In this document: one piece after another, positions 1 through 64,000 of the stretch | How the letters are laid out: every line of letters starts with the position of its first letter | Numbering within the stretch: the first letter of the stretch is position 1 | NCBI GenBank assembly: GCA_945869695.1 | Contig: CAMBPV010000001.1 | Location: 62,001-126,000, forward strand | Direction of reading: 5' to 3' | Origin: Prosthecobacter debontii | GTDB lineage: Bacteria; Verrucomicrobiota; Verrucomicrobiia; Verrucomicrobiales; Verrucomicrobiaceae | DNA: 64,000 nucleotides | Translations under genes and position numbers: made by a program | Notes under the pieces: model-generated | Databases searched by the model: none | The model's input: only the letters and a program-made list of their open reading frames with translations | What the model was told of the DNA's origin: nothing

Positions 1-2
1 TC

Positions 3-638
3 GGAGGCGGAGGTCCGATCGGCGGGGGTAGTGCGACTACACCGCAGGGCGCAACTGCCACCATCACCAGTCTCGCACCGGAGACGACTTATCACTACAG
101 GCTTCGTTTGACGGACAACAGCGGGAATAATTACACCGGTGCTGATGCCACCTTCACGACTCTCGCGGCGCTGACTCCCATCGAAGAATGGCGGCAATCA
201 TTCTTCAACACCACGTCCAACAGCGGAGACGCTGCTGACACAGCCACGCCCTGCGGTGACGGCATGAGCAACCTCCTCAAATATGCTCTGAGGCTCAATC
301 CAACGCAGCCTGGCGTTCCGCCTGCCGTTTCGCTCGTCCCCTACACCGACGGCTCCACCCGGCTAAGCCTTTCCTTCAACCGCGCGCTTTTTGCCACTGA
401 CCTCACGTTCGAGGTGGAGGCAGCTGGCGATCTCGCCGGTCCGTGGGTCACGATTGCAAGTGCCAGCGGTGACGGCCTCTTCGCGGTAACGCCTCCCGGT
501 GATCCAGCACTGTTGACTGAGGCTCGTCCGCCGTTCGGACTCATATTCGCCCACTCCACTTCATCGGTAGTCGTGCATGATACGGTTCCCTGCGCATCCG
601 CTGCGCGCCGCTTCCTCCGGCTTAAGATCACGCGTTGA
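3..638 (+). CDS. C-terminal part of a large secreted FN3-type protein (5' truncated by window edge)
   Basis: The frame is open from the first bases of the window, so only the C-terminal ~211 residues are seen. The first ~50 residues look like the end of a fibronectin type III-like beta domain (Thr-rich, ending TTYHYRLRLTDNSGN). A stretch with PIEEWRQ and GDGMSNLLKYAL then follows, a pattern I recall from the C-terminal tails of large secreted proteins of Verrucomicrobia, and after it another beta-rich segment to the stop. A TTG at 108 sits in the middle of the FN3 fold and is not a credible start. The role is probably extracellular or surface-associated; substrate unknown. The next gene, a sulfatase, starts about 60 bases later on the same strand. 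Confidence 0.7.
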   Translation, partial: GGGGPIGGGSATTPQGATATITSLAPETTYHYRLRLTDNSGNNYTGADATFTTLAALTPIEEWRQSFFNTTSNSGDAADTATPCGDGMSNLLKYALRLNPTQPGVPPAVSLVPYTDGSTRLSLSFNRALFATDLTFEVEAAGDLAGPWVTIASASGDGLFAVTPPGDPALLTEARPPFGLIFAHSTSSVVVHDTVPCASAARRFLRLKITR

Positions 639-699
639 GTTCTCCGGCGGTCAATTTTCCTGCAAGCTTCAACTCGTTTTAGAGTTCTCCGTTCCTGAC

Positions 700-2433
700 A
701 TGCGCAAGTTCATCCTCCTCACCGCTCTCTGCCCTCTGTTGTCCGCTTTTTCGGCACATCCGCTGAATGTGCTCTTCATCGCCGTCGACGACCTGCGACC
801 GGACATCGGCTGCTACGGCGTTAAGCATGCGAAAACGCCGAACCTCGACCGTCTTGCTGCTCGCGGGATCGTTTTCGACCGCGCTTACTGCGCTCAGGCC
901 GTGTGCAGTCCCTCACGCACCGCCATTTTGACCGGATTACGACCGGACACGACGAAGGTGTGGGATCTCGACACGCACTTCCGTGATGCTCAGCCAGATT
1001 GCGTGACGCTGCCGCAGCACTTCCGCTCCAATGGCTACCACACCGCCGCTCTGGGGAAGATCGAGCATCATGGCTTTGAAGACGGACCGTCGTGGAGCGA
1101 GCCACGTTGGTTTCCGAGCGGCGAAATGGTCAGCGTGGACGAAAAAGACTGGACGAAGCACACCGTGACGAGGTTTGACGGCGTGGAGAGTGAGTTCGCG
1201 AATCCGCTCGAAGACGTCGCGAAGCGCAAAGGCGGCAAAGCGGGTAAAAAAGGCCCTTCATTCGAAATCAGCCCGAAATCCGACGATGAACTCCCCGATG
1301 GTGCCGTGGCCGCAGAGGCCGTGAAACGCCTCGCAGCGCTCAAAGCGGCCGGAAAGCCGTTTTTCTTCGGCGTGGGTTTTGTGAAGCCGCATCTGCCCTT
1401 CGTCGCGCCGAAGAAGTATTGGGACATGCACGATGCCGACACGATCCCCGGGCCGGCTTTTGCCACGTTCCCTGAAGGGACACCCGATTTCGTCGGTCAC
1501 AACAATAGCGAGTTGCACGCTTATCCAGGTGTTCCCAAAGAAAACCCCATCCCCGCCGACTTCGCGAAGCCGCTGCGCCACGGCTACAACGCCTGCATCA
1601 CCTACACCGATGCACAGGTCGGCCGCCTGCTTGATGCGCTTGACAAAGAAGGCCTCTCTGACAGCACGGTTATCGTTTTATGGGGCGACCACGGCTGGCA
1701 ACTCGGCGAGCATGGCCTGTGGCACAAGCACACGAACTTCGAGATCGCCGCACGTGCGCCGTTGCTCATCGCTTTGCCCAAGAGCAGCACCGCAGGCAAA
1801 CACTGCGCCGCGCCGACTGAGTTCGTCGATGTCTATCCCACGCTCGCCGACGTGTGCGGCCTCAGCATCCCGAAAGGGCTCGCGGGCATGAGTTTGAAGC
1901 CCTACCTCGAAAATCCCGACGCGCCGATGCAGAAGCCCGCCATTAGCGTCTATCCGCGCTCGTCGAAAGAGCACGGCGGCAGCCTCATGGGCTACAGCGT
2001 CCGCACCGAGCAATGGCGCTGCACCTTCTGGCGCAAGCGCAACGCCGCCGACATCGGCTTCATTGAGCTCTACGACGAACAAAACGACCCCAACGAAACC
2101 GTGAACCTCGCCACCACGCCCGAGCACGCTGCTTTGATCGAGTCCCTGAAAAAACACCTGCCACCCACCGGCAGCGATGCCCAACCACCGAAGAGCGGCA
2201 AGGTCGCCAAAACCGTCGGCGGCAGCAAAAGCAAAGCCTACGACCCCAACGAGCCCCGCGACAAACGCTACGACCGCCTCTACCCCGGCAAACCCAAGCT
2301 CACCGAAGCCGACTACCTCGCCGGCCAAGGCGGCGACAAAGCCGAATCCAAAGCCCGCTTTTTAAAGCTGGATGGCGACAAAGACGGCTTCCTCACGCGT
2401 GAGGAGTTCATCGGGAGGGGGAAGAAGAAGTGA
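700..2433 (+). CDS. Secreted arylsulfatase (iduronate-2-sulfatase-like) with C-terminal EF-hand
   Basis: Type I sulfatase, 577 residues, hydrolysing a sulfate ester, probably on a polysaccharide. A signal peptide (residues 1-19) is followed by the metal-binding NVLFIAVDDLRPD block (Asp30/Asp31) and the CSPSR motif at residues 69-73, whose Cys is the site of formylglycine formation in this family. Later blocks include KPHLPFVAPKKYWD and WGDHGWQLGEHGLWHK. The order of blocks resembles iduronate-2-sulfatases. The C-terminus has a Lys-rich linker and one EF-hand-like loop, LDGDKDGFLTREEF, suggesting calcium binding. I chose ATG at 700 because it gives a clean signal peptide; an upstream in-frame start at 577 would overlap the preceding gene. 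The only FGE-like domain in this window (10521-12464) lacks the maturase cysteines, so maturation must depend on a gene elsewhere. Confidence 0.93.
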   Translation: MRKFILLTALCPLLSAFSAHPLNVLFIAVDDLRPDIGCYGVKHAKTPNLDRLAARGIVFDRAYCAQAVCSPSRTAILTGLRPDTTKVWDLDTHFRDAQPDCVTLPQHFRSNGYHTAALGKIEHHGFEDGPSWSEPRWFPSGEMVSVDEKDWTKHTVTRFDGVESEFANPLEDVAKRKGGKAGKKGPSFEISPKSDDELPDGAVAAEAVKRLAALKAAGKPFFFGVGFVKPHLPFVAPKKYWDMHDADTIPGPAFATFPEGTPDFVGHNNSELHAYPGVPKENPIPADFAKPLRHGYNACITYTDAQVGRLLDALDKEGLSDSTVIVLWGDHGWQLGEHGLWHKHTNFEIAARAPLLIALPKSSTAGKHCAAPTEFVDVYPTLADVCGLSIPKGLAGMSLKPYLENPDAPMQKPAISVYPRSSKEHGGSLMGYSVRTEQWRCTFWRKRNAADIGFIELYDEQNDPNETVNLATTPEHAALIESLKKHLPPTGSDAQPPKSGKVAKTVGGSKSKAYDPNEPRDKRYDRLYPGKPKLTEADYLAGQGGDKAESKARFLKLDGDKDGFLTREEFIGRGKKK

Positions 2434-2587
2434 GTTTGGTTGAGTTCTCTGAACTCATCTGAAGCAGCCGGGACGGCTGCACCCCATTTCTGAATTCCAT
2501 CATTGATATACACTGGCAATCAATGTTTTGCGGGAAATTTTGATTTGGCAGGTGTGCATCTGCGGTCTATGAGGTCAGGCTCCAACC

Positions 2588-3919
2588 ATGACCACCGACC
2601 ACCCGACCAACCACGGGCGGAAGGGACGGGCTGCGGTTCTCGGGCTTTTCTTGAGCCTGGGGGCCACGGCGTCGTCCTTTGCCGCAGATGCCTCTCCAGC
2701 TTTTAACTCGGGCGATACGGCCTGGCTGCTGGTTTCCAGCGCATTGGTTCTTTTCATGATGATACCCGGGCTCGCTCTTTTTTATGCGGGGCTGGTAAAG
2801 TCTCAAAACACGCTGTCGATCTACATGCAATGCTTTGTGCTCACCTGTGCGCTGAGTCTGTTGTGGATCGTCTGCGGCTACTCGCTGTCATTCACGGACG
2901 GTGGCTCCTTCTTGGGTGGGCTGAATCATTTGTTCCTCTCGGGCATCACAGCTGAGTCCGCGCGGAGTGACTACAAAAATGTGCCGGAGGTGCTCTGGGT
3001 CGTTTATCAAATGATGTTCTTCATGATCACGCCGGGCCTTTTCATCGGCGCTTTCGCAGAGCGTATGAAGTTCAAGGCGATGCTAATCTTCAGTCTTGTG
3101 TGGAGTCTTGTGGTCTATGTGCCGTGCTGCTACGGCGTCTGGCACAAAGCGGGTGACTTCTTCGGCCTTCACGGTGTGAAGGATTTGGCTGGCGGAATCG
3201 TGGTCCACATCACAGCGGGCACGGCGGCTTTGGTCCTATGCATCGTTGTAGGACCGAGACGCGGTTTCCCTCAGCACTCGTTTATTCCGCATAATCTTCC
3301 CCTGACTTTGATCGGAGCCGCCATGCTCTGGGTGGGTTGGTTCGGATTCAATGGAGGCAGTCAGGTGGCTGCAAACGGCGCAGCGGCCATGACGGTGCTG
3401 GTGACGCACACATCAGCGTGCACGGCGGCGCTGGTCTGGATGTGCATTGAGTGGTTGGTGCTCGGGAAGCCGAGTGCCTTGGGCATCGCGACGGGTTCCA
3501 TCGCGGGTCTGGCGGCGATCACGCCGGCCTCAGGCCTTGTGGGTCCCGTGGGCGCTGTCTGCATCGGAACGGCTTCAGCCATTCTCTGTTGGCTGGCTTG
3601 CGCGAAAATGAAGCGCCGTTTCGGCTACGACGACTCTCTGGACGTGTTCGGAGTGCACGGCGTGGGCGGTTTTGTGGGCACGATTTTGCTGGCGGTAGTC
3701 GGGAGCAAGTCATTCCCCGGCGGTTTGGGAGACTTTGACATGGGGAAACAATTGGTCACCCAACTCCTCGCTTCCCTTTACACCATCGTGCTTTCGGGCG
3801 TAGCCAGTTACGTGATCCTGAAGGTCATCGCTCTCTTCATGCCACTCCGGGTAAACGAGGAGCAGGAGCGCCAGGGACTTGACCTCGCCGAGCACGGCGA
3901 AACGGCTTATAGCGAGTAG
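2588..3919 (+). CDS. amt: Ammonium transporter Amt
   Basis: Inner-membrane ammonium channel of the Amt/MEP/Rh family, 443 residues. An N-terminal signal-like segment with a short basic leader precedes about 11 membrane helices, as in many bacterial Amt proteins. Family blocks visible include MIPGLALFYAGLVKSQN, the first pore histidine in GGIVVHITAG (about His207) and the second in DVFGVHGVGGFVGT (about His357). The start ATG at 2588 follows a 154-base gap after the sulfatase gene in which I see no clear promoter. No glnK/glnB gene, the usual partner of amt, lies next to it. A perfect 14-bp inverted repeat lies just downstream (3947-3976). Confidence 0.95.
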   Translation: MTTDHPTNHGRKGRAAVLGLFLSLGATASSFAADASPAFNSGDTAWLLVSSALVLFMMIPGLALFYAGLVKSQNTLSIYMQCFVLTCALSLLWIVCGYSLSFTDGGSFLGGLNHLFLSGITAESARSDYKNVPEVLWVVYQMMFFMITPGLFIGAFAERMKFKAMLIFSLVWSLVVYVPCCYGVWHKAGDFFGLHGVKDLAGGIVVHITAGTAALVLCIVVGPRRGFPQHSFIPHNLPLTLIGAAMLWVGWFGFNGGSQVAANGAAAMTVLVTHTSACTAALVWMCIEWLVLGKPSALGIATGSIAGLAAITPASGLVGPVGAVCIGTASAILCWLACAKMKRRFGYDDSLDVFGVHGVGGFVGTILLAVVGSKSFPGGLGDFDMGKQLVTQLLASLYTIVLSGVASYVILKVIALFMPLRVNEEQERQGLDLAEHGETAYSE

Positions 3920-3946
3920 TCCCCTCGTTTGTGTAGGCTTCGGAGG

Positions 3947-3976
3947 ACCCCTTTGTGAAAACTTTCACAAAGGGGT
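3947..3976. repeat. Perfect 14-bp inverted repeat between amt and nuoB
   Basis: Two 14-base arms, ACCCCTTTGTGAAA and its exact reverse complement, are separated by only two bases. The RNA hairpin would be strong, but the bases after it (TGCTCG) do not form a U-tract, so it is not a standard intrinsic terminator. It lies 27 bases after the amt stop and 52 bases before the nuoB start. It could be an atypical terminator or RNA-processing site for amt, or a dyad operator in front of nuoB. Confidence 0.6.
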
Positions 3977-4028
3977 TGCTCGACTCCGCGCAGGGTCGTA
4001 ATTCTACGCGAAACCCTTCAGTTCCCCC

Positions 4029-4559
4029 ATGAGCGCTCCCGAACAAACTTTTGCCGCCTACGACTCGAAAATCGAGGGCAATGTCGTGATCACCAAACTG
4101 GACTCGGCCATCAACTGGATGCGGAAGAACTCCCTCTGGCCGATGCCCATGGGCCTGGCCTGCTGCGCGATCGAGCTGATGGCAACAGGTGCCAGCCGCT
4201 ATGACATCTCCCGTTTTGGTGCCGAGGTGTTCCGTTTCTCCCCCCGTCAGAGCGATGTGATGATCGTGGCGGGCACAGTGACCTACAAGATGGCCTTGGC
4301 CGTGAAGCGTATTTGGGATCAGATGCCCGAGCCGAAGTGGTGCATCGCCATGGGTGCCTGTGCTTCCAGTGGTGGCATGTATCGCAGCTACGCGGTCCTC
4401 CAAGGTATTGACCAGCTCATTCCTGTAGACGTTTACATCTCGGGTTGCCCACCCCGCCCAGAGGCCCTCCTCGAAGGACTCATGCGCCTTCAGCGGAAAA
4501 TCGAAGGCGAGCACTCGCTGTTGGACCAGAAGCGGCAGTTGGTCGAATCCCTCACTTAG
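4029..4559 (+). CDS. nuoB: NADH-quinone oxidoreductase subunit B
   Basis: Peripheral-arm subunit of respiratory Complex I, carrying iron-sulfur cluster N2, which passes electrons to quinone. It has 176 residues, normal for NuoB. All four cluster ligands are present: Cys45 and Cys46 in [18 protein letters not shown], Cys111 in MGACASSGG, and Cys140 in [12 protein letters not shown]; the spacing matches E. coli NuoB (63/64, 129, 158). nuoC follows 15 bases later on the same strand. Neither nuoA upstream nor nuoD downstream is present, so this is a split Complex I locus. Confidence 0.96.
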
Positions 4560-4574
4560 TTTTTCCCCAGTCCC

Positions 4575-5144
4575 ATGAAAGCGCCGCAGATCGTCGAAGC
4601 CCTGAAGCAAAAATTTGGCACGGCTGTGACCAGCACCCGAGAGCATCTCGCAGAGCACACATTGGTCGTCAAAATCGATACGGTGAAGCAACTCCTTAAA
4701 TACGCCCGCGACGAAATGGGATTCGATTATCTGATCGATGTCTCCAGCGTGGACAACTTCGAGACCGAGCCTCGATTTGAAGTGGTCTATGAGCTCTACG
4801 GCTACGGTCATAATCAGCACCTCCGAGTGAAAACGACGGCATCCGAAGACGAGTCCGTGCCCACCGTGTCTGATATTTGGCCGACGGCCAACTGGCATGA
4901 GCGTGAGGTCTACGACATGATGGGCATCACCTTTGACGGTCACCCCGATCTCCGTCGGATCCTGATGTGGGAGGGTTACCCGTTCTTCCCGCTCCGCAAA
5001 GATTTCCCTCTCGCCGGCAAGCCTAGCGACATGCCTGAAGTGGCATTCACGGGGATCGCTCCGCTCGAGGGTGGTCCCTTCGTGACCAGCCCCGGCACAT
5101 GCGGCACCGTGGATGCTGAGCCGCGTGCGAAGCGGTTCGATTGA
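4575..5144 (+). CDS. nuoC: NADH-quinone oxidoreductase subunit C
   Basis: 30-kDa subunit of Complex I that packs against NuoB and NuoD in the peripheral arm; 189 residues. Recognised from the family's conserved C-terminal region: [25 protein letters not shown], followed by a [19 protein letters not shown] block. The ATG at 4575 lies 15 bases after nuoB, so the two are probably co-transcribed. In many genomes nuoC is followed by or fused to nuoD; here the next gene is an unrelated secreted protein. The ~40 residues after the FPL(A/R)GKP block are more extended than in some NuoC proteins. Confidence 0.94.
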
Positions 5145-5196
5145 GCGAATTTCGATTTGATGATTGACGTGGAACGAGGGTTAACTAGCCTCGCCC

Positions 5197-6603
5197 ATGA
5201 TGAAAGGCGGAAGACACGTCCTGCTCTCAATCCTGTCCCTGTGTGTTTTCACAGCAGCGTCCGCACGCGAATGGCGCAGCGCCGATGGAAAGCAGACTTT
5301 TGAAGCCGTTTTCGTTGGGCTGAAAGGCAATCAACTTTTGCTCGCACCACCGAAAGGAAAACCGTCACTCTACCCGATCACAGCTTTCGCAGCAGAAGAT
5401 CAAAGCTTTGCCAAAAATGCTCAAGCCATCGCAGAAAGTGCGTTGAAAATGGGCACTCAGTCTTTCGAAGTAACTCTCACTTTGGACGAGGGTTGTTTAT
5501 GCCGCATGGCCTTGTCGGGAAATCCGACGAAGGCACCTTTGATTTACGCGGGCGAGACCTTTTTCCTCGTCGGCGCAGGTGCTGAAAAGAAGCAACCCGG
5601 CACGCGAGTGAGCGACCAACTTTTATTCGGCGCGGGCAATCGAACCTTTTACCCGATTCAAGGAGCCGAGACGCCCATTCGCGCCTTTTCACTGGTGGCC
5701 GAAGAAGCCATGAGAGTGTGGTCCGAGACTGCGGGCAGCGGTGATCCGACGCTTCAATCTCCTCCGGTCATTGAGCCTGAAATCAAAGTGGTCACCCTCC
5801 GGAGCATGGGCTTGGTTCTGTCGAAAACGGGACTCGTGCTGGCTCCCGCGTGGATTGTGGAAAATGCGGACACCCTTTTCCTGCACATCCAAGGCAAGGA
5901 TGAACCCGCAACCGCGGTGAAGACGGATGCAAAATTAGGAGCCTCTTTGATTTCGAGCAAGATTGCATTAAACCCCGGGCGCTTCGGAGCCAAAAAGCCC
6001 GTTGAAATGGGACAAAACATCTTCGCCATCAGTTACGAGCTTTCCTCTCGAGCAAAATCGATCGGCACACCAGCCCTCACGCGCGGCATCGTCAGCAAGG
6101 TCTCCGGCACCACCTCTTTTCTGCACGACGCGGCCGTGCCGCCCGACACCATCGGCGGACTGATCACAGGCGATAAAGGCGATGTGCTCGGCGTCTTTTT
6201 CCCGCCGCCTCCAGCGGATAAAAATGGCGCAAAATCAACATCCGCAATTGCTCAACCCACCGAGGGTTTGACCGAGTGTCTCCTCACCTCAGGACTGGCC
6301 AATTTCCTGGCAGAGACGCAGGGCGCATCTGCCATGAAGTCATCTCCGAGCGGTGAGATCCACGAAATCGCCGATGCATTGAGAGGGTCGTGCGTGCCCA
6401 TCATTGCGACTCGAAAAGTCCAGATCCCCCGACAAATCGTCACCAAGAAGGCGGCACCACAGCCCGCAGCAGGCGGCGGACCGGCCACAGGATTCAGCAT
6501 CAGCACCCAGGGAGTGCGTCACAACGCGCAGTGCCGTTTTTTTAGCCCTGCGCGCCCTTGTGCGGCGACAGATGGGCGCCCCTGCAAAACATGCGGCGGA
6601 TAG
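5197..6603 (+). CDS. Secreted SHD1-domain protein with trypsin-like region and Cys-rich C-terminal tail
   Basis: 468 residues with a signal peptide cleaved near ASA-REW (about residue 23). Residues ~24-80 (REWRSADGKQTFEAVFVGLKG...) match the SHD1 (SLA1 homology domain 1) pattern frequent in secreted Planctomycetes/Verrucomicrobia proteins. The middle region is beta-rich and resembles trypsin-like folds, with phrases such as GIVSKVSGTTSFLHD and GGLITGDKGDVLGVFF, but I cannot identify a complete His-Asp-Ser triad. The last ~30 residues carry GVRHNAQCRFF and end in GRPCKTCGG, a four-Cys pattern reminiscent of a small metal-binding knuckle. Function unknown; probably periplasmic or extracellular. 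It is followed by a PQQ-like propeller gene on the same strand. Confidence 0.75.
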   Translation: MMKGGRHVLLSILSLCVFTAASAREWRSADGKQTFEAVFVGLKGNQLLLAPPKGKPSLYPITAFAAEDQSFAKNAQAIAESALKMGTQSFEVTLTLDEGCLCRMALSGNPTKAPLIYAGETFFLVGAGAEKKQPGTRVSDQLLFGAGNRTFYPIQGAETPIRAFSLVAEEAMRVWSETAGSGDPTLQSPPVIEPEIKVVTLRSMGLVLSKTGLVLAPAWIVENADTLFLHIQGKDEPATAVKTDAKLGASLISSKIALNPGRFGAKKPVEMGQNIFAISYELSSRAKSIGTPALTRGIVSKVSGTTSFLHDAAVPPDTIGGLITGDKGDVLGVFFPPPPADKNGAKSTSAIAQPTEGLTECLLTSGLANFLAETQGASAMKSSPSGEIHEIADALRGSCVPIIATRKVQIPRQIVTKKAAPQPAAGGGPATGFSISTQGVRHNAQCRFFSPARPCAATDGRPCKTCGG

Positions 6604-6716
6604 CTGGTGCACTTCTCGGCGCAAGACGAAGAAGAAAGTCACCGTTTCCATGTGACCTTTTGGCGACGCAGTTCCCGCTTGCCAGATCTTCACCCCCTCG
6701 TATCTCAATCGCACTT

Positions 6717-8006
6717 ATGATCAAGAACGTCCTCCGCACCTCCATCGCCAGCATGGCTATCACTGCCACTGGTGCCTTTGCACAAACCAATGCTCCCATC
6801 GAATGGGGAAACTTCCGTGGTCCGAATCATGACGGGACGATCCCGGCGCTCAAAAAGGTCAGCAACTGGAAGCAGGCTCGCTTCTCGAAACGTTGGACCA
6901 AGGACACGCCCAATGGTTTCAGTTCGTTCGCTGTGGCCGGAGCTAAAGCCTACACAATCGTATCGGGCGAAGAAGACGGTAACGCCGTCGAGCTCCTCGT
7001 GTGCATGGATGTGAAAAACGGCAAAGAGCTCTGGAAGGCACCTCTCACCGTGATCACCAAGTATGACGGCGGTGGCGATGCCGGAGATGGCAGCAACAAG
7101 GGTGGCGACGGCCCACGCTCCACACCCGTGGTCCACGGAGGCAAGGTCTATGCCATCGATGCCAACCTCGGCGTCTATTGCTTCAACGCGACGACTGGAA
7201 AGAGCGTATGGAAGCGCGATGTGATGAAAGACAACTCGGGCGTTCAGATCAAATGGCAGAATGCTGCATCGCCTCTCATCGAAGGTGACGTTCTCCTGAT
7301 GTGCGGTGGCGGCTCGGGCCAGGCTTTGCTCGGTTTGAACAAAGATTCCGGTGAAGTGATCTGGAAGTCCGAAGACGATAAGATGACCCACGCGACGCCG
7401 ATCATCGCGACTCTTCACGACGTGAAGCAGTGCATCTTCTTTACTCAAAAGGGACTCGTCTCCGTGAACCCCGCTGACGGTAAAGTGCTCTGGAGGCAGG
7501 ATTATAAATTCGCCGTTTCCACCGCTGCATCACCCGTCGTCTGGCAAGACATCGTTTACTGCTCGGCGGGTTACGGTGTCGGCGCGGGTGCGTTTAAGAT
7601 CAGCAAAAATGGCGGCACCTTTGCCTCCGAGCCCATTTGGAGGAAGGAAGGTGATGATCTGGCGAATCATTGGAGCACGCCTGTCGTCAAAGATGGCTAC
7701 CTTTACGGTATGTTCAGCTTCAAGAAGTATGGCACTGGCCCCTTGGCCTGTGTGGACATCCGCACGGGCGAGATCAAATGGAGCGAGACGGGATTCGGAC
7801 CTGGACAAGTAATCCTCACTGGCGACACCGTGATCGCCGTGAGCGATAAGGGTGAAATCGTAGCCGCGCAGGCCACTCCCGAAAAATACACCGAGTTGAA
7901 GCGCGATGACGTGCTCGACGGCAAGGTCTGGGGCTACCCCGTCATTGCGTATGATCACCTCTTCGTGCGCAGCACCAAGGAGGGCGTCTGCTTGGAGATC
8001 AAATAA
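6717..8006 (+). CDS. Secreted PQQ-like beta-propeller protein
   Basis: 429 residues with a signal peptide ending near AFAQT. The mature part opens with the WGNFRGPNHDGTIP block typical of this secreted family, followed by repeated blades such as VYAIDANLGVYCFNATTGKSVWKR and LLGLNKDSGEVIWKSEDDK, each with the A/G-D-x-x-T/S-G-K-x-x-W signature of PQQ-like/quinoprotein blades. No cytochrome or transmembrane domain is fused, so catalysis is not implied; these proteins may act as scaffolds or bind ligands in the periplasm. I chose ATG at 6717 rather than an in-frame start at 6558, because the latter would overlap the preceding gene and destroy the signal peptide. An intrinsic terminator follows at once. 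Confidence 0.88.
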   Translation: MIKNVLRTSIASMAITATGAFAQTNAPIEWGNFRGPNHDGTIPALKKVSNWKQARFSKRWTKDTPNGFSSFAVAGAKAYTIVSGEEDGNAVELLVCMDVKNGKELWKAPLTVITKYDGGGDAGDGSNKGGDGPRSTPVVHGGKVYAIDANLGVYCFNATTGKSVWKRDVMKDNSGVQIKWQNAASPLIEGDVLLMCGGGSGQALLGLNKDSGEVIWKSEDDKMTHATPIIATLHDVKQCIFFTQKGLVSVNPADGKVLWRQDYKFAVSTAASPVVWQDIVYCSAGYGVGAGAFKISKNGGTFASEPIWRKEGDDLANHWSTPVVKDGYLYGMFSFKKYGTGPLACVDIRTGEIKWSETGFGPGQVILTGDTVIAVSDKGEIVAAQATPEKYTELKRDDVLDGKVWGYPVIAYDHLFVRSTKEGVCLEIK

Positions 8007-8022
8007 CAGACTGCACTCATTC

Positions 8023-8054
8023 AAGCCCGGAGCCGAAGGGTTCCGGGCTTTTTT
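8023..8054. terminator. Intrinsic terminator between convergent propeller gene and pabB
   Basis: Arms AAGCCCGGA (8023-8031) and TCCGGGCTT (8042-8050) are separated by a 10-base loop and followed by a T-run on the plus strand. It directly follows the propeller gene stop (8006) and lies just before the stop of the convergent pabB gene (8058); on the minus strand the run of A before the stem offers a weaker U-tract. Confidence 0.85.
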
Positions 8055-8057
8055 GTG

Positions 8058-9269
8058 TCACGGTCTCGCGGCACGAAGGATGCCTGCCGCTTTGTGAAGC
8101 GTCTCCTCATACTCGCGTTCTGGGACGGAGTCCGCGACGATGCCGGAGCCGACCTGGAAGCTGATCTCACCGCCTTTTTTCACCGCCGTGCGGATGGCGA
8201 TGCTGAATTGACTCTGCCCATTAAATCCGAAGTAACCAATGGCTCCCGTGTAAATTCCGCGTGGCGTCTTCTCCAATTCCTGAATGATATCCAGCGCGCG
8301 TTTCTTCGGCGCACCACTGATCGAACCGCCGGGAAAACAAGCGGCCAATGCCGAGACGTGATCGATTCCCAGCTTCAGCGTTCCCTTCACTGTCGAAACC
8401 AAATGATGCACCTGCGCAAAACTTTCGACCGCCCATAACTCGGGAACAAAAACACTCCCAAAATCACAGACCTGACCCAAGTCGTTCCTCTCCAGATCGG
8501 TGATCATGAGAAGCTCGGCACGCTCTTTTTCAGAGCCGAGAAGCTCCACGGCAGATTGTGCATCCTGATCTGAATCCGCAGGAAATCGGGGCCTCGTTCC
8601 TTTGATCGGACGGGTGAGAATCTCCCGACCGTTCATTTTCAAAAAGCACTCGGGCGAAGCCGAAAAAAGCGTGACTCCATCCAGATCCAGGTAGGCGGAA
8701 AACGGCGCGGGCGAGACGGCGCGTAGTCTCTGGTAGAAACCAAGCGAGTCACCCGCTGCCGGCCAGTCGGCCGACCAAGGGTAGGATAAATTGACCTGAT
8801 AAATATCCCCGGCTGCGATGTAGTCGCGAGCACGATCAACCGCCACCAAGAAGTCCTGCCTGCTGAGCATCGACTGGAAGTCCAAAGCGGGAGAGAACCT
8901 TGCAGGCGGCGTGTTTTTCACGCCCCGAGCCCGCAGTCCGCTGGGATCATGCCAAGTCCCGGAATCATGCTCATACACCGCACAAGCCGGATAGAGACCA
9001 AGAGAGAATGCACCGTCGAAACCGATCCAACCAAAAAGGCCCCCATCCGGAATCGGCCCCCAGTCCGAATGCGGTTTTGCGTGCTCGGCGAGGCAAGACC
9101 GGATCCTCTCAGCGGCCTCGGAAAGATTACCCGTTAGGATTTCAGTGGGTGCCGCAGCGAGAATTGAGAGAGCGCCGACCCCTGATTCTGAGCTATCCAG
9201 CCAAATCAAGCCGCCCAAATGCTCCAATCGAGCCGCCTGATCAAAAGTTACTGAATTTGCATCAATCAC
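8058..9269 (-). CDS. pabB: Aminodeoxychorismate synthase component I (para-aminobenzoate synthase)
   Basis: Chorismate-binding enzyme that makes 4-amino-4-deoxychorismate for folate synthesis, with an amidotransferase (PabA/TrpG) not found in this window. Family motifs: DYIAAGDIYQVNLS, SASPECFLK, RPIKGTRPR (the Lys of PIKGT marks PabB rather than anthranilate synthase, which has Ala there), ERAELLMITDLERNDLGQV, HHLVSTVKG, FPGGSISGAPKKRA and GSGIVADSVPEREYEET. The frame is open to TTG 9341, but the -35 box of the divergent operon lies inside that extension, and the GTG at 9269 has a GGA-type ribosome-binding site, so I prefer the shorter form; the start remains uncertain. The N-terminal part is shorter than in E. 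coli PabB. Confidence 0.9.
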   Translation of the reverse strand: MIDANSVTFDQAARLEHLGGLIWLDSSESGVGALSILAAAPTEILTGNLSEAAERIRSCLAEHAKPHSDWGPIPDGGLFGWIGFDGAFSLGLYPACAVYEHDSGTWHDPSGLRARGVKNTPPARFSPALDFQSMLSRQDFLVAVDRARDYIAAGDIYQVNLSYPWSADWPAAGDSLGFYQRLRAVSPAPFSAYLDLDGVTLFSASPECFLKMNGREILTRPIKGTRPRFPADSDQDAQSAVELLGSEKERAELLMITDLERNDLGQVCDFGSVFVPELWAVESFAQVHHLVSTVKGTLKLGIDHVSALAACFPGGSISGAPKKRALDIIQELEKTPRGIYTGAIGYFGFNGQSQFSIAIRTAVKKGGEISFQVGSGIVADSVPEREYEETLHKAAGILRAARP

Positions 9270-9331
9270 CTCATTTCCAGACGTCTGTGGACAGGATCCA
9301 GACGCAGGAATGCAGCAAGTTTCGTGAACTA

Positions 9332-9360
9332 TTGACACCAAGGTGCCAAAACCGTACCAT
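9332..9360 (+). promoter_or_regulatory. Sigma-70-type promoter for the 9378-13406 operon
   Basis: A consensus -35 box TTGACA (9332-9337) is followed by a 17-base spacer and a -10-like TACCAT (9355-9360, four of six consensus bases). The predicted start site would be about 10 bases before the ATG at 9378, leaving a very short leader. It lies in the tight gap between the divergent pabB gene and this operon. Confidence 0.6.
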
Positions 9361-9377
9361 AGGCAGCCCTGACATCA

Positions 9378-10520
9378 ATGCCGGCTGCAAATCCCATCCT
9401 CACACCCGACCGCGGAAAGGCACATTCCGTGGCGATGGCCGTGCTCTGCGGCTTGGCCGCTGTTCAGGTGTCCGCCATGGCCCGGGCCGTTTGGCTGGCC
9501 AAATACCGGGCCGCGCAGACCTCGGAAACGACGCCTGCGCAAGGACCTACCCCGGGTGCTCCCCTCGGGCCACCTCCCATCCCGATGGCGGTCACCGCCC
9601 TCATGCCCCCTCCATCCATTCCCGACGGCTCAGAAACGGCCCCAACCGTTCCTGCTCCCGCGGGAAATGCATTCCCTACCCCGCCGACAGGTCCCCCAGT
9701 CACTTCATCGGTCCCGAAGGCCAGTGCTGAGGTGATGGAATTGGTGGAGGTAGCGCAGCAATCCAGACCTCTAGGTGACCTTCAAGGTGCCCTCGAGGCC
9801 CTGCGCAGAGCCGACACACTTTCCCCCGATCACCCCCTGGTCCTTCTCGAAATGGCACAGACCTATGACCAAATGGGACTGACCGAAAAAGCCTTGGCCG
9901 CTTGGACAAAACTCCAAGCCATGGGACCCCAAGCCGGGGAAGGCTATTCCCGCGCAGCCCAACGCCTGGGCACTTCAGGTGCCTCCGCTATTGATGCCGG
10001 CGCGGCCACGCTTTCTCCAGCCACTGGGCTCACCACGCCTTCGGCCACCAAGCCCCTCGATGCTTCCAAAACACTGGGGCTCGGCCCCTGCGAAGTCATG
10101 CGTGACCCCGCCATTTCCAGAGGTGAGCGTCTCACCCTTCGCATTCCCATTCTCAGTCAACCCGGTCAAGCCATCGACCCCAGCGCAGTGGACATCAATG
10201 TGTTCTTCTTCGACATGGTCAATGGAGAGCGGGTGGAGCAGACCAAAGCGGATGTCCCCGTCAATTCATGGGTCCAAGCCCCCGTGGACTGGACCGAAGG
10301 CAGCGAGCTCCTCGACGTCGTTTACTTCATGCCTGAAACCTTGGACGCAGCTGCACTCCGCAGTCAGGGCGTCCGCAAATACCACGGCTACATCGTGAAA
10401 CTTTATTACCAAAACAAACTTCAAGACACCGTCATGGAGCCCGCCTCCTTGCAGAACTTTGGAAGCAGCAGTTCGTTCTCGGGCGCTGGGAATCCTCTGC
10501 TACCACCCGTGGGTCGATAA
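9378..10520 (+). CDS. Membrane-anchored TPR protein with proline-rich linker, function unknown
   Basis: 380 residues. A hydrophobic segment near residues 15-36 (VAMAVLCGLAAVQVSAMA) suggests an N-terminal anchor. It is followed by a Pro/Thr/Ala-rich low-complexity linker (about 45-112), one or two TPR-like helical pairs (about 115-205, with GDLQGALEALRRADTLSPDH and MGLTEKALAAWTKLQAMGP), and a C-terminal beta-rich domain (about 235-370, including SAVDINVFFFDMVNGERV and DVVYFMPETLD). I do not recognise the C-terminal domain by name. It is the first gene of a three-gene operon: its stop codon touches the ATG of the receiver/pseudokinase/FGE-like gene. A scaffold or sensing role with the downstream protein is inferred from that context only. 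Confidence 0.7.
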   Translation: MPAANPILTPDRGKAHSVAMAVLCGLAAVQVSAMARAVWLAKYRAAQTSETTPAQGPTPGAPLGPPPIPMAVTALMPPPSIPDGSETAPTVPAPAGNAFPTPPTGPPVTSSVPKASAEVMELVEVAQQSRPLGDLQGALEALRRADTLSPDHPLVLLEMAQTYDQMGLTEKALAAWTKLQAMGPQAGEGYSRAAQRLGTSGASAIDAGAATLSPATGLTTPSATKPLDASKTLGLGPCEVMRDPAISRGERLTLRIPILSQPGQAIDPSAVDINVFFFDMVNGERVEQTKADVPVNSWVQAPVDWTEGSELLDVVYFMPETLDAAALRSQGVRKYHGYIVKLYYQNKLQDTVMEPASLQNFGSSSSFSGAGNPLLPPVGR

Positions 10521-12464
10521 ATGAGCGCCATGGTTGTTCTACTTGTTGATTCAAACGCTCCCGCGCGGAGCGCACGTGCCGCGGCCATGGAGCAGCAGGG
10601 CTGGCGTGTCTTTCACGCAGACGGTGAAAAGTCCGCCTCTGCTTGGCTGAACCAAGCGGCGTCCCTCAATCTCCTGATCACTGAGGCCATCTTTGATGCC
10701 AGTTCCACGGGCTTTCAGCTCCGGGACTTCGTGCAAAAAAAATTCGCCGGCGCGAAGATCGTTTTCACCACCCGCTATGACCTCGCTGGATACGAAAGTC
10801 AGGTCAAGGACACGCCGGTGGTGATCGATAAACCCCTGTCCGCAGAGGAGTTGGTTTCGAAGGTCGCGGCATTTGTCACCACCGGCCCAGCCTCGCACCA
10901 GCCACCGCTTCTTCCGGCCGGCACCATGCTGGGAAACAATCAAATCATCGACCGGCTTTACACCGAGCGGGAAGCTGAAACCTACCGAGCCCTTCAACGC
11001 GCCGTGCAGAGACAGGTGGCCATGGTCGTGCTCAAGCCTGAACTCCTAGGAAAGCCTGAGGTGCTTCAAGAGTTTAAGGAACGTGAGCGGATCAAAGCAT
11101 CGGTCAATCACCCGCGGATCGCTCCCTTGTTTGAAGCAGGTGTTGAAAACGGCTGGCACTACTACACGCGAGAAATGCCGCCGGGGCGTTCACTTGAGCA
11201 AGTGCAGGCCGAAGGCACTCCACTGGGAGAGCGTGCGACGGTGGATGCCCTCTTCGGCGTAGCCGATGCGATGAATTATGCTATCGAACGCGGACTCCAC
11301 TACCGCAGCCTCGGCGCTCGGGATATTTACATCAGCACCGAAAATCAATCGAGCATCGTCAACATCGTGCGTCCTGCGATTGATACTCCCCGGGACCAAA
11401 AGTCCGATGTGAGTGCTCTTTTGTCCATGTTCCGACCTGTCGTTTCAGAAGGTAAAGCCAGAGGCCTTCTGCAATCTCTGACTGAAGATGCGCACGACTG
11501 GGCCGGATTGCTCACCGCACTGACCGAACTCCGAGAGGGCATGAGAGACCGCAGCGTCATTCGGAAAGCCGAGGCAGCGGAACTCATCGCGCCGACCCGT
11601 CCTGAAGGCTCGAAGTCCAATATCTTTCTCTGGGTTCTGGGAACTGTGTCCCTCTTCGCCGCAGCATGGCTGGGAGGATTTGCTGGCAAGGGTTATCAGC
11701 CACCACCCCGAGCGCATACCTCTGAAATGATTGAGATTCCTGCCGGAGAATTCACCTATCAACAACGTGAACGAAAAACTCTTCCTGCCTTCTTCATCAG
11801 CAAATATGAGGTCACGGTCGGGGAGTACGCTACGTTTTTGGAGGCGCTCAAAAAAGCCAAGCCCGGTCAATTTGACCACCCCGAACAACCGAACACCAAA
11901 AAAGACCACACCCCCGAGAGCTGGAAACAATTTTACGCGGCAGCAGCCACAGGTGCGTTGGTCAATGGTCAGGCTATCGATCTAGACTCACCCATCTCCC
12001 GCGTTGACTGGTGGGATGCCTATGCTTACGCGAAGTGGAAGGGCCAACGCCTACCCACCGAATTGGAGTGGGAAAAAGCGGCACGAGGACCGACCGGACT
12101 GGTTTTCCCCTGGGGCAATGACCCCAATCCCGCAGCAGCAAACCTCGGTGACGACTACGACCCCAAAGGCCTGACTGGAGGTGCGACAGATGGATTCAGT
12201 TTATGGGCACCTGTCAGAAAAATCGCCAAGGATGTGACTGCCACGGGTGTCGTGGGCCTGGCTGGCAATGTTGAAGAGTGGACATCCTCCTGGGCGACCC
12301 ACCCTGAACTCCCAGATGTCCGCGTGCCCGTCGTTCGGGGTGGACACTTCGGTCTAAAATCAAGCGCCCAACTGCTCACTCGCCGCTACTTTGCAGACTC
12401 TGCCTCTGAGGATGCTCTCGCGCGTGGATTCCGCACCGCTTCGGATCTTCCCCCAACGCCTTAA
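10521..12464 (+). CDS. Pseudo-receiver / pseudokinase / TM / FGE-like fusion protein
   Basis: 647 residues in four parts. (1) Residues 1-122, receiver-like: Asp10, Thr83/84 and Lys104 (VIDKP) are kept, but the phosphoacceptor position (LLITEAIFD) is Glu55. (2) Residues ~133-330, Ser/Thr kinase-like: the ATP-binding Lys is present (MVVLKPE, Lys172), but the catalytic loop reads HYRSLGARDIYI, so the HRD Asp is Ser263 and the loop Asn is Asp268; no DFG motif is visible. (3) A membrane helix at ~367-386. (4) Residues ~400-647, formylglycine-generating-enzyme (SUMF)-like: IEIPAGEF, ISKYEVTVGEYATFLEAL, LPTELEWEKAARG, GLAGNVEEWTSS, but with no Cys where the maturase has its catalytic pair. The sensor would be cytoplasmic and the FGE-like domain outside. 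Kinase-FGE fusions are known in the related Chlamydiae (Pkn1). Probably a regulatory scaffold, not an enzyme. Confidence 0.82.
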   Translation: MSAMVVLLVDSNAPARSARAAAMEQQGWRVFHADGEKSASAWLNQAASLNLLITEAIFDASSTGFQLRDFVQKKFAGAKIVFTTRYDLAGYESQVKDTPVVIDKPLSAEELVSKVAAFVTTGPASHQPPLLPAGTMLGNNQIIDRLYTEREAETYRALQRAVQRQVAMVVLKPELLGKPEVLQEFKERERIKASVNHPRIAPLFEAGVENGWHYYTREMPPGRSLEQVQAEGTPLGERATVDALFGVADAMNYAIERGLHYRSLGARDIYISTENQSSIVNIVRPAIDTPRDQKSDVSALLSMFRPVVSEGKARGLLQSLTEDAHDWAGLLTALTELREGMRDRSVIRKAEAAELIAPTRPEGSKSNIFLWVLGTVSLFAAAWLGGFAGKGYQPPPRAHTSEMIEIPAGEFTYQQRERKTLPAFFISKYEVTVGEYATFLEALKKAKPGQFDHPEQPNTKKDHTPESWKQFYAAAATGALVNGQAIDLDSPISRVDWWDAYAYAKWKGQRLPTELEWEKAARGPTGLVFPWGNDPNPAAANLGDDYDPKGLTGGATDGFSLWAPVRKIAKDVTATGVVGLAGNVEEWTSSWATHPELPDVRVPVVRGGHFGLKSSAQLLTRRYFADSASEDALARGFRTASDLPPTP

Positions 12465-12485
12465 CTCAAATTCATACACGGTCCT

Positions 12486-13406
12486 ATGAAAAGCCCAATC
12501 TCATTCACTGCATCCGCGACGAGCCTATTCAAATGGGGGTATCCCGCTTGGTGCTTCCTTTTGGTCTTCATTGCCCTTACCCCCTTAGCCCAAGGGCAAT
12601 TCGCCACCAACCTATCTTTGCCGAAGACGAACTTCCTTTCTCACGAGCCCCTGATGGCGACGGTGACCCTCTCCAACCGATCAGGCGGCGATATTGTCAT
12701 GACTGGCTCGGCGTTGGCCAACTGGCTGACCTTTGAAGTCACGGACGTGAACGGACGCTCGCTTCCTTCGATTGGGCTGGCGCAGCAGAAACCCTTCATC
12801 TTCAAAGCGGGAACCACGATCGCGGAAAAAGTGAGAGTGTCTGATCACTACGGTGTCACCGAGCTGGGAGCTTATGGAATCACGGCCAACATTTACCACC
12901 CACCCACCAAACAGTTCTACACCTCGAATCGTTTGCGTTTTAATGTCATGGATGCCAAGCCCTTCTGGGAGCAACCCATCGGCATCCCCGCCGGTTTTCC
13001 GGATGCGGGACGCATCCGTCGCTATTCTCTCGTGCTCTTCCGGGACGTGGAACGCTCAAACATGTACTTCCGTTTCACGGATGACAAGTCCGCTCAAACC
13101 CTAGCCACTTATGAACTTGGCCCCTGCTCCGTCTCCGTGGATCCCACAGCGACTCTGGACAGTGACAATAAACTGCACACGCTCTTCATGGCCATGCCCA
13201 AGCTCTATTGCTATGTCATCATCGCACCCGACGGAAAACTGAAGAAGCGCGAATATTACAAGATGACCGAGACAAGCCGTCCTGCAATGGTGGCGAGTGG
13301 CGATGGCTCGGTCTCAATCCAAGGGGGGCTCTTTTTTGACCCCTCAGCACCGGAGCCCGCCAAAAAGAAAAGTCGGCCCGTCTCCGAGCGCCCTCCTGGC
13401 TTGTAA
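12486..13406 (+). CDS. Secreted protein of unknown function, third gene of the pseudokinase operon
   Basis: 306 residues. An N-terminal hydrophobic segment (about 17-37, YPAWCFLLVFIALTPLA, followed by QGQ) looks like a signal peptide. The mature part is beta-rich: an early Ig-like segment (FLSHEPLMATVTLSNRSGGDIVM...), then a second segment with SLVLFRDVERSNMYFRFTD and LHTLFMAMPKLYCYVIIAPDG, and a Lys/Pro-rich C-terminus. I do not recognise the family. It starts 21 bases after the fusion gene and is probably translated from the same message. Its secretion, with an extracytoplasmic FGE-like domain next door, suggests the two meet outside the cytoplasm. Its stop codon directly abuts that of the convergent MFS gene. 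Confidence 0.65.
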   Translation: MKSPISFTASATSLFKWGYPAWCFLLVFIALTPLAQGQFATNLSLPKTNFLSHEPLMATVTLSNRSGGDIVMTGSALANWLTFEVTDVNGRSLPSIGLAQQKPFIFKAGTTIAEKVRVSDHYGVTELGAYGITANIYHPPTKQFYTSNRLRFNVMDAKPFWEQPIGIPAGFPDAGRIRRYSLVLFRDVERSNMYFRFTDDKSAQTLATYELGPCSVSVDPTATLDSDNKLHTLFMAMPKLYCYVIIAPDGKLKKREYYKMTETSRPAMVASGDGSVSIQGGLFFDPSAPEPAKKKSRPVSERPPGL

Positions 13407-14705
13407 TCAGTCGTCCTCAGCTTGAATGACCACCTTTTCGGCATTGACGAAAAGGGCAGCCACCCCCGCAAGCACAAAGGCCACGGCACAAAGCCACACG
13501 CCTTCATGGTAGTCGTTATTGGTATCGTAGAGTTTGAGCGTCTTGGTGAAGAGCAGAGGCAGAATGGCCGCCCCGAAATTTCCCCACATGTTTGACCAGC
13601 CAAACAACTGCGCCTGATGCTTTCCGCTAATGTCCTGCATGGTCGTCCACATGGCAGGAAGGCCGATGTCAGCAAAAAAAGCCACCATTCCAAAGGCCAC
13701 GGCCATTCCCCAGGGAGAATCAGTCCATAGGGCAAGAAGATAACACCCGGCAGCGGCAAACTTTGTCAACGACATGGGGAGTGAGCGCCCCAGCCGCTTT
13801 CCCCAGCGGCGTGTGATTAAATCGGTCACTGCACCTCCCAATGGCAAAGCCAAAATGCCGATCGAAAGCGCCGCCGTCGTGATCCAGCCAGCCATCCGAT
13901 CATCTAGGTGCATGACCTTTTTCAAATAGTCCGAGAGAGACAAGACCAAGAAGGCCCATCCGATATTCGTGAAGAATTGGACCGCATTGGCCAACCATAA
14001 ATTTCCACTCGCCAATGCTGCAGCGAGAGGAAACCGACGCGGCGGATCTTTTGCTGGCAAAAACGCTCCTCTGCCCTCAGCCAGCAGATCAATCTCAGCC
14101 GCATTGCAGCTCGGATGAAGGCGCGGATGCTCACGGAAAACATGCCAGTAACCCAGCGCCACCACCACACCCATTCCGCCATAGATCCAACCTGCGTAGC
14201 GCCAATCACCCGCCTGCAAAATCACAAAAGCCGTCAACCCCGGTGCCACGGCCCCACCCACACGCCCACCCCAGGAAATGAAGCTGCTCGCCAGTCCGCG
14301 CCCTTCCACATGCGCCCATCGAGTGAGAAGACCACTGCTCGCCGGATAGTAACCCGCCTCCGCCAATCCGCAGAGGAGTCGGGCAAAAAATAAGGTGATA
14401 AAACCCGTCGAAAAACTTGTCGCCGCCGTGAACAATGACCACGCAGCGATGTAAACAGTGATCAGCACCCGGGTGCCAAATCGGTCGCTTAACCAACCCG
14501 CCGGCACTTGAAACAATGCGTAGGCCCAAAAAAACGCACCCTTGATCCAGTCGACCTGCCAAGTCTCCAAATGAACGTTTTTTTGAAACGAATCTGATCC
14601 AATGATGTTAGCGAGGCAGATCCGATCCAGATACATGATGAATGCCACCACCGTTGCCATCGAGAGAATCGAAAAGCGAACCTTTGTGGGTTGAGTATTC
14701 TCCAT
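13407..14705 (-). CDS. MFS transporter, ACS family (hexuronate/galactonate-type)
   Basis: 432 residues, about 12 membrane helices. Early residues VAFIMYLDRICLANII and the loop AGWLSDRFGTRVLI match the major facilitator signature (G-x-x-x-D-R-x-G), and the helix pattern with AEAGYYPASSGLLTRW is that of the anion:cation symporter family, which imports sugar acids such as hexuronates or galactonate by proton symport. The exact substrate cannot be read from sequence. ATG at 14705 (MENTQPTK) gives a normal N-terminus; the frame is open 12 codons further. It is transcribed away from the prolyl oligopeptidase gene, with a 131-base divergent gap between them. Confidence 0.85.
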   Translation of the reverse strand: MENTQPTKVRFSILSMATVVAFIMYLDRICLANIIGSDSFQKNVHLETWQVDWIKGAFFWAYALFQVPAGWLSDRFGTRVLITVYIAAWSLFTAATSFSTGFITLFFARLLCGLAEAGYYPASSGLLTRWAHVEGRGLASSFISWGGRVGGAVAPGLTAFVILQAGDWRYAGWIYGGMGVVVALGYWHVFREHPRLHPSCNAAEIDLLAEGRGAFLPAKDPPRRFPLAAALASGNLWLANAVQFFTNIGWAFLVLSLSDYLKKVMHLDDRMAGWITTAALSIGILALPLGGAVTDLITRRWGKRLGRSLPMSLTKFAAAGCYLLALWTDSPWGMAVAFGMVAFFADIGLPAMWTTMQDISGKHQAQLFGWSNMWGNFGAAILPLLFTKTLKLYDTNNDYHEGVWLCAVAFVLAGVAALFVNAEKVVIQAEDD

Positions 14706-14836
14706 GGTTAGAATCAGAAAACGGAAGCAGATATTACGCACAGATGGAGCATCCCTTGCGGTCGGCTACTACTTCCTGCTGATTAATGTGAGATTCAGGT
14801 GCAGAGAGAGATTCACTAAGCTAAACGTCGAGCCTC

Positions 14837-16957
14837 ATGAAGCCCACCACCGTAGCCCTGCTTCTTACCTTTGTGCCCATGCCACTCTTTGCAGCTGATT
14901 CGAAGCCTCTGAAATATCCAGCCACCCAAAAAGGCACAGTCAGTGATGACTACCATGGCCGCAAGATCGCTGATCCCTTCCGCTGGCTCGAGGATGACAA
15001 CTCAGAGGAAACCAAAGCATGGGTGAAGTCCCAGAACGAGGTCACCTTCAGCTACCTCAAAACCCTCCCCAAGCGTGAAGAGATTAAATCGAGACTCACC
15101 AAACTTTGGAACTATGCCCGAGTCGGCAGACCCTTTGAGCAAGGTGGACGCTGGTTTTTCACCCAGAACTCGGGACTTCAAAATCAGTCGGTATTGTATT
15201 CGACCACCTCTCTTGAGGCCAAGCCCGATGTGCTCATCGACCCGAATACCATGTCATCGGATGGCACCGTTTCGCTCACGGACTACACCCCGAGCGAAGA
15301 CGGCAAGCTGCTAGCCTACGCCACCTCCTCAGCAGGCAGCGATTGGAGTGAAGTTCGGATCAGGGACATCGCAAAGGGCGCCGATCTGATGGACCACATA
15401 CGATGGATTAAATTCAGTGGAGTGTCTTGGATGAAGGATGGAAGCGGATTCTTCTACAGCCGCTATGACGCGCCCAAGGCGGGAGCCGCATTGACGGAGA
15501 AGAATGAGTTTCATAAACTTTACTTCCACAAACTCGGCACTCCACAATCCGAGGACGCTTTAATCTACGAGCGCAAAGATCAACCTGAATGGAGCTTCGG
15601 TGGCGGAGTCACAGAGGATGGCAAATACCTCATCATCCAAGTCTGGAAAGGGACGGAACCCAAGAATCGAGTTTTTTTCAAGGAACTCAGCCAGCCTGAA
15701 TCGCCAGTGGTAGAATTGCTCAACGAAGCGGATGCCAAGTACGAGTTTGTTGATAATGACGGCCCGGTTTTTCTTTTCAGGACAAATTTAGATGCGCCTC
15801 GATATCGAGTCATCGGCATCGACACCACGAAACCCAAGAAAGAAAACTGGGTGGAGATTGTGCCACAAGCTAAGGCCATGCTGGATAATGCGACCACAGC
15901 CGGAGGTCAGCTTTTCTGTGAGTATCTTCAAGATGCCAAAAGCGCAGTGCGAAGCTTTGATTTCAAGGGCAAATTCATCCGCGACATCACACTCCCCGGC
16001 ATCGGAACCGCGGGAGGATTCGGGGGACATCGTGAAGACCGAGAGACGTTTTATGTGTTCACCAGTTTCACCGAACCCGGTGCTATTTTCCGCCTGGATC
16101 TCGCCACCGGACAGAGCACCGTTTGGCGCAGGCCCGAGGTGGGATTCGACGGCTCCGCCTTCGAGACAAAACAGGTCTTTTTTCCGAGTAAAGACGGAAC
16201 CCAAATTCCGATGTTCATTGTGCATAAACGCGGCATCGAGCTCGACGGCACCCACCCCACTCTGCTCTACGGCTACGGAGGCTTTAACATCAGTCTCACA
16301 CCGAGCTTCTCCATCCCTCGCGCCGTTTGGCTGGAGATGGGTGGCATCTATGCGATGCCAAACCTCCGAGGTGGAGGCGAGTATGGTGCTGACTGGCATA
16401 GCGCAGGTATCAAGCTGAAGAAGCAAAACGTCTTTGATGACTTCATTGCCGCTGCGGAGTGGCTGATCTCAAAGAAGTTCACCTCGTCGAAAAAGCTAGC
16501 CATCATGGGCGGGAGCAATGGCGGACTACTCGTCGGTGCCTGCATGTCTCAGCGTCCCGATCTCTTTGCCGCTGCACTTCCCGCCGTGGGTGTGATGGAC
16601 ATGCTCCGGTTTCATAAGTTCACCATCGGCTGGGGCTGGAAGAGCGACTACGGGAGTTCCGAGAATCCAGAAGAATTCAAAGCCCTCCTCGCCTATTCTC
16701 CGCTGCACAATCTCAAACCCGGCACTCGCTACCCAGCCACTTTGGTGACCACGGCGGATCATGATGACCGTGTGGTTCCGGCGCACAGTTTTAAATTTGC
16801 AGCTCGGCTCCAGGAATGCCAAGTATCAGATGGCCCTCCCACTTTGATCCGCATCGAGACCAGTGCAGGTCACGGCGCAGGAACTGCCTTAAACAAAGTG
16901 ATCGATGAAACGGCCGACGAGTGGGCCTTTTTGGCCAAAGAACTCGGCCTCAACTGA
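14837..16957 (+). CDS. Secreted prolyl oligopeptidase (family S9A)
   Basis: Serine peptidase cleaving after proline in short peptides; 706 residues, the usual length plus a signal peptide (residues 1-20, ...PLFAADS). The N-terminal YPATQKGTVSDDYHGRKI region and DPFRWLEDDNSEETKAWV are characteristic, a seven-bladed propeller follows, and the C-terminal hydrolase has the nucleophile in GGSNGGLLV (Ser560), the acid in ADHDDRVVP (Asp at 641-644) and His679 in SAGHGAG, almost the same numbering as porcine POP (554/641/680). The signal peptide places it in the periplasm or outside, unlike the cytosolic eukaryotic enzyme. It converges with the TerC-family gene, with only 8 bases between the stops. 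Confidence 0.94.
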   Translation: MKPTTVALLLTFVPMPLFAADSKPLKYPATQKGTVSDDYHGRKIADPFRWLEDDNSEETKAWVKSQNEVTFSYLKTLPKREEIKSRLTKLWNYARVGRPFEQGGRWFFTQNSGLQNQSVLYSTTSLEAKPDVLIDPNTMSSDGTVSLTDYTPSEDGKLLAYATSSAGSDWSEVRIRDIAKGADLMDHIRWIKFSGVSWMKDGSGFFYSRYDAPKAGAALTEKNEFHKLYFHKLGTPQSEDALIYERKDQPEWSFGGGVTEDGKYLIIQVWKGTEPKNRVFFKELSQPESPVVELLNEADAKYEFVDNDGPVFLFRTNLDAPRYRVIGIDTTKPKKENWVEIVPQAKAMLDNATTAGGQLFCEYLQDAKSAVRSFDFKGKFIRDITLPGIGTAGGFGGHREDRETFYVFTSFTEPGAIFRLDLATGQSTVWRRPEVGFDGSAFETKQVFFPSKDGTQIPMFIVHKRGIELDGTHPTLLYGYGGFNISLTPSFSIPRAVWLEMGGIYAMPNLRGGGEYGADWHSAGIKLKKQNVFDDFIAAAEWLISKKFTSSKKLAIMGGSNGGLLVGACMSQRPDLFAAALPAVGVMDMLRFHKFTIGWGWKSDYGSSENPEEFKALLAYSPLHNLKPGTRYPATLVTTADHDDRVVPAHSFKFAARLQECQVSDGPPTLIRIETSAGHGAGTALNKVIDETADEWAFLAKELGLN

Positions 16958-16965
16958 ATTCCCAA

Positions 16966-17856
16966 TCAAGATCTGACCTTGCTCCAAACAAAGCGAAAAG
17001 GCCAACTCACGACCAAGAACAAGCCACCGACCAATCCCGAGAAGAGCTCTGCCGGCAGAAGCAGCACTCGCAAAAATGGCCGGATCAGAGCCGCAAAGGC
17101 TGGAATTTTTTCGTAGCCAATATGGCCGAAAAGAATCAGCAAGATTCCAGCAAACTTCGCCACTTTCTCGATGTGGTAGTGTCCTTCTCTTTCACTGACG
17201 ATCGTGACTCCGAGCAACTCGACGGGAATCTTCACTCGCATGCCCCACCACAACTCAACGGACAACAAAATGCCCACAAAGCCGACAAGCAAGAAGGCCG
17301 TGTGCTCAAGCCAAGGGTGCCGCTCCAGCAGCTTGATGCAATACCCCGCAACGAGCCGAAGGGTGATGATGCCGATGGTGACTCCCACATAGACCAACGT
17401 GATGTTTGCTCCAGCGAGGCCCACGGCTGCCACCACATTGTCAAAGCTAAGGCTGAGATCGAGGAAGGCAATCATTGCAATCGTCTTGCCAAAGCTATGC
17501 GTGGTCGAATGAACATTCGGACCTTCATCAAAGCCGGTCTCCTTCTGCTCGGCAAAGTGATTACACATCAGCCAGATCAAATACACGGAGCCCAAAATCA
17601 TGAGCCATTGATTATTCACAATGTAGCTGGCGATGAAGAGCGCAACGATGCGGAACCCGTACGCCCCTGCATAACCAATGTTCATGGCGAGCTTCCGCTG
17701 CTTCTCTTCAAGGTGTGAGGCCATGGCGGCAATCGCCAGCGCATTGTCCACCGAAAGCAGCCCCTCAATGAGGATAAGGCTCAAAACGACCAACATCGAT
17801 TCCACCGTGAAAAGCGAGGAAAGGTCAGCGAGGAAGAAGAGGGAGTCGGGAAACAT
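16966..17856 (-). CDS. TerC/Alx-family membrane protein
   Basis: 296 residues with about seven to eight membrane helices. The two signature acidic motifs of the TerC family are visible: EGLLSVDNALAIAAMA near the N-terminus and DLSLSFDNVVAAVG in the middle. Family members have been linked to manganese efflux, metal loading of secreted proteins and tellurite resistance; which applies here cannot be read from sequence. It starts 29 bases downstream of trxB and is probably co-transcribed with it, which may link metal handling to thiol redox balance. No yybP-ykoY-type leader is apparent in the short gap. Confidence 0.87.
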   Translation of the reverse strand: MFPDSLFFLADLSSLFTVESMLVVLSLILIEGLLSVDNALAIAAMASHLEEKQRKLAMNIGYAGAYGFRIVALFIASYIVNNQWLMILGSVYLIWLMCNHFAEQKETGFDEGPNVHSTTHSFGKTIAMIAFLDLSLSFDNVVAAVGLAGANITLVYVGVTIGIITLRLVAGYCIKLLERHPWLEHTAFLLVGFVGILLSVELWWGMRVKIPVELLGVTIVSEREGHYHIEKVAKFAGILLILFGHIGYEKIPAFAALIRPFLRVLLLPAELFSGLVGGLFLVVSWPFRFVWSKVRS

Positions 17857-17885
17857 GAAGAGGAGGAGAATACAAATGAGGGGGA

Positions 17886-18818
17886 TCAGTGCACACCTTG
17901 GACAGCAAGGTAGCGCTCAGCCTCCAGAGCAGCCGCACACCCCTGCCCCGCAGCGGTGATGGCTTGGCGGAACACATGGTCAGCTACGTCTCCAGCGGCG
18001 AAGAGGCCTTCGGTCTTCGTCAGCGTGCCCCGAGTCTGGAGGATGTATCCATTCTCATCGACATCAACCAGGTCTCCGAGGAATCGTGCATTCGGCACAT
18101 GCCCGATCGCCACAAAGACACATTTCACGTCGAGGTCCGTTTCTTCCTTGGTCAAAAGATTTTGCAACTTCGCCGCACGCATTTCACCCTTCTCGTCGGT
18201 CAGGTATTCAATGACGGTGCTGTTCCAAACAGGTTTGATCTTCGGATTGGCCAAAGCGCGGTCCGCCATGATTTTCGAAGCACGAAGGGAGTCACGGCGG
18301 TGGATGAGATAAACGGTGGACGCAAACTTGGTCAGGAACGAAGCCTCCTCACAAGCCGAGTCTCCACCCCCAATGACGCAGACTGGCACATTTCTGTAGA
18401 AGGCACCATCACACGTGGCGCAGCTCGTGAGTCCTCGGCCAATCAATTGTTTCTCATTGGGGAGCCCCAGGTGTTTGGGTGAAGCACCCGTCGCGACGAT
18501 CACTGCACGCGTCTCACGAACCGTGCCGTCATCCGTTGTGATCTCGAAGTGTCCAGCCGGCACCTTCTTCACACCCGTGACCAAGGAATACTCGATACGC
18601 GTTCCGAAACGCTCAGCCTGCGCCTGCATGTTCATCATCAATTCAGGTCCCATGATGCCCTTGGGGAATCCGGGAAAGTTTTCGACTTCCGTCGTCGTCG
18701 TGAGTTGCCCGCCGGGCATGTTCCCCGCCAGAATCAGGGGCGTCAAATTCGCACGAGCCGCATAGATAGCTGCCGTGAAGCCTGCGCAACCAGTGCCGAT
18801 GATGATGAGATTTTCCAT
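17886..18818 (-). CDS. trxB: Thioredoxin reductase
   Basis: NADPH-dependent flavoprotein that reduces thioredoxin in the cytoplasm; 310 residues, the normal size for the low-Mr bacterial enzyme. FAD-binding motif GTGCAG at residues 8-13, redox-active pair Cys133/Cys136 in TSCATCDGAFY, NADPH motif VIGGGDSACEEA, and the C-terminal FAD motif GLFAAGDVAD. It is the first gene of a probable two-gene operon with the TerC-family gene downstream. The GYF_2 gene upstream on the same strand is about 80 bases away. Confidence 0.96.
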   Translation of the reverse strand: MENLIIIGTGCAGFTAAIYAARANLTPLILAGNMPGGQLTTTTEVENFPGFPKGIMGPELMMNMQAQAERFGTRIEYSLVTGVKKVPAGHFEITTDDGTVRETRAVIVATGASPKHLGLPNEKQLIGRGLTSCATCDGAFYRNVPVCVIGGGDSACEEASFLTKFASTVYLIHRRDSLRASKIMADRALANPKIKPVWNSTVIEYLTDEKGEMRAAKLQNLLTKEETDLDVKCVFVAIGHVPNARFLGDLVDVDENGYILQTRGTLTKTEGLFAAGDVADHVFRQAITAAGQGCAAALEAERYLAVQGVH

Positions 18819-18897
18819 GTTGAAAAGAGAGGGATCGAGGAGCGCTCACCATGACCGCGAGCGGACCGGGGTCAACTCCCGTGTGTGGCAACCCGCA

Positions 18898-19368
18898 CTA
18901 CTTCTTTTTGCCGCCCAGCCCAAAAACCCGTTTGAATAATCCCGACTTGGGCACATCAGCAGCCAGAGCTTCCACCGGTGCCTTGGGTTTCAACTTTGAT
19001 TGAGCCGCCTCACCTTTGGAGCTCGGAGTTGGCTTATTTGACTCAGGGCTCGCTCCCGACAAACGAGCGGGCGGAATCACCTCTTCGGTAGCAACGGGAG
19101 GGGCGTTGCGTTTTGCGGCACTCTGTGGCTCAATGGTGGCGGGTTGGTTTTCGATCCCCGAAATCGAGCTCGGCTCCTTCTTCACGGCTAGGCTATCAGA
19201 GTTCGGAAGCCATTCCGGTTTCACAGTTGTGATTTCCCTCCATTCCTTCATCTCCGGCTGCCAAATCAGCACATCGCCACTCAGCTCTCCAGCTTTTACC
19301 TTGGCGATCATCCGCTCCTCGGTGAGAGGTCCACGGCTGACCCCTTGCTCTTCAAAATACCAGTTCAT
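18898..19368 (-). CDS. GYF_2-domain protein with basic amphipathic C-terminal tail
   Basis: 156 residues. The first ~50 (MNWYFEEQGVSRGPLTEERM... WQPEMKEWREI) form a GYF_2 domain, a fold thought to bind Pro-rich peptides and common at the ends of bacterial membrane or signalling proteins. A disordered Pro/Ser/Ala/Lys-rich linker of ~85 residues follows, then the C-terminal motif SGLFKRVFGLGGKKK, which has the look of a short membrane-binding amphipathic tail. A similar ending occurs on the YD-like protein at 38664. No signal peptide or membrane helix, so probably cytoplasmic or membrane-surface. Partner unknown. A tRNA-Leu gene lies upstream on the same strand, 42 bases away. Confidence 0.75.
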   Translation of the reverse strand: MNWYFEEQGVSRGPLTEERMIAKVKAGELSGDVLIWQPEMKEWREITTVKPEWLPNSDSLAVKKEPSSISGIENQPATIEPQSAAKRNAPPVATEEVIPPARLSGASPESNKPTPSSKGEAAQSKLKPKAPVEALAADVPKSGLFKRVFGLGGKKK

Positions 19369-19410
19369 ATTCGGGTGCGTGGTTGGAGAATCTCACTTAT
19401 CGCCGAGGGT

Positions 19411-19493
19411 GCCGATGGCCGGACTCGAACCGGCAAGGGATGTTATCCCAGCAGATTTTAAGTCTGCTGTGTTTACCATTTCACCACATCGGC
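19411..19493 (-). tRNA. tRNA-Leu (anticodon UAA)
   Basis: Read on the minus strand, the acceptor arms GCCGATG and CATCGGC pair perfectly. The anticodon stem GCAGA/TCTGC frames loop CTTAAAA with anticodon TAA. A class II variable arm (GGGATAACATCCC) and the T-loop GGTTCGAGTCC are present. Length 83 without tail. The 3' flank reads ACCC after the acceptor arm, so CCA is not encoded and must be added enzymatically. Confidence 0.95.
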
Positions 19494-19584
19494 GTTCGAA
19501 AGCGAACCCTCAAGCGCCCATCATTTAAACCCATGTTCCGCACTTCGCGAACGGAAAGGCGTGAACAGGCAAAGGTGATTTCCA

Positions 19585-20724
19585 CTAGTTGAGGCGAAAT
19601 ACCACTGATCCACCTCCACTCTGAGGTTTGATTTTTGACTTCGGCTTTGGCCGAACTTCGGGTGCCCCTTCTCCCTCAAGAATGGTGTCCTCTACCAGGG
19701 GCAACGTGCCTTTTTCTGCTTCTGGCTCCTTCTCAGTGTAGGGCGTTTGCTTTTGATAAAGCTTCAATCGCTCTGCAAATTCCTTGTTCAGTTTATCCCG
19801 GTCCTCGGATTTTACGTTCTTATCCTCAGCGAGGAGGGCAATCGACTTTTTCTGCCACAAGACAGCCCCCAAAAAGTCTCCCGCCCTAGCCATTGCCGCG
19901 GCCAAGGTGTCGAGCATCTCGTGCCGCTGCTCCCCTGATTGTTCGGCGATCAGTTTCACCGCCGCTTTCGAAAGCGTCAGCGCAGTCTCCCCATCATGGA
20001 ACGACTCATCCGGACAGGTGGCCAGAAACCAGGCAAGGTCATTCGTAGCCCAAGGCTCCCCCGAGCGGGCGGCCCTGAGATACCATGCTGAGGTGCGCCG
20101 ATAGTCCAAGGGCACGCCGACCCCAGTGTAGTAAAGGTAGGCCAACTTTGACATAGCAGGCAGATAGTCGCCCTTCGCGCTGCGGAGGTAGTAGGATGCC
20201 GCTTTGGTTGTGCTTTTCTCCACCCCGTCCCCATGCTCAAGCTTGGAAGCATAGGCCGCTAAAGAGGGCGCAAAGTCTTGATTGGCGGCTTTCCGAAACC
20301 AGACCGCCGATTCTCTGGGGTCTTTTGCCACTCCCGTTCCTGCATCATACAGAATGCCCAAACTGTGCTGAGCCAAGGGGAACCCTGCGTTTGCGGATTT
20401 CGTGTACCACTCGACTGCCTCGGGGAGATCCTTCTCGACACCCACCCCCTCCTCATAAAGCGATCCCAAAACACACTGCGCCCGCAAGTGATTCTGGATG
20501 GCAGATTTCCGGATGTATTCAGCACCCTCCTTCTCGCTTTTTTTGATGCCCTCTCCCGTCACAAGCCGGAGCCCGAGGTCAAACTGTGCATCCGGCTCCC
20601 CCTTGTCTGCCCACAACCTCAATTCCTGTTCATCAATCGGTGGGGCTGTCTGAGCAAACGAGAAAGAACGACCCAAGAAGAGGGCAAAAGTGACGACCAA
20701 AAGAGGATAAAAAATGCCGCGCAT
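19585..20724 (-). CDS. Secreted Sel1-like repeat (TPR) protein
   Basis: 379 residues. A signal peptide (MRGIFYPLLVVTFALFLGRSFSFAQ) is followed by about five to six Sel1-like repeats (about residues 35-230), each with the A-x-x-x-L-G-x-x-Y/L-x-x-G-x-G-V pattern, e.g. AQHSLGILYDAGTGVAKDP and AMSKLAYLYYTGVGVPLDY. A helical segment and a charged Glu/Lys/Pro-rich C-terminus come next. Sel1 repeats usually mediate protein-protein contacts; here probably in the periplasm. ATG at 20724 was preferred over an in-frame TTG two codons upstream. No partner gene is evident; rpsU lies upstream on the same strand behind its own terminator. Confidence 0.83.
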   Translation of the reverse strand: MRGIFYPLLVVTFALFLGRSFSFAQTAPPIDEQELRLWADKGEPDAQFDLGLRLVTGEGIKKSEKEGAEYIRKSAIQNHLRAQCVLGSLYEEGVGVEKDLPEAVEWYTKSANAGFPLAQHSLGILYDAGTGVAKDPRESAVWFRKAANQDFAPSLAAYASKLEHGDGVEKSTTKAASYYLRSAKGDYLPAMSKLAYLYYTGVGVPLDYRRTSAWYLRAARSGEPWATNDLAWFLATCPDESFHDGETALTLSKAAVKLIAEQSGEQRHEMLDTLAAAMARAGDFLGAVLWQKKSIALLAEDKNVKSEDRDKLNKEFAERLKLYQKQTPYTEKEPEAEKGTLPLVEDTILEGEGAPEVRPKPKSKIKPQSGGGSVVFRLN

Positions 20725-20804
20725 AGACAAAAGCTACCCCCAATGCAAAGACTGCACAAGACAAAGTCGTCAGTTCGTCGGGATGCATTTCACACCCAAA
20801 ACGA

Positions 20805-20830
20805 GGGCTCTCCACCCACGGTGGAGGCCC
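20805..20830 (-). terminator. Probable intrinsic terminator of rpsU
   Basis: Arms GGGC/GCCC and CTCCACC/GGTGGAG with a single bulged base and a 3-base loop form a strong hairpin 14 bases past the rpsU stop. In the minus-strand transcript the stem is followed by CTCGTTTT, a short and imperfect U-tract. Confidence 0.6.
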
Positions 20831-20844
20831 TTGTCCCGAAAGGA

Positions 20845-21084
20845 CTAAACAGCGGACGCAGGGGCGTCAGAAGGACGCTCACCGGGCTTACCCATCATGA
20901 AACGAAAACGGATCTTACCGCGCTTTGCGGTGGCACGGGCTTTACGCTTGGTGCGCTCTTTCGGGGTCTCGTGCGCACGGAGGCGACGCACCTCTTCCAA
21001 GATGCCTTCCATCTCAAGTTTGGTCTTGAGACGCTTGAGGGCGCGATCTACTGGCTCGCCTTTTCTGACTTGGACTTCTCGCAT
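20845..21084 (-). CDS. rpsU: 30S ribosomal protein bS21
   Basis: 79 residues. The sequence MREVQVRKGEPVDRAL followed by LEMEGILEEVRRLRAHETP and a very basic KERTKRKARATAKRG block is bS21, a small late-assembling 30S protein near the anti-Shine-Dalgarno region, which influences initiation. The ~14-residue C-terminal extension after KIRFRF (MMGKPGERPSDAPASAV) is longer than the minimal bS21. It stands alone, with a terminator after it, rather than in the rpsU-dnaG-rpoD arrangement of enteric bacteria. Confidence 0.92.
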   Translation of the reverse strand: MREVQVRKGEPVDRALKRLKTKLEMEGILEEVRRLRAHETPKERTKRKARATAKRGKIRFRFMMGKPGERPSDAPASAV

Positions 21085-21182
21085 AGCTGGACGGTGGGTG
21101 GGTTAAAAAATGGGTGGCTAAACTAGGGACTTGGCCTGCTTCGTCAAATGGTTTTCCGGCCTAACGGAACTTGGCCCATGGA

Positions 21183-21698
21183 TTACTTCTCCTGCCGGGT
21201 GAGCATGAGGACGAAAATGAGCTGCCCGTCCTTCCATTTTGGGCCTCCAATGAAGAGAGGGCTATCGACTCTCAGCATGGCGTCTGTTTTGACCAGAACC
21301 TGCTGCTCCTGCCAAAACTGGAGATGGAGATTAACCCCTCCCCCTTCAGCCGGCCCCTTGGAATCGACCTTCAAAAAGAGGTCCCGCGATGGCACCACCC
21401 AAGATTCGTATTGCCGAAAGACATCCTGATTGTGATGCCCAAGTAGCTCAAAATGAGCAAATGAGAAAACTTTCGCCAACCGTTGAGATAAGTCCTGTAA
21501 ACCACTGGGGAGTAATTTTTTGTCCATCCCCCCGACCTCTCCATTGGAGGCGTAGATCAGCCCGCCCCATACTTTTCCGTCGGTCGCCGGGGCCACCATG
21601 GAGGGCGATACCGAAAAAGAGGGTGCCTGCGAGTACGACAGCCCTGTCCCGAGCATGAGCCCGAGCAGACTCAGAACGCTGGAGGTCCACATTTTCAT
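21183..21698 (-). CDS. Small secreted protein downstream of anti-sigma gene, function unknown
   Basis: 171 residues. An N-terminal signal peptide (about residues 1-23, ...GTGLSYSQAP) is followed by a mature part with short beta-like stretches (VWGGLIYASNGEVGG, WVVPSRDLFLKVDS, QLIFVLMLTRQEK). I do not recognise a family. The start overlaps the stop of the anti-sigma-like gene by 4 bases, so the three genes sigma, anti-sigma and this one form one translationally coupled unit. A role as extracytoplasmic target or sensor of the sigma system is inference from position only. Confidence 0.6.
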   Translation of the reverse strand: MKMWTSSVLSLLGLMLGTGLSYSQAPSFSVSPSMVAPATDGKVWGGLIYASNGEVGGMDKKLLPSGLQDLSQRLAKVFSFAHFELLGHHNQDVFRQYESWVVPSRDLFLKVDSKGPAEGGGVNLHLQFWQEQQVLVKTDAMLRVDSPLFIGGPKWKDGQLIFVLMLTRQEK

Positions 21699-22342
21699 GA
21701 ACGAGGCGAGCGAGGAATCACCTGAGGCCGATTTTCAGCTCCCTTCGCCAAGACCAACAAAACGTCACCTGTTTCGGAAAAAAGCGTGGTCGTGGCCACT
21801 TCCTGATCTGTTTCCGAGCGGAAAACCTGGTGTCCCACGATTTTTCGATCTGGAGGCAGCGCGGTTAGGCCCTCCAACATCAGGACCGTAGCATTGGCTT
21901 CGTCCGAATGAAAAGTCCTTGCCTGGACTGAAGGGTTCGGCGCATAGGAACTGATCACAAAGCTCGCCCGCTCATCTTCCGTAGGCCGGAATGTGACCGC
22001 CACCAGGGCGACCACCGCTGAAGCCGCAGCCAAAACCCATGGCAGCCGAAAACCAGAAAACCAACTTTGCCTCAACGAAGCGCGCGACTCTTCCCTCGCT
22101 GACTGCATTTCTTCCTGGGAGATCCGCACTTGGATCTGGGAATTGAAAAAATCGGCGTGGGGAAGTTCGCGCTCAACCGGCAGATTTTTGCGCAGGGTCT
22201 CTCCCAATCGACTCAAGGAATCAATCTCGGCCCGGAGTTCAGGGTCTTGAGTGAGCATCGCTTCAAATGCGCTCCTTTCAGAGGCAGTCATTTCACCGTC
22301 CAACCAACGGACGATCTGTGATTCATCAGGCGGCGTTTTCAT
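21695..22342 (-). CDS. Anti-sigma factor-like single-pass membrane protein
   Basis: 215 residues. The N-terminal part (IVRWLDGEMTASERSAFEAML) resembles the zinc-less anti-sigma/FecR-type cytoplasmic domain that clamps an ECF sigma factor; no HxxxCxxC zinc motif is visible. A membrane helix at about residues 99-116 (PWVLAAASAVVALVAVTF) leads to an outer domain of ~95 residues without a recognised fold. The start codon lies inside the 3' end of the sigma gene (17-base overlap), the arrangement typical of sigma/anti-sigma pairs, and it couples their synthesis. Confidence 0.75.
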   Translation of the reverse strand: MKTPPDESQIVRWLDGEMTASERSAFEAMLTQDPELRAEIDSLSRLGETLRKNLPVERELPHADFFNSQIQVRISQEEMQSAREESRASLRQSWFSGFRLPWVLAAASAVVALVAVTFRPTEDERASFVISSYAPNPSVQARTFHSDEANATVLMLEGLTALPPDRKIVGHQVFRSETDQEVATTTLFSETGDVLLVLAKGAENRPQVIPRSPRS

Positions 22343-22949
22343 AAGTTTCTTTGAGGAGTTCCTGAAGTTTCTTTCTGGCGTAAAACAGTCGGGACATGAC
22401 GGTGCCGAGACTGCACTTCATCACATCGGCGATTTCTTGATACGAGAGACCATCCATCTCTTTGAGGAGAATAATCTGGCGATGGTCTGGGGACAACTGG
22501 GAGATGGCCCAGTCTATCTGCACCTTCAACTCCGCATTCTTCATGGCTTGATCAGGGCGGGGCGCACCGCGCGGCACAGCCTCGGCTCCGGCTGCTACCC
22601 GATGCTCTCTCTCAGAGTCATCGAACTCCCCTTCACTCTCAAACTTCTTTTTCCGCATCCAGTCATAACAAACGTTATGCGTGATCCGGTAAAGCCATGT
22701 GTAGAAACTGGCGTCCGATTTGAAGCTACCCATGGCACGCCAAGCCTTGATGAACGCCTCTTGCGAGATGTCCCAAGCTTCGGTCTCGTTCTGGATGATG
22801 TGGTAGGCCATGGAATAGATTCGATTGCGGTATTTCGTCACCAGAGCATCGAAGGCACGGGTATCACCGGCTTGGCACCGTTTGACCAGTTCCAAGTCCG
22901 ACACTTCCCCATCGACGGGTGCATTTGGTGACGGCATATCGGGTTTCAT
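22326..22949 (-). CDS. ECF-type RNA polymerase sigma factor
   Basis: 207 residues. Region 2 is seen in AFDALVTKYRNRIYSMAYHII and EAFIKAWRAMGSFKSDASFYTWLYRI, followed by region 2.4-like NVCYDWMRKKK. A ~30-residue acidic linker leads to region 4: LSPDHRQIILLKEMDGLSYQEIADVMKCSLGTVMSRLFYARKKL, whose helix-turn-helix reads the -35 element. It closely resembles the RpoE/SigE-like ECF group. The overlapping downstream gene encodes its likely anti-sigma factor. It faces uvrB across a 171-base divergent gap, where an autoregulated promoter might sit; none is obvious by eye. Confidence 0.9.
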   Translation of the reverse strand: MKPDMPSPNAPVDGEVSDLELVKRCQAGDTRAFDALVTKYRNRIYSMAYHIIQNETEAWDISQEAFIKAWRAMGSFKSDASFYTWLYRITHNVCYDWMRKKKFESEGEFDDSEREHRVAAGAEAVPRGAPRPDQAMKNAELKVQIDWAISQLSPDHRQIILLKEMDGLSYQEIADVMKCSLGTVMSRLFYARKKLQELLKETYENAA

Positions 22950-23120
22950 GTCGTTCGACGGCGAATCAGGGGAGCTTATTCAATCACCCCGGCCCAAAGT
23001 GCACGAAAAATCAAATGGGCCTAGCATAAACACTCTTTTTTCAGAACCGAAATCCTGAGGGCAATCCTTTGATTTAGCACTCGCATCCCCCCGGAAGCGT
23101 AGCTATGCCTGCGAATCTGC

Positions 23121-25298
23121 ATGTCACCTTTCCGACTTTCCAGCGATTACCTCCCCTGCGGGGATCAGGGCCAGGCCATCGAAAAGCTGGTGAAATCCAT
23201 CCGTGCCAAGAACCGGCACCAAACCCTATTGGGAGTCACAGGGTCAGGCAAAACTTTCACGATGGCCAATGTCATTCACCAAATCGGAAAGCCGACGCTG
23301 ATCATGAGCCACAACAAAACCCTGGCCGCTCAGCTTTACTCAGAGTTCAAAAACTTCTTCCCGGAAAATGCGGTGGAGTACTTCGTCAGTTACTTCGATT
23401 TTTACCAACCCGAGGCCTACATCGCACGGACGGATACCTTCATCGAAAAGGACTCGGCAGTGAATGACGAAATCGAACGCCTGAGACTCTCGACGATGGG
23501 TGCACTCCTCACACGAAAGGACGTCATCGTGGTCTCCAGCGTTTCGTGTATCTATGGTTTGGGTTCACCTGAGGACTATGAGGGAATGATGCTCCCCCTA
23601 TCAGTCGGGCAAGCGATGAGTCGAGACACCCTCCTCACCAAAATGGTGGAGATGCTGTACGAGCGTAACGACATCGAATTGAAACGCGGAGCTTTCCGCG
23701 TGAGGGGTGATGTGGTCGAGATCATCCCCGCCTATCTGGATGGTGAAGCCATCCGCATCGAGTTTTTTGGCGATGAAATTGACCGTATTTCCGCTGTCGA
23801 CGCCTTGACGGGCACGGTCACCCTGAAGATGCCCAATTACACGATCTTCCCCGCCAAGCAGTTCGTGACTCCCGCCGATAAGCTCCGAAAGGCCATCGTG
23901 GCCATTCGCGCAGAAATGGAAGAGCGGACCGCCTGGTTTGAGAAAGAAGGGAAACTTCTGGAGGCCCAGCGCATCCGCATGCGCACCCAATACGACATCG
24001 AAATGATGCAAGAAATGGGCTTCTGCCAAGGAATCGAGAATTACAGCCGACACATGACCGGCCGAGAGCCGGGAAGCACCCCCGGCACCCTCTTGGACTT
24101 TTTCCCTGATGACTTCCTGCTCATCGCCGACGAGAGCCACGCCACGATCCCTCAGATCGGCGGAATGTACGAAGGCGACCTTTCACGCAAAAAAGTACTG
24201 GTCGAGCACGGGTTCCGGCTCCCGAGCGCTTTGGATAATCGGCCCCTCAAATTCGCAGAGTTCATGGCCCACATTCCTCAGGCCCTTTACGTGAGCGCCA
24301 CGCCGAGCCGGTTTGAATACGAAAACAGCTTCGTGGGGAACACCGACTACATTCCTCTCGACAAAACAAAGCCCTCCAACATCCTCGCCATCCGCGTGTC
24401 CGGAAGCTCCGAGTCGGTGGAGAAATTCGACGCCACCACTCGGAATCGAGCGCTCATCGTCGAACAGATCATTCGACCTACCGGATTGATCGACCCCGTG
24501 ATCGTGATCAAACCGCTCAAGGGCCAGATCGATGAAACCATCGAACTTTGCCGCCAGAGGATCGAGAAGGGCCAGCGGGTCCTGGTGACGACTCTCACAA
24601 AACGCACAGCTGAAGACCTCACCGACTACCTGCGAAATCTAAACCTCAGGGTTCGCTATTTGCACAGTGACATCAACGCCATCGAGCGCGTCGAAATCTT
24701 GCGGGGTCTGAGGAAAGGCGACTGCGACATTCTCGTGGGCATCAACTTGCTCCGAGAGGGCCTCGACCTTCCGGAAGTCAGCCTCGTGTGCATCCTTGAT
24801 GCGGACAAGGAAGGCTTCCTCCGCAGCCAGACCTCGCTCATTCAGACCGCAGGGCGTGCTGCCCGACACATCAACGGGGAAGTCGTGCTCTTCGCTGACC
24901 AAATCACCGACTCCATCCGCGCACTGCTGAAAGTCACGGAATACCGGCGCCGCACGCAGATGGATCACAATGAGACGCACGGCATTACACCTCGGACGGT
25001 GATTCGTCCAGTGCAAGAGAGCCTGCAAATGTACGGCAGAGCCAGAGAAGCAGAGGATGCTATCTTGAAGGAATCCGGAGGGGAGATGGCCGTATTGGAC
25101 GTCATCCGCGAGCTCGAGCAAGAGATGATCGAAGCTTCTGGAAAGCTCGAATACGAGCGGGCTGCGCTGCTCAGAGATCAGATCCGCGAACTCAAAAGGC
25201 AAGCCGGGATGGAAACTGACGACAGCGGACCCACCCCCCTAAAACGACAGGTCCGATACGGTGGAGGGAAAACCCCTCGCAAAAGCAAACCCAACTAG
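23121..25298 (+). CDS. uvrB: Excinuclease ABC subunit B
   Basis: Damage-verifying helicase-like subunit of nucleotide excision repair, 725 residues. Walker [16 protein letters not shown], the beta-hairpin region ([16 protein letters not shown] and the block around [15 protein letters not shown]), DEAD-like [14 protein letters not shown], helicase motif [32 protein letters not shown] and [14 protein letters not shown], and a C-terminal UVR motif ([17 protein letters not shown]) that binds UvrC. The end is slightly extended with basic residues. Its stop codon shares the palindromic CTAG with the stop of the convergent infA gene. uvrA and uvrC are not in the window. Confidence 0.97.
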
Positions 25299-25570
25299 CA
25301 ACGGTAGACGATGCGCGCCTTTTCAGTGTCATAAGGCGACATTTCAATCTTCACGCGGTCTCCCACGACGAGGCGGATGAAGCGCTTGCGCATCTTACCG
25401 GAGATATGCGCCAACACGAGATGGTCATTCGTCAGTTTCACACGAAACATCGTGCCAGCAAGAACCGCAGCAACGGTCCCCTCCAACTCGATAGCCTGCT
25501 CCTTGTCATCCTCCGCATGACGTCGTGGCGGGGGTGGCGAATAAGGGCGGCGGTTGTTTCTTTTTATCAC
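25295..25570 (-). CDS. infA: Translation initiation factor IF-1 with N-terminal extension
   Basis: 91 residues. The OB-fold core runs from about residue 26 to the end: [47 protein letters not shown]..., which matches IF-1, the A-site binding initiation factor. Standard IF-1 begins near AKxxxIExEGxV; here ~25 extra residues (basic and Pro-rich, [12 protein letters not shown]) precede it, starting at GTG 25570. The upstream flank is open, so the GTG start is a choice of convenience and some of the extension may not be translated. The core lacks an obvious internal start, which supports at least part of it. Convergent with uvrB. Confidence 0.88.
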
Positions 25571-25681
25571 GCGAGAGATCTGACAATGGGTTTCTAGACA
25601 GGGCCAAGGTGCCCTGCCTCACAGATTTTACAACCGGGAATTTGAAACGTCAGATCCGACAAAAGGCATCAAGGCTTCCCC

Positions 25682-25927
25682 TTACCGCATGTCGTGGTCA
25701 GCTTCCAGACACCGTTGGATGGAATCCATGAATTCTTGAGCCACCTCGATCGGAAGCATGATCGTATCACGCCGCCCCCGAACATCTTCGGTGATCTTGA
25801 TGAATCGCCCACGATCATTCTCCTTCAGATCCAAAAAGAAGATCTTCCGGTCACTGACCAGTTTCTCCGAATGAAGAGGCGGTGCCGGTGGGGGTCTGCC
25901 TCCGTCGTCAAAATCAAAATTCCTCAT
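25682..25927 (-). CDS. PUR-family (Pur-alpha-like) nucleic-acid-binding protein
   Basis: 81 residues. The segment LVSDRKIFFLDLKENDRGRFIKITEDVRGRRDTIMLP matches the single PUR repeat of bacterial Pur-alpha homologues (DUF3276), which bind single-stranded or purine-rich nucleic acids and are known from spirochaetes and Bacteroidetes. The N-terminus (MRNFDFDDGGRPPPAPP) is acidic and Pro-rich. Gene neighbours are other RNA/translation genes (infA, trpS, a glycine-rich RRM protein), consistent with a nucleic-acid chaperone role, but target unknown. Confidence 0.8.
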   Translation of the reverse strand: MRNFDFDDGGRPPPAPPLHSEKLVSDRKIFFLDLKENDRGRFIKITEDVRGRRDTIMLPIEVAQEFMDSIQRCLEADHDMR

Positions 25928-26090
25928 ACCTGTTTCTTCCGATGCCGTTCCTTCGTTTACGCCCGAATTGATGGATAACAGGTCTGAATCTAGGGTTCTG
26001 ACGGCATCAAGTCAACGCAATTACCGCAATCCGCGATTCTCGTGCATTCATTGAAAAGTTCAGCCTCTCCGACTCCGGCTGATCATCACT

Positions 26091-27059
26091 TCAGTGCGAG
26101 AGTCCTACGGCTGTTCTGACCCTTGCCAATGTCTTTCGTGCCACGAGCCTTGCTTTCTCGGCGCCCTCAGCCAAAACGCGATCCACGTAGCCGGGATCAG
26201 CGAGAATTTCGGCTCTTCTTTCATGCAGGGGACCAAAGTAAGCCGTCAGCGCTGATAACAGACGTTTCTTGAAATCGCCATATCCCACTCCGCCCTTTTC
26301 AAAATCCGCCTCCATCGTTTCGTAGTCAGCGGAAGAAGCCACAAGTTTGTAAAGCGCCAGAATGGTGGAGCCCTCGGTGGGCTTGGGTGCCTCGACCGGA
26401 GTGGAGTCCGTCGGGATTCCCATGATCTTTTTCTTCAGTGCCGCGGGCTCTTCAAAAATCTGGATCGTGTTGTTGTAGCTCTTGCTCATCTTCTGGCCAT
26501 CAAGGCCAGGCACCACGGCCGTCTCGTCTCGGATGCGTGGCACCGGCACCTTGAGGAGCCCCGCACCGAAACTCTCGTTCACCTTGACGGCGATATCGCG
26601 AGTGACTTCGACATGCTGCTTTTGATCACGTCCGACAGGAACAAGATCACTGTCATAGAGAAGGATGTCCGCAGCCATCAGAACAGGGTAGGAAAACAAG
26701 GCGTGAGAGGAAGCGATCCCGCGCGCGATTTTGTCTTTGTAAGAGTGGCAACGCTCCAAAAGTCCCATGGGTGTGACTGTGCTCAAAATCCATGAAAGCT
26801 CCACGACCTCGGGCACATCGCTCTGTCGGAAGAAAACGCACTTCTCAGGATCGAGCCCACAGGCCAAAAAGTCGACAGCCAGGTCCCTCACATGGGTCCG
26901 AAGCATGGCACCATCATGAATGGAGGTTAGTGAGTGGTAGTCTGCGATAAAGTAATAGGCTTCACCCTCGTGCTGTAGTTTCAGCGCCCCCTCCATCATG
27001 CCAAAATAATTGCCGATGTGGAGCCGCCCGCTGGGTTGAAGACCAGATAAAATTCTCAT
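26091..27059 (-). CDS. trpS: Tryptophanyl-tRNA synthetase
   Basis: Class I aminoacyl-tRNA synthetase charging tRNA-Trp; 322 residues, the normal bacterial size. The N-terminus MRILSGLQPSGRLHIGNYFG holds the HIGH-type motif as HIGN (residues 14-17); KMSKS is at about 190-194 in DGQKMSKSYNN; the SYKDK and FSYPVLMAADILLYDSDLVPVG blocks are typical. ATG 27059 gives the standard N-terminus. The 140 bases upstream hold the terminator of the RRM gene and no T-box or trp-leader-like element that I can see. Confidence 0.97.
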   Translation of the reverse strand: MRILSGLQPSGRLHIGNYFGMMEGALKLQHEGEAYYFIADYHSLTSIHDGAMLRTHVRDLAVDFLACGLDPEKCVFFRQSDVPEVVELSWILSTVTPMGLLERCHSYKDKIARGIASSHALFSYPVLMAADILLYDSDLVPVGRDQKQHVEVTRDIAVKVNESFGAGLLKVPVPRIRDETAVVPGLDGQKMSKSYNNTIQIFEEPAALKKKIMGIPTDSTPVEAPKPTEGSTILALYKLVASSADYETMEADFEKGGVGYGDFKKRLLSALTAYFGPLHERRAEILADPGYVDRVLAEGAEKARLVARKTLARVRTAVGLSH

Positions 27060-27133
27060 TCGTCACCGATAGAAGCCGAAAACGGCGATGCCAAACAAAA
27101 AGCGCTGACGATTTTCATGAACCTTCCGCGCAC

Positions 27134-27169
27134 AAAAAAATGGCACCCCAACAAGCAGGGTGCCATTTT
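27134..27169 (-). terminator. Intrinsic terminator after the RRM gene
   Basis: Arms AAAATGGCACCC (27137-27148) and GGGTGCCATTTT (27158-27169) with a 9-base loop. On the minus strand, the stem is followed by a run of seven T (27134-27140 complement), an ideal terminator for the glycine-rich RNA-binding protein gene, which ends at 27200. The plus-strand flank has a weaker T-run. Confidence 0.9.
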
Positions 27170-27199
27170 CAAATTTTAACGAGTCAGCGAGGTAGACTA

Positions 27200-27646
27200 C
27201 TAGTAGCGATCTCCGCCGCCACCACCGCCGTAGCCGCCGCGACCTCCGCCGCCGCCACCACCGCCGCTGTAGCCGCCGCGACCTCCGCCGCCGCCACCAC
27301 CACCGCCGTAGCCGCCGCGACCACCGCCACCGCCGCCACCGCTCCTGCGGCCACCGCCACCGCCACCGCCGCCACCACCGAAGCCGCCTGGACGGTCTTC
27401 ACGAGGGCGTGCTTCGTTGACGGTAAGCTCGCGGCCCTGCCAGCTCATCCCATTGATGGCTTGGATGGCTGCGTTCATGGCTTCTGGAGTGTCCATGCTC
27501 ACAAAGGCAAAACCACGTGGGCGCCCCGACTCACGATCCATCGGCAGATGGACGTCCGTTACTTCTCCGTGCTGGGAAAAAAGCTCGCGCAACTCAACGT
27601 CGGTAGCCTTGAAGGGGAGATTCCCCACATACATCTTGGTGTTCAT
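27200..27646 (-). CDS. RRM RNA-binding protein with long glycine-rich (RGGY-type) tail
   Basis: 148 residues. Residues 1-80 form one RNA recognition motif: RNP2-like MYVGNLPF and RNP1-like RGFAFVSM, with aromatic residues at the RNA-stacking positions. From about residue 86, the protein is almost pure Gly with repeated GGGRGGY / [12 protein letters not shown] units, ending GGDRY. This resembles bacterial and plant glycine-rich RNA-binding proteins that act as RNA chaperones, often cold-induced. RGG/YGG repeats of this length may favour RNA-driven assembly or phase separation (inference). It has its own strong terminator; the regulatory region is the 310-base gap at 27647-27956. Confidence 0.92.
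27203..27391. repeat. GC-rich glycine-codon tandem repeat region
   Basis: The 3' half of the RRM gene is built from GGN codons in runs, giving degenerate tandem units of the form (GGC/GGT)n-CGCGGCGGCTAC on the coding strand, repeated about three to four times. Such DNA is prone to slippage, so tail length may vary between strains. It is coding, not an independent element. Confidence 0.8.
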
Positions 27647-27956
27647 ATCTATCTTGAATTAGCTGACACCCAAAACGAACTGACTGGCTTGGCCCCGAAC
27701 ACCGGGTATTAAGAATCACCACTGAATACAAGGACCCACCTGATGAACTGCCGAACTAGCCTGTCAACTCGCACAGGTGGTCATGCTGCCTACCCCTTTC
27801 ATCGCTTTCCCGCCAAATAGCAAATGTTTTCCCGCTCTGAAGGGTGCCTTTCGTTCGGTTTCATCAAAAAACGCGCCAATTGCGAATGTGGAATGCCTAA
27901 AAAGGTGAAATTTTGAACATTCCCTCTCGTTACAGCCCACAAACCGTTCCCTCTCC
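27647..27956. other. 310-bp intergenic region between divergent RRM and DUF1549 genes
   Basis: Holds the upstream regions of both divergent genes. I see no long ORF with coding character (the minus-strand ORF 27764-28258 is antisense to the DUF1549 gene). The sequence is more A/T-rich toward the DUF1549 start. Neither a consensus promoter nor a cold-shock-type leader is evident by eye, and no strong hairpin. It is long enough to hold a small RNA that I cannot identify. Confidence 0.5.
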
Positions 27957-30236
27957 ATGAAAAAAAATCCTTTCTCCCTCGCGATCCTCCTGACATCGCT
28001 CGTCAGCCTCACCCACTCTGGCTCGGTGGGAATGGCCCTTGGAGCCGATCTCCTCAGTCGATCTGCGGAAATCGATAATCGGGTCAACGCCAATTTGACC
28101 AAAAACAAAGTCGAGCCTCTCAAGCCCGCATCGGACGAGGTCTTTGTCCGGAGAATCCACCTCGACATCATCGGGCGCATTCCCACACTGAAGGAAACAA
28201 CTGAATTTCTAAAGGACCCATCAGCTGACAAGCGCACCCGATTGATCAATGCACTCATGGCGTCCGATGGATACGTTCAAAACTTTGCCAATTATTGGAG
28301 CGACATCCTTCGGGTGAAATCGACCCTGACGACGGGAAATAGCCAGCCAGCCGGTGCCGCCTACACAAAATGGCTGCGTGATGCGCTCGAGAAAAACAAG
28401 GCCTACGATGTCATGGTGCGCGAGCTCCTCACAGCCAACGGCAAAACGTACGAAAACGGCGCCGTCGGTTTCTACATTCGTGACTACAACATGCCGCTGG
28501 ATAACATGGCGGTCACCACCCAAGTCTTTTTGGGCACCAGCATGGTTTGCGCCCAGTGCCACAACCATCCCTTCGATAAGTGGACCCAGATGGACTACTA
28601 TCAGATGGCCGCTCACAGCAATGGAATGACCAGCACCAACGGATTGTCCAATCCCCTTTTGGCCAAGGCCTTTTACGGAAGCGGAAAAAAGAATAAAAAG
28701 GGCGGTGATGCCATGGCTGCAAAGCTGCCCGCCGGACTGGAACGCAAAGACGTAGGCAAGGCCATGAACGAAATCCTGCGCCCCCTGCGCTACAACACGG
28801 TGCTGGACAACTCGGCCACTAGACCCCTCAACCTGCCGCACGATTATCAATACTCTGACGCAAAGCCGAAACAGATGATCGAGCCGGTGATCCCCGCGTC
28901 CTTCTCGAAAGACGGCAAGATCGTCAAGGAGGGTGCGAACCCCATTCAGGCATACGCTAAGTGGATGAGTTCCAAAGAGAATCCCCGTTTTACCCTCGTC
29001 ATCGCCAATCGCCTCTGGAAAAAAGTGATGGGGCTCGGCCTCATCGAACCTGTGGATGAAATCACCGACTCCACGGTGCCCAGCAACCCTCAGCTCATGA
29101 CCTACCTCGAGAATTTAATGAAGGAGCTCAACTACGACATGAAAGCCTTCCTCACGATTCTCTACAACACAGCAAGCTACCAGCGGGCTGCTTATGCGAA
29201 GGATGTCGAGCTCGGGGAGGTTTACCACTTCCCCGGCCCTCTCCTCCGCCGCATGAGTGCAGAGCAGATCTGGGACAGCATGGTCACACTTCACAAGCCC
29301 TCGCCCGACACTCCCAGCTTGGAATCCCAAATCAATCGCGACATCACCATCCGTCAGGTGGAGTGGCTCGACCGGGCTCTCAATGCGCTCACGCCCGAAG
29401 AGCTGGCTGCAGGTGCTGCCAAAGTGGCCCAAATCCAGCGTCAGCTATCAGCGGACGTACGCAAAGCTCAGACGGACCTCATGGAAGCCACCAAGAACAA
29501 GGATGACGACGCCATACGCGCCGCCAAAAAAATCGTATCCAATCAACGCAAAGCCATTGATCAGGCCGCGGAAGACATCGTCTATTCGATGGGCTTCAAA
29601 AAATTTGCCGAACTGGCCAAGGATGGGAAGCTGAAGGAGCAAGTGGATGATGTCGAGTTTGCCAAAGAGATCGCACAGGTCATGCGAGATAAACAAGGAG
29701 CCGACCTCAATATTGACGACGCACTTCAAATCATGGCGAGACAGCAACGTGCCCGCCTCACCGAAATCCAAAAGGCTCGACTCAAAAAAGACGCCGAACT
29801 GCTGAAGGCCGACGACAAACTGGAAATCGTAGCCCTCAAAGCTTGGGAAACATTCCGTGATACCTACATGGTCCGCGCCGCTGATCTCCGCAGTCCTGCT
29901 CCCAATGGTCACTTTCTCCGCGAGTTCGGCCAGAGTGACCGGGAACTGGTGGAAAACAGCAATGACGAAGCCAGCGTCGGGCAAGCTCTCATGCTTCTCA
30001 ATGGCAAGACCTTCTCCCAATTGCTCAATCCCTACACGGTCATCTCTCGCGCCATGAAGCGCGGTGAGACGGCGGATCAGACCATTGACATCATCTACCT
30101 TTCGCTCATGAGCCGCAAGGCCACGAGTGAGGAAAGAGAACTTCTGCGTCCTGTGATCGAAAAGAATGGCGCCTCCGGCAAGGCAGATGCGCTTTGGGCT
30201 GTGCTCAACACGCGGCAGTTCTATTTCGTTCAGTAG
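27957..30236 (+). CDS. Secreted DUF1549/DUF1553-domain protein
   Basis: 759 residues with a signal peptide (residues 1-30, ...GMALGADLLSRS). The first third is DUF1549-like (VFVRRIHLDIIGRIPTLKETTEFLKD, then YWSDILRVK), with the haem-type motif CAQCHNHPFDKW at about residues 198-202. The remainder is DUF1553-like (NPRFTLVIANRLWKKVMGLGLIEPVDE, then FPGPLLRRMSAEQIWDSMV...), interrupted by a charged coiled-coil-like insertion at ~480-640. The family is hallmark of Planctomycetes/Verrucomicrobia and is often paired with a DUF1501 gene; function unproven. The next gene here is unrelated (TauE-like), so the partner is missing. Confidence 0.85.
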   Translation: MKKNPFSLAILLTSLVSLTHSGSVGMALGADLLSRSAEIDNRVNANLTKNKVEPLKPASDEVFVRRIHLDIIGRIPTLKETTEFLKDPSADKRTRLINALMASDGYVQNFANYWSDILRVKSTLTTGNSQPAGAAYTKWLRDALEKNKAYDVMVRELLTANGKTYENGAVGFYIRDYNMPLDNMAVTTQVFLGTSMVCAQCHNHPFDKWTQMDYYQMAAHSNGMTSTNGLSNPLLAKAFYGSGKKNKKGGDAMAAKLPAGLERKDVGKAMNEILRPLRYNTVLDNSATRPLNLPHDYQYSDAKPKQMIEPVIPASFSKDGKIVKEGANPIQAYAKWMSSKENPRFTLVIANRLWKKVMGLGLIEPVDEITDSTVPSNPQLMTYLENLMKELNYDMKAFLTILYNTASYQRAAYAKDVELGEVYHFPGPLLRRMSAEQIWDSMVTLHKPSPDTPSLESQINRDITIRQVEWLDRALNALTPEELAAGAAKVAQIQRQLSADVRKAQTDLMEATKNKDDDAIRAAKKIVSNQRKAIDQAAEDIVYSMGFKKFAELAKDGKLKEQVDDVEFAKEIAQVMRDKQGADLNIDDALQIMARQQRARLTEIQKARLKKDAELLKADDKLEIVALKAWETFRDTYMVRAADLRSPAPNGHFLREFGQSDRELVENSNDEASVGQALMLLNGKTFSQLLNPYTVISRAMKRGETADQTIDIIYLSLMSRKATSEERELLRPVIEKNGASGKADALWAVLNTRQFYFVQ

Positions 30237-30313
30237 TCCGCCATTAAGAACGGCCGGAGGGGCAGCTTGGAATTGGCTCGCCTCAGACTGACTTTGTGGT
30301 TTGGTCTGTCTGC

Positions 30314-30691
30314 ATGACAAACAGCGCCATCATTACTTCCATCGGAATCGGACTCCTCGCCGGAATCATAGCGGGCCTTTGCGGTGTGGGTGGCGGTGTC
30401 GTGATGGTCCCTGCTTTCGTCCTGATGCTGGGAATGGCGCAGAAAACGGCAGTGGCCACTTCTCTGGCCGTCATCATTCCCACGGCATTGATCGCCACAA
30501 TTCAAAATTCGAAAAACGGACTGCTCGTAGGGCAGTGGAAAATCATCGCTATCACCACCATCGCCGCAGCCATCATGGCTTGGTATGGATCCAGCCTTTT
30601 GACATCGCTTCGGAATGAAACGCTGACACGAGTCTTCGGACTCGTGCTAGTCGTTTTTGGAGTTCGCATGCTGTGGCAGGGAAAGGCATAA
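30314..30691 (+). CDS. Half-length TauE/SafE-family membrane protein
   Basis: 125 residues with four membrane helices. GLLAGIIAGLCGVGGGVVMVPAFVL and TAVATSLAVIIPTALIATIQN form the conserved half of the TauE/SafE (DUF81) fold, seen in full-length putative anion or sulfoacetate exporters of ~250 residues with two such repeats. One repeat only is encoded, so a dimer is expected if it transports anything. ATG 30314 was preferred over an upstream in-frame start at 30296. It follows the DUF1549 gene by 77 bases and converges with the AsmA-like gene. Confidence 0.83.
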   Translation: MTNSAIITSIGIGLLAGIIAGLCGVGGGVVMVPAFVLMLGMAQKTAVATSLAVIIPTALIATIQNSKNGLLVGQWKIIAITTIAAAIMAWYGSSLLTSLRNETLTRVFGLVLVVFGVRMLWQGKA

Positions 30692-30708
30692 TGGCACGCC
30701 AAGCCGCC

Positions 30709-33327
30709 TCAAGGCTTTTCAGTTTTGAACCGAGGCAAGACCTTGCCGCCGTTTCCTCCCATTCCGAAGGGATTCAGTTTCCAGACCGGATTTCCCACCG
30801 TGCCCGTGGCTTTGTATTCGAGCAGCTCCGATACGGGCCTTAGGACGATCCCCGGCAGGCCCCTGACCCTCACCTGTGCACCGAATCGGATATCATTGCC
30901 GATAAAGTCAACCTTCCCGTTGGACACAATTTTGAAGGCGCTGGTGAAAGCCTCCAGATTGTCAGTGAGGATGAACCCATCTCCGACGCGATACGTGCAG
31001 TTTGCCTCCTTCGCCACATTGTAACCTTTGATGGGCGCAGGGAATAAGGCTCCCAACAATGGCGTCAACGGCCCAATGATCGGGATCGCGTAAAGATTTC
31101 CATTTACGATGATCGCCGCACCCTCGCCCTTGAGTTTTTTCCAGTCATTCAACACTCCAGAAAAATTGAAGTGCCCCGTCAGATCACCCTCGGTGTCGAA
31201 ACCAGGAGAGTAGGTTTGCGCAAATTGCCTGAAGCTGGCTCCATTGAGACGGATCTCGCCTTTGAAGGGATATGGCTCTTTCACGGCGCCTACATCACCA
31301 CGTAGAGTGACTCCTCCGCCGAAAATTTTTGCACCCACATCAAACGCCACCGTCTGCTTTTCCGCCGCCACGCCCACCACCACATCCGAGAAGGGAAGGC
31401 GCTCACCAACCACCTCGTAAGGCAGACTCCCAGCCTTCACACTCACGGTGTAATCCGTGGCTCCAGGCCGCAGATTCACCTTTCCCAAGGCCGTCATCGG
31501 TCTCCCGAAAAGCCCCCCCTTGATGTCAAAGGACAGGTCCCTCTTTTTGTATCCCACCTCACCCTGCGGGCCCTGAATGGCATAGTCCTCTCCCCACAAG
31601 GAGTAGATCCCAGTCCCCCTCGCATCTCGGAACGTGACTTTGAGATCGTTGTGTCTCTCATCCGCCCAGCCGACCGTCCCCGACACTGACACTTCGGTGT
31701 CGCCAGACAGACGATACCTCGAAATGTAGTCTGCCACATTCGGCACAAAGCAGCTGGTCACAGCCACCGGTTCCAGGGTGCCCGACACCCCCTTCAGACG
31801 CACCCATCGCTCGCGGTGGTTGACATAGACCTCCTCCGCCATGCCGATTCCTCTTCCTCTTCGGGCGGTCATGTTTCGATAAAAATTGATCGGTCCCGCC
31901 AACTCAATATCTCCCTCCGCCTCGTCAAACGCTACTCCCCTGTATGAAAAATCCCGCGCTTCCACTCGCGCGAGTGTCCTCATCATATCCGGCTTCAACT
32001 CTGGCCCGCCGCCCTCGATCCGGGCATAAATGCTTGATGTCTCTTTGAATTTGAACCGCTTGATCAGTTCGCGGGTCATGTCGCGACTCACGAAAGGCAA
32101 AAAAGCCGCAGGATCCATTCGAACCGTTGCTCGGTATCTCAACCCCTGCTCCACATGATACATCGTTTGGAAAGAGAGCGTCCCCGTCTTGTGCTTCAGC
32201 AATCCATCTCGCAAATAAAGCCCCACGGGATCCACGCCAAAATTCACGGCCAATCCATCAAAAATCTCACCACGGCTGTTGAAGCGTCCACACTGCAGCT
32301 TCCCCAGCACATTCAGCGGCCGCGCTCCTTTGGACTTCGCTCCTTTCACGTACCAGATTCCGTCCATCGACAGATTGGGTGACTCATAAAGCACCAACTC
32401 CTTCAGAGCCTCCTGATCAAAAAACGCCGCAGCCAAACCTTGAAGGTCCGCACTCGTGCTGAGCTGAAACCGCACCTCATCTCCACCCATCTGCCATCCT
32501 CCACTGGCATCCACAGTCCCGAGCCGATCCTTCATGTGGAGCCGGGTGAGATCAAAGAAGCCCGCATTGTATTGAGCCTGAAGTTCCACCCTCTCACACA
32601 GATAAGTCCCATAACCCAAACCCTGCACGGACACCGACATCCGAGCTTCCAGTTCTTGTAGCTTTTCGAGACTACCCTGCACCGCGACCTCAACCCGTGG
32701 CTTTTTGGCAAACTGGAAACGCCCCAGCCATTGAATACCCGCCTGAATCTGCTGCCGATTGTCACGGATAAACTTGAGCCGCTTGGCCGCATTTTGTTCG
32801 CTATCCTTCTTCCTCTTCTCGGGATCCTCTTGCGATTGAGGTAGATTCAGCGAGCCCGTCACACTCAGGTGAATACCCTCGAGAACACCTTCCGCCTTTT
32901 TGATGTCCAACCGATCATCCATCAGGAAGATACGAGCCGTCAGATCCTTGATATCCACCACGGTGAGTTCGGGATGCTCAGGATCGACGGGGAGAGACAC
33001 ATACGTTTCCGCCAAATCCAAGGCTTCCACGTTGAACTCACCCCGCAGGAGTTTTCCAAAGTCGAAATCAAGATTCACCCTCTCCACCTTGGCCACCAAC
33101 TGGTGCCGCGCTTGATCATTGAAGACATGTACATTCCGCGCCACGAGCCCCCGGAATGGATCAATCGTCAGTCGATCAAAATCCACATAAACACCCCTCA
33201 CGTCCAACTGCTGGATAACGAAAAGTCTCCAGCGCTGCGAGAACGCTGACGTCGTGAGGTAGAAGCCCACGAGAAGGACAACCGCAAGAACCCCCAGCCA
33301 CAGAAGACGTTTGAAAAATCTTAGCAT
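30709..33327 (-). CDS. AsmA-like large membrane-anchored protein
   Basis: 872 residues. A single N-terminal membrane helix (about residues 9-27, LLWLGVLAVVLLVGFYLTT) is followed by an AsmA-type start (VYVDFDRLTIDPFRGLVARNVHVF) and a long beta-strand-rich region typical of AsmA/TamB-like proteins, thought to form extended grooves carrying lipids across the periplasm. The C-terminal end (DLTGHFNFSGVLNDWKKLKGEGAAIIVNGNLYAIPIIGP...LLEYKATGTVGNPVWKL) matches the AsmA-like C-terminal pattern. A role in outer-membrane lipid or protein assembly is inferred from the family. Divergent from the MBL-fold gene. Confidence 0.78.
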   Translation of the reverse strand: MLRFFKRLLWLGVLAVVLLVGFYLTTSAFSQRWRLFVIQQLDVRGVYVDFDRLTIDPFRGLVARNVHVFNDQARHQLVAKVERVNLDFDFGKLLRGEFNVEALDLAETYVSLPVDPEHPELTVVDIKDLTARIFLMDDRLDIKKAEGVLEGIHLSVTGSLNLPQSQEDPEKRKKDSEQNAAKRLKFIRDNRQQIQAGIQWLGRFQFAKKPRVEVAVQGSLEKLQELEARMSVSVQGLGYGTYLCERVELQAQYNAGFFDLTRLHMKDRLGTVDASGGWQMGGDEVRFQLSTSADLQGLAAAFFDQEALKELVLYESPNLSMDGIWYVKGAKSKGARPLNVLGKLQCGRFNSRGEIFDGLAVNFGVDPVGLYLRDGLLKHKTGTLSFQTMYHVEQGLRYRATVRMDPAAFLPFVSRDMTRELIKRFKFKETSSIYARIEGGGPELKPDMMRTLARVEARDFSYRGVAFDEAEGDIELAGPINFYRNMTARRGRGIGMAEEVYVNHRERWVRLKGVSGTLEPVAVTSCFVPNVADYISRYRLSGDTEVSVSGTVGWADERHNDLKVTFRDARGTGIYSLWGEDYAIQGPQGEVGYKKRDLSFDIKGGLFGRPMTALGKVNLRPGATDYTVSVKAGSLPYEVVGERLPFSDVVVGVAAEKQTVAFDVGAKIFGGGVTLRGDVGAVKEPYPFKGEIRLNGASFRQFAQTYSPGFDTEGDLTGHFNFSGVLNDWKKLKGEGAAIIVNGNLYAIPIIGPLTPLLGALFPAPIKGYNVAKEANCTYRVGDGFILTDNLEAFTSAFKIVSNGKVDFIGNDIRFGAQVRVRGLPGIVLRPVSELLEYKATGTVGNPVWKLNPFGMGGNGGKVLPRFKTEKP

Positions 33328-33476
33328 CAGCCTCTAGCCCAAATGGTTCATGAAAATACGCATGCGGCGCTTCCGACACTACGTTGCGCCCCCTCCCGTT
33401 GGCAATCTCCATTTCAAAAAGACTCCGACAACTGAAGCTTGAACGCAGAGCCCTCCGCACTACAGAATGGAACCTC

Positions 33477-34334
33477 ATGTTACGCCTCACGATACTTGGC
33501 AGTGGAAGCTCAGGCAATTGCGCCGTCGTCTCCACGGACCACACAACCCTGCTCATTGATGCTGGCCTCAGCGCCAAGCAGATCGTCATGCGCCTGGAAC
33601 TCGCAGGCATGAGCATCGACTCGGTTCACGGCATTCTCCTGAGCCATGAGCATGGAGATCACACGCGCGGCATTGATGTCTTGTGCCGAAAACACGCCAT
33701 CCCGGTGCTCTGCACACCCTTGACACAGGAGTCCGTCATGAGTGGCCTGAACGCCAGTTGCAAGCCTCGCTGGCACCTCATGCAGACGGGCAGCGCCTTC
33801 GACTTTCAGGATCTCCAGATCGAGAGCTTTCCCGTGCCCCATGATGCGGTGGACCCGGTCGGCTTTGTGATTCAGGACACCGAGTCCAAGCTCGGGATCC
33901 TGAGTGATGTCGGGTTCATCACAGGCCTCATCAAAGACCGCCTTCAGGGTGCGCACTCCCTCTTCGTCGAGGCCAATTACGACACACGCCTGCTCGAAGC
34001 AGACACCAAAAGACCTTGGGCCACCAAGCAACGCATCAGCTCCAGGCATGGCCATCTTTCCAATGATCAGGTCGCTGAGCTCGTGGAAGCCATCGCTCAT
34101 GAGGATCTTCATCACATCGTTCTCGGTCACCTCAGTGACGACTGCAATGATCCCGACATGGCCGTCCGCCGGGTGCAGGAAGCGCTCCAGAGCCAGAAGA
34201 TCGAGGGCGTGAACGTGCGCTGCGCCGAGCGCACCCAACCCACGCCCACCCTCGAAGTTTCCCGCCGGATTCTCCGCGCCCGGCCCGAGGATCAAAGCGT
34301 CTCCGTCTCACACGAGCAGCCCCTGCTTTTCTAA
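33477..34334 (+). CDS. MBL-fold metallo-hydrolase (YycJ/WalJ-like)
   Basis: 285 residues. The N-terminus MLRLTILGSGSSGNCAVV and the metal motif LLSHEHGDHTRGIDVL (HxHxDH) define the metallo-beta-lactamase fold; further ligands are in FPVPHDAVDP, the Asp in SDVGFIT and the His in HIVLGHLS. The short N-terminal SGSSGN motif is that of the YycJ/WalJ group, proposed as nucleases in DNA repair/walRK context. No walRK genes are adjacent. The ATG at 33477 replaces a longer in-frame upstream start at 33384. Confidence 0.87.
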   Translation: MLRLTILGSGSSGNCAVVSTDHTTLLIDAGLSAKQIVMRLELAGMSIDSVHGILLSHEHGDHTRGIDVLCRKHAIPVLCTPLTQESVMSGLNASCKPRWHLMQTGSAFDFQDLQIESFPVPHDAVDPVGFVIQDTESKLGILSDVGFITGLIKDRLQGAHSLFVEANYDTRLLEADTKRPWATKQRISSRHGHLSNDQVAELVEAIAHEDLHHIVLGHLSDDCNDPDMAVRRVQEALQSQKIEGVNVRCAERTQPTPTLEVSRRILRARPEDQSVSVSHEQPLLF

Positions 34335-34338
34335 AGCC

Positions 34339-34815
34339 ATGACCAAGCCTCGCCTTTTACTCATCAGCGCCGTGCTGTTTTTAATCCTCGGTGGGTGGCT
34401 CGTCCGATACTGCTTTTTCCAATCACCCGCCGAGCAACTCGCCCGTGTGCAAGCCCAGCTCATCCGCGCCGTTGAAAAGCGTGATTGGAAAACCATCGAA
34501 GCCTTCCTCTCGCCCGATTTTCTGGACGACCACGAGAATGACCGCGCCTCTGCACTCGAGTCCGCCAAGCAAATCTTCTCCGGCTTCTTTACTCTCACCC
34601 TCAAGACCGAAACCACCTACAACAAAGGCACCCAAGAGATCGGCATGGTGTTTCAAAAAATCAAGATCGAGGGCACCGGCACACCGGTGAGCCAAAGGGT
34701 CATGGACCGCGTGAATCGGACCACTGAGCCCTTCGTTTTCCACTGGCACAAAAAAGGCCGCTGGCCCTGGGACTGGAAACTCAATCAGGTGCAGAACGAG
34801 TACCTGAGCCCTTGA
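34339..34815 (+). CDS. Membrane-anchored NTF2-like protein
   Basis: 158 residues. An N-terminal hydrophobic segment (about 5-26, RLLLISAVLFLILGGWLVRYCFF) anchors or exports it. The rest fits an NTF2/SnoaL-like cone: helix LARVQAQLIRAVEKRDWKTIEAFLSPDFLDDHE, then beta strands TLTLKTETTY and IKIEGTGTPVSQRVMDRVN and FVFHWHKKGRWPWDWKL. The start is 4 bases after the MBL gene's stop, so translation may be coupled. Ligand unknown. Confidence 0.68.
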   Translation: MTKPRLLLISAVLFLILGGWLVRYCFFQSPAEQLARVQAQLIRAVEKRDWKTIEAFLSPDFLDDHENDRASALESAKQIFSGFFTLTLKTETTYNKGTQEIGMVFQKIKIEGTGTPVSQRVMDRVNRTTEPFVFHWHKKGRWPWDWKLNQVQNEYLSP

Positions 34816-34848
34816 GACCAGAAAGAAACAATCCCACCTCAGACGGAG

Positions 34849-35730
34849 TCACATCCGCCCTCGATGCTCACTGGGACGCCAGCCGATCCATTTTTTAAAC
34901 GTGTTCGAAAAGACAAAGGCATTTTTATAGCCCACAGCCTGCGAGATCGTCTCCACCTTCAGCGGGGTCGTGGACAGCAACTCGGCGGCTTTTCTCATGC
35001 GCAGCCAGGTGACGTGATGCATCGGGCTGCGACCGAGCGAGCGGCGACAGAGCCTCCGCAAATGCTCCGCACTCACGTGGGCATCCGCTGCCAGTTCATT
35101 CAGTGTCCAGTCACGTCCTACATTCGCTGACACCTTTTCCCAGAGGCGCCAGAGGCGATCATCCTGCTGCCAGGGTTGGGCAAAACGCTCGACATAATTT
35201 TGAATCAGTTCCACCCAGTGAAACATGGCAGCAGGGAGCCCTGCGCAACTCGCCTCCTCGATCAAGCCCTCCACGGCATGCCACAAACCACAGCCGTCAT
35301 AACGAGCCATCACGGGCGAACTGGAAGAGAGGATCGGCTTCTGCTCAGGCTGCTGCTCATAGCGCACCCAGCAGCATTTCCAGTCTTTCCCCTTCACCGC
35401 TTGAAATGCATTCACCATGAACGGCGGCAGCGCCACCGCCGTGCCAGCCGCGCACTTTTGCCATCGGCCATCCACGAGCACGCGACCCTCACCCTCGATA
35501 CAGGCTAGAAAATAAAGACCACTCTGGTGAATGCGCACGATCTGGTAGGGAGCGCGCGCCGTCATCACTCCCGCGTGGGAAACCTGGTGCGTCTGCAGCA
35601 GTCCGCACACCGGCGCTGTTCTTAGCCAGGGCCTCCGATCCGTCTCTCGTGCCTTCACCACACGCGCCTCGGTCCGGTCACCCAGAATGTGGGTTTCGGA
35701 TAGCTCTTGGATGGCTGATGATGCGTGCAT
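34849..35730 (-). CDS. AraC-family transcriptional regulator
   Basis: 293 residues. The N-terminal cupin-like sensor (about 55-130, with ACIEGEGRVLVDGRWQKCAAGTAVALPP) is followed by a C-terminal AraC DNA-binding domain with two helix-turn-helix units: WTLNELAADAHVSAEHLRRLCRRSLGRSPMHHVTWLRMRKA and VETISQAVGYKNAFVFSNTFKKWIGWRPSEHR. Sugar-responsive regulators often have this architecture. Divergent to the PEP-hydrolase-like gene (gap 35731-35841), which is its most likely target (inference). Confidence 0.9.
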   Translation of the reverse strand: MHASSAIQELSETHILGDRTEARVVKARETDRRPWLRTAPVCGLLQTHQVSHAGVMTARAPYQIVRIHQSGLYFLACIEGEGRVLVDGRWQKCAAGTAVALPPFMVNAFQAVKGKDWKCCWVRYEQQPEQKPILSSSSPVMARYDGCGLWHAVEGLIEEASCAGLPAAMFHWVELIQNYVERFAQPWQQDDRLWRLWEKVSANVGRDWTLNELAADAHVSAEHLRRLCRRSLGRSPMHHVTWLRMRKAAELLSTTPLKVETISQAVGYKNAFVFSNTFKKWIGWRPSEHRGRM

Positions 35731-35841
35731 GAGGAGGCAGGTTGAGGTTGGTTGAGACGTTGACTGGAATTGACGTCAGTTTCAAACTGTCGTCATCCAC
35801 CGCAACCTATCGTAAACCACCACCTACCTCTCTCAAACGCC

Positions 35842-36708
35842 ATGCCAAATCCTTGGACCGGAATCGGAAATCCTTACACACGTCAGGAAGTTATTGATCG
35901 TCTCAATGCAACACTGGCCAAAGGACAGCCCATCATTGCAGCGGGAGCCGGCACCGGCATCAGCGCCAAGTTCATTGAAAAAGGCGGCGCGGATCTGATC
36001 ATCATTTACAACAGCGGACGCTTCCGCATGAGCGGTCACGGCAGCACTTGCGGACTCATGGCCTATGGGGACGCCAATGCCGTAGCCATGGAGATCGGCG
36101 AGTACGAGGTTCTCCCCACGGTGAAAGAGATCCCCGTCATCTGCGGCGTCCATGCCACCGATCCCCGCCGCCGCATGTGGCACTGGCTGGGCAAGGTGAA
36201 GGAGATGGGCTTCTCGGGTGTGAACAATTTCCCCACCCACACCATCATCGACGGCCATTTCCGTCAGGTGCTGGAGGAGACCGGCATGTCCGTGCAGAAA
36301 GAGTTTGAAATGGTCGGGCTCGCCAGTCGGATGGACCTCTTCAGCATCGTTTACGTCGCCACACCCGACGAGGCCATCGAGATGGCCAAGCAAGGAGCAG
36401 ACGCCATCATCGCCCACGTCGGCACCACCGTTGGAGGCAGCATCGGCGTCACAAGTGCCGTCGTCAGTTGGGACCACACCATTAAGGTCACTCAGGACAT
36501 CATCGCCGCCGCCAAGTCCGTGAACCCCAAAGTTTTCACCCTCACTCACGGTGGCCCCATCAACACGCCAAAAGACGTCGAGCTCATCCTCAGCAAAACC
36601 AGCGCCGACGGTTTCGTCGGAGCCAGCAGCCTCGAGCGCATGGGCGTGGAAGATTCTCTCACCCAACTGACCCGCGAGTTCAAGAACGTGCCTTGGAAGA
36701 GGTCGTAA
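35842..36708 (+). CDS. Phosphoenolpyruvate hydrolase-like TIM-barrel protein
   Basis: 288 residues. The opening GIGNPYTRQEVIDRLNATLAKGQPIIAAGAGTGISAKFIEKGGADLIIIYNSGRFRMSGHGS... and GVHATDPRRRMWHWLGKVKEMGFSGVNNFPT are conserved in the PEP-hydrolase (PF09370, formerly TIM-barrel signal-transduction) family. In plants and fungi, such domains are fused to Tm-1-like proteins; here the partner (UPF0261) is absent. The reaction is unproven. ATG 35842 (MPNPWTGIG) starts right at the conserved block; an in-frame TTG-type start at 35770 would reach into the regulatory gap. An intrinsic terminator follows. Confidence 0.85.
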   Translation: MPNPWTGIGNPYTRQEVIDRLNATLAKGQPIIAAGAGTGISAKFIEKGGADLIIIYNSGRFRMSGHGSTCGLMAYGDANAVAMEIGEYEVLPTVKEIPVICGVHATDPRRRMWHWLGKVKEMGFSGVNNFPTHTIIDGHFRQVLEETGMSVQKEFEMVGLASRMDLFSIVYVATPDEAIEMAKQGADAIIAHVGTTVGGSIGVTSAVVSWDHTIKVTQDIIAAAKSVNPKVFTLTHGGPINTPKDVELILSKTSADGFVGASSLERMGVEDSLTQLTREFKNVPWKRS

Positions 36709-36719
36709 ATTTGATTGAG

Positions 36720-36749
36720 GGGCGTCTAACCGAGACGCCCTTTCATTTT
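36720..36749 (+). terminator. Intrinsic terminator of the PEP-hydrolase-like gene
   Basis: Arms GGGCGTCT (36720-36727) and AGACGCCC (36733-36740) with a 5-base loop, followed by TTTCATTTT. It is 12 bases after the stop. Confidence 0.88.
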
Positions 36750-36789
36750 CAAAGCCCGGTCTTGCCAGGTTCAGCCAACTCCGTCATCA

Positions 36790-37611
36790 ATGAGGAGCAT
36801 GAGCACGCCTGATGATCCCCTTTGGTCAAAGCTTGAGGCCTTTGAGTTCGACGCCCCGGGCGCTCAATTGACTTTCACTGAGAGACTGATGCGAGAGAAT
36901 GGCTGGGAGCGCGACTTTTCGCAGCGCGTGATTCAGGAATACCGACGGTTCTTGTTTCTGGCCATGCGGGCGGGGCATTCGGTGACGCCGTCGGATCAGG
37001 TCGATCAGGCGTGGCATCTCCACCTTGTCTATACCCGCTCTTACTGGGACGAGCTTTGCGCAGGAATCCTCGGGCAACCGCTTCATCACGGACCCACGCG
37101 CGGCGGCTCGGGGGAGGACCAGCGATTCTGGGGCGATTATGAGAAAACGAAAGCGAGCTATCATATCCTCTTCGGCCAGCCACCACCTGCTGACATTTGG
37201 CCGGATCCCTCCGTTCGTTTTTCAAATGCTCTCCAATGGCAGCGCATCGACGCCGGCGCTGTCTGGATGTTTTCAAAAGCAGCGATTCTTCGTGCGATGA
37301 AGTCCGCAGCCATCGCCGCCGCGCTCGGTTCTCTGATAGTCGCCTGTCGTGCGGCAGGAAACGAAAGTGGAGTGGACTGGCTACTTGTTTGTGTCATCGC
37401 CTTTTTCGTATCGATTGTTTTGGGGGCTGCATGGCATAGTCGAAAACACCGACCTCGGGGCAAGGATGGTTCAGGTTGCAGCACGTTCGGAGGCTGCGGC
37501 TCGTTTGGCAGTGGATCATCGGGTTGTGGCTCCTCTCATTCTGATTCGTCGGGTTGCGGCTCATCGAGCGGTTGCGGGGGTGGAGGAGGCTGTGGAGGTG
37601 GGGGCGACTGA
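36790..37611 (+). CDS. GRDP-like membrane protein with Cys/Gly/Ser-rich C-terminal tail
   Basis: 273 residues. The N-terminal ~120 residues include the VTPSDQVDQAWHLHLVYTRSYWDELC block, the signature WHxH-type motif of glycine-rich-domain-containing proteins (GRDP-like, also seen in bacterial TIGR04222 membrane proteins). Two membrane helices follow (about 172-188 and 195-213). The last ~45 residues (from about 227) are Gly/Ser with six Cys in GC and CG units, e.g. SGCGSSSGCGGGG. The function is unknown. Start is ATG 36790 or, nine bases on, MSTPDD. Its tail is unlike its neighbours in composition. Confidence 0.72.
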   Translation: MRSMSTPDDPLWSKLEAFEFDAPGAQLTFTERLMRENGWERDFSQRVIQEYRRFLFLAMRAGHSVTPSDQVDQAWHLHLVYTRSYWDELCAGILGQPLHHGPTRGGSGEDQRFWGDYEKTKASYHILFGQPPPADIWPDPSVRFSNALQWQRIDAGAVWMFSKAAILRAMKSAAIAAALGSLIVACRAAGNESGVDWLLVCVIAFFVSIVLGAAWHSRKHRPRGKDGSGCSTFGGCGSFGSGSSGCGSSHSDSSGCGSSSGCGGGGGCGGGGD

Positions 37612-37680
37612 TGCGGCCTTCCTGGAGCCCAAAGAAACCTTGCGCAAGAGAGCACGGATCGTATTCTGCGGCCCCCAAAC

Positions 37681-38634
37681 ATGAATCAACTCGATCAACT
37701 CAAACAGCACACCGTTGTGGTGGCAGACACTGGCGACTTCGAGTCCATGAGAGCTTACAAGCCTCAGGATGCGACGACAAATCCTTCACTCATTCTGGCA
37801 GCCTCTCAAAAGCCCGAGTACCGCACCATCGTGGACAAGGCGATCTCTGAGTTCAAGAACAGCTCACTCTCCGGCGCAGGCAAGGTTGACGCCATCCTCG
37901 ACAGACTTGTGATCCTGTTTGGCCTCGAAATTTTAAAGATCGTGCCAGGTCGCGTTTCCACGGAAGTGGATGCACGCCTCTCTTTTGACACGCAGGGCAA
38001 CATCGACAAAGCACGTCAGCTCATCGGTGCCTACGAAAAAGAGGGTATCCCCCGCGAGCGCGTCCTGATCAAAATTGCCTCCACTTGGGAGGGCATCAAA
38101 GCTGCCGAGGTTCTCCAAAAGGAAGGCATCAACTGCAACCTCACACTCCTCTTCAGTCTGGCCCAAGCGGTGGTCTGCGCCGAGGGTGACATCAAGCTGA
38201 TCTCACCTTTCGTCGGTCGCATTCTCGACTGGCACAAAAAGAGCACCGGTAAGGACTTCGCACCCACGGAAGATCCCGGCGTGCAGTCGGTGACTCAGAT
38301 CTACAATTACTACAAGCACTTCGGTTACACGACCGAGGTCATGGGTGCCAGCTTCCGCAACAAAGGTGAAATCACGGAACTCTGTGGCTGTGACCTACTG
38401 ACCATCAGCCCCGGTCTCCTTGGCGAACTCCAAGCCTCCGAAGAGCCCATCACTCCGAAGCTCAATGCCGCCAATGCCGCCTCACTCAAAATCGAGCGCA
38501 TTGCAGGCGATGAGAAGACCTTCCGCTGGCTCTTCAATGAGGACGCCATGGCCACGGAGAAGACCGCAGAAGGCATTCGAAACTTTGCCAAGGACATCGT
38601 CAAACTCGAAAATCTAGTCGCTTCGGCGCTCTAG
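37681..38634 (+). CDS. tal: Transaldolase
   Basis: Pentose phosphate pathway enzyme transferring a dihydroxyacetone unit via a Schiff base; 317 residues, the E. coli TalB-like class. [23 protein letters not shown] and the core ATTNPSLI are diagnostic. The Schiff-base lysine is Lys131 in [13 protein letters not shown], with [11 protein letters not shown] and the [11 protein letters not shown] phosphate-binding block. A weak sigma-70-like pair (TTGCGC, 16 bases, TATTCT) lies 42 to 15 bases before the ATG, so it may be transcribed alone. Confidence 0.97.
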
Positions 38635-38663
38635 TTTTCCGCAGATGATTCAGTCTGCAGGCT

Positions 38664-39269
38664 TCACTTCTTCCCCTCGAAGAGCCGCTTGAAAAAACTC
38701 TTCTTCGGCGCCTCTTCGGCGGGAGGAGTCGGAGTGGTGGTCGCCGGAGCTCCCGCAGCCCCATTTGTCGGCTGCGCGGTTCCCGCTCCCTCCGGTGGAG
38801 GGGTGACCTGAGTGAAGTCCACCGTCGCAGGCTTCACCGTCGGTGTTTGGACGTTGAAATTCACCACCCGGGGCTTCAACTGCTTTCCGTCCGGCCCGTA
38901 TTCGTAAACCGTCTGCCGGAAGACCTCGCCTCGGACGTTGAGGAGCCGATCCTCCTTGGCCCGGCCAAACTCATCGAAGTAAGAGACTGACCGCGCCACC
39001 AGATTACCGCTGCCATCATAGATACTGCCTTGTGTCGCCTGACCGCGCTCATTGAGCAGATACATCCGGCGCGAGACGACCACTTCATTCGCACCATAAG
39101 TCGTCTCCGTGACTTGCCTCGTAATCGGATCACGCACCGACTCTGAGCGAGTGCCATCCGGGTGCCGGATCGTCTTGGCCACGATCATGGAAGCCGCCGG
39201 ATTGCCTCCCTGCCCCCATGCGACGGGCGACAGCAAAAAAAGACCAATAAATGCGCAGAGATGCTTCAT
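38664..39269 (-). CDS. Secreted YD-like repeat protein with basic amphipathic C-terminal tail
   Basis: 201 residues with a signal peptide (residues 1-20, MKHLCAFIGLFLLSPVAWGQ). The mature part has short beta-strand units such as RHPDGTRSESVRDP, YLLNERGQATQGSIYDGSGNLVARSVSYFDEFGRAKED and YEYGPDGKQ, like RHS/YD repeats. A Pro/Thr/Ala-rich linker precedes the C-terminal KKSFFKRLFEGKK, similar to the end of the GYF_2 protein at 18898. The real start is ATG 39269; an upstream in-frame start (39311) would add 14 residues before the signal peptide. Function unknown. Confidence 0.72.
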   Translation of the reverse strand: MKHLCAFIGLFLLSPVAWGQGGNPAASMIVAKTIRHPDGTRSESVRDPITRQVTETTYGANEVVVSRRMYLLNERGQATQGSIYDGSGNLVARSVSYFDEFGRAKEDRLLNVRGEVFRQTVYEYGPDGKQLKPRVVNFNVQTPTVKPATVDFTQVTPPPEGAGTAQPTNGAAGAPATTTPTPPAEEAPKKSFFKRLFEGKK

Positions 39270-39370
39270 AGGTTGAGCGATGATCTGCCCAAAGTAATGG
39301 GCGGCTGTCATCCCGACAATAAAAAAACTGTTTGTCGCGCGTTACGATCACTTGAATTAGGAAATCCATC

Positions 39371-39838
39371 ATGAACGCCACCGCACCTGAATCCGCACCT
39401 TCCCCGCAATCCAAAGACAACGACTGGAGCTCCTTCCTGGAGAAAGTCGTGGCTGACTTTGACTGCACGACAGGCACACTCCACCGGTTCGATCCTGCGG
39501 ATAATCATCTCAAACTCATGGCCAGCATGCGCATTCCAGAAGTGCTAATCCCCGTGATTCAATCCATCCCCGTCGGCAAAGGTATCGCCGGCGCAGCAGC
39601 CGAGCGCCGCGAGGCAGTGGAAATGTGTAATCTTCAGACTGACCCCTCTGGCGTGGCTAAGCCTGGGGCAAAGCAAACCCAGGTGCAAGGATCCCTTGCC
39701 GTCCCCGTGATGGATGGATCACGCCTCTGCGGCACCTTGGGAATCGGAAAAATGATTCCCTACGACTTCACCGAAGAGGAAAAGCAAAACCTGATGCAAC
39801 GGGCCGCCAGCGTCGCCGCTCGACTGTTACCCGCCTAG
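39371..39838 (+). CDS. Stand-alone GAF-domain protein
   Basis: 155 residues. The whole body from about residue 18 is one GAF domain: the start FLEKVVADFDCTTGTLHRFDPADNHLKLMAS, then IPVGKGIAGAAAERREAVEMCNL, QGSLAVPVMDGSRLCGTLGIGK and DFTEEEKQNLMQRAASVAARL. GAF domains bind small molecules such as cyclic nucleotides or act as free methionine sulfoxide reductases; the Cys arrangement of the latter is not obvious here, so a sensor role is more likely. It converges with the OvoA-C-like methyltransferase gene, 8 bases apart. Confidence 0.82.
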   Translation: MNATAPESAPSPQSKDNDWSSFLEKVVADFDCTTGTLHRFDPADNHLKLMASMRIPEVLIPVIQSIPVGKGIAGAAAERREAVEMCNLQTDPSGVAKPGAKQTQVQGSLAVPVMDGSRLCGTLGIGKMIPYDFTEEEKQNLMQRAASVAARLLPA

Positions 39839-39846
39839 CCGCCGAT

Positions 39847-40578
39847 TCATTTTCTGATCCACCGCATCCCCAGCGCGACACTCCACTGATACTTGCGAGC
39901 GTGTTCGCGAATGAGGAACGGCATGTCGCAACACTTCGAAAGCTCGAAGTGGGGCTCAAGCAATGAGGTGAGCCATTCACGTGTTGAACCCCGGGGCCAG
40001 TTCCCGCGCGGAGTAAACTCTTCCAGCCAGGTGCAGGGTGTCGTCAGCAAAAGCTGCCCGCCAGACCGCACCAAACCCGGAAGCCGCTCAATCAGCTTCA
40101 AAGGATCCGTCAAACGGCACAATAAATTTGCAGCGTGCACCACATCGTAGCTCCCGATGTCGGCGCGCAAATTCATGGCATCCCCCTGCTCAAAAGAAAC
40201 ACGTTCTCTGCACAGATTCTCCGGCACATGTGCAACAAGATGGGTGCGCTCACTCCCCTCATCCACGCGCTCATACTCCATGCTTCCATCACGAGCGAGC
40301 GCTGCCGCGGCATCCACAAAACTCTGCGAATAATCGATCCCCAGAACACTCGTGCCAAAGGAGGCCAATTCAAAACTCGAGCGCCCCACCGCGCAGCCGA
40401 GATCGAGAATTTTCGACTCGCACGGCGTGTGCGGAAGATCGATCAATTCCACCACGGTGCGCACGGGGAAGCCCAGCGCCTCACGCGGCCCGCCTTCCCA
40501 CGGCAGCACCTCTTGGGGTTGGCCGTAGTGGAAGAGCAGGTATTCGTCGAGCAGCCGACGCGTTTCGTAGATGTTCAT
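39847..40578 (-). CDS. Stand-alone OvoA-C-like SAM-dependent methyltransferase (putative 4-mercaptohistidine N1-methyltransferase)
   Basis: 243 residues. The N-terminal segment IYETRRLLDEYLLFHYG and the SAM-binding block KILDLGCAVGRSSFELASFGTSVLGIDYS resemble the C-terminal methyltransferase domain of OvoA, the ovothiol enzyme, which N-methylates 4-mercaptohistidine. Here the domain stands alone, without the DinB/FGE-type sulfoxide synthase part. Family assignment is from memory of these motifs; an unrelated class I methyltransferase is the main alternative. The next gene upstream (M29-like) is 12 bases away on the same strand and is probably co-transcribed; the GAF gene is convergent. Confidence 0.65.
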   Translation of the reverse strand: MNIYETRRLLDEYLLFHYGQPQEVLPWEGGPREALGFPVRTVVELIDLPHTPCESKILDLGCAVGRSSFELASFGTSVLGIDYSQSFVDAAAALARDGSMEYERVDEGSERTHLVAHVPENLCRERVSFEQGDAMNLRADIGSYDVVHAANLLCRLTDPLKLIERLPGLVRSGGQLLLTTPCTWLEEFTPRGNWPRGSTREWLTSLLEPHFELSKCCDMPFLIREHARKYQWSVALGMRWIRK

Positions 40579-40590
40579 GCCAGGACCACC

Positions 40591-41772
40591 TTACTCGGAA
40601 GCCAAGGCATCCCGAAGATACTTGGAGGGCTGGAAGTGCTCGATCAAAACGGTCGTCACACCATCGCGGTGCATCCGGGCCTGTTTGATATCAAAGTTCG
40701 GCGTCTTGTGCGGAGCAAAAAGGATGTCATCATGCGTCGCATTTTGATGCCGTTTGAACTGATCTGGCGTGATGTGACCGCCCAAATGATCATCCCGACC
40801 CGTCGCCAAATGACAGGTGCCGAGAACTTTTTCATCCTGAATGTCCGCACCCGAAACAGGAAGCACCTGAGTGCCAAATCCCAACTCGCCCAGCACCCCC
40901 GTCATCGGATCATCAGCCAGTTTGGCGTTGTGCGCATCGATGGTTGATTGCTTCCCCTCGATCAATTCTGACTTGATGATGCAGCCACCTGTCACGGTCA
41001 GCTTACCCAGCGTGCCGTCCTCGTATTTGAGCGGAAAACATCCCTCGGCCCCCTGCGGCACAAAATAGACTTCCCCCGCAGGAAGATTAGCCACATCGGG
41101 CGTGTCACCTCGGCAGAGACCGTGGCTCTTTTGGGCCTCTTGCTGGCCCAATTGCAAACGCACCGTCATGTCAGGACCGTTCTCGACGGTGAAGTCGATC
41201 TCCACCCAATCCGAACGCGTCATCGCGCTGCGCAGTTTTTCAGCATCCCGACTCACCTCTTCGTAATCAACCGCGAGTCCGGAATTCAAAATCACGTCAT
41301 TCACGCCGTGAAGAGTCGCTCCGCGGAAACCAAATTTTTTCGCATGGGCCGTGAGAGGTGCCGTAGCCGAGAAGGTGGAAATGCAAAGGATGATGTCGTA
41401 TTTGCTGTAAACATCCTTCTCGAGGCTCAGCTCGCGTCCGCTCATGTCCACACACAGATCCGGCATATCCAGATTGCTACCGCCCGTTTGTTCATACGCA
41501 AAAATTTCTCCACCCGTGGCTCCGAGCGTGAGCAAGCCTCCGTCTTTCAAGCCGAGGTGAAAGTGCTCATACGCCCGCTGTTGAATGGGTCGGTTCGGAT
41601 TTTGGAGAAAGGCGAGACCTTTAGCTTCAGCCAGATCCGGCAGGTCGATCAGAATGCAAAAACGTTTCCCCTGAGTGGGTTGAAACACGCTGGAGAGCAA
41701 GCGCACGAGATTAAACTCGCGAAATTCCCGCTCAAGGGCGGCTGACTGAACTGGGAGGGGTGCAGATGTCAT
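40591..41772 (-). CDS. M29 aminopeptidase-like metalloprotein
   Basis: 393 residues. The C-terminal half follows the M29 (aminopeptidase T) pattern: ANLPAGEVYFVPQGAEG (Glu234), GVLGELGFGTQVLP (Glu296), DEKVLGTCHLATGRDDHLGG (His321), and ATHDDILFAP (His347 and Asp349). These match the positions of the two-metal ligands in M29 peptidases in order, with similar spacing. The N-terminal half (CILIDLPDLAEAKG...) is more divergent. It could be a peptidase on small thiol-containing peptides or an M29-fold dioxygenase-like protein. Its tight link to the methyltransferase gene suggests a joint pathway (inference). Confidence 0.65.
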   Translation of the reverse strand: MTSAPLPVQSAALEREFREFNLVRLLSSVFQPTQGKRFCILIDLPDLAEAKGLAFLQNPNRPIQQRAYEHFHLGLKDGGLLTLGATGGEIFAYEQTGGSNLDMPDLCVDMSGRELSLEKDVYSKYDIILCISTFSATAPLTAHAKKFGFRGATLHGVNDVILNSGLAVDYEEVSRDAEKLRSAMTRSDWVEIDFTVENGPDMTVRLQLGQQEAQKSHGLCRGDTPDVANLPAGEVYFVPQGAEGCFPLKYEDGTLGKLTVTGGCIIKSELIEGKQSTIDAHNAKLADDPMTGVLGELGFGTQVLPVSGADIQDEKVLGTCHLATGRDDHLGGHITPDQFKRHQNATHDDILFAPHKTPNFDIKQARMHRDGVTTVLIEHFQPSKYLRDALASE

Positions 41773-41875
41773 GGATTGGATTTACTAAGGTGAGATCGTG
41801 TTACGAATTGCACCCGTCCATGGCTGCGCTCAATCGCGGGTTTATCCTATTTTGAAACCCCGCGTGTCAAAGAAT

Positions 41876-43414
41876 TCACTTGGCGACTGGCGCTGGAGTG
41901 GCTGGAGCCGTAGCAGCAGTGACATTGGCCTCCAATTGTACGATTGGCGCCGCAGGAGAGGTTGCAGCCGCAGGTCCCACGGCAGTGGGCTGCGCCACGA
42001 TGATGGACGGAGCCGAATCAGGTATCGGCTTCAGAAATTCACTTTCAATCACAGGCACACCGATCTCGGGAGCGAGCGCACTGCCTTCCGCAATGGCAGG
42101 GACGACGGGTGAGTCCTCGCTCAAGGGTGTCACTGCTTCACGCAATGGAAGATCCGCCACGTTTTGAACCAGTGGCCGCGCGATCATGAGCGCACCCGTG
42201 ATTTCCTGACCGATCAGACCTTTTCCAAAAGGAAGCGAGAGCGGGCGGTTGGTTTGATCCTTGTATGCGGCAATGAGGTCCGGCTGGTCGAACTCTCTGA
42301 ATTCGGAAGGCGCTCCCGAATAACTGCCATAACGCTGGATGTTCCAAGCCGTCTGATCGAAGTGCCGGTGAGGAACTCCCGAGGGGTCTTGAACGATCGC
42401 GACGGCATGCTTTGCCAGATACTGCTGAAGTCGCAGGGTATTGGTCTGATGAAGCTCATGTGCTGTTTCGTTCAGAACCGCCACGACTCTTGGTTGTTTG
42501 TTCAAAAAGCTAAGCAGTGCTGCGCTCTCAGGCAGCGCCTCGTCCGTCAGTCCTTGATTGAAATAGAACAGGCGTTTGGTTTTACCCTCCCCTGTGCGTA
42601 GCGTGATCACACAGGCCGAGTTGGGATTTGAAGCGCGGGTCGTCAGCGTCAGGTCCGGCCCGCCCATGCTGGGGTCCAGGGCCAGCGGCCCGCTAGGCAC
42701 AGCGGCGTCATCACCAAGAGGCATCATTTCAATCGACTCCACGATGTGTCCCGTCCGAGCTGCCAATGCCAGCAAAACGGGAAGAGCACCTTGCAGGCTC
42801 GTTCCCCTGGGTTTCATTTCCGTTTTCGAATCCTTCGGCACGACTTTTAATGCCGCGACCATGGCGTTTCTGACTTCATAAACGGTGTCGGCCAGTGTGG
42901 CCGGACTCACTTCACCGATTTTGGGGAGATCCAAGCACGGAGCCGTTCCGCAGAGCACAAAGGTCTCCGCGTTTGGGAACAGAAGATGCGAGAATACGAA
43001 ATCGGGTCCGCCAAAGGGCTGGAAGACGACCGGAACCGTATTCACATCTGCCACTTCAGTGGCGGCCCAACTGCGCACTTTCGTTCCCCGCTTATCGGCA
43101 AATTCCGACCAAATGGCATTGGAACCTGTCCGGTGCGCTTTCCAAAATTCTTCTTTGCGCCAAAGCGGATGCTTGTCCTGACCCACGAAAGAGTCAAGGC
43201 CAGCCAGAATGCGCGCGGCATCGTTCAGTTCTTGCGCCTCAGCACTCAGCTCGGCCCCGGTAGGTTGCGGATAAAGAGTGTCCGCCTTTTCCTCTTCCGC
43301 TGCCGTTTGATCACGCTGCAGCAGTTGGCAACTCGTGAGTGAAACCAGTGCAATGCCAGCTAGAGCAACACGGGAGGGTGCTGAGGCGATTGGGAGAATT
43401 GGAAATAGTTTCAT
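41876..43414 (-). CDS. Large lipoprotein of unknown function
   Basis: 512 residues. The N-terminus is a lipoprotein signal with the lipobox LTSC (Cys29) after ALAGIALVSL, so the mature protein is probably attached to a membrane facing the periplasm. The core (about residues 60-420) includes NTVPVVFQPFGGPDFVFSHLLFPNAETFVLCG and is otherwise unrecognised; the last ~100 residues are Pro/Ala-rich and probably disordered. An AT-rich 72-base stretch lies directly upstream (43415-43486). Neighbours on the same strand are the M29-like gene downstream and the PQQ propeller upstream. Confidence 0.72.
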   Translation of the reverse strand: MKLFPILPIASAPSRVALAGIALVSLTSCQLLQRDQTAAEEEKADTLYPQPTGAELSAEAQELNDAARILAGLDSFVGQDKHPLWRKEEFWKAHRTGSNAIWSEFADKRGTKVRSWAATEVADVNTVPVVFQPFGGPDFVFSHLLFPNAETFVLCGTAPCLDLPKIGEVSPATLADTVYEVRNAMVAALKVVPKDSKTEMKPRGTSLQGALPVLLALAARTGHIVESIEMMPLGDDAAVPSGPLALDPSMGGPDLTLTTRASNPNSACVITLRTGEGKTKRLFYFNQGLTDEALPESAALLSFLNKQPRVVAVLNETAHELHQTNTLRLQQYLAKHAVAIVQDPSGVPHRHFDQTAWNIQRYGSYSGAPSEFREFDQPDLIAAYKDQTNRPLSLPFGKGLIGQEITGALMIARPLVQNVADLPLREAVTPLSEDSPVVPAIAEGSALAPEIGVPVIESEFLKPIPDSAPSIIVAQPTAVGPAAATSPAAPIVQLEANVTAATAPATPAPVAK

Positions 43415-43486
43415 AATTGATATTTGTCATAATTAATAACATGAAACCACGATATAATAAAGGGAAATTAACAAACTTTTTTATAT
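43415..43486. promoter_or_regulatory. AT-rich region upstream of the lipoprotein gene
   Basis: About 72 bases with a much higher A/T content than the rest of the window, between two minus-strand genes. It includes TATTAT-like and TTGTTA-like hexamers on the minus strand but not at a canonical spacing, so I do not name a specific promoter. It probably holds the lipoprotein gene's promoter and possibly a nucleoid-protein binding site. Confidence 0.4.
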
Positions 43487-44737
43487 TCACCACAAATCGA
43501 CTGCCGCCAAATCGGTGTCGGATCGGGCGATCACCCGGTTCCCCACAAACGCAGGGTGTGCCCACGTTTTGCCGATCACTTGATGCCGCGCGACCTCCTC
43601 CGCCCCCTTTTCTCCCAGTCGGGCATACACCAGTTCTCCATCTGAGTTCAGGAGTGCAACCAGATCGCGCGACTCATCCAGCCAAACCATGCTGAATTGA
43701 GGATTCCGCCCGCCAGGACTGAGTTTGTTATCGTCCGACCAGCGGATATTTCCAGTCTCGATATCAAAGCACACCAACCCCTTGTTCTTATCCAGCAGGT
43801 AGACCCTCCCGTTCTTCGACAACCCGGCCGACATCAGCCCGCAGATCTCTTTTTCTTGCTCCCATAAAAGGCTCACCTCTGACGGACTCTTTCCCAAACG
43901 AAAAGCCTTGGTGCCATGCCAGTAACCCGACACCAAGAGCACTCCGTTCGAGTAATGCGGCTGCGCAATGCTCACGCCATAAGTGATCTTATAAGGGTAG
44001 GTCCAAAAGGCTTTCCCAGTGTCGGGGTCAAAGCTCTGGATGTTTTCCGGTCCCCACGCGATCAACTGTGAGTGCCCCTCGTGCTCGATCAATTCAGGCG
44101 TGCAATAACCCGCTGGATCACCTCCCGCCCGCCACACTTCAGCGCCTGTCCTCCGATCCAAGGCTAGCAACGCCCCGCCCGGTGAAGCCCCAACATGCAG
44201 GATCACCGTTTCCTTCCGGATAAAAGGCGAAGCTGAAAAACCCCACGTCGGCACTTTGGCTCCGCATGTCTTCTGAGTGTCGACTTGCCAGACCACTTTC
44301 CCATTCACCGCATCGAGACACCACGCCATGCCCGTGGCACCCAGCGCGTAGGCGACCGGCTTTCCATCGATCGCCTCCACCACCACCGATGCCCGCGGCC
44401 CGGTGCCATAGTCCATTTTGCCGTATTTCACATCCCAGGCCACGGACCAGAGCGGAGTCCCCGCAGCCAGATCAAAACAAAGCACTCGCTCCCGCTCCGG
44501 AGACTTCTCGTAGTCCATCACAAAGACGCGACCATCCGCCACTGTCACACCTCCGAATCCTCCACCGATCTTCGCACGCCAGACTTCCCTCGGCTGACGC
44601 TCAGAGAGATTCGCTGGCACGTTCCCCGGATTCCATCTTCCATCCGCACCCGCACCCCGCCAGCGCGGCCAGTTTAAAACATCGCCAGCCCAACAGAAGC
44701 ATGGCACAAACAAAAGGAGGATGAGAGCGCGAGTCAT
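43487..44737 (-). CDS. Secreted PQQ-like beta-propeller protein
   Basis: 416 residues. A signal peptide (residues 1-18, MTRALILLLFVPCFCWAG) is followed by the WPRWRGAGADGRW opening and several PQQ-like blades: LALDRRTGAEVWRAGGD, IQSFDPDTGKAFWTYPY, LVCFDIETGNIRWSDD. It is the same general family as the protein at 6717 but clearly divergent. ATG 44737 was preferred over an in-frame upstream codon at 44812, which would overlap the next gene. No fused enzyme domain. Likely an extracytoplasmic scaffold or binding protein. Confidence 0.85.
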   Translation of the reverse strand: MTRALILLLFVPCFCWAGDVLNWPRWRGAGADGRWNPGNVPANLSERQPREVWRAKIGGGFGGVTVADGRVFVMDYEKSPERERVLCFDLAAGTPLWSVAWDVKYGKMDYGTGPRASVVVEAIDGKPVAYALGATGMAWCLDAVNGKVVWQVDTQKTCGAKVPTWGFSASPFIRKETVILHVGASPGGALLALDRRTGAEVWRAGGDPAGYCTPELIEHEGHSQLIAWGPENIQSFDPDTGKAFWTYPYKITYGVSIAQPHYSNGVLLVSGYWHGTKAFRLGKSPSEVSLLWEQEKEICGLMSAGLSKNGRVYLLDKNKGLVCFDIETGNIRWSDDNKLSPGGRNPQFSMVWLDESRDLVALLNSDGELVYARLGEKGAEEVARHQVIGKTWAHPAFVGNRVIARSDTDLAAVDLW

Positions 44738-44768
44738 GGGTATCACCGCACTTCTACGCGTCTCCCGC

Positions 44769-45353
44769 TCATTCCTTTTCCGTGACCTTCCGCTGCCACC
44801 ATCCCAGCGCAAATCCGATCCCCGCCCCGAAGCCCAGTCCGTGAAAAAGGCCCCATCCCAGCTTAGCCACCACAGCCACCTCCGGCTTCGTCCACCCCTC
44901 GATCCCTCGCGCTAGCATCCGATACATCCACATTCCGCCGGTGAAATAACCCGCCGTATGCAGCACAAACAGCATCAAGGCCCCCGCCCAAAAACCTGAC
45001 GCTCGACCCACCGCACGCCACGCGACCCACGCAAAAAACAGAGTCCCCGCCAAAGCGCCCACCCACTCGCCCGTCCTGCCGTGGATTCCAAACCACGCCG
45101 CGCTCCAGAGCACCGCATACCCGATAAACGCAGGTAAAAACATCCGATAAAACCGCCACATCCGGCTCTCCCCCGCCATGAGTCCACTCAGCATCAGGCC
45201 TGAACCCGCCAGGAAAACCAGTGCGATGAGAACATACATCCCCACCTCACTCCCTCCCAGCCTCGGCGCGAAGGCCCAGATCGAATAGGCCGCGAGGCTA
45301 ACAGCGGCAAAACCAAGGCCGCCGTGAAGAGTGGATCGAAAAAGTGAATTCAT
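44769..45353 (-). CDS. Small multi-spanning membrane protein
   Basis: 194 residues with about five to six membrane helices (GFAAVSLAAYSIWAF, MYVLIALVFLAGSGLMLSGLM, FLPAFIGYAVLWSAAWFG, ALAGTLFFAWVAW, FWAGALMLFVLHTAGYFTGG, LGWGLFHGLGFGAGIGFALGWW). I do not recognise the family. The start is ATG 45353 (MNSLFRSTL); a longer in-frame version to 45455 would lack membrane character at its N-terminus. It is 31 bases upstream of the PQQ propeller gene on the same strand and may be co-transcribed. Confidence 0.7.
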   Translation of the reverse strand: MNSLFRSTLHGGLGFAAVSLAAYSIWAFAPRLGGSEVGMYVLIALVFLAGSGLMLSGLMAGESRMWRFYRMFLPAFIGYAVLWSAAWFGIHGRTGEWVGALAGTLFFAWVAWRAVGRASGFWAGALMLFVLHTAGYFTGGMWMYRMLARGIEGWTKPEVAVVAKLGWGLFHGLGFGAGIGFALGWWQRKVTEKE

Positions 45354-45482
45354 ACGTTCGACAAAAACGGAGGCCGAGGCCCGACATCGCATTTCATTTG
45401 GATTCAAGTGACAGTCTTGTTTCGCAAGGGTGTCCGACGGCATGGCACAGTCCATGCGTCCTCTATCCCATCCTCGACATGA

Positions 45483-46539
45483 AAAACACGCCTCGGCCCG
45501 AAGCTCGAACTTCCCGAGGAGACCCCGCCAAGCCTCGTCTCGCGCCGATTACCGTTTGACCGCGAGTTCGATTCCCCCGTCATGCTCGCCACTGTGCCAG
45601 ACAAAAGCGGGGAACAAATCATCGCTGTGCAGCGCGGTGAATTTTGCGCCGTGAGGTTGGACGACAGTTTTCGATGTCGGCCCTTTCTCGACTTTCGAGA
45701 CAAAATGAAGGGCAGCGTCCTTTTTGAAGAAGGCGTGCACGGCATCGCTTTTGATCCTCGATTCGCCGAGAACCGGCTCTTCTATCTCAGCTACTCCCAA
45801 AACGAACCCCGCCGGACCGTCATCAGCGAGATGAGATGCACCGCTGGCGGCCAACCCATGGCCATCCCGAATACCGAGCGCATCCTTTTGGAAATCCCCC
45901 AGCCCCTCGCCCACCACAGGGGCGGGCACATCGCTTTTGGCCCCGAGGGACACCTCTAAATCGCCCTTGGAGACGGCGGCCTCCGCGACGATCCGTTCCG
46001 ACTCGCTCAAAATCCTTGGGTGCTGCACGGCGAAATCCTCCGCATCGACGTGAACAATCGGCTCGGCTCCCTGCCCTACTCCATCCTCGTGGACAATCCC
46101 TTCCTCCACGAGCAAGCCGTCAGGAACGAGATCTACGCCCTCGGTTTTCGGAATCCATGGGGCCTCTCCTTTGACCCCCACACCGGCCAGCTCTGGTGTG
46201 CCGACGTCGGTCAGGATTTCTGGGAGGAGATCAACGTCATCGTCGAAGGCGGAAACTGCGGCTGGAGTGATCGTGACGGCCCAAAACCAGAACCTTTCAT
46301 GATCGTCCCTTCCGCCCCGACACACCCGCCATCGACCCCATCCATGCCTACACCCGACTGCGCGGAGAAGGCATCTGCATCGTCAGCGGCCAGCTTTGCC
46401 GGGGGAGAAAAGTTACCTCAACTCAATGGCGCATTCGTTTTCGCAGACTGTCAACCCCACCCTCGTTACCGCCAACGCCGAAGGCAAAATCGTCATTCTC
46501 TCCCAAGACGGAGACCTTCACCGCCTCGAGGCCTCATGA
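45483..46539 (+). pseudogene. Decayed sorbosone/glucose dehydrogenase-like gene (GSDH family)
   Basis: The segment still reads as a PQQ-type sugar dehydrogenase: SPVMLATVPDKSGEQIIAVQRG, FEEGVHGIAFDPRFAENRLFYLSY, then GHL-stop-IALGDGG, where a TAA at 45957-45959 replaces an expected Tyr codon, then GEILRIDVNNRLG and NEIYALGFRNPWGLSFDPHTGQLWCADVGQD. After GPKPEPF (46295), the sense jumps to another frame (HDRPFRPDTPAIDPIHAYTR), returns at ~46398 for GEKLPQLNGAFVFAD, and shifts again at ~46441 for NPTLVTANAEGKIVILSQDGDLHRLEAS, ending at 46537-46539. One nonsense change plus at least three frameshifts mean it is dead. The N-terminus with any signal peptide is also missing. Confidence 0.85.
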
Positions 46540-46613
46540 TGGGCATAGCCCCATCCATCGCGCGCCCCGGGGTTGAAATCACGGTCATCTGAGTGCAGGA
46601 AAGACCAACGAAC

Positions 46614-47108
46614 ATGCCGCAACCGATCCGACCCTGGTATTGGCCTGAAAAGGGACAACCCGAAAGAACCGAACCTTTTACCTGGATCGTGGAGGACGTC
46701 ATTGCGGCCTCCTGGTGGCCAGATCCTTATGTCTTCGAGATCTACGAGGAGCAGAACATCCGGGCGGTGGTGAACTGCTGTGAGTTCGACAATCGGGAGG
46801 ATGTGCCGAGTCAGTTTACCTACCATCACATCAATGTGCCCGACTATGGTGTGCCGACCGATGCTCAGATGGAGCGTTTTGTGAACTTGATGGACAAACA
46901 CCACGCGGCCCGCGAAGCGGTGGTGATTCACTGTGTGGCAGGTTGCGGCAGGACGGGACAGTTCATCGTGGCTTGGTGTGCCAAAGCAGGATTCATCCCC
47001 ACCAAGGTCGATCCCGTGCAATGGATCCGAGCCCGCCGGAAGTGTTGCCTTGAAACTCGTGAGCAAACCGACTGTGCCAAACGGTGGATGAACAAGTATC
47101 GCCCTTGA
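46614..47108 (+). CDS. Dual-specificity/tyrosine phosphatase-like protein
   Basis: 164 residues. The signature loop HCVAGCGRTGQ fits H-C-x5-R-T/S of Cys-based protein phosphatases, with the general acid Asp in NVPDYGVPTDAQM. Overall, DSP-like and close in length to bacterial members. It opens with WYWPEKGQPERTEPFTWIVEDVIAASWWPDP. Starts at ATG 46614; an in-frame GTG at 46593 is possible. Substrate (protein, phosphoinositide or sugar phosphate) unknown. It begins 75 bases after the dead dehydrogenase gene and is followed by asd. Confidence 0.85.
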   Translation: MPQPIRPWYWPEKGQPERTEPFTWIVEDVIAASWWPDPYVFEIYEEQNIRAVVNCCEFDNREDVPSQFTYHHINVPDYGVPTDAQMERFVNLMDKHHAAREAVVIHCVAGCGRTGQFIVAWCAKAGFIPTKVDPVQWIRARRKCCLETREQTDCAKRWMNKYRP

Positions 47109-47200
47109 CGAGGAGATCCCCAAAACCTTAGCACGGGTTGCATTCGCAGCGGAAGCCTCTAGTGTCCCTCCCCCAAAATACAACCAGTCCATCTCAACTC

Positions 47201-48223
47201 ATGAGCACATCCAAGCATGTCGCAGTCGTCGGAGCCACCGGAGCGGTGGGAGTGGAAATGCTGCGTTGCCTCGAGCAACGCGGTTTCCCCGTCGGCCAAC
47301 TCACCCTTCTTGCCTCTGCACGCAGCGCTGGGAAGACGATGAAATTCCGTGGTGCCGATGTGGTCATTCAAGAGCTGAAGGCTGATTCCTTCAAGGGCAT
47401 CGACATCGCACTCTTCAGCGCGGGCGGCGGCATCTCCAAGGAATTCGCCCCTCACGCTGTCGCCGCCGGCGCGGTGGTCGTGGATAACTCCTCAGCCTTC
47501 CGAATGGATGACACCGTCCCGCTCGTGGTGCCTGAAGTGAATCGCGAGGATGTGAAGAAGCACCAGGGCATCATTGCCAACCCGAACTGCACCACGGCCA
47601 TCTCGCTCATGGCACTCTACCCCTTGCATCAGGCTTTCGGTGTGAAGCGCATCTTTGCATCCAGCTACCAGGCCGTCTCAGGCACGGGTGCCCAAGCCAT
47701 CGAAGAACTCGCTAATCAAGCCCGCCGCTGGGCCGACACGAAGCGTGAGTGGGATGCAGCCAAACTGGAACATCCGCCTCAGGTTTACCCGCATCAGATC
47801 GCTTTCAACGTGATCCCTCATGTGGATTCCTTCCTAGACTCAGGCTACACCAAGGAAGAAATGAAGATGGAAAATGAGGGACGCAAGATCATGCATCACC
47901 CCGGATTCCGTGCGTCGGTGACCTGCGTGCGCGTTCCCGTTTTTCGGGCGCACTCGGTGGCCATCAGCGCTGAATTTGAAAAACCCGTGACGGCTGAAGC
48001 TGCGCGCGAAGTGCTGAGCCGTGCACCAGGGCTGGATGTGATCGACGATCCATCGCACAAGAAGTATCCCGTGCCGCTCGACATCGCGGGCAGGGATAAC
48101 TGTGCCGTCGGACGTATCCGCCAGGATTGCGCTCTCGACAACGGACTGGCCTTCTGGGTCGTGGGTGATCAGCTTCTCAAAGGAGCCGCTCTCAATGCGG
48201 TGCAGATCGCCGAGTGTCTCTGA
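47201..48223 (+). CDS. asd: Aspartate-semialdehyde dehydrogenase
   Basis: NADPH-dependent reduction of aspartyl phosphate, a shared step toward lysine/diaminopimelate, threonine and methionine. 340 residues. The N-terminus VAVVGATGAVGVEML is the NADP fold, VVDNSSAFRMDDTVPLVVPEVN is typical, and the catalytic Cys is Cys130 in IANPNCTTAISLMALYPL; the active-site His/Arg block is in GFRASVTCVRVPVFRAHS. ATG 47201 was chosen as the annotated start; an in-frame ATG at 47138 would add 21 poorly conserved residues. ispA follows 12 bases later. Confidence 0.96.
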   Translation: MSTSKHVAVVGATGAVGVEMLRCLEQRGFPVGQLTLLASARSAGKTMKFRGADVVIQELKADSFKGIDIALFSAGGGISKEFAPHAVAAGAVVVDNSSAFRMDDTVPLVVPEVNREDVKKHQGIIANPNCTTAISLMALYPLHQAFGVKRIFASSYQAVSGTGAQAIEELANQARRWADTKREWDAAKLEHPPQVYPHQIAFNVIPHVDSFLDSGYTKEEMKMENEGRKIMHHPGFRASVTCVRVPVFRAHSVAISAEFEKPVTAEAAREVLSRAPGLDVIDDPSHKKYPVPLDIAGRDNCAVGRIRQDCALDNGLAFWVVGDQLLKGAALNAVQIAECL

Positions 48224-48235
48224 GTTCGACCGACC

Positions 48236-49120
48236 ATGTCAGATTTCAAATCCTACCTAGCCAGCCGGTGTGCGGCGATTGAAACGGCCCTTCATGAAGC
48301 CGTTCCTTCGGCTGAAACCCGGCCAGCCACCCTGCACAAGGCCATGCGGCACAGCCTTTTTGCTGGCGGCAAGCGCCTGCGGCCCGTGCTCTGTCTCGCT
48401 GCGGCCGAAGCCTGTGGGGGTGATTTGACGGCAGCCATGCCCGCGGCCTGTGCGGTGGAGTGCCTGCACACTTACACGCTGATCCACGATGATCTTCCGA
48501 GCATGGACGATGATGACTTCCGGCGCGGCGTGCCCACTTGTCATAAAGTTTACGGAGAAGGCGTGGCCGTGCTGGCTGGCGATGCACTTCAGGCTCTCGC
48601 TTTCGAACTCGTCGCACGCGTGCCCGCGAATGCGCGATTCGATGCCGCTCATTACGTGCGAGAACTGGCCGTCACCTCAGGCAGTCTGCACTTGATCGGC
48701 GGTCAGGTGGCAGATCTCGAAGGCGAGGGCAAGCAACTGCCGATGGAGGACCTGCGCTATGTGCACGAGAGCAAAACAGCGGCCCTGCTGACCACGTCCA
48801 TTCTCCTGGGCGCACTGAGTGCAGGTGCTTCCGATGAGCAAGTCGATGCATTGCGACGCTTTGGCATGGCAACGGGACTGGCCTTTCAAGTCATTGATGA
48901 CATCCTCGACGTCACTCAAACGAGTGAGAAGCTCGGGAAAAGTGCCGGCAAAGATGTGGCTGCCGCTAAGTCCACCTTCCCCGCCCTCATCGGCCTGGAT
49001 GCCTCACGAGATGAGGCCAAACGCCTCACGGCAGAAGCTCATGCGGCCATCGAGATCTTCGGTGAAAGAGGCACCCATCTCCGGCATCTGGCTGACTACC
49101 TTCTTCAGCGAGACTATTAA
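48236..49120 (+). CDS. ispA: Polyprenyl (farnesyl/geranylgeranyl) diphosphate synthase
   Basis: Isoprenoid chain elongation by adding isopentenyl diphosphate to an allylic diphosphate. 294 residues. First Asp-rich motif in LIHDDLPSMDDDDFRRG and second in QVIDDILDVTQTSEKLGKSAGKDVAAAKSTFP, with GGKRLRPVLCLAAAEACGG near the N-terminus. The residues before the first Asp-rich motif (THTLIHDD-type) cannot by eye fix the product length, so C15 or C20 is open. It starts 12 bases after asd. Confidence 0.92.
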   Translation: MSDFKSYLASRCAAIETALHEAVPSAETRPATLHKAMRHSLFAGGKRLRPVLCLAAAEACGGDLTAAMPAACAVECLHTYTLIHDDLPSMDDDDFRRGVPTCHKVYGEGVAVLAGDALQALAFELVARVPANARFDAAHYVRELAVTSGSLHLIGGQVADLEGEGKQLPMEDLRYVHESKTAALLTTSILLGALSAGASDEQVDALRRFGMATGLAFQVIDDILDVTQTSEKLGKSAGKDVAAAKSTFPALIGLDASRDEAKRLTAEAHAAIEIFGERGTHLRHLADYLLQRDY

Positions 49121-49164
49121 AAGCCGCGCGAGACGCTTCGTTGTTTCGTGCGTAAGCTCAAAGT

Positions 49165-51687
49165 GTGTTCGCCTCGCTCACAACGTCGCTGAAGCTCCCG
49201 GACGCCTGGCAGCACCGGGCGGTCAACCTCCTGCGCAGCGGTCAGGATGTGGTGGTGAATGCACCGACTGGAGCGGGTAAAACTTACATCTTTGAGCTCC
49301 TGCATGAATCAGCACACCTCAAAGGTCAGGCCGTTTACACCGTGCCTACCCGTGCTCTGGCCAACGACAAATATTCCGAATGGCAAAGCAAGGGCTGGAA
49401 CGTCGGCATCGCCACGGGTGATCTCTCGGAGAACATCTCCGCACCCGTTTTAGTGGCGACTCTGGAAACTCAACTCGAACGCCTCCTGCGCAATGAAGGC
49501 CCCGCCGTGCTGGTGATCGATGAATACCAGATGATCTCCGACACCGGACGCGGCGCGCACTACGAGGGAGCAATCGCCCTCGCACCCGAGAGCACTCGCC
49601 TCTTGCTTTTGAGTGGCTCCGTTGCCAATCCCGAAGACATCGCCGCATGGTTGCGCCGCCTAGGCAGACCCGTCGAGGTCGTGGCCACCACGGAGCGCCC
49701 GGTGCCGCTGGAGGAAATGCCCGTCGAATTACTTCCCCAACGGATGGCGCGGCATTTTGAGGGCTATTGGCCCAAGCTGGCGGCAGCGGCTCTTTTGGGC
49801 GATCTGGCCCCACTGCTGATCTTTGCTCCGCGTCGGCGGGAGGCCGAAAACATCGCCCGCTCGCTGGCCAATGAATTGCCCCCTGGCGATCCGCTGCATC
49901 TCACACCCGAGCAAAAAGCTGCCTGCGGAAAAGAGCTGACCACGCTGCTGGAACGTCGGATCGCCTACCACCACAGTGGGCTTTCCTATGCGGCGAGAGC
50001 GGGAGTGATCGAGCCCCTGGCCAAGGCGGGACAGCTCCGCGTGATCTCAGCAACAATGGGACTGGCTGCCGGTATCAATTTCTCAGTCCGCAGCGTGCAT
50101 GTGGCCGCCACGAAGTTTCATGATGGCGTTACCGAACGCCAGCTCGCACCCGACGAACTGCTCCAAATGTATGGCCGAGCCGGCCGCCGAGGTCTGGATG
50201 AAAAAGGCTATGTGATCACGACCCGACAAAGTCCAAACATCTCGGATGGCAGGGCAGCACGTCTCCACCGCTCACGTCAACTAGCGTGGCCCATGTTCAT
50301 TCGGGTCATGAAACATGCCGCGCTAGCGGATGAGAATCCCTTCGAAGCAGCCACTCGTTTTTCGTCCCGACTTTTCGCCAAGACACCGCCCCCGCTGGGA
50401 CTGGAGCCCGAGAATGAGCAACCTGCGATCCATCAGCGCGAGGGCAAGGCGGTCTTCGGCCTGGGTGCGATGGTGACTCAGATCTTCAACTCCGAAGGCA
50501 AGTGGGAGGAAAAAAAGACCTCAAGTCTGATCACCGCCTCTTTGAGTGAGGTCTGGATAACTCACGCCGAAAAGTCAAGACCAGCACTCTCGAATCCCCG
50601 CTTTGTGAGCGACCTCGGGGCAGGCATTGCCCGCCCCTTCAAGATGGTCGAAAAACAACCCAGCGGCGCGGCCATTTATGGGCTTGAGCTGGCTCTCGGA
50701 CAGGCGGCATCTGAGGATGAGAGCTTCTTTCGCCCCACAAAATCCATCCGGAAAATCATTGGTCTGGATCGCAAAATCGAGTTTCTAGTGTTGCCCGAGT
50801 TTCAACAACTGCACTGGCACAAGATCGCGCCCAAGCTTCTCCCACCTGAAGCCATCAAATCGGCAGAAAATCTACCACCCCTTGAGTTTGCAGGCATTCG
50901 GGATGGACTGGTCATGGGACGTTGTGATCTCCGAAACTTGCGCGTTCACGGCTATCGGGACGCAAGTGGCGTATGCCTTTTTTCTCCCGAAGAGCGCACG
51001 CTTTTACGGGAAGCGGCCACCGAAGTGGAATCGAGTCCAACCAGTTCAGAGCCGACTGCAAGGGAGCCAAAAACGGGATCCCCCATCCATAGCTGGCGCA
51101 CGCTTGGACTCATCGACAATCGAGGAGCACCGACTCGGCGCGGTGAGATTTTCAGTTTTTTCCAGCATGGTGAAGGATTGGCGATCTCGGCAGCTCTCGA
51201 GGATGAAACCTACCCACTCGACGAGCTGATTGTTCATTTGGCCAATCTCCGCGCGGGTGTCCGATTCGAGCTTCCCGGTTTCTGCGGGAGCGAGAGACTC
51301 GCGGCCTGTTGCCGAAAAGCCTATGGTTTTGTCTGCCATGAAGGCTATCTCGAGAGCGGCCTGCCCGTTGACTACGGAGAAGGCGCAGCGGAGGTCATCG
51401 GCTCTCTTTTGCATCATGAACGCATCGTGAGCCCTGAGGGCCCCCGATCCGCTCTCGCAGAGGGAGACGTCTCTCGCATTTACATTGAATGGCTGAGTCT
51501 GATCCGCCATGTGGTCCATGTGCCTGCACATCCCTGGGAGCGGTGGAGGAGCTTCCAAAAAGCCTGTTCGGACGTCTTGGACCATCACACTGCCGCCACG
51601 CGCCATCTTTTTCACCTTGATCTGCCGCCGCTGACCAACAAACAACGCGATGGACGCCCGAAACACTACCTCATGGCGCGCTCCTGA
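49165..51687 (+). CDS. Ski2-like DExH-box helicase
   Basis: 840 residues. Helicase motifs in order: I APTGAGKTYIFELL (residues ~32-45), Ia VPTRALANDKY, Ib/Ic-like ATLETQLERLL, II DEYQMI, III LSGSVANPED, and, in the second RecA domain, ISATMGLAAGINFSV (V) and LLQMYGRAGRRGLDEKGYVI (VI). QxxGRAGR and the DEYQ box suggest the Ski2/Mtr4/Brr2 superfamily rather than RecQ or UvrD. The C-terminal 400 residues have no motif that I recognise. The start is GTG 49165, overlapping no neighbour. Function (RNA turnover or DNA repair) cannot be settled by sequence. Confidence 0.85.
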   Translation: MFASLTTSLKLPDAWQHRAVNLLRSGQDVVVNAPTGAGKTYIFELLHESAHLKGQAVYTVPTRALANDKYSEWQSKGWNVGIATGDLSENISAPVLVATLETQLERLLRNEGPAVLVIDEYQMISDTGRGAHYEGAIALAPESTRLLLLSGSVANPEDIAAWLRRLGRPVEVVATTERPVPLEEMPVELLPQRMARHFEGYWPKLAAAALLGDLAPLLIFAPRRREAENIARSLANELPPGDPLHLTPEQKAACGKELTTLLERRIAYHHSGLSYAARAGVIEPLAKAGQLRVISATMGLAAGINFSVRSVHVAATKFHDGVTERQLAPDELLQMYGRAGRRGLDEKGYVITTRQSPNISDGRAARLHRSRQLAWPMFIRVMKHAALADENPFEAATRFSSRLFAKTPPPLGLEPENEQPAIHQREGKAVFGLGAMVTQIFNSEGKWEEKKTSSLITASLSEVWITHAEKSRPALSNPRFVSDLGAGIARPFKMVEKQPSGAAIYGLELALGQAASEDESFFRPTKSIRKIIGLDRKIEFLVLPEFQQLHWHKIAPKLLPPEAIKSAENLPPLEFAGIRDGLVMGRCDLRNLRVHGYRDASGVCLFSPEERTLLREAATEVESSPTSSEPTAREPKTGSPIHSWRTLGLIDNRGAPTRRGEIFSFFQHGEGLAISAALEDETYPLDELIVHLANLRAGVRFELPGFCGSERLAACCRKAYGFVCHEGYLESGLPVDYGEGAAEVIGSLLHHERIVSPEGPRSALAEGDVSRIYIEWLSLIRHVVHVPAHPWERWRSFQKACSDVLDHHTAATRHLFHLDLPPLTNKQRDGRPKHYLMARS

Positions 51688-51764
51688 GGCGACTTGGCTC
51701 TCTGAGAGGCAAAAACACCTTGCCCGCACCCCCATTTCGTGTTCTCTGAACTCCCAACTTACCT

Positions 51765-53021
51765 ATGAATATGAGCGAAAGACGCGTTGTGATCACTGGG
51801 ATCGGAGTCATCTCCCCTCTCGGCAACACCAAGGATGAATTCTGGAAAAACATCCTTGCTGGAAAGAGCGGCATTCGCCGCATCCAGTCCATGGACGTCA
51901 CGAACTACGACTGCAAGATCGCGGGTGAGGTGGTGGACTTTGACCCAGCTCCCTTTTTCAACAATCACAAGGAGGCCCGCCGTGCGGACCGCTATTTCCA
52001 ACTGGCCATGGCGGCGGCCAAAATGGCAGCCAAAGACTCGGGGCTGAATCCTGACGCCTTGGACCCGCATCGCGTCGGCGTGATGGTGGGCAGCGGAATC
52101 GGAGGACTCAGAACCTTGGAAACGCAGTATGAGATCCTCTTGAACAAGGGACCCGGCCGTGTCTCACCCTTTCTCATTCCGATGATGATCAGTAACATCG
52201 CCAGCGGCATGATCGCCGGCGAGTTCGGTTACATGGGGCCGAACATGGCCATCGTGACGGCCTGTGCCACATCGAACAACAACATCGGCGAGGCCTGGCG
52301 CATCATTAAGTTCGGCGATGCCGACTGCATGATCTGTGGCGGATCGGAAGCTTCCATTACCCCTTCCGGATTGGCCGGTTTTGGAAACATGAAGGCCCTC
52401 TCCATGAGAAATGACGAGCCTGAGCGCGCCTCACGCCCTTTTGACAAAGACCGCGATGGTTTCGTGATGGGCGAGGGAGCTGGCGTGATGGTCATCGAGG
52501 AGTTGGAGCACGCCAAAAAGCGCGGAGCCCAGATTTACTGTGAACTCACAGGCTACGGCGCCACCGCCGATGCCTACCACCTGACCTCCCCACACCCCGA
52601 GGGTCTCGGCGCTGCGCGCTGCATGGAAATGGCCATGAGACACGCTCGAGTCAACCCAACGGACGTTGATTACATCAATGCTCACGCCACCTCGACTCCG
52701 GTGGGTGATGTGTGTGAACTCCGCGCCATCAAGCGCACCTTTGGAGATCACGCCAAAAAGGGCGTTTTGGTTTCGTCCACCAAATCCATGACGGGGCACC
52801 TCCTCGGCGCGGCGGGTGGAATCGAGCTGGCGGCATCCGTTCTGGCGATTCGCGATCAAATCGCACCACCGACCATTAACGTTGAGAATCAAGACCCTGA
52901 GTGTGACTTGGACGTGGTTCCCAATGCTGCGCGGCCCGCCAAGATCGACGTCGCCCTTAGCAATTCGTTCGGCTTTGGTGGCCACAACGCAGCGGTGCTG
53001 GTATCTAAATTTGTTGATTGA
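51765..53021 (+). CDS. fabF: Beta-ketoacyl-ACP synthase II
   Basis: Condensing enzyme of fatty acid elongation; 418 residues. It opens with RRVVITGIGVISPLGNT; the nucleophile is Cys167 in VTACATSNNNIG, and the two catalytic His are in INAHATSTPVGD and TKSMTGHLLGAAGGIE. The C-terminal NSFGFGGHNAAVL is typical. A second ATG (51771) could also serve. No acpP is directly upstream; the preceding gene is the helicase, so the usual acpP-fabF pairing is broken here. The SNase-fold gene follows. Confidence 0.96.
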   Translation: MNMSERRVVITGIGVISPLGNTKDEFWKNILAGKSGIRRIQSMDVTNYDCKIAGEVVDFDPAPFFNNHKEARRADRYFQLAMAAAKMAAKDSGLNPDALDPHRVGVMVGSGIGGLRTLETQYEILLNKGPGRVSPFLIPMMISNIASGMIAGEFGYMGPNMAIVTACATSNNNIGEAWRIIKFGDADCMICGGSEASITPSGLAGFGNMKALSMRNDEPERASRPFDKDRDGFVMGEGAGVMVIEELEHAKKRGAQIYCELTGYGATADAYHLTSPHPEGLGAARCMEMAMRHARVNPTDVDYINAHATSTPVGDVCELRAIKRTFGDHAKKGVLVSSTKSMTGHLLGAAGGIELAASVLAIRDQIAPPTINVENQDPECDLDVVPNAARPAKIDVALSNSFGFGGHNAAVLVSKFVD

Positions 53022-53073
53022 GTCCATGGAGAGCCTCGGCGGATGATGCACGCCAGGTTTTCCTGATCCCCAG

Positions 53074-53766
53074 ATGCAACTCCGAGAGACACTTCTCAAC
53101 CTCGCGATCACCTGCGTTTTGGTGCTGATCATCGTTCTTGTGGCGGTGCTTCTTCGGGAGGGGCGCGAAAATCCAGTGGTAAGCGCTCTGCCAGTGCCCT
53201 CGGCGGGTGTTCCGGGGGGCGGTCCTGGATCCTTGGTCGGTTTCCGACCGGTCGAGCCTGTCTTTGTGGCTTTCCCGGGCACTACCTTCATCGACTCCCA
53301 AACCAATGAACCCGATGCGTTCAGACTCAAAATTGGAAATGAGGAGCACATTTTTGTCCTCTACTTTGTGGATGCACTCGAAGCCGCGTGGACACATCCC
53401 CAACGCGTCGCTGAGCAGGCACGCTGGTTCGGAAACACTCAGAATCAGGCGATCGTCGATGGCGGCATGGCAGCCATGAATTACGTGAGGGATTTATTGA
53501 AGAATAAACCTTTCACCCTCCTGACCCGCTGGGAGCGAGTCCCGAACAGCAGTCGATACTACGGGATGATCAGTGTTGAATACGCTGCCGGAAAAAGAGC
53601 CTACCTTGCAGATCTCCTGCTGCTCAAGGGCTTTGCACGCGTCGGCGGCATCACGACCTTTCTCCCGAGCAACGATGTGCGCCGTATGGAGGATTATCTC
53701 CTGGAACTCAATGGACACGCCAAACGCGCCAAGATCCAGAAACAGGGCGTTTGGGCTCAAAAGTAG
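53074..53766 (+). CDS. Membrane-anchored degenerate staphylococcal-nuclease-fold protein
   Basis: 230 residues. An N-terminal membrane helix (about 7-28, LLNLAITCVLVLIIVLVAVLL) is followed by a Gly/Pro-rich linker and an SNase-like beta barrel at ~75-220: EEHIFVLYFVDALEA, EQARWFGNTQNQAIVDGG, KPFTLLTRWERVPNSSRYYGMISVEY and YLADLLLLKGFARVGGI. Relative to staphylococcal nuclease, Asp40 and Glu43 remain (VDALE), but Arg35 (Val) and Arg87 (Gly at RYYGM) appear to be lost, so nuclease activity is doubtful. It would face the periplasm. Follows fabF by 52 bases. Confidence 0.7.
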   Translation: MQLRETLLNLAITCVLVLIIVLVAVLLREGRENPVVSALPVPSAGVPGGGPGSLVGFRPVEPVFVAFPGTTFIDSQTNEPDAFRLKIGNEEHIFVLYFVDALEAAWTHPQRVAEQARWFGNTQNQAIVDGGMAAMNYVRDLLKNKPFTLLTRWERVPNSSRYYGMISVEYAAGKRAYLADLLLLKGFARVGGITTFLPSNDVRRMEDYLLELNGHAKRAKIQKQGVWAQK

Positions 53767-53830
53767 AAATCGGAGCGCTCATCCAGCTCTCCTTTTCTTG
53801 TGAACATACACCTCTTCGTAATCACATTGA

Positions 53831-53860
53831 TTGACACTCCGTCCCGATTCGATGTAGTTT
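53831..53860 (+). promoter_or_regulatory. Probable sigma-70 promoter of the GspE-GspF block
   Basis: A consensus -35 TTGACA (53831-53836) is followed by an 18-base spacer and a weaker -10-like TAGTTT (53855-53860). It lies in the AT-rich gap after the SNase-fold gene and ahead of the first ATPase gene. Confidence 0.45.
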
Positions 53861-53933
53861 AATTTTCCACCGAATTTTCCGATCTTTTAGTCGAATTTTA
53901 TTGGCTAAAATCTCCCAATCCGAACGACTCTAC

Positions 53934-55610
53934 ATGCCCTATTCAAACGAAGAATACCTGATCGAACTCCTGCTCGAAGCGGGAGCTCTGGACGAACGAG
54001 CGGTTCAAACTGCTCGCGGCACTAAAAAGCCAAATGAGTCGGTTATCGATACCCTGATCAAAACAGGTGTGGTTTCAGATGAACAAATCGCCCAAAATGT
54101 GGCGGTCAATTCCGGCATGGAGTACGTGGATCTCACGGGATACACGGTGACCCCGGAGTTGAAGGACATGATCCCGCTCGAGGTGGCTTTGCGCTACAAG
54201 GTCGCCCCCCTCGGCGCTGACCGTGGCAGACTTCAGATCGCGGTCAGTGATCCCTATGACTTCGAGACGCTGGACGCTCTGCCCCACGTTCTCCAGCCAG
54301 ACATTGAGTTCTTCTGTGCCACACCGGCTCTGATCAAGGTGCTGATGTCGAATATCTACGGTAACGACGCCGTGATGGGCGGTGCAGCGGTGAAAACGGC
54401 GGCTGGATTTGGAGTGGGTGACACGGCGGGCACGGAAGACGCCCCGATCATTCGACTGGTGAACAACATGTTTACCGAAGCTTTCAAGTCGCGGACCAGT
54501 GATATTCACATCGAGCCACTGGAAAAAGACGTTCGTGTCCGATACCGGATCGACGGTGTTTTGCAGGACATGGAGCACCATCCGAAACGCCTCCACGCAG
54601 CCATCATCAGTCGTGTTAAAATCATGACGAACACGATGAGTGTCGATGAAAAGCGCATCCCTCAAGACGGACGAATTCAGATGACGTTTAATGACAAGGA
54701 GCTCGATATGCGTGTCTCCATCATTCCCACAAACAATGGGGAATCCGTCGTCATGCGTGTTCTTGATAAATCAGGGCTGCAACTGGGACTTTCAGATCTC
54801 GGGTTCCTCTCTGACGACCAGGAAGTCTTTGAAAAGATGCTCTCTCTCCCGGACGGAATCATTCTCGTGACCGGACCCACGGGCTCAGGGAAAACGACGA
54901 CGCTTTACGCCTGTCTCAATTTCATCAATCGACCGGACCGAAAGATCATCACCGTGGAAGATCCGGTGGAGTATGAACTTGCAGGGATCAATCAAGTCAT
55001 GGTGAAGGAAGACATCGGAATGACCTTCGCCGCCGCTCTGCGCTCCATGCTCCGTCAGGCGCCGAACATCATCATGGTGGGGGAAATTCGAGATTTGGAA
55101 ACAGCCAGTATCGCCATCAACGCCAGTCTAACGGGACATCTTGTCTTCAGCACCCTGCATACCAATGATGCGCCCAGCACGGTGGCTCGTCTGGCAGACA
55201 TCGGCATCAAGCCGTTCTTGATCGCCTCGGCGGTGCGCGCCATTCAAGCTCAGCGTCTCGTGAGAAAACTCTGCGGCGAGTGCAAGACACCCAGCTTCCT
55301 CAGTGAGACCGATCTCCGCGGACTCCGGCTCGATGCTTCGCAGGCGATGAACTCCACGATCATGCAGCCCGTCGGATGCAAAAAGTGCCGTGACCGGGGA
55401 TACCGGGGTCGACTGGCCATTCTTGAGATCTTCAAAGTGGACGACGAGGTGCGCAACATGATCAATGAACAACTCACCACACCGCAACTCCGCAAGAGGG
55501 CCCGCGAACTGGGCATGAGAACCATCCGAGAAGACGGAGTGCGCAAGGTGCTCGCCGGATTGACCACCGCAGATGAGGTCATCGAAGCCACCATGGCAGA
55601 CGGCTCCTAG
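53934..55610 (+). CDS. Type II secretion/type IV pilus assembly ATPase (GspE/PilB), copy 1
   Basis: 558 residues. N-terminal MshEN-type domain (about 1-140: EEYLIELLLEAGALDERAVQTA...), then the hexameric ATPase domain: DIHIEPLEKDVRVRYRIDGVL, the Walker A GPTGSGKTTTLYA (about 314-326), AEDPVEYEL-like EDPVEYELAGINQ, and Walker B MVGEIRDLETA with SLTGHLVFSTLHTNDAPSTVARL. A four-Cys zinc element (LCGEC...CKKC) is also present. Powers pilin or pseudopilin assembly at the inner membrane. The ATG at 53934 was chosen; a TTG at 53901 is in frame. Confidence 0.94.
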   Translation: MPYSNEEYLIELLLEAGALDERAVQTARGTKKPNESVIDTLIKTGVVSDEQIAQNVAVNSGMEYVDLTGYTVTPELKDMIPLEVALRYKVAPLGADRGRLQIAVSDPYDFETLDALPHVLQPDIEFFCATPALIKVLMSNIYGNDAVMGGAAVKTAAGFGVGDTAGTEDAPIIRLVNNMFTEAFKSRTSDIHIEPLEKDVRVRYRIDGVLQDMEHHPKRLHAAIISRVKIMTNTMSVDEKRIPQDGRIQMTFNDKELDMRVSIIPTNNGESVVMRVLDKSGLQLGLSDLGFLSDDQEVFEKMLSLPDGIILVTGPTGSGKTTTLYACLNFINRPDRKIITVEDPVEYELAGINQVMVKEDIGMTFAAALRSMLRQAPNIIMVGEIRDLETASIAINASLTGHLVFSTLHTNDAPSTVARLADIGIKPFLIASAVRAIQAQRLVRKLCGECKTPSFLSETDLRGLRLDASQAMNSTIMQPVGCKKCRDRGYRGRLAILEIFKVDDEVRNMINEQLTTPQLRKRARELGMRTIREDGVRKVLAGLTTADEVIEATMADGS

Positions 55611-55664
55611 ACTCCGGAAAGGAACCTCTCACCCTTAAACTTAGACTTTTTTCACGACTGAATC

Positions 55665-57335
55665 ATGACAGCTCAAAACGTAGTGGACATGCTGGTGGCA
55701 AGAGGCGTCATCGACGACGGCCAGGCAGACGACCTCTCACAGGACGTTCAGCGGAGCGGGAAAGATATTCTCCATCTGCTGATCGACTATGGAATCTTTT
55801 CGACCGAGGACGACTTTTGGGCGGCCGTCGCAGAAGAACTCGGGGCCGAGCATTTTGATCTGTCTGATTTTACGCCCTCTCCCGAGTTGGTTCAGATGAT
55901 CCCCCCGGGCATGGCTCGCCTCTATGGCGCATTTCCGGTAACCCTCGATGCCTCCAGTTTGCACGTGGCTTTCACGGATCCGCTAAACCCGCAATTGCTC
56001 GAGGACTTGCGATTTGCGCTGGGTCGTGATGTGGTACCTGTCGTCGCCCGCCGGAGTCAGGTGCAGGACCTCATTGATAAAAACTACGGAGTCGGGTCCC
56101 CGAGCATCGAGGACATCTTCGGTCAATTGGGACTTTCCAGTGGCGCCTTGGACGCGAAGTCCTTGGAAAAGGAGGCAAATTCTGCTCCGATCGTCAAGTT
56201 TGTGGACCTCGTGATGCAGCAAGCCATCAAAGAGCGTGCGTCTGACATTCATTTCGAGCCGTTCGAGCGCGAGTTCAAAATCCGTTATCGCGTGGATGGT
56301 GCGCTGTATGAAATGGCACCTCCTCCCGTGCAAATGGCTAACTCCGTCATTTCCCGCATTAAGGTGATGGCGAACATGAACATCGCTGAGCGACGCGTCC
56401 CCCAAGACGGCCGTATCATGACTTCCGTAGGCGGTAAACCCGTGGACATGCGTGTCTCATCTCTGCCCACGCAGCATGGCGAGAGCGTTGTTCTACGTGT
56501 TCTTGACCGCTCTTCGGTCAACTTGAACCTCGAGCAATTGGGGATGCCTCCCTACCTTTTCGATTACATCGTTGAGACCATCCAGAAGCCCAATGGCATC
56601 TTCATCGTGACGGGGCCAACCGGAGCGGGAAAGACCACGACCCTCTATGCGGCTCTGCGCCGCATCAACACGATCGATTGTAAACTCCTCACCGCAGAAG
56701 ATCCCGTCGAGTACGAATTGGACGGCATCATGCAGGTCCCCATCAATGAAGGGGTCGGGCTCACTTTCGCACGAGCTCTCCGCGCGTTTTTGCGTCAAGA
56801 TCCAGATCGAATCATGGTGGGAGAGATGCGTGACTTGGAGACCGCCCAGATCGCCATTCAGGCATCCCTCACAGGTCACTTGGTGCTGAGCACCCTGCAC
56901 ACCAATGACTCTGCGGGTGCCGTAACTCGTCTGGTGGACATGGGCGTGGAGCCCTTCATGGTCGCAGCCACTCTCGAGGGCGTCTTGGCACAACGACTCT
57001 TGCGCACCATTTGTAAGTCATGTCGCGTGCCCTATGAACCGAGCCTCTCGATCTTGAACCAACTCAACCTCTCGTCGAGTGATCTGGGGGGAAAAAATTT
57101 CTTCACCGGCGGTGGATGCCCAGTTTGTAACAGCACGGGATACAAAGGACGAAAAGGTCTCTACGAGCTTCTGGACGTGACTGACCCCCTGCGCGATCTC
57201 ATCACCTCCAAGGCCCCCACGTTGGTTCTCAGGCAGAAAGCCATTGAGTTGGGCATGGTTTCCCTGCGTGAAGACGGACTCCGTAACATCTATGACGGTG
57301 AGACCACCATCGAAGAAGTGCTGAAGTACACGTAA
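55665..57335 (+). CDS. Type II secretion/type IV pilus assembly ATPase (GspE/PilB), copy 2
   Basis: 556 residues. Same plan as the gene before it, but clearly diverged: MshEN-like N-terminus (VVDMLVARGVIDDGQADDLSQDVQ...), DIHFEPFEREFKIRYRVDGALYEM, Walker A GPTGAGKTTTLYAAL, EDPVEYELDGIMQVP, Walker B-like MVGEMRDLETA, and SLTGHLVLSTLHTNDSAGAVTRLVDMG, plus a Cys-x2-Cys pair at CKSC and CPVC. It starts 54 bases after the first copy's stop and precedes gspF. The two may form hetero-hexamers or serve different machines (inference). Confidence 0.94.
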   Translation: MTAQNVVDMLVARGVIDDGQADDLSQDVQRSGKDILHLLIDYGIFSTEDDFWAAVAEELGAEHFDLSDFTPSPELVQMIPPGMARLYGAFPVTLDASSLHVAFTDPLNPQLLEDLRFALGRDVVPVVARRSQVQDLIDKNYGVGSPSIEDIFGQLGLSSGALDAKSLEKEANSAPIVKFVDLVMQQAIKERASDIHFEPFEREFKIRYRVDGALYEMAPPPVQMANSVISRIKVMANMNIAERRVPQDGRIMTSVGGKPVDMRVSSLPTQHGESVVLRVLDRSSVNLNLEQLGMPPYLFDYIVETIQKPNGIFIVTGPTGAGKTTTLYAALRRINTIDCKLLTAEDPVEYELDGIMQVPINEGVGLTFARALRAFLRQDPDRIMVGEMRDLETAQIAIQASLTGHLVLSTLHTNDSAGAVTRLVDMGVEPFMVAATLEGVLAQRLLRTICKSCRVPYEPSLSILNQLNLSSSDLGGKNFFTGGGCPVCNSTGYKGRKGLYELLDVTDPLRDLITSKAPTLVLRQKAIELGMVSLREDGLRNIYDGETTIEEVLKYT

Positions 57336-57445
57336 ATCCATGGCCTGAACTCACTTTTTGAATGGACAACTGGACTTCTTTTCCGGTATCCTCACGCTAA
57401 CGACGCTTATCGACACTCCCTGACCTGCAATCTGACAACGCGCAT

Positions 57446-58726
57446 ATGCCCACCTTTCACTACATCGCCCTCGACCAAAATGGACAAGAATCCGCAGGCG
57501 TCGTCGACGCCGCCTCAGAGAGCGAGGCCATCACAAATCTTCGGCAGCAACAACTGTATCCCACTCAGGTCGTTCAAGAGGGAAAAGGAGATGTGGCCGC
57601 CATCAAGAAGCGGGCGAAAAGCGCGGCACCCCGAGCAGCCAAAGGTGCAGCGGGAGCCAAAGCCTCCGGTGCAGCGAAGGTGAAGGGCAAGACGTTGATG
57701 GTTTTCACGCGACAATTGGCCACACTGATCGATTCTGGCCTTCCCCTCCTGCGCGGTCTGACTGTTCTCGGCAGACAAGAGCCCAACCCAATCATGAAGC
57801 GGACGGTCACCACCCTTGCAGATTCCGTGCAGACCGGCAGCACCTTTTCGGAAAGTCTTCAGCAGTTCCCCAAGATCTTCAATAAACTCTACGTCAACAT
57901 GGTGAAGGCGGGAGAGCTTGGTGGTGTGCTCGAAATCGCACTCAACCGGCTGGCCGAGTATCAGGAGAAAGCTCAAAAGCTGAAAAACAAGGTGGTCGCG
58001 GCGATGGTTTATCCCATCATCGTGATGATCATCGCAGTGGCCATCATGGTGTTCCTCATGCTGGTGATTGTTCCGAAGTTCGAAAAAATCTTTGAAGACA
58101 TGCTGGGCAGCCGGGACAAGCTGCCCGAGATCACCAAAATCGTGATCGGGTTCAGCCGCTGGATGGGATCAAATTTCTGGTATCTTGTCATCATCGGAGC
58201 TCTGTTTTTCATCTTCTGGAAGGTTTTCTCAGCCACCGTGAAAGGGCGCGTCGTCATTGACCAAATGAAGCTCAAAATGCCTTTGTTCGGGGACGTGCAG
58301 CGGAAGACCGCCATCTCACGTTTCACCCGGACCCTTGGCACTCTGGTGACCTCCGGTGTGCCGATTCTTCAGGCTTTGAACATCACCCGTGAAACAGCGG
58401 GTAACGTGGTCGTCTCCAACGCCATCACCAAAATCCATGATGCCGTCAAAGAAGGTGAATCAATGGTCGGCCCACTCGAAGGAAGTGGCGTCTTTCCTCC
58501 GATGGTTATTTCCATGGTGGACGTGGGTGAAGAAACTGGACAGCTGCCCGAAATGCTCCTGAAAGTCGCTGACGTCTATGAAGACGAAGTCGACAACTCA
58601 GTCTCTGCGCTAACGTCCATGCTCGAGCCTCTCATGATCGTCCTCCTCGCCGTCGTGGTGGGAACAATCGTTCTGGCCCTTTTCCTGCCGCTGATCAAGG
58701 TCATCCAAGAAATGAGCGGAGGTTAG
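57446..58726 (+). CDS. Type II secretion / type IV pilus inner-membrane protein GspF/PilC
   Basis: 426 residues. Two GspF domains (about residues 80-205 and 280-405) with membrane helices: MVYPIIVMIIAVAIMVFLMLVIVPKF, FWYLVIIGALFFIFWKVF and MLEPLMIVLLAVVVGTIVLALFLPLIK. The first begins with VFTRQLATLIDSGLPLLRGL, the second with RFTRTLGTLVTSGVPILQAL, the hallmark repeated pattern. An Ala/Lys-rich linker (about 52-80) is unusually basic. It is the platform protein that the ATPases turn. It is 110 bases downstream of the second ATPase gene. Confidence 0.95.
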   Translation: MPTFHYIALDQNGQESAGVVDAASESEAITNLRQQQLYPTQVVQEGKGDVAAIKKRAKSAAPRAAKGAAGAKASGAAKVKGKTLMVFTRQLATLIDSGLPLLRGLTVLGRQEPNPIMKRTVTTLADSVQTGSTFSESLQQFPKIFNKLYVNMVKAGELGGVLEIALNRLAEYQEKAQKLKNKVVAAMVYPIIVMIIAVAIMVFLMLVIVPKFEKIFEDMLGSRDKLPEITKIVIGFSRWMGSNFWYLVIIGALFFIFWKVFSATVKGRVVIDQMKLKMPLFGDVQRKTAISRFTRTLGTLVTSGVPILQALNITRETAGNVVVSNAITKIHDAVKEGESMVGPLEGSGVFPPMVISMVDVGEETGQLPEMLLKVADVYEDEVDNSVSALTSMLEPLMIVLLAVVVGTIVLALFLPLIKVIQEMSGG

Positions 58727-58787
58727 GCCTTTTCGTTGAACAGGATCTTCGTCACCGGATCAAATCCAATCAGTTCGTGGAAAACAA

Positions 58788-59405
58788 ATGAAAAAAACCT
58801 TTATCAATAGGAGCCTCCTGAATCAAAGCCGTGGATTCACTTTGATTGAGCTCTTGGTGGTCATTGCGATCATTGCTCTGCTGGCAGCCATGACCTTCGG
58901 AGCCTTTTCATACGCCCAAAACGCAGCGATGAGGAACCGCACCACGGCGGTTCATCGAGCCATCGTTTCGGGTCTGGAACGCTACAATTCAGAATTCGGA
59001 GAGTACCCTGAGCCATCGTCCGCTGCGACGACGCGTAGTTTCAATGGGAGATCGTATACGACCGGAGGCGCACTGATGCTCTATCAGGCACTGAGTGGCG
59101 ATGGCTCAAATGCCATTCAGATAGCTGCGGGAGGCACTCCCTCGGATGGTCGGTGGGACACGGGTGAAAAAATGCTGATGAACGAAATGCCCCGGGAAAT
59201 TTACATGTACCAAGGGAGCAACATTTACATGCTTCTCGATGGTTTCTCTCACCCTTTCCAATACACCAAGGGGGGAACGACCGACGCGATCAATCCAACC
59301 TTTGACCTCTGGTCCTACGGTGAAGACGAGGCAAACACCACGGCTGTATCAAGGACACAGAAGCAAGATCCGAGGACATCTGCAAAGTGGATCAAGAATT
59401 TCTAG
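58788..59405 (+). CDS. Type IV pilin-like / type II secretion pseudopilin
   Basis: 205 residues. A short leader ends at the prepilin peptidase site RG-FTLIELLVV (residues 16 onward), followed by the hydrophobic helix IAIIALLAAMTFGAF. The Glu at position +5 of the mature form (FTLIE) is present. The C-terminal domain (GYEEP..., DGRWDTGEKMLMNEMPREIYMYQGSN, SHPFQYTK) has a G/GspG-like look, with Asp/Asn-rich and Gly-rich loops. In GspG, the calcium-binding C-terminus is usually shorter. 61 bases after gspF. Confidence 0.87.
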   Translation: MKKTFINRSLLNQSRGFTLIELLVVIAIIALLAAMTFGAFSYAQNAAMRNRTTAVHRAIVSGLERYNSEFGEYPEPSSAATTRSFNGRSYTTGGALMLYQALSGDGSNAIQIAAGGTPSDGRWDTGEKMLMNEMPREIYMYQGSNIYMLLDGFSHPFQYTKGGTTDAINPTFDLWSYGEDEANTTAVSRTQKQDPRTSAKWIKNF

Positions 59406-59416
59406 CTGCTCGGCCT

Positions 59417-59436
59417 GTCTTCTGCTAACAGAAGAC
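59417..59436. repeat. 8-bp inverted repeat after the pseudopilin gene
   Basis: Arms GTCTTCTG and CAGAAGAC with a CTAA loop, 11 bases after the pseudopilin stop. No U-tract follows, so termination is uncertain. Confidence 0.5.
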
Positions 59437-59455
59437 CCACACCCACCGCCTTCCG

Positions 59456-60613
59456 TTGTCCCGATCTCACTTCATCCGCCGTCTCTCCTGGTCCCTCTGC
59501 CCCATCCTGATGGCTGCAAGGATAGCGAGCGGGGGGCCGGATTCTGCGTTTTTGAGTGATGACATTGAAGTCGTCTATCAAATCTCGCTGGCACCATCCG
59601 GACTGACCTGCTCACCCGATGGACATTGGATCCTGAGTCTCAATCAGACTGAAAAACCGAGGGCTCGGGTGGTATCGATCAACAAGACAGGCAAAGTGGA
59701 CCCCTTTCCCTCGCTCGGTATGAGCGAGGCTTTACCAGATGAACCGCTGCCCCTCGATGCGGTCGAGGGAATGCAATTGGATTCCAACGGTGTGGTGTGG
59801 CTGCTCGACAATGGACGTCGCAGTGAGATGTCCCCGAAAGTCGTGGGCTGGCAACCTGACAAAAATCGCCTCGTCTCCGTCCACCACATCGGACAGCCCG
59901 CGGCAGTTCCCGGCTCTTTCTTTTCAGATCTGGCCGTGGATCCTGACTCCCCCTTCATCTACATCAGTGATCCCGCCAGCGGCTCGGATGCCGCCATCGT
60001 CGCGCTCGACCGTTCCAATGGTTTAGCCAGGAGACTCCTCCAGGGGCACCCCTCAGTCGTTCCGGACGGCACCGTCCCCTTGCCGTTGGCTGCGATCGGG
60101 AGTAGCACTCGACGTTTGGATGGAGTTCAAACTCTGCCACACAGCGGAGCAGATCCCATCGCCCTCGACCGAAAAGGTGAATGGCTCTACTTCGCGCCCC
60201 TGAGATCCTCAAAGCTTTACCGGATCAGGACCGAGTTTCTCAGGTCTCCTGAGCTGAATCGGGAAAAATTAGCTTCGCACGTTGAGGTGTATGCGGATAA
60301 GCCCCCAACGTCGTCGATCTCCCTCGACAACAAAGGGAACGTCTATTTGGGGGATCTGGGCGCTCGTGCCATTGGGGTCATTGAGGAAAACACACGGAAA
60401 TACCGCATCCTCGTTTCTGACCCCCGCCTTGTAAGCCCGAATGGACTCTGTTTTGGCACCGATGGTAAGCTTTACTTCTTCTCGCGTTCTCAATTTGCCG
60501 GTCCCGAGTCATTGAGTGCAAAAACCGCCACTGTGTCGGTGACTTCCAGTGCGACGGCTGAGCACAGCCTTTATCGAATGAAGCCTCTTTCCTCTGGTCG
60601 GGCAGGTGACTGA
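59456..60613 (+). CDS. Secreted yellow/major royal jelly-like (SMP-30/NHL-type) propeller protein
   Basis: 385 residues. The N-terminus (from TTG 59456, MSRSHFIRRLSWSLCPILMAARIASGG) reads as a signal peptide; ATG 59510 is a less convincing alternative because it would cut it. The body resembles MRJP/yellow-family propellers: GVVWLLDNGRRSEMSPKVVGWQPDKNRL, FFSDLAVDPDSPFIYISDPA, ADPIALDRKGEWLYFAPL, SLDNKGNVYLGDLGARAIGVI and SPNGLCFGTDGKLYFFS. Ligand or enzyme function is unknown. It follows the pseudopilin gene by 50 bases and might be exported by that system (inference). Confidence 0.78.
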   Translation: MSRSHFIRRLSWSLCPILMAARIASGGPDSAFLSDDIEVVYQISLAPSGLTCSPDGHWILSLNQTEKPRARVVSINKTGKVDPFPSLGMSEALPDEPLPLDAVEGMQLDSNGVVWLLDNGRRSEMSPKVVGWQPDKNRLVSVHHIGQPAAVPGSFFSDLAVDPDSPFIYISDPASGSDAAIVALDRSNGLARRLLQGHPSVVPDGTVPLPLAAIGSSTRRLDGVQTLPHSGADPIALDRKGEWLYFAPLRSSKLYRIRTEFLRSPELNREKLASHVEVYADKPPTSSISLDNKGNVYLGDLGARAIGVIEENTRKYRILVSDPRLVSPNGLCFGTDGKLYFFSRSQFAGPESLSAKTATVSVTSSATAEHSLYRMKPLSSGRAGD

Positions 60614-60703
60614 TTCCAGCCAGATTTTAACAGAACTGTTAATTCCGTTTGAGATTGTCGTCTGCCGGTGGAAGAGTCCCCTCCCGGCAGTCAAGCATCC
60701 AAA

Positions 60704-60788
60704 GCTCACGTGGCGGAATTGGTAGACGCGCTAGATTCAGGTTCTAGTGAGTAACATCGTGGAGGTTCGAGTCCTCTCGTGAGCACCA
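60704..60788 (+). tRNA. tRNA-Leu (anticodon CAG)
   Basis: Acceptor arms GCTCACG and CGTGAGC pair perfectly, followed by discriminator A and an encoded CCA (60786-60788). Anticodon stem CTAGA/TCTAG frames loop TTCAGGT with anticodon CAG. The long variable arm (about 60747-60761) is class II, as expected for leucine, and the T-loop GGTTCGAGTCC is intact. Confidence 0.96.
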
Positions 60789-60828
60789 ACACTTTGGATT
60801 CACCGCTTGATTGTCCGCCGTTTCGACG

Positions 60829-61506
60829 ATGCAAGACGCAGGGTTTGTAAAAGAGGCTTTTGCCGGGATCGCCCGGCGGTACGTGCTAACCAATCATGTG
60901 CTCAGCCTGGGCACTGATGTCTTATGGCGGATAAGAACAGCCCGTCTAGTGGCCTCCTTGAAGCCACGTTTCGTCTTAGATCTCGCGACGGGGAGCGGGG
61001 ATCTCGCCGCAGCCATCCGCCGTCGATGCCCGGATGCCGAAATTTTAGGGATGGATTTTTCCGTCCCCATGATGCGGGAAGCTCAGCGTCAAAACTTTGA
61101 ATCTTTGATAGCCGCAGACGCTCTCGCCCTCCCCCTCGCGGATCAATGCGTCGATGTCATCACGGTTGCGTTCGGCCTGCGTAACATGGCCTCCTGGCCC
61201 CGTGCTCTGGCTGAAATGCACCGCGTCCTTCGTCCAGGAGGACACCTTGTCATTCTCGATTTCTCGATTCCCTCCACCCCAATCCTGCGAGCACCCTACC
61301 TTTTTTACCTGAAACAGGTCATGCCCCGGATCGCCGGCCTTCTCACTGGGAAAAAGGATGCGTATGACTACCTTTGCGGCTCCATCGAGAAGTTTCCCTC
61401 AGGAACAAAGATGGAATCCCTCTTGCAGGAGTGCCAATTCAGAAAACCAGTGACCCGACCTCTATCCCTCGGCATTGCGGCGCTCTACTCTGCGACCCGG
61501 GTGTGA
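60829..61506 (+). CDS. ubiE: Demethylmenaquinone/ubiquinone methyltransferase
   Basis: C-methylation of the quinone ring, the last or near-last step of menaquinone (MenG) or ubiquinone (UbiE) synthesis. 225 residues. GFVKEAFAGIARRYVLTNHVLSLGTDVLWRI matches the N-terminal family block, DLATGSGDLAAAIRRR is the SAM-binding motif, and VAFGLRNMASWPRALAEMHRVLRPGGHLVILDFS is typical. In Verrucomicrobia, menaquinone is the usual quinone, so the MenG function is more likely (inference). ATG 60829 was preferred over a TTG 18 bases upstream. Its stop directly abuts that of the convergent DUF4340 gene. Confidence 0.92.
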   Translation: MQDAGFVKEAFAGIARRYVLTNHVLSLGTDVLWRIRTARLVASLKPRFVLDLATGSGDLAAAIRRRCPDAEILGMDFSVPMMREAQRQNFESLIAADALALPLADQCVDVITVAFGLRNMASWPRALAEMHRVLRPGGHLVILDFSIPSTPILRAPYLFYLKQVMPRIAGLLTGKKDAYDYLCGSIEKFPSGTKMESLLQECQFRKPVTRPLSLGIAALYSATRV

Positions 61507-63321
61507 TCAGCGTTGTTTCTTCAAAACGGGTGCCATCAACTCCCGCAAATACTCGCGAGTCACAAAGAAGACGTCCGGCTCGCCATTCAATTGACCGTAA
61601 TAGATGGCGGTATCCGCGCCCGCCTGAGTCGGGGCCAGACTGACGGTGCGCTGCGTGACCGGTGCATTTGGCTCACCCGGAACACCGAGCGTCACCGTAA
61701 ATGTCAGCGTCGGAGTCGCCAGCGCCTTGATGGCTTCACTGCGATCTTGCGCCCAGTCCTGAACCCGAAACTTCGACAACGCATCGGCTAACCTATCCGC
61801 TTTCACACGATCAATCGCAGCGGTGATGTCCTGCCCAGCGATTGAGCCCGACCATTGGGCTGTTTCCTGATTAAAATCCAGATTCACCGCCGGTTGCGAT
61901 CCCCCCTGGAGACTGATGCGCCGCAGCGCAAACAAGGTGAACCGCAACGGATTCAGCCCCTTCCACTTCACGGGGTCCGTCGGAAACGCCGCCAGCACAA
62001 CCGCCGCCACCTTGTAAACGAAGGACTGTTTTTCAAGTTTGGCATACACGTTTGATTCAGTATCCTGTCCGAAGTGGAGTTTCTCAGAACTCTTGTCAGC
62101 CAGTCGCCAAGAGATACTCAGAAACGGACGGTTTAGACCGTAAGTGGCTAAATCAGACGCGGAATCGGAGGCAAACTCCCGAATGCGGTGAGTGTTCAGA
62201 GCCTCCAGCAAAACGGAAATCCGGTCACTGTTTGCAGGCTCAAGTTTTCCATGCCTCCACAAAAACCAGGACTCATTCTGCCGCTGGAGAATCACGTCCG
62301 GGTGCGACACACTCTCGAGTGTGATCTCCGTCACTTCACTCTCCTTCAGACGGGCCAAGTGATTGTCTCGAAGATCATTGGGTTGAGCCAAAAGATCCGA
62401 CAGCGAATCCGAATTGGCCGTGAATTTTGCAGCTCGATTTGAGACCTTGGCCTCGGTCGTTTTTTTGCCCTCTTCCGGCCGCCTCAGCGTCACCACCAAA
62501 GGCTCCGATTCACCAGCCATCTCCAATCTCACTTCAATCGAATCCTGAACTGCCAGATCATCAGGGACAGGCGACACCAGTTCCGTATCGGATACACTCT
62601 CGACTGACAGATTCAAAAGGGTGGAGAGAAAATTCTCGATCGCATCATCTCGACCGCCGGTCTGAAAAGGCTTTGTCAACGCCCACCGTCCATCTGGAGG
62701 TCGGCGAGCCATTTCGATGAGACTTCCCGCACTGGAGAGACTGATTCTCAAAACTCTTTCTGGCTTGAATCTCACCAACTTGGAATCACGCCAGACATTC
62801 GGGAGACTTCGGATCAGAGGCGTCACCGCGCAGCGAGCCAACCGATGCACCTTCCCTCCATTCTCAGTCTCCGTGGTCACGTAGGTTGTCCCCTCCATCG
62901 CTGCCGGAGCTCCGATCCATGCCTCACTCACCGTCCGCCCGAGAGAAGTGAGTTTGATCCGCGTCGTCGGCCGTAGAAGTCCCGTCTTCTTCCATTCATC
63001 ATCTCCCATTTCCTCTTTTTTGATCACTTCGATCCAAGCAGTCTCCCTCAAGCCCTTCAGCACCGCATCCACTTGATCCGGGTCCGCTCTGTCCTGAAGA
63101 GGCTCCGTGATGAACCAAACACCGCTCCGTCGGCTCATGACGGTCTTCACCCCCTCAACATCAAACTCCAGTCCATCCACTTCCTCCCCCAATTCAGTGA
63201 GAGGGAAGGAGCGGCTCTGCTCAGCTTCTCGTGTGCTCGGGACGTATCGCTCAGTAAGGATGATCCCCGCGATCAGTGCCATCCCGGCGATCAAGAGGAG
63301 AATGGTGGTTGAGATTCTCAT
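61507..63321 (-). CDS. DUF4340-domain membrane-anchored protein
   Basis: 604 residues. An N-terminal membrane helix (MRISTTILLLIAGMALIAGIIL) is followed by a DUF4340-type periplasmic region with repeated segments like VKTVMSRRSGVWFITEPLQDRADPDQVDAVLKGL and LTEVTLESVSHPDVILQRQNESWFLWRHGKLEPAN. DUF4340 genes often follow GldG/GldF-like ABC-transporter genes. The upstream gene here (63339-63998) is just such a GldG-like protein, 17 bases away, so this is probably one operon. ATG 63321; a longer in-frame version to 63417 overlaps that gene. Confidence 0.85.
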   Translation of the reverse strand: MRISTTILLLIAGMALIAGIILTERYVPSTREAEQSRSFPLTELGEEVDGLEFDVEGVKTVMSRRSGVWFITEPLQDRADPDQVDAVLKGLRETAWIEVIKKEEMGDDEWKKTGLLRPTTRIKLTSLGRTVSEAWIGAPAAMEGTTYVTTETENGGKVHRLARCAVTPLIRSLPNVWRDSKLVRFKPERVLRISLSSAGSLIEMARRPPDGRWALTKPFQTGGRDDAIENFLSTLLNLSVESVSDTELVSPVPDDLAVQDSIEVRLEMAGESEPLVVTLRRPEEGKKTTEAKVSNRAAKFTANSDSLSDLLAQPNDLRDNHLARLKESEVTEITLESVSHPDVILQRQNESWFLWRHGKLEPANSDRISVLLEALNTHRIREFASDSASDLATYGLNRPFLSISWRLADKSSEKLHFGQDTESNVYAKLEKQSFVYKVAAVVLAAFPTDPVKWKGLNPLRFTLFALRRISLQGGSQPAVNLDFNQETAQWSGSIAGQDITAAIDRVKADRLADALSKFRVQDWAQDRSEAIKALATPTLTFTVTLGVPGEPNAPVTQRTVSLAPTQAGADTAIYYGQLNGEPDVFFVTREYLRELMAPVLKKQR

Positions 63322-63338
63322 GACTATTCCGTTTTCAC

Positions 63339-63998
63339 TCAGGATGAGCGTCGCCCTGCCCACACCAGAAACCCGAGTGCCATCACCGTCGCGGGCATGA
63401 AAAGGGCGGCAATCCAAAACAAGTTCCGATGCTGCTCATCTGAAATATCGATCCGATAGCTGCCCTTCTGTTTCGGCATCACTCCGATCAGTTTTTCCCG
63501 ATTGAGCATCCAATTCAAACTCGCAGCGATAAAGTCCCGGTTTACGGCCAGTTCAGATTTCCGATCCAAAAGCATCGCGTTGCCCACGATCACCATCCGA
63601 GACGAATCCACGCCCACTCTCTGATCGGCGGCTGCACCCCGCTCGACAGCTGCCGCCACATGCACCGGTGGCCTCGTATCTGTCTCATCGGCGATGGGTA
63701 ATGGCTCCAAATACTGTTTCTCACCCCAGAATCTGGGTGCGGCATCGATCAACGGTGAAACGATCACGGACTGCTCCTTCAGTGCCTGATCATCTTGCCG
63801 CAAGTTTAACGATTGAGTCTGCCCCGCAAAAACGATCGATGCATCTGACAGATGTTTCGTGATGACCGTCTCTTTGGAGAAGACCCCTTGCACCTCGAAC
63901 TGCTTTTTTGCACCCGCGCTTGTCAGTTCCGCCATCAGCACCCGATCATCCCTCGGCGTCACTCCGTAAGAACCCAGAAAAGCATTCAGTCGAGGCGT
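63339..63998 (-). CDS. GldG-like ABC-transporter auxiliary protein (5' truncated by window edge)
   Basis: The C-terminal ~219 residues of a protein still open at the right edge. The part seen (LNAFLGSYGVTPRDDRVL, then VHVAAAVERGAA, SRMVIVGNAMLLDR, NRDFIAASLNWMLNREKLIGV...) resembles the ABC-type_uncharacterised/GldG family, an extracytoplasmic partner of a gliding-type ABC transporter. A C-terminal membrane helix (FWIAALFMPATVMALGFLVWAGRR) is followed by a short tail. The remainder and any GldF/GldA genes should lie upstream, beyond 64000. It precedes the DUF4340 gene in the same operon. Confidence 0.8.
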   Translation of the reverse strand, partial: TPRLNAFLGSYGVTPRDDRVLMAELTSAGAKKQFEVQGVFSKETVITKHLSDASIVFAGQTQSLNLRQDDQALKEQSVIVSPLIDAAPRFWGEKQYLEPLPIADETDTRPPVHVAAAVERGAAADQRVGVDSSRMVIVGNAMLLDRKSELAVNRDFIAASLNWMLNREKLIGVMPKQKGSYRIDISDEQHRNLFWIAALFMPATVMALGFLVWAGRRSS

Positions 63999-64000
63999 CT

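Follow-up and report, generated by a model that had tools for sequence, protein, structure and literature searches.

Locus and domain organisation of P0001

The stretch of DNA that was analysed (the window) is 64,000 nucleotides long and carries a row of three genes whose middle member, P0001, encodes a protein with a degenerate receiver, a degenerate kinase fold, a single predicted transmembrane (TM) helix and a domain resembling the formylglycine-generating enzyme (FGE). The features of the row are as follows:

9332..9360, plus strand: promoter-like site TTGACA-17-TACCAT ahead of the three genes; 1 found against 1.4 expected, hence no excess over chance
9378..10520, plus strand: TPR partner, 380 aa, with an N-terminal helix (residues 12-47), TPR (117-202) and a beta-rich domain (233-363); Pfam TPR_19, AF2 pLDDT 78.7
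10521..12464, plus strand: P0001, a pseudo-receiver / pseudokinase / TM / FGE-like protein of 647 aa; ORF, translation, AF2 model with pLDDT 90.2
10521..10880, plus strand: pseudo-receiver of P0001, residues 1-120, with D10, Glu55 (codon 10683-10685, the phospho-Asp site), T83 and K104; Response_reg E 0.009, secondary structure, Pfam scores of relatives
10920..11555, plus strand: pseudokinase of P0001, residues 134-345, with Val169, Arg188, Ser263, Asn281 and no activation segment; alignments, Foldseek matches to kinases and MviN
11622..11693, plus strand: single predicted TM helix of P0001, residues 368-391; AF2 helix, hydropathy
11721..12440, plus strand: FGE-like (PF03781) domain of P0001 without cysteines, residues 401-640; Pfam E 6e-38, conservation, no Cys pair
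12486..13406, plus strand: predicted secreted partner, 306 aa, with a conserved C-terminal SERPPG; ORF, family counts

The ORF call confirms a frame of 647 residues at 10521-12464, and Pfam and AlphaFold show the four regions in the order that the first-pass annotation had given them. In the reverse complement of the gene the matching frame, the one frame that was translated, is interrupted by stops, and the minus-strand ORFs are short (114-161 aa).

The four regions differ in how readily sequence profiles recognise them. The FGE-sulfatase match (residues 401-640, E 6e-38) lies well above its cut-off, with 131 bits against 23.3 and coverage of profile positions 3-254 of 255, which places this part of P0001 in the PF03781 superfamily. 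The matches to Pkinase (residues 153-276, E 0.0019) and Response_reg (residues 6-115, E 0.009) are weak and fall under the Pfam cut-offs. In the AlphaFold model, which was built from 78 sequences and has a mean pLDDT of 90.2, residues 1-120 adopt a receiver-type alternating beta/alpha fold, residues 135-345 a kinase fold made up of an N-lobe and a shortened C-lobe, residues 368-391 a helix and residues 401-645 the FGE domain; with a pTM of 0.49, the relative placement of these domains is predicted without confidence. In a Foldseek search with the whole model, matches to protein kinases reached E about 1e-12, and those to three structures of the MviN pseudokinase (3otv, 3uqc and 3ouk) E about 1e-10, with a target TM of 0.62-0.65. 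Moreover, the homologues at loci L061 and L078, and the deeper ones at L193, L195, L199 and L200, exceed both the Response_reg and the Pkinase cut-offs. Given the model fold, the Foldseek matches and these higher-scoring relatives, the receiver and kinase assignment of P0001 is firm, and both folds suspected by the first-pass annotation are present in the predicted structure.

Mean identity within the P0001 family is 42% in the receiver, 54% in the pseudokinase, 60% in the FGE domain and 21% in the TM/linker region. A hydropathy peak of at least 1.6 at the TM helix is found in all 102 of 102 homologues; the charges flanking the helix are nearly equal by positive-inside count and do not settle its orientation.

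A kinase fold without catalytic residues

The catalytic apparatus of the kinase fold is lost at every position that was compared. With the VAVK motif of PknB in register with V166-A167-M168-V169, the site of the VAIK lysine is occupied by Val169. Close homologues have Val at this position in 39 of 40 cases; of 62 that are more distant, 16 have Lys. Lys172, previously read as a retained ATP-site lysine, lies three positions further on, where K or R is common, and that reading had to be given up. In addition, the alphaC Glu is replaced by Arg188, the HRD Asp by Ser263 and the DFG Asp by Asn281, the latter present in 133/135 homologues; here the alignments bear out the earlier observation that the HRD Asp had become Ser263 and that no DFG was visible. 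The stretch between Asn281 and an alphaF-like helix is too short to hold an activation segment, which is therefore missing.

Catalytic loss runs through the family: neither an HRD nor a DFG motif occurs in any of the 135 homologues. Seven of them have Asp in the HRD column, in a motif VDYELHH or similar that is not HRD, and all seven have Asn at position 281. Among the deeper loci, a Gly-loop is recognisable in most of L193, L195, L199 and L200, and a VALK-type lysine occurs in L195, L198 and L199, among others; L195 and L199 have retained both features. P0001 thus lacks all three residues of an active Hanks-type Ser/Thr kinase (VAIK Lys, HRD Asp and DFG Asp), and, with its kinase fold (Foldseek E about 1e-12) and three lost motifs, it qualifies as a bacterial pseudokinase. 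The suggestion that every recognisable catalytic set was broken proved, if anything, understated, as the losses go beyond those first listed and HRD and DFG are intact in none of the 135 homologues. With the VAIK Lys, the alphaC Glu, the HRD Asp and the DFG Asp all lost, ATP binding by P0001 seems unlikely.

PADLOC matches to anti-phage defence kinases (PD-T4-6, MAD6) were discarded as they cover only residues 122-282, the kinase N-lobe and the start of the C-lobe. No defence genes lie beside P0001, whose neighbours are the pabB-like, TPR, secreted and MFS genes.

Distribution, gene neighbourhood and the amidase

The homologue search covered 57 genomes of relatives and 84,980 genome representatives. 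Full-length relatives of P0001 occur throughout the order. Of 188 genomes sampled from the class as a whole, 83 have an orthologue (match at E 1e-60), nearly always in single copy, and these span more than 20 family groups.

The gene row is conserved as well. In the window, the stop of the TPR gene abuts the ATG of P0001 (10520/10521) and the gene of the secreted protein begins 21 bases past the P0001 stop. A survey of 111 loci upheld the three-gene association that had been proposed from this one locus: a TPR-family gene is present in 102 of them, nearly always directly upstream of the P0001 homologue, and a gene of the secreted family in 61, nearly always directly downstream. The secreted family, which has no Pfam or NCBIfam match, occurs in 163/241 genomes of the phylum, almost always in single copy, and the TPR / secreted row extends to Akkermansia-type genomes of 2.7-3.1 Mb. 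For the TPR partner Foldseek returns only TPR repeats, and the best match, LpoP at E 5e-4, is not specific.

Further genes were noted around these rows. A divergent pabB-like (chorismate-binding) gene, recognised by eye at 8058-9341, adjoins the TPR gene, and many relatives (L126, L141, L142, L146-L148) carry a member of its family in that position. The secreted gene also occurs in families of the phylum that are further removed (L173, L174 and L177), where it stands beside a gene for a glycosyltransferase-9 (heptosyltransferase-type), confirmed by Pfam in L177 alone, and not beside the pseudokinase gene. Elsewhere in the window, two adjacent genes at 4029-5144 resemble, by eye, NADH-quinone oxidoreductase subunits B and C.

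An Amidase_3 (N-acetylmuramoyl-alanine amidase) gene comes directly after the secreted gene in 33 of the 75 loci that hold the latter, and is often followed by NnrE/D. Its identity is Pfam-confirmed at E 1e-48 to 1e-54. As a few of the loci are duplicates, the same genome having come from two collections, about 30 are independent in that sense, and loci within one clade are not independent of each other. Other families of the class show the adjacency too (L166, L172, L195 and L199). In genome G228 the row is split, with the TPR and pseudokinase genes in one place and the secreted gene, amidase and NnrE/D elsewhere in the genome (L181, L182). In P0001's own genome a convergent MFS gene follows the three-gene row, and the four Amidase_3 genes are all on other contigs.

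The amidase adjoins NnrE/D in many loci, and the linkage may therefore reflect in part an old chromosomal order and not function. It is possible, if rather unlikely, that P0001 is a signalling protein with no relation to peptidoglycan and that the proximity of the amidase is inherited gene order only. The amidase is indeed missing from the row in P0001's own family, and the gene sharing the row elsewhere, a YjeF-type NnrE/D, is a housekeeping gene. However, the adjacency of amidase and secreted gene recurs over several family groups and survives the splitting of the row (L182), which speaks against this reading.

The receiver and its glutamate

Glu55 occupies the site of the phospho-acceptor Asp, as the first-pass annotation had stated and the alignment confirmed, so that P0001 lacks the acceptor of a phosphorylatable PF00072 receiver. 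The model fold, the weak Pfam match, the strong matches of relatives and Glu55 together characterise the domain as a pseudo-receiver. D10 is present, as are T83 and K104, which the first-pass annotation had left unmentioned, and Ser11 stands where the second acidic residue would be. K104 itself is K in only 2/40 close homologues, P0001 and one other.

Glu55 is found in all 38 members of P0001's clade, a single clade with an SH-aLRT of 100 in a tree of residues 130-647. The count leaves out the Glu of L079, a long branch of doubtful alignment. Asp at the phosphosite occurs only in deeper relatives (L061, L078, L193, L195, L198-L200 and a few others), and of these L193, L195, L199 and L200 combine VDDE, ADDE or VDDD with TD at the phosphosite and a Lys-Pro. 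In L194 the phosphosite residue is Asn, and other branches of the family carry A, G or S there or have dropped the receiver. In L195 and L198, an additional DUF4388 domain lies between receiver and pseudokinase.

Glu55 thus appears to be derived inside a family whose deeper members keep Asp. On the simplest order of events, drawn from a tree without an outgroup, the catalytic centre of the kinase was probably lost early, in the common ancestor, at a time when the receiver was still canonical. Thereafter the receiver would have acquired Glu in P0001's family and A, G or S elsewhere, and would have disappeared in Akkermansiaceae-type lineages.

The fixation of Glu in the clade suggests that the side chain at position 55 matters. 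Glu is the most frequent replacement of Asp in pseudo-receivers and other Asp-less receivers (PMC12632262), and it can act as a phosphomimetic in many response regulators, an idea that has been disproved for some pseudo-receivers (PMC12632262). One may accordingly ask whether Glu55 keeps the receiver active, as first proposed, such that the clade would represent a permanently on form of an ancestral phospho-switch acting via the pseudokinase and the membrane on the FGE domain. The confinement of the 38 Glu sequences to one clade (SH-aLRT 100), the canonical DD/D/K receivers of deeper relatives, from which Glu was probably derived, and the retention of D10 and T83 are all in line with this proposal. 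We nonetheless find it improbable: the lysine that a phosphomimetic Glu should bind, K104, is kept in so few close homologues that its loss argues against classical switch geometry, the second acidic residue is gone, and lineages with A, G or S, or with no receiver at all, retain the remainder of the protein. As to novelty, which had been placed in the Glu-bearing receiver head, it lies in the combination of domains and their class-wide conservation; the Glu itself is the commonest replacement already known from pseudo-receivers (PMC12632262).

The FGE-like domain

The FGE-like domain is the best conserved part of P0001, with a mean identity of 60% inside the family and 42% outside. Its conserved motifs include VDWWDAYAY, DHPxQPxxKxxHxP and LPTE; K460 and D496-W-W-D-A-Y-A-Y are invariant and H453, Q456 and H463 near-invariant. 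The cysteine pair of a formylglycine-generating enzyme is absent, as P0001 is wholly free of Cys, in agreement with the first reading of its FGE-like region, and 88 of 102 homologues have no Cys within 600-625. The pair is likewise absent from the compared stretch of all the other PF03781 proteins that were aligned from the same genome, so that missing cysteines are usual for this fold and not special to P0001.

That the domain has some other enzymatic activity, as do EgtB, PvdO and SenA of the same superfamily, with the cytosolic part only regulating it, is highly doubtful: NCBIfam matches to EgtB (E 3e-18), SenA and PvdO do extend across the FGE part, and the invariant and near-invariant residues speak in its favour, but the scores are far under the curated cut-offs (66 bits vs 360 for EgtB), and VDWWDA and LPTE belong to the structure of the superfamily, with variants in the genome's other FGE-like proteins. 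The near-invariant polar residues could leave room for an unrecognised activity.

Comparison with known systems

Among transmembrane pseudokinases, MviN and EssB/YukC are known to serve as scaffolds (PMC12599244). MviN of M. tuberculosis (Rv3910, ActPs3) has, like P0001, lost VAIK, HRD and DFG and had its activation segment removed (PMC12599244). It also shares with P0001 a TM helix C-terminal to the kinase fold and a cell-wall setting, and is among the best structural matches. MviN differs in carrying a large membrane part for peptidoglycan synthesis, a lipid II flippase. Furthermore, it has no receiver, its extracytoplasmic part is not FGE-like, and it comes from a different phylum; the structural match is at about 15% sequence identity, with the P0001 family found in Verrucomicrobiota and ActPs3 being actinobacterial. 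EssB/YukC of type VII secretion, like P0001, spans the membrane and carries a kinase fold that is fully degraded, which in its case serves as a scaffold (PMC12599244), but it is part of a secretion system and has neither a receiver nor an FGE-like domain. No type VII secretion genes lie beside P0001.

From within the same superphylum, chlamydial Pkn1 resembles P0001 in its published domain order, a kinase-type domain followed by a PF03781 domain (PMC3581485, PMC1262709), and these papers concur with the earlier remark that kinase and FGE fusions have relatives in Chlamydia. Pkn1 differs in that IncG is reported to be both its interaction partner and its substrate (PMC3581485), and no receiver head has been described for it. 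The receiver fold with Asp replaced by Glu has counterparts in plant PRRs, fungal Rim15p and many bacterial Asp-less receivers (PMC12632262); P0001 differs from these in that its pseudo-receiver shares one chain with a pseudokinase and a membrane-crossing FGE-like domain. Kinase and FGE fusions (Pkn1), degraded transmembrane kinases and Glu pseudo-receivers are thus each already known separately. A review of bacterial pseudokinase families makes no mention of FGE, receivers or Verrucomicrobia, and in the open literature we found no description of a receiver-pseudokinase-FGE architecture in Verrucomicrobia.

Proposed role and significance

P0001 probably works as a cell-wall scaffold or signal coupler, not as an enzyme. 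We are evenly divided over the more specific proposal that it acts in the cell envelope as a non-catalytic transmembrane adaptor, most likely positioning or gating peptidoglycan remodelling. The folds, the catalytic losses, the conservation across the class and the gene row are what the analysis shows, whereas we infer the topology, the complex, the amidase link and the direction of signalling. According to this model, the cytosolic pseudo-receiver and pseudokinase would serve as protein-docking folds, one helix would span the inner membrane, and the FGE-fold (C-type-lectin-like) domain would bind a partner or ligand in the periplasm. P0001 would act together with the products of the two adjacent genes, the secreted protein and the TPR protein, which is membrane-anchored, and the most likely outcome would be that remodelling of peptidoglycan by Amidase_3 is positioned or gated, tying cytosolic input to the periplasmic wall, in the manner of the scaffolds MviN and EssB. 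The ancestral receiver was probably still phosphorylatable; in P0001's family Glu55 may have frozen this input, which several other lineages may have lost or let decay. The first-pass annotation had likewise pictured a non-catalytic FGE-fold binding domain coupled through the membrane, of which the non-enzymatic fold and the TM helix are supported, while binding and coupling are what we infer.

One may speculate further, with a claim that we consider unlikely to hold in full, that a two-component receiver acts here not on DNA binding but, via a dead kinase and across the membrane, on an FGE-fold domain, and in this way controls a peptidoglycan amidase. The receiver would be Glu-locked in the Verrucomicrobiaceae and would have been discarded in the Akkermansiaceae. 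If true, this would be a class-wide signalling device not previously described.

Bacterial pseudokinases with known roles come mostly from Actinobacteria, Firmicutes and pathogens. The pseudokinase family described here, kept in single copy across a class of Verrucomicrobiota, offers a natural series of receiver states (canonical, Glu-locked, decayed and absent), which allows testing what a receiver does when it is joined to a dead kinase. It also points to a possible regulator of the cell wall in a phylum, Akkermansia included, in which the biology of the envelope has been little studied.

Follow-up and report, generated by a model that had tools for sequence, protein, structure and literature searches.

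A conserved gene pair in Verrucomicrobiota hints at a route to ovothiol-like thiols without OvoA

Layout and surroundings of the gene pair

The window analysed here is a stretch of 64,000 nucleotides from Prosthecobacter debontii. Its minus strand carries two open reading frames separated by 12 bases, counted from the stop codon of the first to the start codon of the second, which agrees with the initial annotation. The first encodes a metalloprotein of the M29/NicX fold (termed M29-like below) and the second a stand-alone methyltransferase of the OvoM type. The following features were assigned.

40591..41772, minus strand: M29/NicX-fold metalloprotein, first gene of the pair (open reading frame, 393 amino acids)
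40726..41073, minus strand: codons of a predicted dinuclear metal site, E234, E296, E314, H321, H347 and D349 (residue conservation)
40579..40590, minus strand: 12-base spacer with a GGTGG stretch ahead of the methyltransferase start codon
39847..40578, minus strand: stand-alone OvoM-type methyltransferase, second gene of the pair (open reading frame, 243 amino acids; TIGR04345)
40099..40137, minus strand: methyltransferase pocket motif HAANLLCRLTDPL, residues 148-160, with Cys154 where OvoA, OvoM and OvsM have Asp
40009..40044, minus strand: methyltransferase pocket motif TTPCTWLEEFTP, residues 179-190, with Cys182 where OvoA, OvoM and OvsM have Tyr

From its position before the start codon, the GGTGG stretch may act as the ribosome site of the methyltransferase gene. 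A promoter and terminator scan returned signals that did not rise above the level of shuffled sequence.

The surroundings of the pair were compared in 100 loci together with the window region, using open reading frames of at least 90 amino acids and a simple picker that misplaced some genes. Within this material no third gene recurred widely at the pair, recurrent genes for C-S lysis or for the supply of sulfur were not observed, and no transporter or peptide gene was widely recurrent. At three loci a gene of the fatty-acid-hydroxylase family (PF04116, ~105 bits) was present between the M29-like and methyltransferase genes.

L045:5333-6418, L046:7243-8319 and L047:7260-8210: PF04116 gene between the pair, in Verrucomicrobium and Phragmitibacter loci

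In the window, a gene for a GAF-domain protein of 155 amino acids (39371-39838, plus strand) converges on the methyltransferase gene and ends 8 bases from its stop codon; the protein belongs to no family common to the other loci. Positions 34849-36708 hold a gene for an AraC-family regulator, divergent from one for a PEP_hydrolase-like protein (PF09370, 343.7 bits).

The two proteins and their predicted active sites

The initial annotation had likened the methyltransferase to the C-terminal domain of OvoA. Both motifs named there, YETRRLLDEYLLFHYG and LDLGCAVGRSSFEL, are present, and the family assignment was borne out, with no unrelated family ahead. In an NCBIfam profile search the protein scored 171.6 bits against TIGR04345, a small margin over the cut-off of 170, while the next-best model, UbiG, was far below at 37.8 bits and TIGR04344, the sulfoxide synthase domain of OvoA, gave no match. 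The best PDB sequences were OvsM (3.4e-43), OvoA (6.9e-39) and OvoM (1.3e-37). A structure model built from 34 homologues (pLDDT 94.0) matched OvsM, OvoM and OvoA with Z 29.8-31.8 (Z 30-32 for OvsM and OvoM), the OvoM/OvsM fold extending over the full length of the protein (Z 31.8, 232 residues, rmsd 1.6), and the next fold family was carnosine N-methyltransferase at Z 17.1-19.3. Substrates named in the PDB titles of the fold matches are 5-selenohistidine, 5-thiohistidine and carnosine. The N-methyl-bacillithiol synthase NmbA was considered as the true family and rejected, being absent from the PDB match lists and having a different motif (VLDIAxGxG, PMC12719100).

The pocket of the enzyme differs from that of its solved relatives. 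All three solved members carry NLIDRL and SPYT where the window protein has NLLCRL and TPCT; the Asp of NLIDRL and the Tyr of SPYTW are thus missing, and a pocket lined by Cys154 and Cys182 may receive another substrate. It could be that the pair makes some other methylated metabolite and not a thiohistidine, with the exclusion of OvoA described below reflecting lineage effects or redundancy of end products. We regard this as unlikely. The Cys/Cys pocket does occur in 66 of 107 M29-linked methyltransferase rows, against 17 with the canonical Asp/Tyr pocket of OvoA and OvoM (NLIDRL/SPYTW), in a set some of whose rows come from genomes that yielded no M29-like gene (such as L281, from G568) and in which one genome, G215, is counted twice (L204 and L313). 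The narrow TIGR04345 margin also speaks for another product, as do 48 genomes, out of 114 with a match in the window's order, whose best match lies below the cut-off; the 17 canonical pockets speak against it, as does a group of genomes with decayed OvoA domains, presented in the next section.

The partner had been annotated as an M29-like metalloenzyme, which proved right for the metal ligands, found in order, and did not hold for the family as such. Its sole Pfam match, PF02073, scored 22.9 bits and so lies below the cut-off of 27, and no NCBIfam model matched, TIGR04344 included. Searching the PDB with the protein alone (phmmer) retrieved nothing, and a profile of close homologues gave only a chance match (E 0.6); the mixed profile A3 retrieved AmpS, PepS, AmpT and NicX. 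In a model built from 67 homologues (pLDDT 82.4, falling under 50 at residues 302-318) the best fold match was NicX (Z 22.7, 307 residues, rmsd 4.2), followed by the M29 peptidases PepS, AmpS and AmpT at Z 15.7-16.6 and by the crocagin proteins CgnE (Z 11.2) and CgnB (Z 10.3).

The six residues of the predicted metal site, E234, E296, E314, H321, H347 and D349, are invariant in the 67 close homologues and also in 14 more diverse homologues or paralogues. They contain the M29 ligands E, E, H, H and D and align with the ligands of AmpT. The catalytic Tyr of M29 (AmpT Y352, seven residues after the ligand His) is replaced by a gap or Asp. E234 and E296 are aligned with a Phe and with His265 of NicX, the latter one of the iron ligands listed in PMC7910607; the region of NicX Ser302, His318 and Asp320 falls outside the sequence alignment, and H347-x-D349 matches only its His-x-Asp spacing. 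With the Tyr absent and the NicX ligand positions different, the active site is not that of a proper M29 peptidase, and it is not that of NicX either. The same six residues match, in order and kind, the six zinc ligands of CgnB as described in PMC10070186. Judged from the alignments, this ligand set (E,E,E,H,H,D) belongs to the hydrolase-type M29/CgnB kind and not to the kind found in the iron dioxygenase NicX. Such a set would be compatible with oxidative sulfur transfer or with hydrolytic release.

Hydrolytic release underlies a second alternative, which casts the M29-like protein as a hydrolase of the aminopeptidase or amidase type. Acting on a peptide or conjugate that is imported or produced elsewhere, it would liberate 5-thiohistidine or a related imidazole for the methyltransferase to methylate; OvoA would then represent synthesis replacing salvage in some lineages. 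The retention of all M29/CgnB-type metal ligands, PF02073 as the only Pfam match and the fold matches to PepS, AmpS and AmpT are as expected for such a hydrolase. The missing catalytic Tyr, the Pfam score below the cut-off and the better fold match to NicX are not, nor is the lack of a widely recurrent transporter or peptide gene beside the pair in the 100 loci and window region. CgnB, moreover, has the same kinds of ligand and is described in PMC10070186 as being without aminopeptidase activity. We hold this alternative to be unlikely. The initial annotation had itself suggested that the M29-like protein processes a peptide form, and the loss of the Tyr together with the closer NicX fold argue mildly against that.

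The fold relationship to CgnE and CgnB raises a further reading, that the M29-like protein binds a peptide in their manner and that the target of the methyltransferase is a histidine within a ribosomal peptide. According to PMC10070186, CgnB combines an M29-like fold with a six-ligand dinuclear zinc site, and CgnB and CgnE guide RiPP formation. Among the open reading frames of at least 90 amino acids that were compared, no dioxygenase or other RiPP enzyme was widely conserved beside the pair, and this reading appears very improbable.

A second family of M29-like paralogues (L255-L267, ~360 amino acids) was seen in other Verrucomicrobiota, with the motifs LINLPSGEAFIVPYEGE and EDEKAGxHWAYGRSEHLGG; none of the three members scanned had an NCBIfam match. 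In other phyla, a protein search of a plasmid collection gave only partial matches of 29% for the M29-like protein, and the methyltransferase led to OvoA-type genes.

Distribution of the pair and of OvoA

Co-occurrence was counted in three genome samples, namely the window's order (141 genomes), a phylum sample (387) and the order of genome G344 (159), and in their union, in which each genome is counted once; all of these counts ignore relatedness. In the union, the stand-alone methyltransferase was present in 210 genomes, of which 190 also had the M29-like gene, 14 had OvoA and 6 had neither. The M29-like gene was found in 194 genomes, four of them without the methyltransferase, and OvoA in 26. 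No genome had both the M29-like gene and OvoA. In the phylum sample alone, this lack of overlap is weak evidence (P 0.053 by chance arithmetic, relatedness ignored).

M29-like proteins with 63-84% identity were detected in 50 of 57 relatives, the window's own genome included, and in 115 of the 141 genomes of the order. Both genes were present in 112 genomes of that order, the M29-like gene only in three, all incomplete, and neither in 24, mainly of one genus; the remaining two, G037 and G095, had a TIGR04345 match without an M29-like gene, the match in G037 being a fused OvoA. Of the 159 genomes in the order of G344, 58 carried both genes, 11 the methyltransferase with OvoA, five the methyltransferase with neither and one only a fragment of the M29-like gene. 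In the phylum sample, a stand-alone methyltransferase accompanied every strong M29-like match (57/57); a further 18 of the 75 listed genomes were left out, as they had only weak M29-like matches (best E 1e-34 to 1e-5), which a sample check indicated to be paralogues. The incompleteness of metagenome-assembled genomes blurs the exceptions both ways.

The initial annotation had expected conservation of the pair in relatives, and the gene order indeed recurs across families. In the phylum sample, 44 pairs shared contig and strand, with the methyltransferase match starting no more than 150 bases downstream in 31. When 80 named genome loci were fetched by way of the M29-like gene, the methyltransferase lay inside the fetched DNA in 36, many of the contigs being short. 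That the two genes are unrelated neighbours might be argued from the window's order, where 48 of the 112 genomes with both have them on different contigs (64 on the same contig, with starts less than 2.6 kb apart in 55) and where a few have a wide gap between them on a single contig (460 kb in G113, for instance). This reading is already disfavoured by the way the two genes come and go together across families and by their adjacency in many distant ones, and of all those weighed here it seems the least credible. Conservation of the pair is far above chance.

The idea that the locus is an OvoA pathway split into separate proteins does not hold in its simple form. In the window's genome, which is 94% complete, TIGR04344 gave eight matches, the best of 30.6 bits against a cut-off of 400; since no OvoA/EgtB sulfoxide-synthase core was found there, the pair is not a split OvoA. 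A split OvoA elsewhere in that genome was rejected on the same score, the 14 matches to PF03781 (E <= 0.001) having been counted only. Nor was an OvoA core found in any of the 57 phylum-sample genomes with the M29-like gene, one of which, G266, had a weaker EgtB-like match of 126 bits. OvoA above the cut-off was present in one of 141 genomes of the window's order (G037) and in 18 of 387 in the phylum sample.

Ten genomes of the order contain frames of 385-491 amino acids that score 103-139 bits against the OvoA N-terminal model (L162-L171); these are probably EgtB-like enzymes, and both genes of the pair are also present in eight of the ten. On a plasmid of Sulfurovum mangrovi (L272:1636-4894), ovoA is followed by a gene for a PatB-type C-S lyase, a candidate OvoB; according to PMC12631010, ovothiol synthesis is the work of OvoA, OvoB and the methyltransferase domain.

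The OvoA proteins of Verrucomicrobiota themselves fall into two states. Fifteen have a degenerate methyltransferase domain.

L213, L215, L218-L223 and L274-L280: degenerate OvoAs, monophyletic, families f9, f16 and f94

Of 35 conserved positions, these domains had lost a median of 11 (8-14) and the intact ones 0 (0-2); four plasmid OvoAs from outside the reference set had lost 0-6 (median 3). The iron motif HxxxHxE was kept in all 14 degenerate OvoAs with a frame longer than 600 amino acids. A stand-alone methyltransferase was present in 14 of the 15 genomes with a degenerate domain, G260 being the exception, and in none of the 11 with an intact OvoA (Fisher 1.6e-6, relatedness ignored, a value that overstates the case because all the samples consist of related genomes). 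Conserved changes are common to the degenerate domains (GCK for GCA, FMQAD/SNM, and TSLEKA or NLLERS) and so they may have a new role, not none.

In quick trees made without bootstrap, the fused OvoA methyltransferase domains formed one group (98%) apart from the stand-alone side, and the degenerate domains one group (99%). The stand-alone methyltransferases of families f16 and f94 lay among the M29-linked ones, f16 with G148 and f94 with G266 (supports 87-93, unstarred); their f9 counterparts branched basally on the stand-alone side. In f16 and f94 these placements suggest inheritance of the stand-alone methyltransferase, with loss of the M29-like gene and acquisition of OvoA. The simplest history is that OvoA's own methyltransferase domain decayed after OvoA had replaced the M29-like gene. 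The other outcome of such a swap is G037, with a complete OvoA and both genes of the pair missing.

These genomes are the ones that count against a product other than a thiohistidine, as stand-alone methyltransferases of the same tree region coexist with an OvoA whose methyltransferase domain has decayed. In f16 the stand-alone enzymes have a Cys/Phe pocket in genomes with OvoA, which weakens, without removing, the objection raised by the altered pocket. On our reading of the swap pattern, the methyltransferase receives the same substrate, or an equivalent one, from the M29-like protein as from the OvoA synthase; the two look interchangeable as suppliers.

Proposed route and relation to known systems

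The interpretation that we favour, tentatively and at somewhat less than an even chance, is that the pair forms an OvoA-independent route to an N-methylated metabolite of the 5-thiohistidine type, either ovothiol A or a closely similar compound. In place of the OvoA sulfoxide synthase, the M29/NicX-fold metalloenzyme would supply a thio-imidazole that is 5-thiohistidine or closely resembles it; the OvoM-type methyltransferase would then N-methylate a ring nitrogen of the imidazole with SAM. We infer that the M29-like protein is an enzyme and makes the methyltransferase substrate, likeliest by metal-dependent oxidative sulfur transfer or C-S chemistry on histidine, and that this substrate is a thio-imidazole. 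Family, fold and context are the basis for the methylation step; a single line of evidence, the exchange with OvoA, is the basis for supply by the M29-like protein. A more specific proposal, possible and on balance doubtful, sees in the M29/NicX-fold protein a thiohistidine synthase of a second kind, unrelated to OvoA: a (di)nuclear metal enzyme would sulfurate the imidazole of histidine, and it would have been swapped with OvoA more than once. Counting against the favoured interpretation are the Cys154/Cys182 pocket of the window's methyltransferase, M29-like ligands that differ from those of NicX, and the 6 + 4 exception genomes, together with the weak overlap statistic of the phylum sample, the changes common to the degenerate OvoA domains and the lack of a recurrent C-S lysis or sulfur supply gene at the compared loci.

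In the open-access PMC literature we found neither a description of this pair nor a link between M29-type proteins and ovothiol. To our knowledge, OvoA is the known entry to 5-thiohistidines. Surveys of ovothiol makers depend on the detection of ovoA. The pair, often adjacent in Verrucomicrobiota, seemingly replaces a missing ovothiol enzyme, which hints at an undiscovered route to a strong natural antioxidant. If the M29-like protein does replace OvoA, the production of ovothiol-like thiols would have gone unnoticed in many Verrucomicrobiota, the protein would be a new metalloenzyme forming C-S bonds, and labels such as 'aminopeptidase' would be misannotations. If it is indeed a second synthase, ovothiol-like antioxidants would be made across a bacterial phylum in the absence of any known sulfoxide synthase. 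The natural swaps in families f9, f16 and f94 and in G037 offer a ready experimental comparison.

Among known systems, the methyltransferase is closest to OvoM of Sulfuricurvum and OvsM of Marinimicrobium, the N-methyltransferases of ovothiol and ovoselenol synthesis, which likewise stand alone. It has in common with them the full-length fold, the SAM motif LDLGCAxGR and the C-terminal IREhxRKxQ; it differs in having Cys for the Asp and Tyr of NLIDRL and SPYTW, in an extra N-terminal loop, EVLPWEGGPREALGF, and in a genome in which no OvoA was found. The C-terminal methyltransferase domain of OvoA (8khq; TIGR04345) is of the same family by the curated cut-off, but the window's enzyme is not fused to a sulfoxide synthase and lies on the other side of the tree. 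For the M29-like protein the closest fold is NicX, 2,5-dihydroxypyridine dioxygenase (7cn3, 7cup), yet the two are only 13% identical. Peptidase family M29 (AmpT, AmpS and PepS) has the fold and metal ligands in common with it, whereas the M29-like protein has no catalytic Tyr and scores below the Pfam cut-off. Crocagin CgnB and CgnE are more distant, at Z of only 10-11, and belong to a RiPP context of a kind not seen at the pair.
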